Origin: Phycisphaerales bacterium | GTDB taxonomy: Bacteria > Planctomycetota > Phycisphaerae > Phycisphaerales > SM1A02 | NCBI GenBank assembly: GCA_028278245.1 | Contig: JANQEQ010000106.1 | Coordinates: 1-42,218, forward strand | DNA: 42,218 bases | Direction: 5' to 3' | Part shown: piece by piece, positions 1 to 42,218 of the stretch | Numbering within the stretch: the first letter of the stretch is position 1 | How the letters are laid out: every line of letters begins with the position of its first letter | Position numbers and translations under genes: made by a program | Notes under the pieces: model-generated | The model's database searches: none | What the model was told of the DNA's origin: nothing | What the model saw: the letters and a program-made list of their open reading frames with translations, nothing else

Positions 1-1342
1 ATTCCTCACTTTCCTCCTCACTCGCCCCCCCACTCAGACTGAATGAACCTGTGTATTGATCGTTTCCGGCCAAATCTAGAATCACACGATTACCAAGTAG
101 AAGTTCGCTTGCTCGATAAACGTCGTTTCCGCCTGGATCGATGACACAGTGAAGCTGTGCCATATCGTAACTGTTTGGCTGATCTGATCCGACGACCAGC
201 CAGCCAACGTTCTCAATGTAATGTGCTGAAAATATCTCACCCTCAACATATTCCTCCAATTCCTCGGGAAGCGGATTCGTTTCAAGGTCAGTGAGATCCC
301 CAGCATCCATCTCCGTCAGCGACCCCAGCGTTTGCAGGGCATCAACCAGAGATTCATACTCCACCTTCATGGATAGACGGATCACTTCTATATGATCGTG
401 AGCACGATCACCGTTGATATAAAAAGTCTCGTGAGGTACGCGGAGAAATGCCAGACACTGCCTGGCTAGTGATTCGTTGACAGGAAGATCTGCAAACGCC
501 TTGTTTACATGCTCCTGCGCCTGTTGCAACGTGAGTCGTATACGTTCCACCAGGTTATCAGGTTGAGGTACTGTTACGTCGGCTTCTTCCTTGTCATCGG
601 ATGGGGTTAAATCCAGATTCTGTTTTACAAGAGTGATTGCGGTTTTCATTGGGTGATGTGGCACCTCCCGCATCGGATCAGTAATCAACGGCTGAAGTTC
701 CGGCAGACAAAATGGATTATCAAATGCAGCACGCACCCGGCTGAGGGAATGAAAGTCTTTTTCCTCTTCCTGCCACCGCTGGAACACACCGCGCAGGGTA
801 GAGAGATGCTCCTTCAGCTCGTGCTGCTGTACAGCATTGCCAAAGATATTGTCAGCTTCATCTGGATCGAGTAAATGCGGAGAAGTGAAATCGATGGTGA
901 CAGCATGCCCGCGATCTCGACCGATCGTGCCCGTCCACTCTTCTCGTGATGCCACAACCACCTCAAGTTGCTGAATCTCATCTTCAGTCTGAACTTCATC
1001 CGGAATCCACCCACCCCTCGTGGTTGCGCGCTGATATTGGATAACGATTGTCGATCCAGGTTCGGCATCACGAACATAATCACGGAACTGTTCCTTCTGC
1101 ATTGCCTGTCCATCGATAGAAACCAGGACGTCCGGCCGAGCCATATCAACCTTCGGGGCAGCGATACCAACGCCTTGTAGTGGTCCGGACAGGATCCAAC
1201 TAATGATGGTCTGGCCGCTGGGCAGATCACGAAGCGAAAGGCCGAGATAACCCTGCTGACTGAGCGGCACCTGTTCCGGCTGATGTGATTCCTCCGGCAC
1301 TTGAGCCACGAACATCATAAAAACCATTAACCATACACTCAT
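1..1342 (-). CDS. Secreted PDZ-like protein with GGND-type repeat, 5' part (runs off left edge)
   Basis: An open frame runs from an ATG at 1342 to the left edge without a stop, so about 447 codons are visible and the C-terminus is missing. GGAAGGA lies 6 bases before the ATG and a stop codon is in frame upstream, which fixes the start. The protein opens with a short hydrophobic signal-like stretch (MSVWLMVFMMFVAQ). It continues with a PDZ-like segment, roughly residues 30-110 (GYLGLSLRDL, GVGIAAPKVD, PDVLVSIDGQ). A mostly helical, acidic middle follows. Near the edge it enters a motif that looks like the start of a repeat: IDPGGNDVYR, then ILDLAGNDQYTG. I infer an exported protein with a PDZ module and a repeated Gly-Asn-Asp-x-Tyr region; no enzymatic function can be assigned. 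Confidence 0.8.
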   Translation of the reverse strand, partial: MSVWLMVFMMFVAQVPEESHQPEQVPLSQQGYLGLSLRDLPSGQTIISWILSGPLQGVGIAAPKVDMARPDVLVSIDGQAMQKEQFRDYVRDAEPGSTIVIQYQRATTRGGWIPDEVQTEDEIQQLEVVVASREEWTGTIGRDRGHAVTIDFTSPHLLDPDEADNIFGNAVQQHELKEHLSTLRGVFQRWQEEEKDFHSLSRVRAAFDNPFCLPELQPLITDPMREVPHHPMKTAITLVKQNLDLTPSDDKEEADVTVPQPDNLVERIRLTLQQAQEHVNKAFADLPVNESLARQCLAFLRVPHETFYINGDRAHDHIEVIRLSMKVEYESLVDALQTLGSLTEMDAGDLTDLETNPLPEELEEYVEGEIFSAHYIENVGWLVVGSDQPNSYDMAQLHCVIDPGGNDVYRASELLLGNRVILDLAGNDQYTGSFSLSGGASEEESEE

Positions 1343-1432
1343 GCCCAATCCTTCCGAATCAGTGCTGTACTATTCCGTGATTTCAGAGATATAGTGTACT
1401 CATCGCACTCGATCCTGCCTGAAGTAACACAC

Positions 1433-2278
1433 ATGACACACTGGTCAAATAAAAAGAAAAAATCAACTCCCACAGAGGAACATTCATATTCCGATGCATC
1501 GCGCGGCATACGTCTACAGAAAGTGCTTGCTGAAGCCGGTATCGGATCTCGCCGAGCCTGTGAAGAGATAATCAAATCAGGTGAGGTTAAAGTGAACGGA
1601 GAGATTGTTGATTCGCTTCCTGCGTGGGTCGATCCTCAACGCGATCAGATTTCTGTGCGCGGCAAGAACATCAAGAGAAATGAACCTCATGTGTATGTGA
1701 TGCTGTTCAAGCCGCGCGGTGTCGTGTGCAGTAATGACGATCCATCCGGGAGAGAACGTGCGATTGATCTGGTCAAGCACCCTTCTCGCGTCAGACTTTA
1801 TCCCGTGGGTCGACTGGATGTCGAAAGCTCCGGGCTGCTGCTCCTCACCAATGATGGAGAACTGGCCAACCGCATAACACATCCTCGCTATGGCATTCAT
1901 AAAATTTATGAAATTACCGTCTCTGGATCATTGGATGAGCCCGCAGTGAGGAAACTTGAGCGCGGCATATTTCTCAGTGACCATCGAACAAGTCATGGCC
2001 ACAAGCCCGGTCGTAAAACCGCTCAGTCCCGTCTTCACCTGCTCAAACAGGATCGGAATCGAACCCGGCTGCGCATGGAATTACGGGAAGGTCGGAATCG
2101 TCAAATCCGACGCATGATGGCTGATGTGGGACATCGAGTGAAGAAATTGCGTCGAATCCAGATGGGACCGCTTAAGCTGAAAAGTCTACGCCCCGGTCAG
2201 TGGCGCGAACTGCTCCCCCAGGAATTGCAGGCATTGCGTCGTGCTGCATTCCAGACATCTCAACCATCCAGGCCGTGA
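1433..2278 (+). CDS. rluB: RsuA/RluB-family rRNA pseudouridine synthase
   Basis: The enzyme isomerises a specific uridine in ribosomal RNA to pseudouridine. A lysine-rich N-terminus precedes an S4 RNA-binding domain (IRLQKVLAEAGIGSRRACEE, then GEVKVNGEIV). The catalytic domain follows, with the family motif YPVGRLDVESSGLLLLTNDG, whose aspartate in GRLD is the expected nucleophile. Further family segments are HKIYEITVSG and REGRNRQIRRM. The length fits bacterial RluB/RsuA. The frame is open from a GTG at 1394, but the ATG at 1433 has GAAG 8 bases upstream and gives a normal N-terminus, so I chose it. The gene converges on the RND pump gene with only 13 bases between the stops. RluB versus another RsuA-family member (RluE, RluF, RsuA) cannot be settled by eye. 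Confidence 0.9.
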   Translation: MTHWSNKKKKSTPTEEHSYSDASRGIRLQKVLAEAGIGSRRACEEIIKSGEVKVNGEIVDSLPAWVDPQRDQISVRGKNIKRNEPHVYVMLFKPRGVVCSNDDPSGRERAIDLVKHPSRVRLYPVGRLDVESSGLLLLTNDGELANRITHPRYGIHKIYEITVSGSLDEPAVRKLERGIFLSDHRTSHGHKPGRKTAQSRLHLLKQDRNRTRLRMELREGRNRQIRRMMADVGHRVKKLRRIQMGPLKLKSLRPGQWRELLPQELQALRRAAFQTSQPSRP

Positions 2279-2291
2279 TATCAACAACCGG

Positions 2292-5200
2292 TCAGGCTTT
2301 CCGACGAAACTTGCTCTGAATGTCATAGACCAGACTGAGCAACAGTGGAACCAGAAACAGCGTAAATACTGTCGATATCAGTAGACCTCCTACTACTACA
2401 CTACCTAAACCGCGGTAAAGCTCCGATCCGGAACCCGGCATCAGTACCAGTGGTAGCATTCCGCCAATCGATGTGAACGTACTCATAAAGATCGGGCGCA
2501 CCCGTGTTCTCACTGCTTCTGCGATTGCCCGGCGCGGTGTCATCTCCCCTTCAAATTCATCTTCCACATCTGCTTTACCTTCGAGGAAATTCATTGTTTG
2601 ATGCACAATGAGAATCGCATTGTTAACCACGACTCCGATCAGCAGCACAAAACCCAGCATGGTCAGCACATCGAGCATCTGCATGGGCATATAACGGCTC
2701 ATTGCCGTCCACATGAAAACAACAAAGAGTGCGGCAAAACCACCGAGAGTCGCCAGTGGAACACTGAACATAATAACGAGCGGCCTGAGAAAACTTTGAA
2801 ACAGGACACTGATCAGCAGGTAGACCACGAGCAGCGCCAACACCATGGAACTGCTGATCGTGCCAACCAGTGAACCATCACCAAGAAGAGCGGCACGAAC
2901 CGCCTGCAGCTTGCTGGCTGAACCAGCCATTTTGGTTTCAATCGATGGAGGAATCACACCAGCATCGCGATAACCTTCAATCATTGCTTCCAGTTGTTCC
3001 ACTGCTTCCTCAAGAGCGATCTCCGTCGATGGTGTAAGCATGAATGTCACAGCACGCTGACGTCCCACACGAGCAATTTCCTGAGGACTGCGTACGCGCG
3101 TGATTTCAGCTAATGAACTCAAAGGAACCACATGTCCAGTCGGTGTTGCAATGGGAATATCGCGTAAACCAGCCAGTGTTTTGGCTCCCACAACATCTTT
3201 TGAAACAACCTTCAAATCGATCGATTCACCTTTCAGATGATATTCGTCGATAATTGCACCATCTCCATTAGCCGCAACTGCTAAACCGATATCACTCGGG
3301 GTTAAACCTACTTCACTCAGGCGAACCAGATCGGGACGGATCTGTACTTCGGGGCCTGGAAGGTTGAAGTTACTCGGATCGGGCTGCACCTGGGCAAACA
3401 CCTCGGGATGAGAAAACAGATCCATTGCTAATACTGAAGCAGCATCAACAATCTCATCCAGGTCAGGACCGACAAGTTGTAATTTCACCGCCGATCCTGT
3501 AACTCCACCGAGCTGAAACAGAGGCATCTGAAATGCAAATGCGATGACACCGGGAAGAATTTCAGATCGTGCCGCATGATTCCACAAGCTGACCATATCA
3601 ACAGCCCGCTTCGGCTCATCGCAAATACCACCATGGAACATGATTCCCTCAAATGAAACCAGAAAATATTCGTTCACGCTTGGTGGGACAACCGGGGGAA
3701 GCGTGTATCCCCCCCAGGTGACTGGTGTGATCTCTGGCAAGTCTTCGACCGCATCGGCATACGCCGCGGGATCATCCTGTAGATCGCTCGCTTCCCAGTA
3801 AGGACGAACAATATCTTCGATGCGCTCTCCCATCGAACTCATCTTGGCCAGGTTATAACCCGGAGGGGCAAAGACCATACCAAAAGCAAAGTTACGGTTC
3901 CCCTGGGGAAGATAATCTGCAGGCGGCATCAACATAATACTGCCGATGATCGAGATCAGTGTAAGTACTGCAACGACGCAAAGGCGAATCCATAAATGGC
4001 CACACAGGAAGTAGATCATTCGGCCGAAAAAGCGAGCGAAGCGGTGATGCGATTGTTTTCCGTTGTTGTTTTTCCGTTGTCGTTTGAGTACCCGCGCCGA
4101 TGTGCAGGGGATCAAGGTTATGGACACAATCAGACTCAATCCGACTGCCGCACAGATGGCCAGAGCAATATCCCTGAACAGTTGACCCGCTTCCTCCTCA
4201 ACCATCAAAATGGGAATAAACACAGCAATGGTGGTGAGTGTTGAAGCAAGCACCGCCCCCCACACCTCCCGGGCACCGGCATACGCTGCTTCACGTGGGG
4301 TTTTACCCATTTCAATATGACGATAAATATTCTCCAAAACAACGATAGCGTTATCGACCACCATACCTACGGAAAATGCCATACCTGCAAGGCTGATCAC
4401 ATTGATGCTGCGTCCCATGGCTACCATGGCTACCACGGCCCCGATGACTGAAATCGGTATCGCCAGGGCAACGACACTCACACTGCGAATTGACCGGAGG
4501 AAAATGAGCAACACGATGATTGCCAGTGTTCCTCCGATCCAGATGTTGTTTTTAACGAGAGCCAGGGCATCATCGATGTATGTCGTCTGGTCATAAACCT
4601 GTTTGAGTACGAGCTTGCCATTGAGCTGAAGCTGCCTTGCCTGGGATTCCAGAATACCTCCCGGCGCATTAATATCATCGAGCGCATCACGTAAGCCCGC
4701 CATAACCTCCATCACGTTCGAGCCGATTTCACGTTCCACAGCCATGGCTAACACCGTCTTACCCTTGTGACGAACAAAGCTGTTTTGCTCCTTGTAGGTC
4801 TGTACAACTTCCGCCACATCGCGTAATAAAATGTTCCCTGCATCACGGTGTGCTATAACTGTTCGTCTGATCTCATCAAGCGTTTCATATTGGCTTACTG
4901 TCCGCAGGCGTATATCGAGTTTACCGTCTTCACGCTGACCGGCAGACACATTACGATTGGTATCCTGGATCGCACGTGCAAATTCCGTAGGACTGATTCC
5001 ATAATGTGCTAATCTTTCAGCATCAACACGGATTTGCAACTCTCGTTCGGTTCCTCCGTACACGTATGCCTGGGATATGCCTCCCACACGTTCCAGAATC
5101 GGCTCGATGCGATCGACAGCAAAGTCACGGAGTACTGTGACATCAAATTCCGGATCGGTTGTACTGAACACTATCCACGCAATGTAATCACGACTTTCTT

Positions 5201-5594
5201 CATCGGATGTGGCGATGACCGGTTCATCAACATTATCCGGATATTCAGGAACTTCACGCAGCTTATCACTGACCTCCCGCAATGCTTTGGTTTGATCGGT
5301 ACCAGTCTGAAATTGCAGACGAATACGACCCAGGCTCTGTTGAGATTTGCTGGTTATCTCTTCCAGATTGCTCAGTCCGATCAAGCGCTCTTCCTGCTTG
5401 TCGATCACATTCTGTTCAATCTCCTCCGGACTCGCTCCCTCCCAGAATGTGGTAACGGTGATAACAGTACTTTGAACATTCGGGGTGAGCTGAATCGGAA
5501 GACGGGATAATGAAATGATCCCGGCAAGGAGAATCAGAATCACACCTACGGTCACCGTAACCGGCTGCTGTATGGCTTGGCGAATCGGGTCCAT
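2292..5594 (-). CDS. RND multidrug efflux permease, AcrB/HAE1 type
   Basis: At 1100 residues this is an inner-membrane proton-driven exporter of the AcrB/MdtB type, expected to work as a trimer with the adaptor encoded just upstream. Visible parts are TM1 (residues about 10-32), the first porter domain beginning PNVQSTVITVTTFWEGASPEEIE, the TM4 motif GMVVDNAIVVLENIYRH, a second porter domain and a C-terminal membrane bundle containing GVVVNNAILIVHQ. Relative to AcrB, the first aspartate of the TM4 pair is kept, the second is Asn, and the TM10 lysine position is Asn. This pattern is known from many RND pumps, so proton coupling may use fewer acidic residues. GGAAGGA precedes the ATG, and only 3 bases separate it from the adaptor gene. 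No outer-membrane channel gene is adjacent. Substrate is unknown. Confidence 0.95.
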   Translation of the reverse strand: MDPIRQAIQQPVTVTVGVILILLAGIISLSRLPIQLTPNVQSTVITVTTFWEGASPEEIEQNVIDKQEERLIGLSNLEEITSKSQQSLGRIRLQFQTGTDQTKALREVSDKLREVPEYPDNVDEPVIATSDEESRDYIAWIVFSTTDPEFDVTVLRDFAVDRIEPILERVGGISQAYVYGGTERELQIRVDAERLAHYGISPTEFARAIQDTNRNVSAGQREDGKLDIRLRTVSQYETLDEIRRTVIAHRDAGNILLRDVAEVVQTYKEQNSFVRHKGKTVLAMAVEREIGSNVMEVMAGLRDALDDINAPGGILESQARQLQLNGKLVLKQVYDQTTYIDDALALVKNNIWIGGTLAIIVLLIFLRSIRSVSVVALAIPISVIGAVVAMVAMGRSINVISLAGMAFSVGMVVDNAIVVLENIYRHIEMGKTPREAAYAGAREVWGAVLASTLTTIAVFIPILMVEEEAGQLFRDIALAICAAVGLSLIVSITLIPCTSARVLKRQRKNNNGKQSHHRFARFFGRMIYFLCGHLWIRLCVVAVLTLISIIGSIMLMPPADYLPQGNRNFAFGMVFAPPGYNLAKMSSMGERIEDIVRPYWEASDLQDDPAAYADAVEDLPEITPVTWGGYTLPPVVPPSVNEYFLVSFEGIMFHGGICDEPKRAVDMVSLWNHAARSEILPGVIAFAFQMPLFQLGGVTGSAVKLQLVGPDLDEIVDAASVLAMDLFSHPEVFAQVQPDPSNFNLPGPEVQIRPDLVRLSEVGLTPSDIGLAVAANGDGAIIDEYHLKGESIDLKVVSKDVVGAKTLAGLRDIPIATPTGHVVPLSSLAEITRVRSPQEIARVGRQRAVTFMLTPSTEIALEEAVEQLEAMIEGYRDAGVIPPSIETKMAGSASKLQAVRAALLGDGSLVGTISSSMVLALLVVYLLISVLFQSFLRPLVIMFSVPLATLGGFAALFVVFMWTAMSRYMPMQMLDVLTMLGFVLLIGVVVNNAILIVHQTMNFLEGKADVEDEFEGEMTPRRAIAEAVRTRVRPIFMSTFTSIGGMLPLVLMPGSGSELYRGLGSVVVGGLLISTVFTLFLVPLLLSLVYDIQSKFRRKA

Positions 5595-5597
5595 CCG

Positions 5598-6848
5598 TTA
5601 TCCTTCCGTTAAATCATGAGATCCTGATGCGCCGTGAGATTCGACTTCCAATATTTCAGCAGGATTTGCCGCTGACTCATTGTTATCTGACATAAGCATC
5701 ACCGGCATGCTGGGAAAGAGCCGCTCGTTACCTTCGGTGATGACAAAGTCACCATCCTGCAGGGCTCCCGGCACGATTGCCACCGTATCCTTCAATTCGA
5801 AGGTGATTTCAATAGGCACAAACTCCGCCATTCGCATTCCATCAGGCCCCATTTCAGCAGCCACGTACACGTAGAAACCAGTCTGATTCAACATGATGGC
5901 ATCGCGAGGAACAGTGATGTATGAGCCACGTTGCCCGCTGGGTATCCATCCGCTCATCGACATGCCGGCAGCAAGCTTTTGATCAGGATCATCCAAAGGA
6001 ACAATGACCGAGAATGTCCTGGCCTTCGGATCCACTTCACGAACTACGCGATAATCAGTCGACTCGGTACGAATTCCGGCTGATTCAATTCCTAATAGAA
6101 CGCCAGCCCCCGGTTGCATGGTGGCTTGTGCATATTTTTGAGGCACATCGAGCCACGCTTCGTACGAGTCAACCGAAACCAATTCCAGTAATGAATCACC
6201 CACGCCAACCCACTGCCCGACTTCTGTGTTTTTTTGAATCACCATCCCGGTGAATGGGGCCGTGATCGTCATATCGCTCAATCGTGTTTCCAGCAGTTCA
6301 TACTGTGCTTGCAGAACTTCAAGCTCACGTTGGGACTGAAGAAGTCGAGCCGCATTGATTTCAACTTCCGATTCTGCATCACCCAGTTCCTTGGGATTGC
6401 CGGCTTTGCGCTGGGCCAATTCCTGTAGTAGTCGCAAATCGCGTTGGGCTTGATGCAGTTGGGCTGTTCTTTCAGCAATTGTTGCTTCGATGGATGTACG
6501 CTGAGCATCCAGTTGCTTCAATTGTAGAACCAGTCGACGATCATCAAGGTGGGCCAGCGTATCCCCCTGCTGAACCGTATCCCCCTCCATAACGGGCAAA
6601 GTCATAACCAAACCTGCCTCAATCGTGGCGATACTTGATCTCACAACTGCCTTGATATTTCCCGTGACTTTACGATATTCCGTAACATTTTCTATCCGTA
6701 CCTGCTCAGCATAAACCGGTGAGGGCGGCGGGCCTTCCATCCCGTCTTGAGCCGAGAGAGGGGTATTGATAATCATGAACAGAAAACAAGGCAAAATAGG
6801 CTGCATCCTGCTCAGGAAATGTTGCGGTCTTATGAAATCAGATCTCAT
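5598..6848 (-). CDS. RND efflux periplasmic adaptor (membrane fusion protein)
   Basis: A 416-residue HlyD/AcrA-type adaptor that would bridge the RND permease to an outer-membrane channel. The N-terminus is a signal peptide (hydrophobic PILPCFLFMIINTPLSAQ). It is followed by a first beta-barrel/lipoyl half (VTEYRKVTGNIKAVVRSSI, LPVMEGDTVQQGDTLAHLDD), a long alpha-helical hairpin at about residues 115-190 (QLDAQRTSIEATIAERTAQL), the second lipoyl half (ITAPFTGMVIQKNTEVGQWV) and a beta-barrel and membrane-proximal domain. AAGGA lies 8 bases before the ATG. It sits in an operon with the TetR gene upstream (16 bases) and the pump downstream (3 bases). No lipobox cysteine is evident, so it is probably soluble in the periplasm or anchored by an uncleaved N-terminus. 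Confidence 0.93.
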   Translation of the reverse strand: MRSDFIRPQHFLSRMQPILPCFLFMIINTPLSAQDGMEGPPPSPVYAEQVRIENVTEYRKVTGNIKAVVRSSIATIEAGLVMTLPVMEGDTVQQGDTLAHLDDRRLVLQLKQLDAQRTSIEATIAERTAQLHQAQRDLRLLQELAQRKAGNPKELGDAESEVEINAARLLQSQRELEVLQAQYELLETRLSDMTITAPFTGMVIQKNTEVGQWVGVGDSLLELVSVDSYEAWLDVPQKYAQATMQPGAGVLLGIESAGIRTESTDYRVVREVDPKARTFSVIVPLDDPDQKLAAGMSMSGWIPSGQRGSYITVPRDAIMLNQTGFYVYVAAEMGPDGMRMAEFVPIEITFELKDTVAIVPGALQDGDFVITEGNERLFPSMPVMLMSDNNESAANPAEILEVESHGASGSHDLTEG

Positions 6849-6864
6849 CGTAGAGTCCTTCTGT

Positions 6865-7569
6865 TTATGAATACGGTTGCTCCCGCAATCGAAGCAATGT
6901 TTGTGCGATTATTTCTGCCTCACAACCCAATCCCCGCAGTGTAAATTGGATAGTACGTGATGTAATATCTTCAACGAAACGTTGGTTCGTGAAATCTGCA
7001 TTATCGAGGCGCTCGATGAACGGCCGAAAGATTCGGTAGTGCAATAATTGTCCTAACAGCAGTTCCACGTCATGTGATCGTAGTGCTTCATCTGACTGAG
7101 GATTGAGGATAGTGAGCACTCTGTTCAGCAGATCGTAATGGGGTTTGAGGTAATCTTCTACAACTGCGTCAATAGCCTCGCTAGGCTGCAATGCTTCACG
7201 AATCATCAACGATCCGCAGGCATCCAGCGAAGCGGTTTCATGCATTCTCTGAAAAAAGTACTGTATGAACCGTGCAAGTTGCAATGCAGCCTCATCACGA
7301 TCCTGTGGCGTGTTGGCCAGGATCTGGGAGAAAACCTCCCCACCATGACACGACATTGCTCTCTGAACCGTGGCCAGATACAGATCGTGCTTTGAGCCGA
7401 AATGATATTTGATGGCCGCTATGTTCACTCCAGCTTGCTGCGCAATCTCCCTGATTCCAATGTCTGCGTAACCTCGCTGGCTGAATAACAGTTCTGCCGC
7501 ATCCAGTAGCGCAAGCCGGGTTGGGCTGGGATCAGGTGACATCGGGAAAGGGTAGTGACCCAATCGCAA
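6865..7569 (-). CDS. TetR/AcrR-family repressor of the RND operon (CecR-like)
   Basis: The N-terminal third is a classic TetR helix-turn-helix (RLALLDAAELLFSQRGYADIGIREIAQQAGVNIAAIKYHFGSKHDLY). The helical ligand domain has features resembling the CecR/YbiH C-terminal family (MIREALQPSEAIDAVVEDYLKPHYDLL). First gene of the minus-strand regulator-adaptor-pump operon, so it most likely represses its own operon until a toxic ligand binds. The longest frame starts at a TTG at 7569; an ATG nine codons later (about 7542, sequence MSPDPSPTR) is the likelier start, because the TTG lies inside a perfect palindrome that looks like the operator. The ligand is unknown. Confidence 0.92.
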   Translation of the reverse strand: MRLGHYPFPMSPDPSPTRLALLDAAELLFSQRGYADIGIREIAQQAGVNIAAIKYHFGSKHDLYLATVQRAMSCHGGEVFSQILANTPQDRDEAALQLARFIQYFFQRMHETASLDACGSLMIREALQPSEAIDAVVEDYLKPHYDLLNRVLTILNPQSDEALRSHDVELLLGQLLHYRIFRPFIERLDNADFTNQRFVEDITSRTIQFTLRGLGCEAEIIAQTLLRLREQPYS

Positions 7570-7590
7570 TCAATCAATCGTTTGATTGAT
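7569..7590. promoter_or_regulatory. Perfect palindrome, candidate TetR operator
   Basis: Arms ATCAATCAA and TTGATTGAT (9 bp each, perfect) are separated by TCGT. The 22-bp site lies about 25 bp upstream of the probable ATG of the TetR gene and between that gene and the divergent macroglobulin gene. Size, symmetry and position fit a TetR-family operator governing the RND operon; this is inference. Confidence 0.65.
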
Positions 7591-7837
7591 ATTTTCCAAG
7601 CATGTCCAGAATGCCGCAAATCCCATAATTTGTTTGTTACAAGTGACCTAGATGCGATATGAAGTATGGATTCTGGAGATTCTCTCGCCCAGTAGGGGAC
7701 TGTTTCGTAAGAAATTGCCGATCAGCACGTCATTCGACATGGAGAGCCTTGTCCCGTTCAATGCATGGAATCGGCAGCTTTGATGGGAATTTGCCTCTTG
7801 TGCTAACCACCAATCACCTTCACGGAGGATGCTTTCT

Positions 7838-10800
7838 ATGACCCGCCAATTCATCAACCTCGTGTTCCTGTCCCTGGTCATCATTTTACATTCGGGCGTA
7901 TGCACGGCATTATCCCACCAGTCGGACAAATCCGATCAGTTTGAGCAGATCAAATACAATGCCGAACGTGAGTATGTGCAAAGTTCCTACTCACGGGCGC
8001 ATGAACTTTATGAAAAGGCAGCTGATCTTTCTCTCAATGATGAGCAGCAAAGGTGGGTCCAATTCAGATTAGCAGATTCCGCCTGGCGATCTCAGGCTGC
8101 AACGGATACATCTGATTCGACGATCTTCGAAGAATCTTTGAAACAGCTTCAGATTCTCATCCGTGATGCAGTTCGACCGGATGAGCAGGATCAAATCTGG
8201 GCACTCGTCCATGAGTCAATTGGTGATTACTGGTGGAGCAGGCGGCAGTCACGAAACTGGTCGAGTGCCTGGCAGCATTACGAAAAAGCACTGGATTGGT
8301 ATGCCGGTTCGACTGAAATTGAGTCTGCACGTCGAGCCTACCTCGATATCGTTTGGCGTATTTCCAATCCATCCTGGCAAAGAGGATATGGTTCAATTTC
8401 CACGAACCTCCCGTTGGAGATTATTGAGAATGCAGACTCCATTGCTGTAACAACGGAAGACAAAGCTCATACGAAACTCCTTCTTGCCTACACACTCTAC
8501 CACCGTCAGAACGATTTCAATTCAATTCAACGGATCAAAGATGCGTTTCAATTTGTCATTGAGCATGGGAAATTATCTAAATGGTATGACGATGCCTTGT
8601 ATTCGTACGCTCAATGGCTCTGCAGGTACGGCCAGGTCATTGTTCATCCCAATGGACAATGGCAGTTTAAACCCGATTATGTTGAGGCGGTTCGTATCTA
8701 CCGTAAGATTATCACTGAATTTGAGAAGGGGGAAACGCAATACTTCGATAATGCCAAGCGCCAGATTGCGGAAATTGTAAATCCCGTAATAAATGTGAGT
8801 GTAAGCAATACATTTCTCCCCGGATCCGAAATTCAATATTACCTGCACTGGCGTAATGTCAATCAGATTGATTTTTCACTCCATAAGGTTGATCTTACAC
8901 GAGATGTTAACTTCTCCAGCAATGATAAATCGATTCACGAATGGATCGGATGTATAGATATATCCTCCACTCCCAGGGTCCAGTCGTGGAATGTGATAAC
9001 TGACGATGATGGAACTCATCAGCCCGGCAATGAGCAAATGCATCTTGATGATCCTCTGACTCCCGGAGCATACATCATTCTTGCATCAGCAGGTGGGAAA
9101 CAGTCTCGTGAGTTGGTCCTGGTGACTGACACATCTCTTGTTATCAAAACTGATCAGGATCAAATACTCGTGTACTGCTGTGATGCAGTGGATGGCTCAC
9201 CAAAACCCGATGTCCGTATCCGTGCCTGGAACTCTTATCACCATAGGCAACGTTCCCATTATTTTGATGCTGTTGCCCATACAGACGAGCAGGGATTATG
9301 TGTATTTGATCAGGATGATCTGAATTTCGATTTTAAGCACGGAAACAGAAACAGTATGGTTTTCGCCTCTGATGGTGAGCATCAGGCACTGGCTCAATTG
9401 GGTAGTTATTATTCCCGCAACGCAGAAGATTTCTGGCGTATCTACGCATATACAGATCGGCCGGCATATCGACCCGATGAGACAGTACGCTGGAAATTCA
9501 TTGCCCGGCAATACATCAATTCGACTTACTCCACCCCAGAAGGTGAAACGATTGAGTACACCATCACTGATCCACAGGGATCAAAAATCAAGACCGATAC
9601 TGTCAAACTCAATGGTTTTGGTAGTGCTTTTGGCGAGTTTGAGCTAGCTGCAGACTTTCCTCTCGGGGAATACAGAGTTTCCTTCGAGCGTAAAAGCAAT
9701 GGCAGACACATCGGGAATGCGACTCTCTTCCGACTGGAGGAATATAAGCTCCCCGAATTCAAAGTTTCAATCAACACACCGGAAGAAGACGGTAAGAAGA
9801 AAGCGTTTCGCCTGGGTGATGATGTTCAGGTCGATATCACCGCAGAATATTACTTTGGTGGCCCTGTTGTCAAAGCCAACGTCGAACTGCTGGTCTATCA
9901 GCGCCCATATTATCACTGGTGGCAACCCCCTCATAAATACCCCTGGTGTTATGAAGACACTCAACCGCATTGGCGACACTACGGCAATGAGCAGGTAATC
10001 AAGCGTGAAACACTGAAAACTGATGAAGAAGGAAACGCCACGCTCACCTTCGATACTCCCTTTGGTCACAACCAGGATCTCGAGTATCGCATCGAAGCTC
10101 GCGTCACTGATGCGTCACGTCGTGAGATCATCAGCTCCGATACCGTAAGGGTCACCAAACAACGCTATTATGTGTATGCTCATCCGAAACATCAGATCTA
10201 TCAGCCGAACGATAAGGTTGAAATAGACTTCAAGGCCCTTGATCCAAATCAGGAACCGGTGGAAGTAACCGGCCGAGTGATTGTTACGCGCCAGCAGTGG
10301 ACCGAAATCTGGATTGACCCGGAAGGTAATGAGATCCATGGTGAGATGCTCGAAAAGATTCGTCGGCAGCATTACTATTTCCCCCCGTCAGTACAACCTC
10401 CTCATCGACCCTGGCGTCAGAAAATACGTGGATATGTCTCTGAGGAGGTGCTCACCACACTGGTCTCAACGGACGAATTGGGTGAAGCATCACTGACGTT
10501 CACGCCGCAGCAGGAAGGGCATTACCTGATCGACTGGACCAGCGATGATCCAGGCGGGCCTCCCATCAAAGCGCAAACCTTCGCCTGGGTTGTGACGGAC
10601 TCCAGCACCGATATCGGGTATCGCCAGGGTAACCTCGAAATCATAGTCGATAAGGATACATTCCAGGCCGGGCAGACTGCGCCGGTAATGATTAGCACAC
10701 CAACCAACAATCGTTATGTTCTCTTCAGTATCGAGGGGAATGATCTTCACAGTTATCAACTCGTTCAAGTTGCAGGAACAGTGAAGCTCCTTCAGATTCC

Positions 10801-13800
10801 CATTGATGAGCAGCACATACCAAACATCTTCCTCTCCGCCGCAATGGTTTTCGATTCGAATCTGCATCAGGATGTTGAGCAGGTTGTTGTTCCACCGGTA
10901 GAGCAGTTCCTCGAAGTTGAAGTATTGCCAAACGAGGATCTCTACCAGCCGCAGGATGAAGGAACGTACACAATCAAGGTAACAGACCATGAGGGGGAGC
11001 CGGTGATTGGTGAGGTGTCACTTGGGATTATTGATGAATCTGTGTACTACATTCAGTCTGACTATGCAGGTGATCCAAGACCATTCTTTTTCGATCAGCG
11101 TCAATCACATCGAGTACAGACGAGTAGTACTTCCCAGTGGAAAAGTTATGTTCGTCTGACTGAATATCAGGATGATCGCCTGGTCGATGAAAAAGAACTT
11201 TCGTTACTACGTAAACAAGAGATGTACGGTTATGCGCCCGGTGGATATCGCGGATATTTGAAAGGAGCGGGTGTGGGTGGCGGTGGTGGTCATTTTGGTA
11301 CACCCCCAATGGAAGCCGAAGAAATGCGGTTTGATCGGGCTGCTGGTGAATCAGTGGCAAAGATGGCTGCAGGTCAAGCTGTAAATTCCCGGGAGTTTCT
11401 TGGGGCAGAAATTGTGGCTGATGCTGCTATGAGTGCTCCGATGGCACCTGATGGTGATCCGCAACCTGCGATACAGGTGCGCAGTGACTTCCGATCCACA
11501 ATTCACTGGATGGCGGATATCGTCACCGATTCACAAGGCAGTGCCACCGTTGATGTTAAATTTGCCGACTCGTTGACCACCTGGGATGCCACAGCTCGCG
11601 TTTGCACTACTGGCAACCAGTTCGGAATTGGAAAAGTAACCACCAGAACACGATTGCCATTGCTGGTTCGCCTCCAGGCACCTCGCTTCTTTGTTGTTGG
11701 CGATCAGGTAACTATTTCAGCAGTTGTTAACAACAATACTGATGATCCTCTCACTGTGACAGCCTCACTCGAAGCAGATGACCTGGAACCAATCCTGTCA
11801 TCGGACCGTGATTCGACTTTTACCATCACCGTTCCAGCTAACGGTGAAGCACGCGTTGACCGACTCTTCACCGCACTAGCTGAAGGTGATACAACGCTTC
11901 GCGCACAAGTCATCAACAACATGTATTCAGACGCCATGGAAAAAACCTATCCGGTATATGAGCATGGCATTGAAAAATTCCTGTCAAAATCAGGCAAAGT
12001 ACGTGGGGATGAAGTTTCGTTCACTATTGATCTGCCTGCTGAACGACGTGATGGTTCCACCAACATGATGGTGCAAATTACGCCGTCGATGGCAGTTACC
12101 ATGCTGGATGCCCTGCCTTATCTTATTGATTACCCCTATGGCTGCACTGAACAGACGATGAGTCGGTTCCTGCCTGCTGCAATTACCGCAAAGACGCTTA
12201 CCGATCTCGGCCTTGATCCTGATGAGGCAATGGGCAAGGTGTTTGGAGGTATTGAACAGGAGTTTGTTGCAAAAACTCACAAAAGGGGTAAACGACATCT
12301 TGAAGATCTCGATTTCATTATCGATGCCGGCTTGCAACGTCTTTACGACTTCCAGCATAGTGATGGGGGTTGGGGTTGGTGGAAGAAAGGCTCAAGCGAT
12401 CACTTTATGACCGCTTACGTGCTGTGGGGCATGACGATTGCAGCACAGGCGGATGTCGATATTGATCATTATGCCATGCAGGCAGCCGCACAGTATCTTG
12501 CGGTTGAACTCGTTGAAGAAGAAAACTCACCTGACACGCAAGCATGGATGCTGCACGCTCTATCCCTGTACAGCACATTGGATAGGGAATCACCGCATCA
12601 GAAGTATCAAATCAAGGCATACAACAATCTGTGGCAACAGCGCGATGCACTCAATGCGTACACGCGGGCTTTGCTGGCGCTGACAGCACATTTCCGGGAT
12701 GATCCCAGTCGAGCCCGAATTCTCATTGACAACCTGGAAAACGGAGTGCAATACGACGAACGACCCGATACCTCGGTGCTCATCGACGGGCAAATTCCAG
12801 CTCGCGACTCAGTCATGGGCACTGCACATTGGGGTGAAGACGGCATCTACTGGCGTTGGTCAGATGGTGGTGTTGAAGCCACGGCATTTGCTTTGCGCGC
12901 TCTTCTGGCAATCGATCCGGATCATCAATTGATCAAACCGGTCACCAACTGGCTCATCAAGAATCGTCGAGGTGCTCAGTGGAGCAATACACGCGATACT
13001 GCCATCGTTATTCTCACGCTCAATGATTACCTGCGGCAAAGCGGAGAGCTCGCCAACCCGGTGGAGTATGAACTGCTTGTCAACGGGCAGATCGTTTCGC
13101 ATCAGTCCATTTCAGGCAGCGATTTATTGCAGGCTCCCAGCACATTCCATATCAACGATGAATTGATCGAGGATGGTGTAAATGAAATCATCATCCGACG
13201 TCTCTCCGGTGATGGTTCATTGTATTTTGCTGCCGATGTCAAATTCTTCAGTCTGGAAGAACACATCACCCCTGCTGGGAATGAGATTTTCGTCCGCCGT
13301 GATTATTTCAAGCTTCAACCGACGCCAACCCTGCTGAAGGGATATCAATATGAACACGTTCCACTGAAGGACAATGACTCCATTGCCAGTGGTGAGCGTA
13401 TCAAGGTCGTGGTGACGGTCGAGGCGAAGAACCACTACGAGTATCTGGTCTTTGAAGATCTCAAACCAGCCGGTTTTGAGGCGGTTCAGATCCGTAGCGG
13501 TGAGGATCTCATGATACGTGAGTTGAAGTCCAGCGGCGTGGATTACCGCTTCTCCAGTCCAGGTCACGATCCAACAGAAACACTGAACGATCCTCAAGAT
13601 TACACCGGGCGACAATACTGGGTATATCAGGAGTTGCGGGACCGGAAAGTGGCTATGTTCGTATCGAAACTTCCGGAAGGAACCTGGGAGATCACATACG
13701 AACTCCGCGCAGAAACACCCGGCCGCTTCCATGCTCTTCCCTTGCTTGGTCATGCCATGTATGTCCCGGAAATCAGGGCAAATGGACAGGAAGTGAGAAT

Positions 13801-13828
13801 CGAAGTAACCGAACGTGAGGAAGATTGA
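7838..13828 (+). CDS. Secreted alpha-2-macroglobulin family protein
   Basis: A very large (about 1996-residue) exported protein that would trap proteases through a reactive thioester. A signal peptide (FINLVFLSLVIILHSGVCTA) leads into a helical TPR-like region to about residue 310. A long series of beta-sandwich macroglobulin domains follows, then a Gly-rich, protease-accessible stretch at about 1125-1170 (GYAPGGYRGY, GVGGGGGHFG) that may be the bait region. The A2M signature region and the thioester motif YPYGCTEQTMSRFLP come next (Cys codon at 12143), so the Cys-x-Glu-Gln chemistry is intact. The thioester alpha-helical domain continues with DGGWGWW and SDHFMTAYVLWG. GGAGG at 7824-7828 abuts an ATG at 7829 but lies 9 bases before the ATG at 7838, so I take 7838. 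No penicillin-binding protein 1C gene, the usual bacterial partner, is adjacent. Confidence 0.93.
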   Translation: MTRQFINLVFLSLVIILHSGVCTALSHQSDKSDQFEQIKYNAEREYVQSSYSRAHELYEKAADLSLNDEQQRWVQFRLADSAWRSQAATDTSDSTIFEESLKQLQILIRDAVRPDEQDQIWALVHESIGDYWWSRRQSRNWSSAWQHYEKALDWYAGSTEIESARRAYLDIVWRISNPSWQRGYGSISTNLPLEIIENADSIAVTTEDKAHTKLLLAYTLYHRQNDFNSIQRIKDAFQFVIEHGKLSKWYDDALYSYAQWLCRYGQVIVHPNGQWQFKPDYVEAVRIYRKIITEFEKGETQYFDNAKRQIAEIVNPVINVSVSNTFLPGSEIQYYLHWRNVNQIDFSLHKVDLTRDVNFSSNDKSIHEWIGCIDISSTPRVQSWNVITDDDGTHQPGNEQMHLDDPLTPGAYIILASAGGKQSRELVLVTDTSLVIKTDQDQILVYCCDAVDGSPKPDVRIRAWNSYHHRQRSHYFDAVAHTDEQGLCVFDQDDLNFDFKHGNRNSMVFASDGEHQALAQLGSYYSRNAEDFWRIYAYTDRPAYRPDETVRWKFIARQYINSTYSTPEGETIEYTITDPQGSKIKTDTVKLNGFGSAFGEFELAADFPLGEYRVSFERKSNGRHIGNATLFRLEEYKLPEFKVSINTPEEDGKKKAFRLGDDVQVDITAEYYFGGPVVKANVELLVYQRPYYHWWQPPHKYPWCYEDTQPHWRHYGNEQVIKRETLKTDEEGNATLTFDTPFGHNQDLEYRIEARVTDASRREIISSDTVRVTKQRYYVYAHPKHQIYQPNDKVEIDFKALDPNQEPVEVTGRVIVTRQQWTEIWIDPEGNEIHGEMLEKIRRQHYYFPPSVQPPHRPWRQKIRGYVSEEVLTTLVSTDELGEASLTFTPQQEGHYLIDWTSDDPGGPPIKAQTFAWVVTDSSTDIGYRQGNLEIIVDKDTFQAGQTAPVMISTPTNNRYVLFSIEGNDLHSYQLVQVAGTVKLLQIPIDEQHIPNIFLSAAMVFDSNLHQDVEQVVVPPVEQFLEVEVLPNEDLYQPQDEGTYTIKVTDHEGEPVIGEVSLGIIDESVYYIQSDYAGDPRPFFFDQRQSHRVQTSSTSQWKSYVRLTEYQDDRLVDEKELSLLRKQEMYGYAPGGYRGYLKGAGVGGGGGHFGTPPMEAEEMRFDRAAGESVAKMAAGQAVNSREFLGAEIVADAAMSAPMAPDGDPQPAIQVRSDFRSTIHWMADIVTDSQGSATVDVKFADSLTTWDATARVCTTGNQFGIGKVTTRTRLPLLVRLQAPRFFVVGDQVTISAVVNNNTDDPLTVTASLEADDLEPILSSDRDSTFTITVPANGEARVDRLFTALAEGDTTLRAQVINNMYSDAMEKTYPVYEHGIEKFLSKSGKVRGDEVSFTIDLPAERRDGSTNMMVQITPSMAVTMLDALPYLIDYPYGCTEQTMSRFLPAAITAKTLTDLGLDPDEAMGKVFGGIEQEFVAKTHKRGKRHLEDLDFIIDAGLQRLYDFQHSDGGWGWWKKGSSDHFMTAYVLWGMTIAAQADVDIDHYAMQAAAQYLAVELVEEENSPDTQAWMLHALSLYSTLDRESPHQKYQIKAYNNLWQQRDALNAYTRALLALTAHFRDDPSRARILIDNLENGVQYDERPDTSVLIDGQIPARDSVMGTAHWGEDGIYWRWSDGGVEATAFALRALLAIDPDHQLIKPVTNWLIKNRRGAQWSNTRDTAIVILTLNDYLRQSGELANPVEYELLVNGQIVSHQSISGSDLLQAPSTFHINDELIEDGVNEIIIRRLSGDGSLYFAADVKFFSLEEHITPAGNEIFVRRDYFKLQPTPTLLKGYQYEHVPLKDNDSIASGERIKVVVTVEAKNHYEYLVFEDLKPAGFEAVQIRSGEDLMIRELKSSGVDYRFSSPGHDPTETLNDPQDYTGRQYWVYQELRDRKVAMFVSKLPEGTWEITYELRAETPGRFHALPLLGHAMYVPEIRANGQEVRIEVTEREED

Positions 13829-14033
13829 TCCTCCTCACACACATCACTCCAACCTACAGTACTTTTAATTCCACATCTCGGCGGTATTCCTCTCATGGTG
13901 GTCTGATACTGGCGCCGATACCCTTGTCATCTGAATAGAAATCAGTACTCTCACTATCTGGTGATGGATACAGCCGTATTCACACTCACAAACATGGATG
14001 CGAATTATGTGATTCATCTCTGGAGATGACAGA

Positions 14034-15344
14034 ATGAGCCAACAGAAGAAACTCGCCATTCTCGTCGGTGGTGGACCGGCACCTGGGATTAACAGCGTTA
14101 TTGGATCAGCCACGATCCGAAGCGCTCTTGGCGGAGTTGAAGTGTTAGGAATTCGTGATGGTTTTCAATGGATTATGCAAGGGAATATTGATCACATCAC
14201 CCCCCTTACCATTCAGGACATCAGCCGCATCCACTTCCGAGGTGGTTCATATATCGGCATTTCGCGCGCCAATCCACGCCTGCACCCGGATCATCTGGAA
14301 AATACGATCACCAGCCTTCTTCGTTTGAATGTTACGAAGCTCATCACAATCGGAGGGGATGATACTGCATTCTCAGCAATGAAACTGGCGGAAATCGCAG
14401 AGGGACGCATACAGGTTGTGCATGTTCCCAAAACGATCGATAACGATCTCGATCTGCTCCCACACATCGACACATTCGGTTATCAAACCGCCCGTCATGT
14501 CGGTTGTCAAATCACAACGAATCTGATGGTCGATGCGCATACGACGAGTCGATGGTATTTCCTCATCTCAATGGGTCGGAAGGCCGGGCATCTTGCTTTG
14601 GGTATCGGTAAAGCAGCCGGCGCAACGCTCACCCTCGTTCCGGAAGAATTCGGAGATGGACCGATTCGTCTCAAAGCCATCGTCGATACCCTGGTTGGTG
14701 CGATTATCAAACGTCTCAGTTACGATCGCCGCGATGGCGTGGCAGTGATCGCTGAGGGCGTGGTATTAGGTATTGCACCGGAGGATCTCAAAGAACTTGA
14801 AGACATCGAGCGTGATGATCACGATAACATTCGCATTGCCGAAATTAATATCGGGGAAATCATCAAGCGCGAAGTGCGCAAGGAATTGAATAAATTCAAC
14901 ATCAACTCCACGATCATTTCAAAAAATATCGGTTACGAACTACGGTGCGCCGATCCCATACCTTTCGATATGGAATACTGTCGGGATCTTGGATATGCTG
15001 CGACCAAATGCCTCTTTGAAGGTGGCAGTAACGTGATGATTTCTCTTGAGGGAGCTAAGTTTGTTCCAATTCCATTTGAAAAGATGCTAGATCCTACAAC
15101 CGGAAAAGCGCGGATTCGAATGGTAGATATTAACTCCATTCGTTATGCGATTGCCCGTCGATACATGATCCGTCTGCGTCGGGATGATTTTGATGATCCG
15201 CATGAATTGGCAAAACTCGGAGCCACCTGCGGTATATCTTTGTCTGATTTCCGTGATCGCTTCAGTTACCTGATTGAAAACGAACCACCTTCACTACAGC
15301 TTGAGTCCATGTCAGCACCAATGACCGTCACCGAAATGGGTTAA
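14034..15344 (+). CDS. pfp: 6-phosphofructokinase, residues of the pyrophosphate-dependent type
   Basis: The enzyme phosphorylates fructose 6-phosphate at the glycolytic control step. At 436 residues it is longer than E. coli PfkA. The N-terminal phosphoryl-donor loop is VGGGPAPGIN (11-20). The donor-specificity positions read GGDD (Asp110) and PKTIDND (Lys133, catalytic Asp136). In ATP-dependent enzymes these are normally GGDG and PGTIDND; Asp plus Lys is the known hallmark of PPi-dependent enzymes, because the Asp blocks the ATP alpha-phosphate. The substrate motif MGRKAGHLAL follows. PPi use would make the step reversible. GGAG is 8 bases before the ATG. It is preceded by a 205-bp gap and appears monocistronic. 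Family membership is very sure; PPi dependence is inferred from two residues. Confidence 0.93.
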   Translation: MSQQKKLAILVGGGPAPGINSVIGSATIRSALGGVEVLGIRDGFQWIMQGNIDHITPLTIQDISRIHFRGGSYIGISRANPRLHPDHLENTITSLLRLNVTKLITIGGDDTAFSAMKLAEIAEGRIQVVHVPKTIDNDLDLLPHIDTFGYQTARHVGCQITTNLMVDAHTTSRWYFLISMGRKAGHLALGIGKAAGATLTLVPEEFGDGPIRLKAIVDTLVGAIIKRLSYDRRDGVAVIAEGVVLGIAPEDLKELEDIERDDHDNIRIAEINIGEIIKREVRKELNKFNINSTIISKNIGYELRCADPIPFDMEYCRDLGYAATKCLFEGGSNVMISLEGAKFVPIPFEKMLDPTTGKARIRMVDINSIRYAIARRYMIRLRRDDFDDPHELAKLGATCGISLSDFRDRFSYLIENEPPSLQLESMSAPMTVTEMG

Positions 15345-15375
15345 TTGACTCCACCGTCAGTCAGTCCAGTAAGAA

Positions 15376-17565
15376 TCATCCATCCGAAGTCTCCTCGGTT
15401 TCAGACTCCTGTGGGACATCCTGTTGTAGCTTGATCACGCGGCCGCGGGTTTTACGCTTTGCTTCCAACCGTAATTCCCTTTGACCTTTGATGAGAAATT
15501 TGAATTCTTCCACACTTGTCACTGGTTGTTCATTAACATGAACGATGCGCTCAAACGGCTTCAAACCTGCCACCGCAGCCTTACCTCCTGGCTCAACCCG
15601 GCTGATGATCACTCCTGATTCGTCATCTGTCATTCTGAAGTAATAGCGAACTTCATAAGTTAAATCACGGATGGTAATACCCAGATCTTCCGATTCGTAA
15701 CGTGGGGCAGCGCTATAATGCATCGGGCTTTCTGTTACTGTAAATGGAATGTGACGAAGCTCTCCCCTGCTGAAAACATCGACTGTAAATGGTGTGCCGA
15801 ATCCCAGACTCATCAGACGACGGTTAAATTCACTTTCCAGACCCGGCCACGGCGGAGGTACCTGATCAAAGGCTTCCACAGGTACCCCATCCAACTGATC
15901 CCAGGGAAATCCACCATAATTCGCCCAAAAATCATCTTCAACCATGATTTCAATCGGCTTGGGCTGATCTTCCGCATGCAGGCGAAGCAGGATGTCACCT
16001 ACTGACAGATCAGCTTGCGCTGCGGGTGATCCCGGATAGACATAAGTGACTATCGCACCCGTTGTGCCGTCGTTTGTCTGATCTGCCAATTGATTGACTC
16101 GAGCCAACTCCTGATCCATTGCCTGCAATTCCACTCCAAGCCAGGCAATGCGATTCTCCTGTTCCTCAGGTAGGGGTACATTATCAGGATCAATGTGCTC
16201 AGCAAGATCATGCAGAACGAAACGAATGTCATTGGCTGCTGTAATTTCAGGCATCGATTCATCCCACTGTGATGCAATAGCAACTTTTCGACGACGCGCA
16301 ATCGGCAATGCAATGAGTTCACCTTCCTGATCAAACAGGAATGTGTCAGGTGGAAAATGCCCCATCGACGGGTAAATGCGTCCTTTCCATCCGCTACGAA
16401 AACCAACGAGACGAGTGGGGCCAACATACAGTGTTCGGTTTTCCCCTCGCACTCGAACCTCCGCAGAGCCTAATAGATCATATTGAAAGGTCAGGATCTC
16501 CAGATCAGAAAGTGGAGTCGGCGAGGGCAAGGGCTCATCAAGCTCTACAATGAATGCTTCATAATTACGCAGTGACGATACGAAAGATGCCATTCTCACC
16601 TGTTCACCCGGCGCGTATACTCGTATGCGCTCCAACCGGGCAGTAACATTCGGCTTCAATCCGGTTAGAACAAGTATCCTTTGTGAATCAATGAGCAGAC
16701 CTGCTACATCTCGCTCCGTATCCTCACCTTCCATCATCCAAGGTTGAGTTGTTGAACCGCGCTTCGGACTGCGAAAACTGAGCGCAACGCGCAACACGGT
16801 TGAATCGGCTGCATCCTGAAGTACATCGTTCAATTCAGTTACCTGTTGACTTGACACTTGAGGTTGATCCAGTGGCGAACCCTTCCATGATTCATCAATC
16901 GGAAGATCACTTCCCATCCATATCCCAATCGGTGAACCCGTCTGATTAACAATGATGCTCCCCTCTGTAATTGGTGAGGTATGAACACGATTCTCTATTG
17001 CAGTAATTCGATTTGATTTTGGCCAGATCTTTGTCGCCCAGATGCCATTGTTTTCGTTGTAATGAACGTAAACATATGGCTCTTCCAGTGTAGGATCGAA
17101 CTGTAAGGGTTCCGCACCAGTCAACGGCTCATTCAGCTTCAAAACGAGTGCAGTCTGATGAGTTAAAAAAGCCGCTACTTCCGCTTCGATAACCTGTGAT
17201 CCCTGATGAACCAGAATCTTTTCAATGAAACGTTCGTGTATCAATGGATCACTCGCGACGACGAGAGTTGGTGAAACGAGATACCCGCCGGTTTCCGCTG
17301 GCCTCTCCTCATCAATGTGCTGCTCTCCGGGGATTCTGCGCCCAGTGCTGTAAGGAGCTTCACTGTTGTGATAGCGCAGGTAAAACTCAACCTGAACCAG
17401 ACTGGGTTGTATCTTCTGGTAAATGTTCTCCAAGTCCTGATTTGTGAGTGAATCATCAGATCCGTTGGCAAGCGGCGTTCCACTCATCAGCGCTGCGATG
17501 ATTCCCAGAATCAATGATATGTAACAACTCTGAACTCGATAGAGATTTGAATTTGAACTCGGCAC
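15376..17565 (-). CDS. Degenerate HtrA-like protein (pseudo-protease) with PDZ domains
   Basis: A 729-residue exported protein with an N-terminal hydrophobic segment (about 14-30). The first part is laid out like a trypsin-like HtrA domain, but the catalytic motifs are gone. Where TNxHV is expected it reads VVASDPLIH (about 103-110), where VDLAVLK is expected HQTALVLKL, and where GNSGGPLVN is expected TEGSIIVN. A second degenerate protease-like domain may follow (about 255-440). Two PDZ-like modules come at about 470-620 (AIVTYVYPGSPAAQADLSVG) and 640-710 (GVIISRVEPGGKAAVAGLKP), then a charged tail. It starts 3 bases after the stop of the active HtrA gene, so the two are co-transcribed. I infer a non-proteolytic partner, adaptor or substrate-binding paralogue of that protease. 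Confidence 0.8.
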   Translation of the reverse strand: MPSSNSNLYRVQSCYISLILGIIAALMSGTPLANGSDDSLTNQDLENIYQKIQPSLVQVEFYLRYHNSEAPYSTGRRIPGEQHIDEERPAETGGYLVSPTLVVASDPLIHERFIEKILVHQGSQVIEAEVAAFLTHQTALVLKLNEPLTGAEPLQFDPTLEEPYVYVHYNENNGIWATKIWPKSNRITAIENRVHTSPITEGSIIVNQTGSPIGIWMGSDLPIDESWKGSPLDQPQVSSQQVTELNDVLQDAADSTVLRVALSFRSPKRGSTTQPWMMEGEDTERDVAGLLIDSQRILVLTGLKPNVTARLERIRVYAPGEQVRMASFVSSLRNYEAFIVELDEPLPSPTPLSDLEILTFQYDLLGSAEVRVRGENRTLYVGPTRLVGFRSGWKGRIYPSMGHFPPDTFLFDQEGELIALPIARRRKVAIASQWDESMPEITAANDIRFVLHDLAEHIDPDNVPLPEEQENRIAWLGVELQAMDQELARVNQLADQTNDGTTGAIVTYVYPGSPAAQADLSVGDILLRLHAEDQPKPIEIMVEDDFWANYGGFPWDQLDGVPVEAFDQVPPPWPGLESEFNRRLMSLGFGTPFTVDVFSRGELRHIPFTVTESPMHYSAAPRYESEDLGITIRDLTYEVRYYFRMTDDESGVIISRVEPGGKAAVAGLKPFERIVHVNEQPVTSVEEFKFLIKGQRELRLEAKRKTRGRVIKLQQDVPQESETEETSDG

Positions 17566-17568
17566 CGG

Positions 17569-18936
17569 TTATTCCTTTTCATAATCTCGCGCATAATCAA
17601 GTACAATCTGTCTTATCAATCCACCACGAAGCACCATGATGACCACACGATGTGTGGTCTTGATATTTTCCATCGTCTGCGCATGGTATCTGCGAACATC
17701 TTCAAGTGTTTTAATATCTTGTCCATCTATGGTGAGGATAATATCTTCTGCCTGCAAGCCTGCCGCAGCAGCATTTCCAGGGTATTCGATTCCAAATACG
17801 AACACACCTACTTTCTGGTAGAAATACAGATCCTCGTTATCGAACTGGTTAATTTCCTTCACCGTGAAATCCCAACGTGGGCAATCCAGTTCCTCACCTT
17901 CAACGTGCCCTTTTTCACGTGGCGTGATTTCAAATTGAAGGTTTTCATTGCCACGAACGACTTCAAACCGAGCCGGTTCACCTTTGGCAAGAAAACCTAA
18001 TTTGCGTCGTACTGCCGGAAGGTCTTCTTCGGTTATCGCATCTATCTTCTCACCGTTCACTCTCACAATTCGATCGCGCGGTTGCAAGCCGGCTCGACGC
18101 GCAGGGCTTTGAGGATCAGTTTCCGCCACAATAACTCCGTTTTCTGCCGCAAAATACATATCGCGATTGAAATCCCTGAGCGGTTGAAGTTGAAGACCCG
18201 TCCAACTCCAATCAACCTTGCCGTGATTTCGCAACTGCGGGAGCAGTATTTCCACTGTTTTTGAAGGGATGGCAAATCCCATCCCACCACCACCTCGCGT
18301 ATTCAACCCGATGATCTTACCTTCGGTATTGACAAGAGGACCGCCACTGTTGCCGGGATTGATCGAGGCATCGGTCTGCAACCAGAGGCTGTACTCGCTG
18401 CTTTCTGGCAGATAACGACTTGTGCAGGAGATTATTCCGATCGACACGGAGCGGTTCATACCCCACGGCGCTCCCATTGCCATAACAAAATCACCTTCCT
18501 GCAAAATATTTGAATCACCGAATGTCGCAAATGGAAGGGAGGAAACACCCTGAGGCAAAGTTAACTGCAATGCCGCAAGATCGACCGATTGATCGCTTCC
18601 AATGACCTCTGCATCCATCGCTGTACCATCTGCCAGCAGGCAGCGTACGCTTGTTGCTTTGTCGATCACATGCCAATTCGTCAAAGCAAGTCCATCAGCA
18701 CTGATAACCACGCCGCTCCCGGTCACTTCCTGACTTTTTCGCTTCCCCTCTTCATGCGATTCACTGACACACTTGATATAGATAACTGCCGGGAATACTT
18801 TGCTTTTCGCATTCTGAACAACTGCGCGAAAGTCCGGCGTTGAAGCCATGGCAGGTGGAAGCTCTTCAGCCCTTGAAACTTCTGCTCCAAAGACCAGGCA
18901 CAATAAACATGTCACAATTTTCAACATATGAGTCAT
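17569..18936 (-). CDS. HtrA/DegP-family serine protease with two PDZ domains
   Basis: Envelope quality-control protease of peptidase family S1C, 455 residues. A signal peptide (LKIVTCLLCLVFGAEVSRAEE) precedes the trypsin fold. The triad is visible: His89 in LTNWHVI, Asp119 in SVDLAAL and Ser197 in NPGNSGGPL. PDZ1 (about 245-330) contains VIVAETDPQSPARRAGLQPRD and PDZ2 (about 360-445) contains VFGIEYPGNAAAAGLQAEDI. It is the gene before the degenerate HtrA-like gene and lies 57 bases after the formiminotransferase gene. It probably degrades misfolded exported proteins, of which this genome secretes many. Which DegP, DegQ or DegS role it plays cannot be told. Confidence 0.94.
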   Translation of the reverse strand: MTHMLKIVTCLLCLVFGAEVSRAEELPPAMASTPDFRAVVQNAKSKVFPAVIYIKCVSESHEEGKRKSQEVTGSGVVISADGLALTNWHVIDKATSVRCLLADGTAMDAEVIGSDQSVDLAALQLTLPQGVSSLPFATFGDSNILQEGDFVMAMGAPWGMNRSVSIGIISCTSRYLPESSEYSLWLQTDASINPGNSGGPLVNTEGKIIGLNTRGGGGMGFAIPSKTVEILLPQLRNHGKVDWSWTGLQLQPLRDFNRDMYFAAENGVIVAETDPQSPARRAGLQPRDRIVRVNGEKIDAITEEDLPAVRRKLGFLAKGEPARFEVVRGNENLQFEITPREKGHVEGEELDCPRWDFTVKEINQFDNEDLYFYQKVGVFVFGIEYPGNAAAAGLQAEDIILTIDGQDIKTLEDVRRYHAQTMENIKTTHRVVIMVLRGGLIRQIVLDYARDYEKE

Positions 18937-18993
18937 CTACCGGTTTCCCATGATATTGTTGCTATGAGCTGGAATATAAACTTCACGTATGAT

Positions 18994-20694
18994 TCACGAA
19001 TCTGAACTTAATTTGCTCTCAACCAGGTTCAGGATTTCCTTTTCCTTGTCGAGCGTTTGTTTTTCGATACTTTCCGCCTTCTGAAGCACTTGATTGAGCC
19101 AGGTTTGATCTTCAACGTCGCCGGAGTTGATTTTCACGTTGAGGTGTGCTCCCATCACCGCTGATCTAGCACACAACGCCCCCACACCTGCATCTGATAC
19201 TGATGCCTCCAGCCCGATCTCCGCCATTGCCTGCATCACTTCCATCGATTCATACGATCGCTCCATCACCTGCAAAGGAATTTCGATGGCATACTTCGTC
19301 GCATCCTGGATTGCCTGATGCTGGATTGCCTTTTCCTCATCGTTGCCCGCAGGTAGCTTGAATGCATCCATGATCTGGTTGAATGCGCGAGTGTCTTCAT
19401 CTATCAGGCGCAGAAGTTCATCGTGCAACACTTTCCCTTTTTCAGCCCAATCGGAATACGTCTCCCATTTGTCATCCCAGCCTCGCTTATGCGATGAAAG
19501 ATTCGCGACCATTGTTCCCAGCGCTGCTCCCATTGCCCCCACTGCTGCTGCGATTGAACCTCCACCCGGCGCCTTGGATTCCGAGGCTGTCTCCCAAACA
19601 AAACCATTCAAAGGCATATCAACCAGATTCTTCGTCTGCGCATCCCTGGCCAGCACATACTCAATGATCTTCTCATCAGGATCGAAGGGACCAAGATCAT
19701 CCAATCCCAGTGACTTGACTGCAATCTTGATCAACTCTCGATCAGATACGCCCACCGATCGTTTCTGCTTTCGGAGGAAGTATCGTCCAGCATCGAGCAT
19801 TGCATTCAATGGGATCAGACCGACCAATTCAGATCCAGTGACTCGTATCCCGCGCGCCTGCGCTCTTTCACAGCACGCTTCAAACGCAACATGTGCTGGT
19901 GTCACGCTGATGTTTGTCAGGTTCATGGAGATTTGGCATACACCATACTCTTCGATATACCACCCGATGCCCTTGACACATTTGAGCATACCCGGTTCCC
20001 AGACGGTCTTGCCTTGCTCGTCCTTGACAATCTTGCCCGTGAGTGGGTTCCCTTCGCGCTTGATTCGGCCTTTTTCCCGCACATCAAATGCGATGGCATT
20101 CGCTCGACGAGAAGAAGTCGTATTGAGATTGACGTTGTATGCCACCAGGAAATCCCGCGCGCTGACGGCCGTGGCTCCTGATCGTGCATTGAACTCTGCC
20201 GACCCAAAGTCCGGTTTCCATCGTTCATCCTTGAGACGATCGGGGAGAGCTTCGTATTCACCCTGCCGCACGGTCGCCAGATTTTTTCGTTCATCAATAA
20301 GTGCTGCATTTTCATAGCAGAACACAGTCAGTCCGACCTCTTCGCCGAGCCTCTGGGCAAGCTTCCGCGCCCACCCCACCGTTTCGTCCATGGTGATATT
20401 TGAGATCGGTACCAACGGGCAAACATCCATCGCACCAAACCGTGGGTGCTCGCCGTGATGCTTGCTCATGTCGATGAGTTCCGCAGCCTTTCGTCCCGCA
20501 ACCACCGCTGCATCCAGAACTTCTTCCGGAGTCCCCACAAATGTGACCACAGTCCGGTTGGTTGCCTGCCCCGGATCGACATCAAGCAACTTCACACCAT
20601 CGACCGCTTCGATTTGATCGGTAATCTGCTTGATGAGAGACATATCGTTCCCTTCACTGAAATTGGGAACGCATTCGATGAGTTGATGAGCCAT
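18994..20694 (-). CDS. ftcD: Bifunctional glutamate formimidoyltransferase / formimidotetrahydrofolate cyclodeaminase
   Basis: A fused cytosolic enzyme of 566 residues that passes the formimino group of N-formimino-glutamate (from histidine breakdown) to tetrahydrofolate and then deaminates it to methenyl-THF. The formiminotransferase half (about 1-330) starts IECVPNFSEG and carries the active-site block HHGEHPRFGAMDVCPLVPISN. The cyclodeaminase half (about 355-560) has TASESKAPGGGSIAAAVGAM and a helical C-terminus. The two-domain order is that of the animal enzyme, while many bacteria encode the halves separately. AAAAGGA precedes the ATG. No hut genes are in view. It is divergent from folE, another folate-pathway gene, across a 238-bp gap. 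Confidence 0.94.
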   Translation of the reverse strand: MAHQLIECVPNFSEGNDMSLIKQITDQIEAVDGVKLLDVDPGQATNRTVVTFVGTPEEVLDAAVVAGRKAAELIDMSKHHGEHPRFGAMDVCPLVPISNITMDETVGWARKLAQRLGEEVGLTVFCYENAALIDERKNLATVRQGEYEALPDRLKDERWKPDFGSAEFNARSGATAVSARDFLVAYNVNLNTTSSRRANAIAFDVREKGRIKREGNPLTGKIVKDEQGKTVWEPGMLKCVKGIGWYIEEYGVCQISMNLTNISVTPAHVAFEACCERAQARGIRVTGSELVGLIPLNAMLDAGRYFLRKQKRSVGVSDRELIKIAVKSLGLDDLGPFDPDEKIIEYVLARDAQTKNLVDMPLNGFVWETASESKAPGGGSIAAAVGAMGAALGTMVANLSSHKRGWDDKWETYSDWAEKGKVLHDELLRLIDEDTRAFNQIMDAFKLPAGNDEEKAIQHQAIQDATKYAIEIPLQVMERSYESMEVMQAMAEIGLEASVSDAGVGALCARSAVMGAHLNVKINSGDVEDQTWLNQVLQKAESIEKQTLDKEKEILNLVESKLSSDS

Positions 20695-20932
20695 GAGTGG
20701 AAATCCTTTTAAACTGATAAGTCAGGAATCGTGCATCCTACCGTCTCTGCCATAAATGTGGGCAGATTGACTATTCCCTCATTGACCCGGATCGTGTACC
20801 CTCAATATCAGCCTGCTACATCGTAACTTGCTACGTCTGAGCAGCTTTCACACGCTCACGACTGGCCGATATCTCCCCAGCAGCCTAGAGTCTGCAGTAT
20901 CAGGCATCCAGACTTCGAGCAAGGGTTCTCCC

Positions 20933-21589
20933 ATGGCCGAATTGACCACCCACACGCATTCGTCGATCTCTGACAACAGCTCTGCTCCCGGAAGTGAACC
21001 TGCTTCACCCGAGGACCAGAAAGCGATGGAGCATATCCATGGGCTCCTGGAGTTCATCGGCGAGGATCCCGATCGTGAAGGTCTCGTGGCCACCCCCCGC
21101 CGCGTGATCATGGCCATGAAGGATCATTTCCGGGGTTACCATGAGGATCCACGCTCATATCTTGCCCGCACCTTCTCTGAAGTCGAAGGCTACAACGAGT
21201 TGGTTCTGGTCAGCGATATTGAACTGCACAGCCACTGCGAGCACCACATGGTTCCGTTCGTGGGCAAGGCCCATGTTGCGTATATTCCGGATGGAAAAGT
21301 CGTCGGCTTGTCCAAGATCTGTCGGGTTGTTGATGCGTTTGCCCATCGGCTCCAGGTGCAGGAAAAACTCACCGCTCAAATCGCTGACACCATCTTGGAT
21401 GTCCTTCGACCCCAGGGCGTTGCCGTGATTCTGCAATGTCGCCACTTCTGCATGTGCTATCGCGGCGTGAAAAAACCGGGCAGCTGGACGACCACGAGTA
21501 AACTCCTGGGTTGCTTCATGAACGATGAGGCTTCCCGACTCGAACTGCTCACCCTCATTGGGATGGAGCGAGAGATCGGCAAGGGATAA
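20933..21589 (+). CDS. folE: GTP cyclohydrolase I
   Basis: Converts GTP to 7,8-dihydroneopterin triphosphate, the first step of tetrahydrofolate and pterin synthesis. Zinc ligands are visible as Cys102 and His105 (HSHCEHHMVPF) and Cys173 (HFCMCYRGV), along with the substrate-binding segment KVVGLSKICRVVDAFAHRLQVQE. The frame is open from 20828, but homologues begin near the ATG at 20933, giving a usual length of 218 residues with a disordered acidic N-terminus; the 35 residues further upstream look unlike protein. It is followed after 30 bases by the BtpA-family gene, suggesting one operon. Confidence 0.93.
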   Translation: MAELTTHTHSSISDNSSAPGSEPASPEDQKAMEHIHGLLEFIGEDPDREGLVATPRRVIMAMKDHFRGYHEDPRSYLARTFSEVEGYNELVLVSDIELHSHCEHHMVPFVGKAHVAYIPDGKVVGLSKICRVVDAFAHRLQVQEKLTAQIADTILDVLRPQGVAVILQCRHFCMCYRGVKKPGSWTTTSKLLGCFMNDEASRLELLTLIGMEREIGKG

Positions 21590-21619
21590 TGGATACTGAG
21601 CACGGGATGTGAGGTCTGC

Positions 21620-22426
21620 ATGATGTTTCCCCCAAAGCGTTCAATCTTTGGCATGATTCATCTGCTGCCCTTGCCGGGAACACCTGCTCTGAGTCGACGA
21701 GGCCGATCATCATCGATGAAGGAGATTGTCCAGCGCGCTGTCGATGAGGCAAAGTTGTTGTTGGGTGCGGGATTTGACGGCCTGATCCTGGAAAACATGC
21801 ACGATGTGCCGTACCTGCGGCGAAACGTCGGTCCTGAGATCGTTTCCGCCATGACCGTCGCGGCCCAAGCGGTAAGGGAGTGCTCGCCGGATACGTCAAT
21901 GGGAATTCAGATTCTGGCCGGAGCAAATCGGGAAGCGCTGGCAGTGGCCAAGGCATGTGATCTCCAGTTCATCCGGGCGGAGGGATTCGTTTTCGCCTCT
22001 GTCGCTGATGAGGGTTTACTCGATGAAGCCGATGCCGGTCCTCTGCTGCGCTACCGCAAAATGATCGAGGCTGAATCGATTCACATCCTTGCTGACATCA
22101 AGAAAAAGCACAGCAGCCACGCGATCACGTCAGATGTTGATCTGCTTGAAACCGCCAAGGCAGCTACTTTCTTCGGTGCTGATGGCATCATCCTCACCGG
22201 CTCGGCGACCGGTCAGCCCACTCCGCTTGATGATGTGCAGCGGGTCCGCGCTGAACTGCCGGATTCTCCCCTCTTCATCGGTTCCGGCGTCACACCCGAA
22301 ACCGCTCCACAACTTCTCGAATACGCAGACGCTCTGATCGTCGGTTCATACCTCAAGAAAGACGGCCTGTGGAGTAATGAGATGGATCCCCAACGCGCGG
22401 CAGAAATCGCCAAAAGTCATGACTAA
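21620..22426 (+). CDS. BtpA/SgcQ-family TIM-barrel protein
   Basis: A 268-residue member of the BtpA family, named for a cyanobacterial photosystem I biogenesis protein and including E. coli SgcQ. Recognisable family blocks are FGMIHLLPLPGTP, DGLILENMHDVPY, FIRAEGFVFASVADEG, DIKKKHSSHAI, DGIILTGSATGQPT and LFIGSGVTPETAPQLLEYADALIVGSYLK. These fit a phosphate-binding (beta/alpha)8 barrel. GAGG sits 6 bases before the first of two adjacent ATGs (21620, 21623). It is co-oriented with folE after a 30-base gap. A photosynthetic role makes no sense here; a sugar or nucleotide-related enzyme is likelier, but the substrate is not known. Confidence 0.88.
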   Translation: MMFPPKRSIFGMIHLLPLPGTPALSRRGRSSSMKEIVQRAVDEAKLLLGAGFDGLILENMHDVPYLRRNVGPEIVSAMTVAAQAVRECSPDTSMGIQILAGANREALAVAKACDLQFIRAEGFVFASVADEGLLDEADAGPLLRYRKMIEAESIHILADIKKKHSSHAITSDVDLLETAKAATFFGADGIILTGSATGQPTPLDDVQRVRAELPDSPLFIGSGVTPETAPQLLEYADALIVGSYLKKDGLWSNEMDPQRAAEIAKSHD

Positions 22427-22450
22427 CACTTTAGATCACGATCGTAATGA

Positions 22451-22472
22451 GCACCGCATGGTAATGCGGTGC
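22451..22472. terminator. Perfect 9-bp hairpin between convergent genes
   Basis: GCACCGCAT, loop GGTA, then ATGCGGTGC. It lies 24 bases past the stop of the BtpA-family gene and 18 bases past the stop of the convergent AT-rich gene. There is no clear U-run on the plus strand, so it may end transcription weakly or protect 3' ends from both sides. Confidence 0.5.
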
Positions 22473-22489
22473 AAAAGTCAAAAATATTG

Positions 22490-23170
22490 TTATGTTGACC
22501 AAATCAGGCGACATTCAGTTTGAATATCTTGCATATTCACAGGCTTTAGATACTCTGGTGAAGACTGATTAAGAATGAGGTTATAGCGTATTATGATATC
22601 CGAAATTTCATCCCCGATTCGATTAAATAATTCTAACTGAATTGTAGGAAATGCAGTGGGGTTTTTATCTAAATGCACAACATATTGGCTAACTGGTTCA
22701 CCAACTTTATTGTAGGCTTCGCACAACTTTTCTAAGTCATCTTGGATTAGTAATTTTGGTGTATCTTCACCCTCTCCAACGAATTCATCATATTTTTCAA
22801 TGGCAGTTTTTCTCCAACTGTCTCTGTGACTATCAGGATATCTTTTCCCATACTCCTTACAAAACCAATCTCTTGATAAAACTTGAGGATTTTTGTAAAT
22901 CTTCGTTAACAATCGACGCAATGAGAGAGATTTGTGTTTCTCTCCGGGTTCCGTAAGACAACGAATTAATACAGCTTCTCCGATAATTGAGTTACGTTCA
23001 AACCATTTATAAACATGAGTGGAACGTAATTTCAGAGTAGAGTTTTTTATCGCTTTCAATACTTCTTCACGAACTGCATTCTTTTCAAGTAACTCTCGAG
23101 TGATTGTTGTACACCGATTGATCCAGTCCCTCCAGATATTCCTGTGCTTATCATAATCGCTCGGTTTCAT
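22490..23170 (-). CDS. AT-rich protein of unknown function (weak HEPN/AbiU2-like resemblance)
   Basis: A 226-residue, probably cytosolic helical protein with no signal peptide. I do not recognise the family securely. The C-terminal third (DDLEKLCEAYNKVGEPVSQYVVHLDKNPTAF onward, about residues 143-205) has the look of HEPN/AbiU2-type domains, with the layout helix, Y-V-V-H-L-D, then a long helix. However, the typical R-x4-6-H motif is not clean, since the arginine is missing. Codon use and composition are clearly more AT-rich than the genes on both sides. The ATG lies 21 bases after the threonine dehydrogenase stop with no strong ribosome-binding site. Likely acquired, possibly a defence-related or toxin-like protein; that is a guess. 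Confidence 0.7.
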   Translation of the reverse strand: MKPSDYDKHRNIWRDWINRCTTITRELLEKNAVREEVLKAIKNSTLKLRSTHVYKWFERNSIIGEAVLIRCLTEPGEKHKSLSLRRLLTKIYKNPQVLSRDWFCKEYGKRYPDSHRDSWRKTAIEKYDEFVGEGEDTPKLLIQDDLEKLCEAYNKVGEPVSQYVVHLDKNPTAFPTIQLELFNRIGDEISDIIIRYNLILNQSSPEYLKPVNMQDIQTECRLIWST

Positions 23171-23191
23171 CTGTAATTCAATCCATTTGGA

Positions 23192-24274
23192 TTATACTGA
23201 TGGTTCATACCGTGCTTTGATATTCGGCACGAGATATTCCTCAAATGCACTTTCGAGTGTGTGGCGAGGTTTGTATCCCCAATCGCGCTGGGCGGCGGAG
23301 CAGTCAATATCGGCTGGCCAGGAGTCAACGATCGCCTGACGCTGCTGATCCGGCTGGAAGGTGATCTCAGCTTTGGGGAAATACTCTTTGACCAGATTCG
23401 CAATCTCCCCAGCTGTCGGCGCAAAACTACTGATGTTATAAACGCACCGAGTTAGTTGAGATGCATCGGCAGATGCGAGTTTCAATGTTGCTTCGATCGC
23501 CTCGGGCATCGTCATAAACGGTATGCGCGCATCCTCACGTACAAAGCAGGCATACGGTTTCCCCGAGGCAGCAGCATGGATCATCTCCGGCGCGTAATCA
23601 CTCGTACCGCCGGAAGGAACCGTCTCGCTACTGATCAAACCGGGATAGCGAACACAACGAAAATCGAGGATGTCGGCGATGCGATCCTCCGCCAGTTGGC
23701 GATACCACCGGGCGTAATACCGGCCGAGGTTTTCGCAATACTGCTTATTACAGCCGTACATCGTAGTCGGTGAGGGGTAATCATCTTCTCTGATCGCGCC
23801 CGCCTTTTCCTTCGTTGCAACATCCGGCAGGCCATAGGCCGCTATCGAGCTGGGGAAGATGAACTTGACCCGTCGGCCGTGTGATCGGGTTTGTTCCGCC
23901 GCCAGATGCAGGAGGTTGAGCGTTCCCCCAACATTGACCGCATGGGCCGTCTCCGGCTTGAATTCCGCCCGAGTGCTGAGCAGAGCCGCAAGGTGATAGA
24001 TCTCCGTGATCTCATACATGGCCAGGAGGCGGTCCAGGAGTGTTTCATCACACACATCGCCGACGAACGTCTCCAGGCACATTTTCCGCTGATCCGGCTC
24101 CAGCTTGCGCAAGTCCGTTGCAATGATCGAGTTGCCACCTGCCCCGTGAAGGGCGCAGATTAAGCCATGCCCGACTTCACCTCCCGCACCGGTGATAAGC
24201 ACAGCGGATGATCGGCGAGCACCCTGTTCTTGCTTGGCGGCAGTGGTCGGTCCGGCTTTTCGCGATACGGTCAT
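23192..24274 (-). CDS. L-threonine 3-dehydrogenase, SDR type (NAD-dependent epimerase family)
   Basis: An extended short-chain dehydrogenase. The Rossmann fold opens SSAVLITGAGGEVGHGLICAL, then IIATDLRK and VGDVCD (NAD-binding acidic positions), YHLAALLS, the Ser-Tyr-Lys active site (FIFPSSIAAYG; MYGCNKQYCENLGRYY) and the substrate block FRCVRYPGLIS. These match the non-zinc, epimerase-like threonine dehydrogenases. The partner gene glycine C-acetyltransferase is divergent immediately upstream, which supports oxidation of threonine to 2-amino-3-ketobutyrate. The frame is open to 24451, but the upstream 59 residues are low-quality and start inside the intergenic promoter region; the ATG at 24274 begins 27 residues before the Rossmann motif, giving 360 residues. 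Confidence 0.88.
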   Translation of the reverse strand: MTVSRKAGPTTAAKQEQGARRSSAVLITGAGGEVGHGLICALHGAGGNSIIATDLRKLEPDQRKMCLETFVGDVCDETLLDRLLAMYEITEIYHLAALLSTRAEFKPETAHAVNVGGTLNLLHLAAEQTRSHGRRVKFIFPSSIAAYGLPDVATKEKAGAIREDDYPSPTTMYGCNKQYCENLGRYYARWYRQLAEDRIADILDFRCVRYPGLISSETVPSGGTSDYAPEMIHAAASGKPYACFVREDARIPFMTMPEAIEATLKLASADASQLTRCVYNISSFAPTAGEIANLVKEYFPKAEITFQPDQQRQAIVDSWPADIDCSAAQRDWGYKPRHTLESAFEEYLVPNIKARYEPSV

Positions 24275-24547
24275 TAGTCCAAACTCCAGATCACGGGGAT
24301 TTTCAACTCCCCCATTGTAGAAACTATCCGGGCATTCGCTCGGTCTGGGATATATTGCAATCCATGCATATCTCCCCTCACCCCCCCACACAACCTCCCA
24401 CGCATAATTACCACCCATCTCCTCACAAACTACCGTTGACTGATGGATCATACAGTGAAGTCAGCTCAAGAATGCTCGGGTGATGTATGATGCCCGGTCT
24501 GACTCGATTATTCACTCACACACATTTACAGATTCGGAAACAGCACC
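24275..24547. promoter_or_regulatory. Divergent intergenic region of the threonine degradation pair
   Basis: A 273-bp gap between divergently read threonine dehydrogenase and glycine C-acetyltransferase genes must hold both promoters. It includes a C-rich, A/C-biased run at about 24376-24430. I see no convincing -10/-35 pair or riboswitch fold. Confidence 0.4.
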
Positions 24548-25789
24548 ATGTTCGGTCAATTGCAAAAAGGTCTCCAGACGGAACTCACCACTATTCGCGA
24601 CGCCGGCCTGTACAAGGAAGAGCGTTACATTCTCACTCCGCAGGCGGCGGATATCCGGGTTGAATACCCCGAAGGCAGCCCAGCCGCTGATGTCATCAAC
24701 TTCTGCGCTAATAACTACCTGGGGCTGTCGTCCCATCCCAAGGTGCTCGAAGCAGCGCGGAAAGCGCTAGACACACATGGATATGGGCTGAGCAGCGTGC
24801 GATTCATCTGCGGCACACAGGATATTCATCGCGAACTTGAGCGGAAGATCGCTCAATTCCATCAGACCGATGATTCCATTCTCTACGTTGCGTGCTTCGA
24901 TGCCAACGGCGGTCTCTTTGAACCGTTATTCACCAAGGAAGACGCGATCATCTCCGATGAACTCAATCACGCATCGATCATCGACGGCATACGGCTCTGC
25001 AAGGCAGCTCGCTATCGCTACAAGAACAACGACATGACTGATCTGGAGGCGAAGCTGAAGGAAGCACAGGGAGCACGCTATCGCATCATTGCAACTGATG
25101 GTGCCTTCTCGATGGACGGGATAGTCGCCAAACTGGATGAAATCTGTGATCTGGCAGACAAATATGATGCGCTGGTGATGGTCGATGATTCACACTGTTC
25201 CGGCTTCATGGGATCGTCCGGCCGAGGATCGACCGATTACTGCAATGTGATGGGACGGGTGGATATCATCACCTCTACGCTGGGCAAGGCATTGGGTGGT
25301 GCATCTGGTGGGTTTACCACCGGCCGGCAGGAAATTATTGACCTGCTCCGTCAACGATCCCGCCCCTATCTCTTTTCCAACACGGTCTCGCCGATCGTCG
25401 TGCAGGCTTCGATTGCTGTGCTTGATCTGCTATCAGAAACCACCGAGCTGCGCGACAAACTGGAAGCCAATACCCTGCGTTTCCGCAAGGGCATGACGGA
25501 AGCCGGCTTTGACATCAAGCCCGGCGACCACCCCATCGCGCCGATCATGCTCTACAACGCCAAGCTCAGCCAGGATATGGCCCGTGATATGTATGCCGAG
25601 GGCATTTATGTGATCGGATTTTTCTATCCCGTAGTCCCCCGAGGTCTGGCACGCATCCGCTGCCAACTCTCTGCCGCTCATGAATTTGAGCACATCGACC
25701 GGGCAATTGAGGCTTTCATCAAGGTGGGGAAGAAATACGACATTCTCCATAAAAGCCGTGAGGAGATCATTGCCCAGTACGGGGAATAG
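24548..25789 (+). CDS. kbl: Glycine C-acetyltransferase (2-amino-3-ketobutyrate CoA ligase)
   Basis: A PLP-dependent alpha-oxoamine synthase of 413 residues that cleaves 2-amino-3-ketobutyrate with CoA to glycine and acetyl-CoA. Motifs in order: [14 protein letters not shown] (about 51-64), [30 protein letters not shown] (138-150), [12 protein letters not shown] (211-222, PLP-pyridine Asp) and the Schiff-base lysine Lys247 in [14 protein letters not shown]. The C-terminal domain shows [18 protein letters not shown]. The length matches E. coli Kbl closely. The divergent threonine dehydrogenase supplies the substrate, so the pair forms the two-step threonine-to-glycine route. KBL and 5-aminolevulinate synthase are alike, but the motif set and context favour KBL. 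Confidence 0.94.
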
Positions 25790-25889
25790 TGCCATGCGGA
25801 AGCTGAATCCGTGGATGAGTTGCAAACTTTTCCTCTCCATATGAGTAGAAATCCGCTACACTTATTGGATTATGACTACGGAGGTCACC

Positions 25890-26303
25890 ATGAAGACAAA
25901 GTGGGCGATGATGGCGGACTTCTCAATCACCATGCCCGACAGACCCGGTGAGTTGATGACCCTCTCAACCAAGCTGCGTGATTCAGAAATCAATCTTTAC
26001 GGTCTCTGGGGATATGGAGGCGTCGATAGCATCAACGGCAATAGCCGATTCTATTGCGTCCCCGAGAATGCAGCAGCCTTTCGAGAGTTCATCAAGAGAG
26101 AGAACATCAAGTTCGAGGAAGGCCTGACCATCTATCTCACCGGCCCCGATTCCGGTGGAGCATTGGTGGAAACTCTCGAACTGATCGCCTCGGAAGGTAT
26201 CAATCTCCATGCTATTCAGGCTGTTGCCATCCGCGGGGAGTATGGCTGTTTCATCTGGGCAGATCCACAGCATTGGGACAAGCTTTCGCAGATCCTTGCG
26301 TGA
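25890..26303 (+). CDS. ACT-domain protein
   Basis: A 137-residue small cytosolic protein built of two ACT-like halves. The first starts DFSITMPDRPGELMTLSTKL (the P-D-R-P-G loop is the classic ligand turn) and the second SGGALVETLELIASEGINLHAIQAVAI. ACT pairs bind amino acids and regulate enzymes; no catalytic domain is attached. The frame is open from 25872, but GGAGG at 25880-25884 is 5 bases before the ATG at 25890, which decides the start. It follows the threonine/glycine gene after a 100-bp gap, so an amino-acid-sensing role in that pathway is plausible but unproven. Confidence 0.85.
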   Translation: MKTKWAMMADFSITMPDRPGELMTLSTKLRDSEINLYGLWGYGGVDSINGNSRFYCVPENAAAFREFIKRENIKFEEGLTIYLTGPDSGGALVETLELIASEGINLHAIQAVAIRGEYGCFIWADPQHWDKLSQILA

Positions 26304-26404
26304 ATTGATCCCGGCATAACGTTCGCCACAGCAATCCTGTCTCGTAGTTATCCACACAATGTTGAGCGGTGATGTGATCAATTCCTCACCGCATCCAGAT
26401 CACC

Positions 26405-29149
26405 TTGATATCATCTGGGATCGTGAAATCATCAACCCGATTAGCTTTGATGCTCGGTCTGGGTGTGACGCTCCTGGTCGCTGCGGGGAATCTGCTCGGA
26501 GTCTTCATCCCCTGGGAGCGTATGAGCATCGATCTGCGGTTCACTCGTGCCCCTAGGCCGAGCGAACCTATGACCGATCGCATCGTTCACGTCGATATTG
26601 ATGATGGTGCGCTGGATCGGATCGGTCGCTGGCCCTGGGATCGATCACTCCTGGCTGATGTCATTGATGAACTCCACCAGGCTGGAGCGTCAACAATTGC
26701 TATTGATATTCTCCTGCCTGATGAGCAGCCATTGGATTTCCGCCCTGATCAGGCAGAGCCGGTGGATCACGATGCTCGATTTGCTGAAGCACTGAGCCAG
26801 GCCACTTGCGTGTTGGGTATTGATATCTGGAATGTCTCGCCTTTTGATGAACTCTGGTCAACACCTGATGGCGAGGCTGAATTGAATCGCCTGCTATCCC
26901 AATTAGCTCAGGATGTTCAGCAGGATGAACTTGCGGCGCTGGACCTGGCGCGGGTGACTGGAATTCGCCGTAGCAGAGTGGCCAAACGACCACTGGAATT
27001 CAAGCGTGCCGCAGTGTGGAATTCACGGCCTGCTCTGGATGAAGATCTCGTCGCCTTCAATGACTTTGAGCGACAGTTCACTCCGCAGAGAAGTAAATAT
27101 CTGGGAGCCTATCCTGAACAGCCCGTGCTGAAATCGGTATGGACGCAATATGCTGCATTTCGAAGTCTTCAATCCCATTTGCTCGCAGGTGATCATCAGG
27201 GAACATTTCGTGATCGGGCACCTTTGCCGGCATTTTGTCGTGAGGCATCGGGAATCGGTTTCGTAACAGTTGCACGACAAAAACATTCCGATGGATCGGT
27301 AAGAGAACTCTCAGTAACGCTGCCCACTGAAGGAGGTATCTCTCTTCAATTTGGTATAGCTGCCGCAGCTCGTTATCTGAATCTGGAGCCCAGCGATATC
27401 GTGATCGATGACGATACGCTTTGGATCGGTCCAACGCCCTTACCGCTGAACGATCGCAAGCTCTGGATCACCTGGCCGACCAGTACAACTTCTCCGCTAT
27501 GGGAAGGATTACTCTGTCAGGATCCAGATGATCCTCCATTTACCGGGCACCTATCCATACGCGAAATTGTCGAAATGGCTCGGGCGCGAATCACGCACCA
27601 GCATAATCAGGATCAACTCGCAATACTCACTGCACGCATCCTGGAATTTGCACAGATCTCATACACTCCCGGTGAAGAACTCTCAGGCGATACGCTGCAG
27701 GCAGTCGAGGATGAAATCTCATTCACACTGGAAGACGCACCAGAGGATACAACCGTCACTGAGACCATGGATGATGAGCAGGCAGCGTATCTGGACTATG
27801 TGGCAGACTGTCGCGCCTGGAGGGAGATTCATCTGGCGGTTCAGGCAGATCAGGGGAAGATCGAACTGGCCAAGAGCCTGCTGTCTAAACAGGTCAACGG
27901 TAAACTGGTATTTGTAGGATGGACCGCTACATCATCAATCGCTGATTTTGTATCCACACCGATCGGCGCACAGACTCCTGGCGTTCTGGTTCATTCATCA
28001 CTGGCTAACATGGTCTTGACGGGGCGAGCTGTCCACTTCCTTCCGAAGTGGGCAGATCTTATGCTCACATTACTCTTGGGATTGCTCGGGAGCCTCGCTG
28101 CCGCATCTGGCTCGACCCTGCGTTCAATGCTGACAGCCATACTCAGCTTCGGGGCATACCTCGGTATAGGAGGTGTGTGGTTATTCAGCGCATTAGATCT
28201 GATCGTTCCTATGATTGCGCCTCTCTTTGCGGGAATCTCAGCCTGGATCGCATGTACTGCCTTGCAGGCTGCGATCGCTCAGCGAGATCGTATGCGGATC
28301 ACACGCCAATTCCGGGCACGGGTTTCGGCTCAACTCGTGGATCACCTCGTCGATAATCCAGCAGCACTTTCCGTCTCGGGTGAGGAACGCGAGATGAGTG
28401 TGATCTTCGGAGATCTGGCCGGCTTCACAACAATCAGCGAAAAACTGGGTGGGCCGGCAACCGTATCAACACTTAATCATTACCTGCGAGAACTCACCCA
28501 TGTCTTGGTCGATCACGGGGCATATTTAAATAAGTTTCTCGGCGATGGTTTCATGGCATTCTGGTCCGCGTTTTCCCCGGATTCCGAGCAGGCAACCAAA
28601 GCGTGTCTGGCTGCTCTACATTGTCAGGAGGCCATCACCCGACTCAATAAGGAGAGTTCGCAAAAACTGGATATTCCACCGATCGGCCTTCGATTGGGTA
28701 TTGCGACGGATAAAGTCATTGTCGGCGATTGCGGTGCTCCACCTGACCTTAACGATTACACCGTCATTGGTGATGCGGTGAACCTCGCAGCCCGTCTGGA
28801 ATCAGCCAATAAACAATTCGGCACTCGCATTCTGATTAATGAGTCGACGAGAATACAACTTACTGATCAATCAGTCCTTCTGCGTCCGCTGGGACGTATG
28901 ACTGTTGTGGGCCAATCAACACCGGTAGAGATCCACGAAGTCCTGCCCTCCGATACACCATCGGAAATGATCTCCCTTACTGAGCGTGCATTGAAGGCAT
29001 TCCAGGAAAGTCGCTTCAGTGAAGCCCGGAAGGCATTTGATGAACTCGATCAAAAATACAATACACACAAATTTTCTGCACTGTACAGACAGGAAATGAT
29101 TGAAGCGGATGAAGATTTCACCGGAATCATCCATCTCCAGGAAAAATAA
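26405..29149 (+). CDS. CHASE2-domain membrane adenylate/guanylate cyclase
   Basis: A class III nucleotide cyclase of 914 residues that would make cAMP or cGMP in response to an extracytoplasmic signal. An N-terminal membrane segment (ALMLGLGVTLLVAAGNLLGVF) leads into a CHASE2 sensor (DRIVHVDIDDGALDRIGRWPWDRSLLADVID, later KLVFVGWTATSSIADFVSTPIG). Three membrane helices follow at about 545-625, then the catalytic domain (about 655-850) with metal aspartates in VIFGDLAGFTT and FLGDGFMAFW. The C-terminus has a short TPR-like helical tail (LTERALKAFQESRFSEARKAF). The earliest start is a TTG at 26405; a GTG at 26423 is an alternative, and neither has a strong ribosome-binding site. ATP versus GTP specificity cannot be read safely. 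Confidence 0.92.
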   Translation: MISSGIVKSSTRLALMLGLGVTLLVAAGNLLGVFIPWERMSIDLRFTRAPRPSEPMTDRIVHVDIDDGALDRIGRWPWDRSLLADVIDELHQAGASTIAIDILLPDEQPLDFRPDQAEPVDHDARFAEALSQATCVLGIDIWNVSPFDELWSTPDGEAELNRLLSQLAQDVQQDELAALDLARVTGIRRSRVAKRPLEFKRAAVWNSRPALDEDLVAFNDFERQFTPQRSKYLGAYPEQPVLKSVWTQYAAFRSLQSHLLAGDHQGTFRDRAPLPAFCREASGIGFVTVARQKHSDGSVRELSVTLPTEGGISLQFGIAAAARYLNLEPSDIVIDDDTLWIGPTPLPLNDRKLWITWPTSTTSPLWEGLLCQDPDDPPFTGHLSIREIVEMARARITHQHNQDQLAILTARILEFAQISYTPGEELSGDTLQAVEDEISFTLEDAPEDTTVTETMDDEQAAYLDYVADCRAWREIHLAVQADQGKIELAKSLLSKQVNGKLVFVGWTATSSIADFVSTPIGAQTPGVLVHSSLANMVLTGRAVHFLPKWADLMLTLLLGLLGSLAAASGSTLRSMLTAILSFGAYLGIGGVWLFSALDLIVPMIAPLFAGISAWIACTALQAAIAQRDRMRITRQFRARVSAQLVDHLVDNPAALSVSGEEREMSVIFGDLAGFTTISEKLGGPATVSTLNHYLRELTHVLVDHGAYLNKFLGDGFMAFWSAFSPDSEQATKACLAALHCQEAITRLNKESSQKLDIPPIGLRLGIATDKVIVGDCGAPPDLNDYTVIGDAVNLAARLESANKQFGTRILINESTRIQLTDQSVLLRPLGRMTVVGQSTPVEIHEVLPSDTPSEMISLTERALKAFQESRFSEARKAFDELDQKYNTHKFSALYRQEMIEADEDFTGIIHLQEK

Positions 29150-29191
29150 CCCCCCACACTCAGTTAACCATTCACTTAGCACTGAATTAGA

Positions 29192-29812
29192 TCACATTGA
29201 TTTGATGGCTCTGTGGTACGCTTCTGGTGTATTCAGGTTCATAACAACGCCGGCATCATCGACAGGTAAACGACAGCATTGCTGGGGATGATCCTTCCAG
29301 AATCGCCGTAATCCACCCTCGCCGGAGTATTTTATTAACTCTGAGATAATTGCTGCAGGAATAAGAACAGGATGTCCTCCCTGACCACGATATTCCGGCA
29401 TCACTGCCTTTGTCTGTTCGTTATGAAATTTCTCCCATAAGGCTTCCATTGTAGTTTGTGTAACGGCAGGATGATCGCCGAGCTGAATGAGAGCTGCCGC
29501 GTGTTGATCACTACTCCACAACTGCTGCAAACCCGCTCGGATGGATTCAAACATCGGTGCCTCCGGATCACTCGATACAATTGCTATTTGTCTCGATGAT
29601 AATGCGTCCTCCACCGCATCTGCTTCATGACCCAGGACAATGATCATTTCATCACATATCGATTGCACTACATCATATGTAGCTGCAATGATGGGAATAT
29701 GCTTACCCTGTACGGGCCAGGGAAGGAGGAGTTTATTATCTCCCATACGACGACTGCGCCCTGCAGCTAGCAAAATTCCGACCATACGATGATGTTTCTG
29801 CGAAGTTATCAT
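29192..29812 (-). CDS. mocA: MocA-like molybdenum cofactor nucleotidyltransferase
   Basis: An NTP-transferase of about 206 residues. It starts MVGILLAAGRSRRMGDNKLLLPW, the nucleotide-binding LAAGxSxRMGxxKLL loop of MobA/MocA enzymes, and continues with LIQLGDHPAVTQTTMEAL (metal Asp region), RGQGGHPVLIPAAI and LPVDDAGVVMNLNTPEAY. It is expected to attach CMP (MocA) or GMP (MobA) to molybdopterin. The XdhC-like gene directly upstream points to the CMP form used by xanthine-dehydrogenase-family enzymes. The frame is open back to 29908 but would overlap that gene by 83 bases; the ATG at 29812 leaves a 13-base gap, with AAGGAGG 17 bases upstream, so the exact start is unsure. Confidence 0.82.
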   Translation of the reverse strand: MITSQKHHRMVGILLAAGRSRRMGDNKLLLPWPVQGKHIPIIAATYDVVQSICDEMIIVLGHEADAVEDALSSRQIAIVSSDPEAPMFESIRAGLQQLWSSDQHAAALIQLGDHPAVTQTTMEALWEKFHNEQTKAVMPEYRGQGGHPVLIPAAIISELIKYSGEGGLRRFWKDHPQQCCRLPVDDAGVVMNLNTPEAYHRAIKSM

Positions 29813-29825
29813 CAAGGCAATCTTC

Positions 29826-30818
29826 TCAACCTCCTTTGTCTTCTTCTCCCACAACCAACGCAACTCGTTCAATATCAAGACGTTCACCAGCAGATGAAAA
29901 TGGACCATTCACTGAGGGGTGATCCTGAGTGCGTCGTACTTTGATAAGTTCTGCAGCAATGGAAACAGCGATCTCCGGCACGGTCACCGCGTTGATATCC
30001 AGACCGATCGGTGCATGGACATCTGCCAACGTTTTTTCGTCAATTCCACGAGCAATCAATTCATCAAACACTCGTATTACCTTGCGACGACTACCGATCA
30101 TGCCGACATATCCAGCACCGCGATTCACAACGACGGAAAGTGCCTGGGCATCATGCCTATGACCTCGTGTGACGATCACGATGTACGTTTGATCATCAAC
30201 CACCGAGTTTTCCAGCATCTCCTTTATCGATCCGGACACTATATCCGTTCCGGATGGAGCAAATCGCCTGAGCATATCTTCACGGTCATCAAACAGCGTA
30301 ACATCAAACTCCAGCATCACACCCAGCTGCGCTACCGCCTGGCCAACATGACCAGCACCAGCGATGTACAACCTCTCCCGAGGGTGAATATGCCAGTCAA
30401 AACGCACCAATCCCGCTTGCGTGCTAACCTGCCAGGGAATTGTAACCAGTTCCCGTTGCTGAATTGATCCGAGAATCTTCGATACTTCCTGTTCATTCAG
30501 CATTGCAGCGACGGCTATGGTGATCGTTCCACCACAGAGCAGTCCATCATCCCATCCGTAATCATGATCCAGTCGAAACTGAAGCAAGCCACTCTCGCCA
30601 TCCTGGATCATCTGCATAACACGCCGGCGCACTTCAGCTTCGATGCATCCGCCCCCGATTGTGCCGTACACGTTTGCAGCATCGTCCACAACCATAAATG
30701 CTCCCGGAGACTGGGGTGTCGAACCGCGCGTCATCACAACCAGACATCCCATGACCTTGCTACCCTGCTTTTGTATTGTGATAGCTTGTTGCAGGATATT
30801 GATCAGCGTATCTGCCAT
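29826..30818 (-). CDS. XdhC/CoxI-family molybdoenzyme maturation factor
   Basis: About 330 residues. The N-terminal XdhC/CoxI domain shows KVMGCLVVMTRGSTPQSPGAFMVV and GTIGGGCIEAEVRRRVMQ, and the C-terminal Rossmann domain shows RLYIAGAGHVGQAVAQLGVML followed by VTRGHRHDAQALSVVVNRGAGYVGMIGSRRK. This family delivers sulfurated molybdenum cofactor to xanthine dehydrogenase or CO dehydrogenase-type enzymes. Start ATG at 30818 lies 2 bases after the ruvC stop, which is a tight operon junction; the frame extends to 30863 but would overlap ruvC. The neighbouring MocA-like gene fits the same pathway. No molybdoenzyme subunit gene is in the window. Confidence 0.92.
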   Translation of the reverse strand: MADTLINILQQAITIQKQGSKVMGCLVVMTRGSTPQSPGAFMVVDDAANVYGTIGGGCIEAEVRRRVMQMIQDGESGLLQFRLDHDYGWDDGLLCGGTITIAVAAMLNEQEVSKILGSIQQRELVTIPWQVSTQAGLVRFDWHIHPRERLYIAGAGHVGQAVAQLGVMLEFDVTLFDDREDMLRRFAPSGTDIVSGSIKEMLENSVVDDQTYIVIVTRGHRHDAQALSVVVNRGAGYVGMIGSRRKVIRVFDELIARGIDEKTLADVHAPIGLDINAVTVPEIAVSIAAELIKVRRTQDHPSVNGPFSSAGERLDIERVALVVGEEDKGG

Positions 30819-30820
30819 TT

Positions 30821-31333
30821 TCAGGATCCCCGGTCTGCCGTCACTCGACGTCGTGCAGCGCACAGCGCAATAGCCAACGCATCGGCGACATCAGGCGGAC
30901 TTGGTGGTTGTTCCAATCTGAATTGAGCCATAATCGCTAATTGCATCTGTTCTTTGGTAGCGTGCCCATGACCGGTGATTGCTTTCTTGACCTCCGTTGC
31001 TGCAAGCTCATCGATCTCGACATTCTCCAATTGACCGGCCAAGAGTATGACTCCACGCGCATGACCCATCAGAATTGCTGTGCGCACATGTCGGTAATGG
31101 CTGAACAACTGCTCGACGACCATCACATCCGGCTTCAATTCTGCCAGTAAATCCCGACAGTCATGATGCAACTGCTTCAACCGTTGTTGCATTGATTCCT
31201 GCGTGGAAAGTCGAAAAACACCCGCTTCAACAAGTCTGGGTTCACTCAGATCGGAAGAAGAGTCCTTCAAATCGACGCAGCCATAGCCTGTGATGTTGAG
31301 TCCGGGATCGATTCCAAGAATTCGCATCTGCAA
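30821..31333 (-). CDS. ruvC: Crossover junction endodeoxyribonuclease RuvC
   Basis: The Holliday junction resolvase that works with RuvAB in recombinational repair. At 170 residues it has normal length. The four acidic catalytic positions are visible: Asp9 in RILGIDPGLNITGYG, Glu74 in MVVEQLF, and Asp148 and Asp151 in PPDVADALAIAL. A second ATG two codons in is an alternative start. It lies between the ABC ATPase gene (39 bases upstream) and the XdhC-like gene (2 bases downstream). ruvA and ruvB are not in view. Confidence 0.95.
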   Translation of the reverse strand: MQMRILGIDPGLNITGYGCVDLKDSSSDLSEPRLVEAGVFRLSTQESMQQRLKQLHHDCRDLLAELKPDVMVVEQLFSHYRHVRTAILMGHARGVILLAGQLENVEIDELAATEVKKAITGHGHATKEQMQLAIMAQFRLEQPPSPPDVADALAIALCAARRRVTADRGS

Positions 31334-31372
31334 CAGGATACCCCAGCATCGGGGGAGCCGTCACCATCCGGA

Positions 31373-32110
31373 TCACGCATCCCGGTTTTCATCAGTCTCA
31401 ATTTCCCCATCACGCAACCGAATAATGCGCTGGCAGCGATCGGCAACTCGTTCATCATGGGTCACCATCACAATGGTCATTCCCTGATCGTGAAGATCAC
31501 TGATGAGGCTGAGAATGGCTTCACCCGTTTTTGAATCGAGATTACCAGTCGGTTCATCCGCCATGATGATCGCAGGATTCGTTACCAGTGCTCGGGCAAT
31601 CGCAACACGCTGCTGCTGCCCACCGGACAATTCACTGGGGCGGTGGGTCAAGCGATCTCCGAGGCCCACCAGCTCGAGCTTTTCGATTGCCTGCCGACGT
31701 CGCTGTGCCTTGCCAATGCTTTGATAGAAGAGTGGCACCTCGATATTTTCCACAATGTTCAACTCGCTGATCAGGTTGAATGCCTGGAATACAAATCCGA
31801 TCTTTCGGCCTCGGATGCGGCTGATTTCATCATCATCCATCTGTGCGATATCACGCCCGTCAAGCAGGTACTCTCCCTCAGTCGGTCGATCCAGGCACCC
31901 GAGGATATTCATCATCGTGCTCTTGCCGGACCCGGAAGCCCCCATGATGGCCACGTATTGACCGGTATAGAGTTGCAGATCCGTAGCCCGAAGCGCCTCC
32001 ACCAGTACCGATCCATCAGGCTTGAAATAGGTCTTGCTGACACCTCGCCAGTCAGCAACCGCTGACTGACCATTCGTACCGGAAGTGGATGATGTTTCTG
32101 TTTTGATCAT
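31373..32110 (-). CDS. ABC transporter ATP-binding protein, MacB/LolD type
   Basis: A 245-residue ATPase with Walker [10 protein letters not shown] (about 56-64), Q-loop region [22 protein letters not shown], signature [15 protein letters not shown], Walker [18 protein letters not shown] and the switch His in MVTHDERVA. Closest in style to MacB, LolD and FtsE-type ATPases, which drive mechanotransmission or lipoprotein/peptide export rather than import. No permease gene is next to it: ruvC follows after 39 bases and trpE is divergent. Its membrane partner must be elsewhere or absent. A poorly matched ribosome-binding site precedes the ATG. Confidence 0.92.
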
Positions 32111-32151
32111 AATCTGCTCAGAAGCTGTCTGTTGATTGTACCGATCATTGT

Positions 32152-32198
32152 GAACAGTGTACCGTCACACAGGATCGAGGCTGCACGATACACTGTTC
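32152..32198. promoter_or_regulatory. 10-bp inverted repeat upstream of trpE
   Basis: Perfect arms GAACAGTGTA (32152-32161) and TACACTGTTC (32189-32198) flank 27 bases. The element ends 16 bases before the trpE ATG and lies between divergent trpE and ABC ATPase genes. It may be a split operator or, in mRNA, a hairpin occluding the trpE start; no leader peptide with clustered Trp codons is visible. Confidence 0.45.
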
Positions 32199-32214
32199 CT
32201 GACTCGTTACAAGA

Positions 32215-33828
32215 ATGTCGACTCCATTATTCACTATGACACCGGACCGCAAGACATTTCGCCAACTCGCCCAGCAGGGCAACCTGATTACGCTCAGTCG
32301 ACGACTGATGAGCGACCAACTCACACCCGTGATGGCTTATCGTAGACTTGTTGCCCCGGACGAGAGATCTGCTCCCAGCTTCCTTTTCGAGAGCGTGGAA
32401 AACGGGATAACCATCGGTCGATATTCCTTCCTCGGTGCTCAACCGGCCATGGAAGTGCTCGCGTTCGGCAATGAAGTCACGGTTCTCAACCACCATCAGA
32501 CAAACCCCGTCGATTGCCTCCCCCCCACACAAACGTTCCTCGATGACGATCCGCTCAGTGTCCCCCAGCGCCTGACTCAGTCGTGGAAACCGGTGGATAC
32601 ACCACACGCATTTGAGAATACCGGTGGGGCAGGTTTCTCCGGCGGCGGATGGATCGGCTTTGCCGGCTACGATACCGTCCGCTATCTCGAACCGGAAAAA
32701 TTACCCTTCTCCGCCGCACCAGGTGATGATCGCCATCTTCCAGACATGCATTTTTGCTTGTATCGAGATGTGGCAGTTTTCGATCATGTCGAGAAGATCC
32801 TGCACGTTGTGCATCATGTTCTGCTTAATGATCATGAATCGGTTGATGCAGCGTACGATGCAGGTGAAGCACACTTAGCAGAATACGTTGATCGTATTGA
32901 AACACCGGCAGCACCAATACTACCCGGTTCGATTGCACTTGATCTTGCTGCATTTCCCCAGTCGGAGATGGAATCAAACTTTGCGCGCATGGAGTATGAA
33001 ACGGCTGTCGCTCGGTGCAAGGAATATATCGCAGCAGGCGATGCGTTTCAGATTGTGCTCAGCCAGCGTTTCAAACGGGCAACCTCGGCTGATCCGTTTG
33101 ACATCTATCGCGCGCTGCGCATTGTCAATCCCAGCCCTTACATGATCTATCTACAGGGCCAGGGTGTTATTCTCGTTGCTTCCAGTCCGGAGATTCTCTG
33201 CCGGGTGCAGAACGGTGTCGTGACGAATCGCCCTCTGGCAGGAACCCGACCCAGAGGAAAAGATGAATCAACTGACCTCCAATACGAGCAGGAACTGCTC
33301 GCCGATGAGAAGGAGCAGGCCGAGCATGTTATGCTCGTCGATCTGGGTCGTAATGATCTGGGTCGGGTGTGCGAATTAGCCTCCATCGAACTGGAAAAAG
33401 TGCTCGTAGTTGAGCGCTACAGCCACGTAATGCACCTCTCATCAACCGTCACCGGAACGCTTCGGCCGGACCTCAATTGCTGGGATGCCCTCCGTTACAC
33501 GCTGCCTGTCGGTACGGTCAGCGGTGCACCAAAGGTGCGCGCCATGCAGATCATCGATGAACTGGAACCGACTCGACGGGGTCCATACGCCGGTGGCATC
33601 GGCGGTATCGGTTTCACCGGCAACATGGATATTGCACTCGCTTTGCGCACTATGGTCATCCCCACCGATATGCAGAAAGATGGCCGATGGAATGTTCATC
33701 TCCAGGCTGGCGCCGGGATTGTCGCTGATTCAGTTCCCGCTAGAGAATATCAGGAAACTGTTAAAAAAGCTGCCGCACTGGGGCGCGCAATTGACCTCGC
33801 TGAAACCGCATTCCGCAAATGGGGATAG
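32215..33828 (+). CDS. trpE: Anthranilate synthase component I
   Basis: The chorismate-binding subunit of anthranilate synthase, the first committed step of tryptophan synthesis, 537 residues. The N-terminal feedback domain carries the tryptophan-site motif SFLFESVENGITIGRYSFLG. The catalytic domain shows DAFQIVLSQRFKR, NPSPYMIYLQ, SSPEILCRVQNGVVTNRPLAGTRPRG, DEKEQAEHVMLVDLGRNDLGRV, HLSSTVTG, LPVGTVSGAPKVRAMQIIDELE and GGIGFTGNMDIALALRTM. Start ATG at 32215, with another in frame at 32236. No trpG or other trp gene follows, so the glutaminase subunit is elsewhere. PabB is the main alternative, but the ESV motif and full length favour TrpE. Confidence 0.94.
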   Translation: MSTPLFTMTPDRKTFRQLAQQGNLITLSRRLMSDQLTPVMAYRRLVAPDERSAPSFLFESVENGITIGRYSFLGAQPAMEVLAFGNEVTVLNHHQTNPVDCLPPTQTFLDDDPLSVPQRLTQSWKPVDTPHAFENTGGAGFSGGGWIGFAGYDTVRYLEPEKLPFSAAPGDDRHLPDMHFCLYRDVAVFDHVEKILHVVHHVLLNDHESVDAAYDAGEAHLAEYVDRIETPAAPILPGSIALDLAAFPQSEMESNFARMEYETAVARCKEYIAAGDAFQIVLSQRFKRATSADPFDIYRALRIVNPSPYMIYLQGQGVILVASSPEILCRVQNGVVTNRPLAGTRPRGKDESTDLQYEQELLADEKEQAEHVMLVDLGRNDLGRVCELASIELEKVLVVERYSHVMHLSSTVTGTLRPDLNCWDALRYTLPVGTVSGAPKVRAMQIIDELEPTRRGPYAGGIGGIGFTGNMDIALALRTMVIPTDMQKDGRWNVHLQAGAGIVADSVPAREYQETVKKAAALGRAIDLAETAFRKWG

Positions 33829-34095
33829 AGCAGCATCGATACTCACGCAAGCCGGTATGGTACGTAGCGGATTGCCGGATGGGGAAGCGGGGTAATTTCG
33901 GGAGAAACCGATTCAGTTGGCGAAGGTGCCTGTCGATAGGTCAAAGGGTGATCTGAGGACCACATGGAGGCGACATGATGTTCGAGAGGAACAAACTCGC
34001 AGCAATCCTCCGCCATTGTTTCGATTGTTTTACTATCGGCCAGCGGTATATTCGATTTGTGAAAGCTGCAGCACGGTCTGATCAAGGCAGAACGA
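33829..34095. other. Intergenic stretch after trpE
   Basis: A 267-bp stretch before a possible small gene. I see no terminator, no known RNA fold and no convincing reading frame; frames here are short and lack family resemblance. Confidence 0.4.
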
Positions 34096-34275
34096 ATGAC
34101 GATTCATACTGCCTCGTGCAAGCGATGGTTGCAGGGTGCAGTGCAGCGTGTTTACGGGAACGCGGCGGCTCAGAGCATTGACGAATTGGAAAGCCTCCGT
34201 AGGAAATTGACACTTCTCGAAGCGCGAGCAACTGACATGTTAGCACGGCATGGTTTGGACGATCTCGCAGCATGA
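34096..34275 (+). CDS. Possible small helical protein, 59 residues
   Basis: A short frame starts at ATG 34096 and ends in TGA at 34273-34275. AAGG is 8 bases before the ATG and an in-frame TGA lies shortly upstream. The product begins MTIHTASCKRWLQGAVQRVY and continues with SIDELESLRRKLTLLEARAT, DMLARHGLDDLAA. The regular heptad-like spacing of Leu and charged residues suggests a short coiled coil. I do not recognise a family. It lies between trpE and the palindrome cluster, and the stop overlaps the first hairpin. It could be real or chance; composition and helix pattern favour real, but only modestly. Confidence 0.4.
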   Translation: MTIHTASCKRWLQGAVQRVYGNAAAQSIDELESLRRKLTLLEARATDMLARHGLDDLAA

Positions 34276-34276
34276 G

Positions 34277-34443
34277 ATTGAGCGCAGCTCAATGCCGGGT
34301 CAGTCACCCGGCGTGTATATACACATGGCTAACCACGTCACACCAAAAAAATATTTAGCCCCATGTGAATACACATGGGGCACGTTCGTATTGCTAACGC
34401 CGATCGCATGGGGAAAAAGCCCCGGGTGTAATCACCCAGGGCT
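34277..34443. repeat. Cluster of consecutive palindromes (REP-like)
   Basis: Five palindromic units follow one another. ATTGAGC/GCTCAAT (34277-34293, loop GCA); GCCGGGT/ACCCGGC (34294-34312, loop CAGTC); GTGTATATACAC, self-complementary (34313-34324); GCCCCATGTG/CACATGGGGC (34358-34381, loop AATA); and AGCCCCGGGTG/CACCCAGGGCT with one mismatch (34418-34443, loop TAAT). The last two share the design AGCCCC, a TG-ended arm, a 4-nt AT loop and a GGGGC/GGGCT return. Located between convergent genes, as REP-type elements often are. Confidence 0.75.
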
Positions 34444-34472
34444 AAATAGTTTGATTTGAAAGTTGTATCTTT

Positions 34473-34491
34473 CACCGCTCAGAGAGCGGTT
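34473..34491. terminator. CACCGCTC-type hairpin past a dockerin gene
   Basis: ACCGCTC, AGA, GAGCGGT forms a 7-bp stem 9 bases beyond the stop of the minus-strand dockerin gene. A near-identical hairpin (loop ACA) occurs at 41825-41843, also just beyond a dockerin gene stop. No U-run; possible 3'-end processing or terminator element. Confidence 0.5.
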
Positions 34492-34499
34492 CTACCGAA

Positions 34500-34682
34500 T
34501 CACTCACACGGTCCCCATTGGCCGAGGATCGCAAAGATGTCGTCAATGTTCACTGAGCAATCTTCAGTGAGATCACCTGCGCAATAAGGCGGGCAGGGAT
34601 CAGGGCACACACCCCATAAACCGAGCACTGCAAAGATATCATCAATGTTAACATGATCATCACCGGTCAGATCAGCCGGGCA
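34500..34682 (-). repeat. Dockerin-like tail cassette, copy 1
   Basis: Encodes 60 residues with two calcium-loop repeats, DLTGDDHVNIDDIF and DLTEDCSVNIDDIF, joined by CPDPCPPYCAG and ending WGPCE. The DNA is closely similar to the copies at 35710, 36971 and 41861. Confidence 0.8.
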
Positions 34683-35507
34683 TGAACTTTCGCATTCATC
34701 GGGAATTCCGTTACCGTTGCTGTCTGCACTCGTACCATCGTCGATATCCCATGCGTCTGGAATGCCGTTGGCATTACAGTCATCGTATGGATCATAGGGA
34801 TAGCTCAGGGTTTTACCCTGGTGAATTTCGGCAGGGATATGCCCCAGAGGTTCCTGAACCCAGGATACGATTGTGACATCATCCATGTCGTAACCGCTGG
34901 GATTAGATATATCAAACTCACGTACGAGGGTTATACAATCGCCGGGTTGCAACGTGACATCTTCAGTATCTGCCGCCAATCTGAACGTATTTCTGGAATA
35001 ACCATTGTCCGGCCAACGATCCAGTGTCTGAACCATGTAGAAACGCACAGTCTTGGGTGTCCCACCCGCCTCCAAACAAATGTGAGCCGCATAACGGTAA
35101 GTGCCATCATCAGTGACTTGTTCCCCGATCATGTCCATAGTGACATCAGTCGGGACCGCCTGACGAGTGATGAATTTGCTTTCGTATGTGTTGATCGGCC
35201 AAGCATCGAACAGGCCGTCGTAAGCAAACCAGGGAATGCCGTCACCCCAGATGTTGTAAAACACCCCACGGCTTTCACCCCACGTAAAGGCATAAGCATC
35301 TGATACGTGATACTCAACCACTGCGAAAGTTTCGGGATAAGCATCAATCAAATCTCGAACCACGGGACCCGCGGTACCGCAAGTCCCTCACCACGTCGCA
35401 GTGAAGTACTCCCCCACCACTGTTCGTTCCGCACCGATGACAGGTATCGTCAGGCATGTCACGGCGGCAAAACCTGCCACGGAAACAAAGAGTTTCTGAA
35501 AACGCAT
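34500..35507 (-). CDS. Putative secreted selenoprotein: thioredoxin-fold (Sec-x-x-Cys) with dockerin tail
   Basis: Start ATG at 35507 follows GGAG by 6 bases. Residues 1-26 are a signal peptide (RFQKLFVSVAGFAAVTCLTI). The frame then reads VVGEYFTATW, TGA at codon 40 (35388-35390), GTCGTAGPVV and stays open to 34500: 335 residues if TGA is read. YFTATW-x-GTC is the thioredoxin active-site layout W-C-x-x-C with TGA in place of the first Cys; Cys43 is the resolving residue. The thioredoxin fold continues with FAVVEYHVSDAYAF and a cis-Pro region GIPWFAYDG. A beta-rich domain follows (about 145-240), then an Asp-rich thrombospondin-3-like linker (CNANGIPDAWDIDDG) and the dockerin-like tail. A hairpin begins one base after the TGA. 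Selenocysteine is inferred; the alternative is a nonsense mutation of that same Cys. A GTG at 35363 would drop the signal peptide and active site. Confidence 0.8.
35364..35387 (-). promoter_or_regulatory. Candidate bacterial SECIS hairpin
   Basis: Immediately 3' of the TGA in the mRNA, arms GGGACUUGCG and CGCGGGUCCC pair over 10 bp (two U-G wobbles) around the loop GUAC. Bacterial SECIS elements are hairpins just after the UGA with a G at the start of the apical loop; here the loop starts with G. The loop lies 11 bases after the UGA, nearer than the usual 16 or more, so the match is imperfect. Confidence 0.6.
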
Positions 35508-35624
35508 ATGTTTCTCCAATCCAATAAAAAATGGACATGTACCCCGGTCATTTTGCCGGCGCTATGATCGCCGGGGTATTCTTATTCACTCGACTGTAAA
35601 CGATATTATCCTCAGTGACAACAA

Positions 35625-35652
35625 AAAAAGCCTGATTCGTAAATCAGGCTTT
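35625..35652 (-). terminator. Rho-independent terminator of the lectin-like dockerin gene
   Basis: On the minus strand, AAAGCCTGATT pairs with AATCAGGCTTT around a short loop and is followed by a run of seven T. It lies about 60 bases past the stop at 35710 and before the start of the selenoprotein candidate, so the two are separate transcription units. Confidence 0.85.
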
Positions 35653-35709
35653 GTGCTTTCAATGGATTTTACTGTCTGATAATCCAGTCAGACGACACAC
35701 GATTCTATC

Positions 35710-35892
35710 TTAGATGCATGGTCCCCACAGACCGAGGATCGCGAAGATGTCATCTATGTTGACAGTGCAGTCTTCAGTCAGATCACCAGTGCAATACGGT
35801 GGGCAGGGATCGGGGCATGCTCCCCATAAGCCAAGTACAGCGAAAATATCATCAATATTAACCTGCTCATCCCCTGTGAGATCTGCCGGACA
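35710..35892 (-). repeat. Dockerin-like tail cassette, copy 2
   Basis: Sixty residues, DLTGDEQVNIDDIF and DLTEDCTVNIDDIF joined by CPDPCPPYCTG and ending WGPCI. Confidence 0.8.
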
Positions 35893-36543
35893 TTGAGTCG
35901 ATGCCGGCACGCCCCAAATTTCAATGTCATCAATGTTCCAGCCCGAGTACGCCCAGGTTCCGCCGGTCAGTACTTCATGACCCCAGCGTACATACACGGT
36001 TGCTGCATCATCAGCAACAGCAGCAATGTCGTAGGTGTATGTTGTCCATGAATCATCGGTGATTTCACCCGCATCATTCTCCCAGACCTGCACCCAATCA
36101 TAACCGTCATTTGACACTTCAATTGAAGCTCTTACCCACGGCTGCCAGTCTGAATTCAACCAACGCTCAAATTGCAGGGTGACCTGCTCATAACCGGTAC
36201 AATCCACCGCTCCGGTTGTTAACCAGTATGGTCCACCTATATCGATGGGATAATCACCTTCGAGGTTATAACCGTATACGTTCTCACCCGTTGCTCCACT
36301 GGTGGGATCGGGATTGCCGAACTCTGTACCCCCCTGCCCGAGGGGTTGGCCGTGTTCCCACATACCCTCTGTAGTCCAGTAGGGATCCGTGTTCAGATCA
36401 AAAGAGTAGATCTGGGTGGGAACGCCGGGATTCAAACCCCCGCTCATGACAGCAGGGGAAAGTCCCATGATAACTGCCGCGGCCATAAGTACGTTTCGTT
36501 GACCGAACTTTCGCGTCCGAATTACATTCTGCAGATGATGCAT
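35710..36543 (-). CDS. Secreted dockerin-tailed protein with lectin/MAM-like beta-sandwich
   Basis: A 277-residue exported protein. A basic then hydrophobic N-terminus (RNVLMAAAVIMGLSPAVMSG) serves as signal peptide. The single domain at about 40-210 reads SFDLNTDPYWTTEGMWEHGQP, VTLQFERWLNSDW, ASIEVSNDGYDWVQVWEN and ends WAYSGWNIDDIEIWGV. This is the pattern of jelly-roll modules found at the ends of secreted metallopeptidases and carbohydrate-binding proteins. No catalytic residues are recognised. The tail is the paired-repeat dockerin ending WGPCI. GGGAG is 7 bases before the ATG. A strong terminator follows. Probably binds sugar or matrix at the cell surface; this is inference. Confidence 0.85.
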   Translation of the reverse strand: MHHLQNVIRTRKFGQRNVLMAAAVIMGLSPAVMSGGLNPGVPTQIYSFDLNTDPYWTTEGMWEHGQPLGQGGTEFGNPDPTSGATGENVYGYNLEGDYPIDIGGPYWLTTGAVDCTGYEQVTLQFERWLNSDWQPWVRASIEVSNDGYDWVQVWENDAGEITDDSWTTYTYDIAAVADDAATVYVRWGHEVLTGGTWAYSGWNIDDIEIWGVPASTQCPADLTGDEQVNIDDIFAVLGLWGACPDPCPPYCTGDLTEDCTVNIDDIFAILGLWGPCI

Positions 36544-36970
36544 ATATTTACTCCCGAATTGATTTCATACTGAAGCACTTCCATTGCGTTTCGTGTGAAT
36601 GAGCGTAACCCCATTGAAAACATCTTTGATAAAAGTGATCACTCACACCGCGTTGGAGCGCCCCAATACTTCTATTAATCCCGGAATAAACGATGTATGC
36701 TCATCTGAACATAACTCGCTGGAAAATCTTTTGCAAGTCTATTATTACAGAATGCAATTTGATTGAAGTTAAGATTTTTTGTTGTTTATACTGTCTTGAT
36801 AATGAGATTATCTTATCATCATATTTTGAATACGACGATAGCGACAATTGCATGCGCTTCACTGAAGATGATAGTGACTTAGGTATGCTATTTTGAACCG
36901 TATTCGTACTTTGACGTGAGTCAGAAAAGTGAATATGTACATCGTTTTATCATGTCGCCCGTTGTAAGCA
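36544..36970. other. 427-bp gap with AT-rich patch
   Basis: Holds the promoter region of the lectin-like gene and the 3' flank of the subtilisin gene. It includes the self-complementary AGTGATCACT at 36634-36643. A strongly AT-rich part (about 36690-36900) contains an open frame of 67 codons at 36693-36896 on the plus strand without a ribosome-binding site, and an inverted repeat GATAAT-GAG-ATTATC near 36800. I see no terminator or RNA gene. Confidence 0.4.
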
Positions 36971-37153
36971 TCACTCACACGGTCCCCACATTCCGAGGAT
37001 GGCGAAGATGTCATCAATGTTCACCGTGCAATCTTCTGTAAGATCACCGGTACAATACGGCGGGCAGGGATCATCACAATCGCCCCACAAGCCGAGCACG
37101 GCAAAAATATCATCAATATTAACCTGATCATCACCAGTCAAATCTGCTGGACA
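36971..37153 (-). repeat. Dockerin-like tail cassette, copy 3
   Basis: Sixty residues, DLTGDDQVNIDDIF and DLTEDCTVNIDDIF joined by CDDPCPPYCTG and ending WGPCE. Confidence 0.8.
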
Positions 37154-38752
37154 CGGCGGTGTTTCGCATTCGTCGGGTATCCCGTTACCGTTGTTGTCAT
37201 CACTGGTACCGTCGATGATATCAATGAGATCAGGAATATCGTTATTATTACAATCATGGGCCGCAGCGTAGGCATTCACTACACCATAGCCACGGATGAA
37301 TAATGGATCATGAGTACGGTTGATGACATAATCACTGGCGGATTGGATCATCATGTTACGTAGTTCATCAACACTCCAATCCGGATTAGCCTGGACCAGG
37401 CAGGCTACAGCCGCAGCAACCAACGGAGTGGAAAGAGATGTTCCACCTGCGTAAGTATATTCTGAATCTTCATCTGGATCGACTGTTGCTGTGCCTCCCC
37501 CCCGAGCAAGTACTTCAGGCTTAACCCGATCATCTGCAGTCGGTCCGCTTGAACTGAAATCCTTGATCACATTATCACTATCCACTGCACCACAGGAGAT
37601 AACTTGAAAAGCATCAGAGGGAGCAATGAGAGATGACGTTTCCGGATCGTTATCGTGGTACTCATTCCCCGCAGCAGTGCAGCAGTACATACCGTTGGCA
37701 GTAGCAACATTAACCGCAATTGTGGTTACGGCAGTCTGACCATCCAGATCATTCTGGGAGTACCAATCAATGTAGCCCAGTGAAGATGTAGCCATATCGC
37801 CGCCGTTTGCTTCAATGAATTGCAGACCGGCAACATATTTGTCTTCCTCGGCAGGGTATTCATCGGTGACATCTTCGGTCTTGCACAGAATGAAAGACGC
37901 ATCGTAAGCCCCTCCCACCAGTTCTCCGGGCATGTAGGCTCCAATTGCACCCAGTATCAAAGTCCCGTGTCGATGTTGAGAATGGGGATCTCCCGGCTCG
38001 TATGATGTGTCATTATCATCATCAACAAAGTCATACTCTGCAATAACATTGACAACGTGTCCGGGTTGATTGAACGCAATGTGTGATCGATTGAAACCGG
38101 TATCGAGAATGCCCATGATGATTCCCGCTCCAGTGTAGCCTGCGTTGTGAAGCTCAACCAGATTGATCTGTACCAGTTGACCGTAAGAAAGACCGTAATC
38201 CACACGCAATCCTCCGGGACCATGACCCGGCATAACATACGCAGGATTTACCCCTACCGGTTCAATGCGCCTGGAGCGGGCAACCGGCTGGAGTTTGGTA
38301 ACAAACGGCATCTGCGCAATCTGACTGATCTGATCAGCCGTTGCTTCCACACTCACTGCGTTGAGCCAGGAACTGGTCACACGATGCTCAACACCTGTGT
38401 GTAAAACTTCCTGTACGTAATCGGAAGCAACCGGGATATCGTGGATGTCAAAAAGCGCGCCGCCACGTGTGGCAGGTCGCCCTCGCAGCAAACGCCGCTG
38501 AACGGCTCGCTGATTGTACGTGTGCGTAAGCTGAGTTATTGCCTGATCATATTCATCCTGGCTATCGAGATTTTTATCGGTGAAAAACACCCAAACCCGG
38601 TGCGGTCCTGCCTCATGCTCCATCTTCATGTGCAAGGATGCTGTGAGCTTGCTATTCGTTTTGAATTCCTTCACCTCCACCGGCTTGGTTCCTCCAGCCA
38701 GCATGGCTGCAATCAGCGTCATCACAATACAACCTGCACCTCGTCGTAACAT
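36971..38752 (-). CDS. Secreted subtilisin-family serine protease with dockerin tail
   Basis: A 593-residue S8 peptidase for extracellular proteolysis. Signal peptide MLRRGAGCIVMTLIAAMLAGG is followed by an inhibitor-like propeptide (about 45-165, HRVWVFFTDK). The catalytic domain has Asp217 (MGILDTGF), His262 (QHRHGTLILG), oxyanion Asn363 (TAAGNEY) and Ser439 (GGTSLSTPLVAAA), so the triad is complete. An Asp/Asn-rich linker (CNNNDIPDLIDIIDG, NNGNGIPDECE) leads to the dockerin-like tail ending WGPCE. GAGGA is 7 bases before the ATG. Its neighbours are other dockerin-tailed secreted proteins, but spacing over 260 bp on each side suggests separate transcripts. Confidence 0.94.
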   Translation of the reverse strand: MLRRGAGCIVMTLIAAMLAGGTKPVEVKEFKTNSKLTASLHMKMEHEAGPHRVWVFFTDKNLDSQDEYDQAITQLTHTYNQRAVQRRLLRGRPATRGGALFDIHDIPVASDYVQEVLHTGVEHRVTSSWLNAVSVEATADQISQIAQMPFVTKLQPVARSRRIEPVGVNPAYVMPGHGPGGLRVDYGLSYGQLVQINLVELHNAGYTGAGIIMGILDTGFNRSHIAFNQPGHVVNVIAEYDFVDDDNDTSYEPGDPHSQHRHGTLILGAIGAYMPGELVGGAYDASFILCKTEDVTDEYPAEEDKYVAGLQFIEANGGDMATSSLGYIDWYSQNDLDGQTAVTTIAVNVATANGMYCCTAAGNEYHDNDPETSSLIAPSDAFQVISCGAVDSDNVIKDFSSSGPTADDRVKPEVLARGGGTATVDPDEDSEYTYAGGTSLSTPLVAAAVACLVQANPDWSVDELRNMMIQSASDYVINRTHDPLFIRGYGVVNAYAAAHDCNNNDIPDLIDIIDGTSDDNNGNGIPDECETPPCPADLTGDDQVNIDDIFAVLGLWGDCDDPCPPYCTGDLTEDCTVNIDDIFAILGMWGPCE

Positions 38753-39015
38753 TGTTTCTTCCTCATTTCGTTATCTGGTGATTGTTCTCTGGTTTGGGGT
38801 GGATAGAACACAGAACCGCCCTGCCAAGCTATTAATCAGCTTACAACGCTCCTGTCTTGCTCAGAATCTTGTGAGAAATCGCATTCTCCATCAAACATTA
38901 CGGCCACAATAACCGCCCGGTTGCTCGCTCCAGGGAAATCCATTCATAGTGGCCATCATTCTCCATACCTGTGTACGTGCGATAAAACTGCGTATCCTGA
39001 CTATTAAATCAACAA

Positions 39016-39177
39016 TCAGCATGGCCCCCAAAGTCCCAGCGCCTCGAAGATGTCATCAATATTGACTGTGCCATCGCCATTCAGATCCTCCGGCACGCCG
39101 CTCTGCCCCCAGGCACCGAGGATGATGAAGATATCATCGATGTTCACTGTTCCGTCGTCATTGAAATCAGCGGGGCA
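39016..39177 (-). repeat. Dockerin-like tail, divergent version
   Basis: Fifty-three residues with canonical Asp-x-Asn-x-Asp loops (DFNDDGTV, DLNGDGTV), no CPPYC bridge between the repeats, and WGPC as last residues. Distinct from the four CPPYC copies. Confidence 0.75.
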
Positions 39178-41577
39178 GGAATCTTCGCACTCATCGGGTA
39201 TGCCGTTTTCGTTCTCATCGCTGCACACCCCCTGGTCGATATCGCAGGAATCCGGCACCCAGTTGAAATTGCAATCAGGTTGCAGACCATCAATGATCTC
39301 ACACCCATCGGGTACGCCGCTACTGTCGCAATCCCGTCCGGTCAAACCGGCAAAGATAAATGCAGAACCGGCATCGGTCGTCTGATTGTCACTCCCCCAT
39401 GCACCGACAACTGTGACATCATCATGAACACACACCGCACCACCGAAACTGTCATTTGACATTCGTACCATCGGTAGCAGTTTCATTTCCTGTATCCACT
39501 GGGATCCGGAATAACGGAACACATAAGCGGCGCCGGAATTTTCGCCACCTTCATCTGCATGGTCTGCACCAACAACGATCACATCGCCGCTCACGGAAAC
39601 CGATTGGCCGAAGTTATCCAGCGATCCTCCATCCGTGGGAAGGATTTTCGTTTCATCCCAGGATGATCCGTTGTAGTCATAAACATACGCTGATCCTGAC
39701 TTGGATCCCTGATCATCATCATAGAAAGATCCAACCACTGCTCTGTCACCATCAACTCCAACATCAGAGCCGAAGAAATCATCCTTCGCAGCATCCGAGG
39801 CCAGCAATTTTGTCTCATCCCAGGACGAACCGTTGTATCGGAAGATATACGCAGAGCCGGAATTCGAGTCTGCATCATCATCCCATTTTGCCCCAGCGAT
39901 GATCACATCACCACAAATATCTACCTCTTCACCCAATGCATCTCGGGTAACTCCATCGGAAGCCAGAAGCTTGATCTGATTGATCCAATCCTGACCATCG
40001 AGTTCATAAACATATACAGCGCCGGCACCCGTTCCCAGATCTGAATCCCCCGGAGCACCTACGACAAGTCGAGTTCCACAGAGCGCAACTGATCGTCCGA
40101 ATTCATCTCTCCCCTGCCCATTCGGCGCAAGAACTTTGGCCGTCTCAAGCCATTGCTCACCGTCAAATTCAAAGATATACACTGCACCGGAATAATTCCC
40201 TAAATCATCATCACCCCAGGCTCCGACTGCAATTGTCTGACCGTCAATCGCCACCGATCGGCCGAAGGCATCACCCGCTTCACCATCTGATGCAAGCAAT
40301 TTGGCTTGTTCGACCCACTGATCACCTTCAAAGCGATACACAAAAGCAGCACCGGCATCTTCGCCCAGATCGTCATCGGCCGATACACCGACGACTGCGA
40401 GGTTTGCGAAGATCGATACTGACCGGCCGAATTGATCGCCGATCGATGCCCCTGAACTGCTCAATTGCCTCATGCCGCACGATTCACATTCATCGGGAAT
40501 CGCGTTGTTGTTTCCATCAGGGCTGCGACCGTACATTAGATCACATTCATCCGGGAAACCGTTTTCATTGCAATCTTCACTGGTGCCCAGTGCGATGTCA
40601 TCATCATCGTGGACGCCATTGCCGTTGCAGTCGCGCATTTCATAAACCACGGCGGCGGTGGCATAACCGATCCGCGAGCAATCATATTCGATGTACATGT
40701 ATCCATCATCGCCCCACCAGTGACCCCATGAGTTCCTCATAATCCACACACCGTTGGATCCAAGATTATCATCCCAGCCGACCAGGACCACGGCATGATT
40801 AACTGATTCGTCCGCGCAGGCATTGAAGATGCCCCCATCGTATGCCTGAAAAGCCCAGTTCACGTAAACGCCTACTGACACTGGTCCGTAATCCATAATC
40901 GCCTGTTTGATCTCGTTAACCGTAGGGTATGCTGCTCCCACACCGAACCAACTCTCAATGTGATAGGGATGGGGATAGGGGCAATCGCAGGGTGCATTCC
41001 AAGCAACGTAGGGGAAGTCACTTTCCATGACTGCTCCACTGTCACCACATGGATCAGTTGAACCGTATTCCAAAAGATGATCAAACGCTTCCGTGTGCCA
41101 ACCACCGGCACAGGAACCTGCACTCGTGCAACTGACGAGCCATTGCTCGGAGAGATTTGTATTAATGCCGTCTCCAAGTTTGATCGCACTTTCCATTGTA
41201 CCGATCGCACTGAAAGCCCAGCAGCTTCCGCAGCCACCCTGGTTGCGCACTGGTGTGCATCCATTAAAATCGCGCCAGTCAAACGAACTGGGTAAGCCAC
41301 GAATTTCACCATACGTGATAAACGTCGTGTTCTCCTGCCAATCCGGTGGTTCAACCAAACCGCATAATTGGTCGAGTGGATATTCCGTGGCGGGATTCTG
41401 GCTGACGGTAAACGTCCACCCCTCTCGTACTCCTTGCGCGCGCAGAACCTCGATCTGTTCCGCACTCAATTGCCCCCATGCAGTCTCAACCCCTGCCCCC
41501 AGTACGATACCCACAATCATCATCATGATAGAACGAAATCGGATACCGCTACCTCTTGAGGTACAGATCTGCAACAT
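39016..41577 (-). CDS. Secreted papain-like cysteine protease fused to 7-repeat FG-GAP propeller and dockerin
   Basis: An 853-residue multidomain exported protein. The signal peptide reads IRFRSIMMMIVGIVLGAGVE. The papain (C1A) domain spans about 95-320 with Cys119 (NQGGCGSCWAFS), His261 (ESVNHAVVLVGW) and Asn282 (MRNSWGHWWG); only a short segment precedes it, so the propeptide is reduced. A Ca-binding-type linker (CNGNGVHDDDDI, NENGFPDECD) leads to seven FG-GAP repeats of about 50 residues, each with a GDxFGRSV-like opening and VVGAxxDDD, expected to form a seven-bladed beta-propeller. A second linker and a dockerin-like tail (DFNDDGTVNIDDIF, DLNGDGTVNIDDIF, WGPC) follow. The frame is open from 41703, but AAGGA before 41577 and the signal peptide favour 41577. 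Confidence 0.92.
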   Translation of the reverse strand: MLQICTSRGSGIRFRSIMMMIVGIVLGAGVETAWGQLSAEQIEVLRAQGVREGWTFTVSQNPATEYPLDQLCGLVEPPDWQENTTFITYGEIRGLPSSFDWRDFNGCTPVRNQGGCGSCWAFSAIGTMESAIKLGDGINTNLSEQWLVSCTSAGSCAGGWHTEAFDHLLEYGSTDPCGDSGAVMESDFPYVAWNAPCDCPYPHPYHIESWFGVGAAYPTVNEIKQAIMDYGPVSVGVYVNWAFQAYDGGIFNACADESVNHAVVLVGWDDNLGSNGVWIMRNSWGHWWGDDGYMYIEYDCSRIGYATAAVVYEMRDCNGNGVHDDDDIALGTSEDCNENGFPDECDLMYGRSPDGNNNAIPDECESCGMRQLSSSGASIGDQFGRSVSIFANLAVVGVSADDDLGEDAGAAFVYRFEGDQWVEQAKLLASDGEAGDAFGRSVAIDGQTIAVGAWGDDDLGNYSGAVYIFEFDGEQWLETAKVLAPNGQGRDEFGRSVALCGTRLVVGAPGDSDLGTGAGAVYVYELDGQDWINQIKLLASDGVTRDALGEEVDICGDVIIAGAKWDDDADSNSGSAYIFRYNGSSWDETKLLASDAAKDDFFGSDVGVDGDRAVVGSFYDDDQGSKSGSAYVYDYNGSSWDETKILPTDGGSLDNFGQSVSVSGDVIVVGADHADEGGENSGAAYVFRYSGSQWIQEMKLLPMVRMSNDSFGGAVCVHDDVTVVGAWGSDNQTTDAGSAFIFAGLTGRDCDSSGVPDGCEIIDGLQPDCNFNWVPDSCDIDQGVCSDENENGIPDECEDSCPADFNDDGTVNIDDIFIILGAWGQSGVPEDLNGDGTVNIDDIFEALGLWGPC

Positions 41578-41722
41578 GGCTGACCATTCCTTTATGCTGT
41601 CTGGACAAACAGGGATGTAATCCCCGGGCGTTTCCTGAACCGATTCAGAGAAAATCGGCATTTCCTCCTCCGTAAGTATATTGAACGAGAAGGATTTGTC
41701 CATCCATTTTTATCCCAAGGGA

Positions 41723-41752
41723 AAAGCCCCCAGTCAACATACCAGGGGCTTT
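41723..41752 (-). terminator. GC-rich hairpin with short U-run
   Basis: On the minus strand AAAGCCCC and GGGGCTTT flank 14 bases and the sequence continues with one more T. It lies about 110 bases past the stop of the gene at 41861 and before the papain gene, so it probably ends the upstream transcript. Confidence 0.55.
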
Positions 41753-41824
41753 GCATGCTTGTAGATGCAACTCAGCAGACCATTCTTCAGGTGACGCGGT
41801 TCTCTGAATCGTGGATTCATTTAT

Positions 41825-41843
41825 CACCGCTCACAGAGCGGTG
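41825..41843. terminator. CACCGCTC-type hairpin past a dockerin gene, second copy
   Basis: CACCGCTC, ACA, GAGCGGTG, an 8-bp stem 18 bases past the stop at 41861; same arms as the hairpin at 34473-34491. Confidence 0.5.
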
Positions 41844-41860
41844 CCACCATAGGATGCCAC

Positions 41861-42043
41861 CTATTCGCACGGCCCCCATTCACCAAGAATGTAAAAGATA
41901 TCATCAATGTTGACGGTGCAATCTTCCGTCAGGTCACTGTCACAGTAAGGCGGACATGGATCAGAGCAATCACCCCAAAGGCCAAGGATGGCGAAGATGT
42001 CATCAATGTTCACTACGTCATCTTCCGTGATGTCTGCCGCACA
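41861..42043 (-). repeat. Dockerin-like tail cassette, copy 4
   Basis: Sixty residues, DITEDDVVNIDDIF and DLTEDCTVNIDDIF joined by CSDPCPPYCDS and ending WGPCE. Confidence 0.8.
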
Positions 42044-42218
42044 CGGATCGCGCAATGCATTGATCAGAACATCCACGGTACCCGGATTGCCGCCCTTACC
42101 GTGCTTCCTTTGATTCGGCCCGTTCACCGCGATGATGTCAGGCAAGTCGTCATCATCCAGATCCTTCGCCGTGGTCAGCTTCAGATCAGGATCTTCGGCA
42201 ACATCCTGTACCAAAGTG
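41861..42218 (-). CDS. Dockerin-tailed FG-GAP/VCBS-like protein, 3' part (runs off right edge)
   Basis: Only the last 119 or so codons are in the window; the frame is open to the right edge, so the start and most of the protein are missing. The visible N-terminal part (LTTAKDLDDDDLPDIIAVNG) is a typical FG-GAP/VCBS calcium-binding blade, followed by a Gly/Lys-rich turn and GTVDVLINALRDPCAADI. The tail is the CPPYC-type dockerin (DITEDDVVNIDDIF, DLTEDCTVNIDDIF) ending WGPCE. Fits a secreted beta-propeller protein whose function cannot be judged from this end. Confidence 0.75.
   Translation of the reverse strand, partial: TLVQDVAEDPDLKLTTAKDLDDDDLPDIIAVNGPNQRKHGKGGNPGTVDVLINALRDPCAADITEDDVVNIDDIFAILGLWGDCSDPCPPYCDSDLTEDCTVNIDDIFYILGEWGPCE

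Follow-up and report, generated by a model that had tools for sequence, protein, structure and literature searches.

A candidate exported selenoprotein with a Sec-x-x-Cys thioredoxin-like site in a Phycisphaerales bacterium

The gene and its surroundings

The window analyzed here (the whole stretch of 42,218 nucleotides) belongs to a draft Phycisphaerales genome of 180 contigs that is 88.8% complete. The minus strand of the window holds a reading frame of 335 residues, counting a predicted selenocysteine (Sec) at residue 40 (Table 1). The ATG is preceded by GGAG and then AAACAT, and the only stop inside the frame is the TGA at codon 40, which is flanked as YFTATW-TGA-GTCGTAGP and followed by 295 more codons. 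An earlier note on this DNA had described just such a frame, with a ribosome-binding site, a signal-like N-terminus (judged by eye), and an intact continuation past the TGA, and we find it as described. The note also anticipated that gene finding would start at a GTG past the TGA. Indeed, the table 11 open reading frame opens at the GTG at 35363, and it sheds both the N-terminus and the active site; the same shortened protein appears in our protein search as entry P0044.

Table 1. Features of the candidate selenoprotein gene, in window coordinates.
Feature	Positions	Strand	Basis
Whole gene, 335 residues, ATG at 35507, predicted Sec at codon 40, terminal TGA 34500-34502	34500..35507	-	
Putative ribosome-binding site GGAG, 6 bases 5' of the ATG	35514..35517	-	read from sequence
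Signal-peptide-like N-terminus, residues 1-26 (RFQK, hydrophobic run, IGA/ER)	35430..35507	-	by eye; low-confidence in model
TGA in frame at codon 40; aligns with the first Cys of C-x-x-C and is predicted to encode selenocysteine	35388..35390	-	sequence and alignment
Codon 43 (TGC), second active-site Cys, conserved	35379..35381	-	sequence and alignment
Competing 10-bp hairpin immediately 3' of the UGA, GGGACUUGCG/CGCGGGUCCC	35364..35387	-	preferred in MFE fold of 60 nt
Predicted SECIS hairpin, 7-bp stem ACCGCGG/CCGTGGT, loop GUC, 19 nt past the UGA, -9.2 kcal/mol	35359..35375	-	bSECIS scan
GTG start of the table 11 ORF, 287 aa	35361..35363	-	gene finding
Predicted thioredoxin fold, residues 25-117; His67 and Pro92 (Pro before strand 93-96) conserved	35157..35435	-	model and alignment
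Predicted beta-sandwich of the kind found in HBP35 and Omp28, residues 118-240	34788..35156	-	model
GC-type dockerin-like tail, residues 276-331, below model cut-off	34515..34682	-	NF041540 score

The protein ends in a tail of the type found in GC-type dockerin domain-anchored proteins (NF041540), yet the tail scores under the cut-off of that model (19.4 or 23.7 bits, cut-off 29). Such dockerin-like tails match 90 times in the window genome at E <= 0.001. Five of them follow one another between 34515 and 42043 of the window: one ends the candidate selenoprotein, and the others belong to a protein of 277 aa, a subtilase, a protease of the papain family that has FG-GAP repeats, and one more short frame. 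Since the neighboring 277-aa protein, subtilase, and papain-family protease share its tail type, the gene lies within a series of exported proteins that carry the same kind of tail. The earlier note had the protein displayed through a dockerin, and that part of its proposal is not supported: the tail is below the cut-off, and a search for cohesin (PF00963) in the 88.8% complete genome, which divergent cohesins could escape, gave no match. PADLOC gave no match either. A match of the protein to the Pfam family Phage-tail_3 (E 0.007, below cut-off) was set aside as chance.

Codon 40 among relatives and the selenocysteine machinery

If the TGA encodes selenocysteine, one would look for Cys or TGA at the same position in homologs, and for the genes of the Sec machinery in the same genome. 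The earlier note proposed both checks, and both came out in favor of its reading.

To assemble 89 distinct domain sequences, we searched 121 relatives and ran a profile against 397 genomes of the class, 81 of which matched at E <= 0.001. The relatives extracted reach about E 1e-20 or better, and weaker matches were left out of the 89. The aligned codon-40 column has 50 TGA, 35 Cys, and 4 other codons; our Sec/Cys comparisons leave out these last 4 rows. In every TGA row, the TGA at the Cys column of the family is the sole TGA of the aligned domain, and with 50 of the 89 distinct relatives having it there, its placement goes far beyond chance. The Cys at +3 is kept in 49 of 51 TGA rows, and in our first alignment (21 sequences) positions 40 and 43, His67, and Pro92 are invariant when Sec is scored as Cys. 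On a quickly built tree of all 89 rows, Sec and Cys must have replaced one another no fewer than 14 times. The 50 distinct TGA copies are spread over 22 genomes, with up to five copies per genome (G031). The window genome has two, the second one on contig C79, and genome G386 contains Sec and Cys copies that are close to each other in sequence (L124 and L127).

Some rows show other arrangements. L200 (G299:C45), and also L090, have the motif CGVU, in which the order is reversed: Cys comes first and the TGA falls at the second active-site position. Two TGA copies, L129 and L130, have an Asp aligned with the second active-site Cys. In L082, L112, and L128, the Sec/Cys is replaced by Tyr, Gly, or Ser; copies with Cys and with TGA are close sisters of L128. 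These three are perhaps dead or repurposed paralogs.

The complete set of genes named in the earlier note (selA, selB, selC, and selD) is present in the window genome. The tRNA-Sec (70.2 bits, anticodon TCA), selA, selB, and selD are clustered on contig C39, and this contig can be argued to belong to the window organism because it carries the characteristic dockerin-like tail of the genome (C39:19127). The selD gene (L048:2364-3419, G000:C39) has an in-frame TGA of its own in a UxxK context, and UxxK is the known context of Sec-containing SelD.

The presence of SelB also follows the TGA across genomes. Of the 24 genomes that bear a TGA, 23 have SelB above cut-off, versus 5 of 18 Cys-only genomes (Fisher p 3.9e-6, uncorrected for kinship, for 42 genomes hand-picked from the matches, in which G063 counts as Cys-only because its match has no internal stop, its codon not having been read). 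Within the family to which the window organism belongs, the figures are 2 of 2 TGA genomes versus 0 of 13 Cys-only genomes. Genome G369, which is 84% complete, has TGA copies, yet no SelB over the cut-off.

Could the TGA still be a true stop? The cell would then make a shorter product from the GTG at 35363, with neither signal peptide nor active site. Gene finders do pick that start, and the excerpted literature on HBP35 of Porphyromonas gingivalis reports real N-terminally truncated forms of 29 and 27 kDa. But the 39 codons 5' of the TGA are kept both as protein and by codon pattern, TGA and Cys alternate at this position, and the genome is one that decodes Sec, all of which makes a true stop very improbable. 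Even harder to credit is a TGA that results from an assembly or sequencing error, or from a gene in decay. It is true that the assembly is a 180-contig draft, but such an accident would have to be repeated in 50 distinct TGA copies from 22 genomes, plus those of other phyla, all of them intact across the domain.

Those other phyla came from a search of further genome records with a close seven-row alignment, which found TGA in 17 of 21 domain matches at 16 loci, 8 of the 16 being repeats of copies already found in other genomes. Outside Planctomycetota, TGA copies occur in Acidobacteriota (L147, L148, L151, L152), Gemmatimonadota (L154), and Marinimicrobia (L155). The choice of query matters here: a scan of genome contigs with a single protein found no relative, and the seven-row alignment did find relatives. 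A 392-genome sample of the phylum beyond the class gave weak matches only (best E 1.3e-15), and viral contigs and phage records were searched for relatives with none found.

Protein databases give a view of the same family with its active site cut away. Among the 120 matches listed of the 144 in our protein search, at least 77, the window's own protein included, start at or past profile position 36, that is, after the active site, and 74 of those 77 start at profile positions 36-55. None of the protein names listed in that search reads selenoprotein. A TGA taken as a stop is the likely cause of these late starts, the DNA having been checked for some of them only.

A SECIS-like hairpin downstream of the TGA

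The published bSECIS model, as given in the sections of PMC13188914 on which we draw, has a loop of 3-9 nt, a stem of 4-16 bp, G at loop positions 1-2, a spacing of 16-37 nt, and an energy of -7.5 kcal/mol or lower. We applied these constraints in a scan of our own in which bulges are disallowed. The scan is passed by 29 of the 50 TGA genes versus none of the 35 Cys genes; the 21 TGA genes that fail this strict scan do so in part through bulges or a shifted register. A five-pair core is complete in a single register in 29 of 50 TGA genes versus 2 of 35 Cys genes, and allowing for a second register brings these numbers to 35 TGA versus 3 Cys genes. The window gene passes the scan, though a stronger overlapping hairpin is its MFE structure. 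An Rfam scan of 34400-35600 reported no SECIS family.

Is this hairpin conserved as a structure? In a covariation test that leaves out 3 of the 50 TGA genes because of indels, the number of cells paired, the number of double-change cells, and the covariation score are all above 500 of 500 shuffles; the count of pairs that show double changes (225 of 500) and the pair types (261 of 500) are not above the shuffles. The mean folding z-score of the hairpin region is -0.82 in TGA genes versus +0.19 in Cys genes. Taken alone, the conserved hairpin of the window gene has a z-score of -1.1 versus shuffles, which is not unusual. The invariant Gs of the loop by themselves prove nothing, because a conserved Gly codon starts with these same two bases. 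That loop codon is GGT in 38 of 47 TGA genes versus 4 of 22 Cys genes, and this preference is a silent-site bias beyond what protein constraint explains.

The Sec machinery, the TGA/Cys alternation, the SECIS-like hairpin, and the co-occurrence with SelB strongly support the selenoprotein reading that the earlier note put forward. We put a probability of about 0.94 on a genuine selenoprotein gene in which SelB, tRNA-Sec, and the hairpin would decode the codon-40 TGA as Sec, and whose product is likely an exported Sec-x-x-Cys thioredoxin-domain protein.

Fold, closest families, and proposed role

In the structural model, the window protein has a two-domain fold, thioredoxin and beta-sandwich, in common with HBP35 (P. 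gingivalis, PDB 5y1a), the closest fold to it at 15% identity. The first Foldseek matches are glycosidase beta-sandwich domains, and HBP35 is not among the best 50 matches listed. The two proteins differ in that HBP35 is a cysteine enzyme with hemin binding and a type IX-type C-terminal domain, whereas the window protein has the dockerin-like tail. Searched against PF11551 (Omp28; PDB 2r2c) and DUF1223 (PDB 2axo), the window protein gave no match at E <= 10.

The best-named NCBIfam match is NF045500, "Omp28-related selenoprotein," which corresponds to the hypothetical protein GOS_C with motif UxxC in Table 1 of PMC13188914, a source used in part, which also names the member MDP6169091.1. In the portions available of the 2008 GOS paper (PLoS Genet 2008, PMC2398784), GOS_C has a thioredoxin-like fold and is represented by 74 Sec and 312 Cys sequences. 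As far as these excerpts go, both families have the UxxC motif, the thioredoxin-like fold, Sec/Cys pairs, and a SECIS-like element, and the NF045500 model matches 21 of 21 members of our alignment A1 at E <= 0.1 (best 8.8e-18). The gene could then be an ordinary member of a catalogued family, with nothing new to it. We think this quite unlikely: compared via model score, the window protein reaches 20.7 bits versus a cut-off of 200, and the 13 genomes searched have no match over that cut-off, the best relative being at 94.9 bits. Nor do the excerpts on GOS_C describe a dockerin-type tail. Judged by these model scores, the predicted selenoprotein is related to NF045500/GOS_C and lies outside that family. 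The earlier note knew of no described selenoprotein with this architecture, a statement that needs to be amended, as a catalogued Omp28-related UxxC selenoprotein exists, although the window protein does fall far below its cut-off. Beyond these sources, our literature search, mostly outside subscription literature, found no paper on Omp28 selenoproteins, dockerin-tailed selenoproteins, or selenocysteine in Phycisphaerae. A 2016 planctomycete paper (PMC4807772) gives lists of selenoproteins, and the window family may be among its candidates.

How would such a protein work? We propose that the codon-40 TGA would be read as selenocysteine through SelB and tRNA-Sec, aided by the hairpin 19 bases downstream, and that the product would be exported through its N-terminal signal, as judged by eye. 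Outside the cytoplasm it would carry out thiol/selenol-disulfide exchange, with Sec40 attacking and Cys43 resolving, on a scaffold of thioredoxin plus beta-sandwich like that of the surface thioredoxin HBP35. The window genome has two DsbD-type membrane proteins, and by their presence either of them could be the electron source; VKOR was sought and not found. Sorting or anchoring would fall to the C-terminal tail, whose type occurs about 90 times in the genome, and would probably not depend on cohesin. The second TGA paralog, on contig C79 (G000:C79, 10842-11549), has a DsbD-type membrane protein (3187-3756) about 7 kb away.

A selenoprotein at this locus might instead have a role other than thiol exchange: it could be a peroxidase that depends on selenium, or a surface protein that binds heme or metal. 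HBP35, the closest fold, is reported to bind hemin too (in the parts of that literature used here), the site is occupied by Tyr, Gly, Ser, or a shifted Sec in four relatives, and the second Cys is missing from two of the TGA copies. We regard such a role as rather unlikely, given that the +3 Cys is otherwise retained in the TGA rows and that conservation extends to His67, Pro92, and the thioredoxin fold.

Returning to an exported thiol/selenol oxidoreductase, the spread of the family suggests something wider, for which we see the odds as about even: Phycisphaerae and some Acidobacteriota, Gemmatimonadota, and Marinimicrobia may run an extracytoplasmic selenium-dependent redox system of multicopy exported Sec oxidoreductases (as many as five TGA copies in one genome) with interchangeable C-terminal sorting tails, overlooked since gene finders drop the signal peptide and active site. 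If true, this would be an exported selenoprotein family absent from databases, missed because the TGA strips both of these parts from the predicted gene, and its members would be concrete targets for gene-model correction. It would also imply a broader use of selenium in Phycisphaerae and allied phyla. And because close Sec and Cys copies occur within one genome, such as the pair in G386, the contribution of selenocysteine to an extracytoplasmic thioredoxin would become directly testable.
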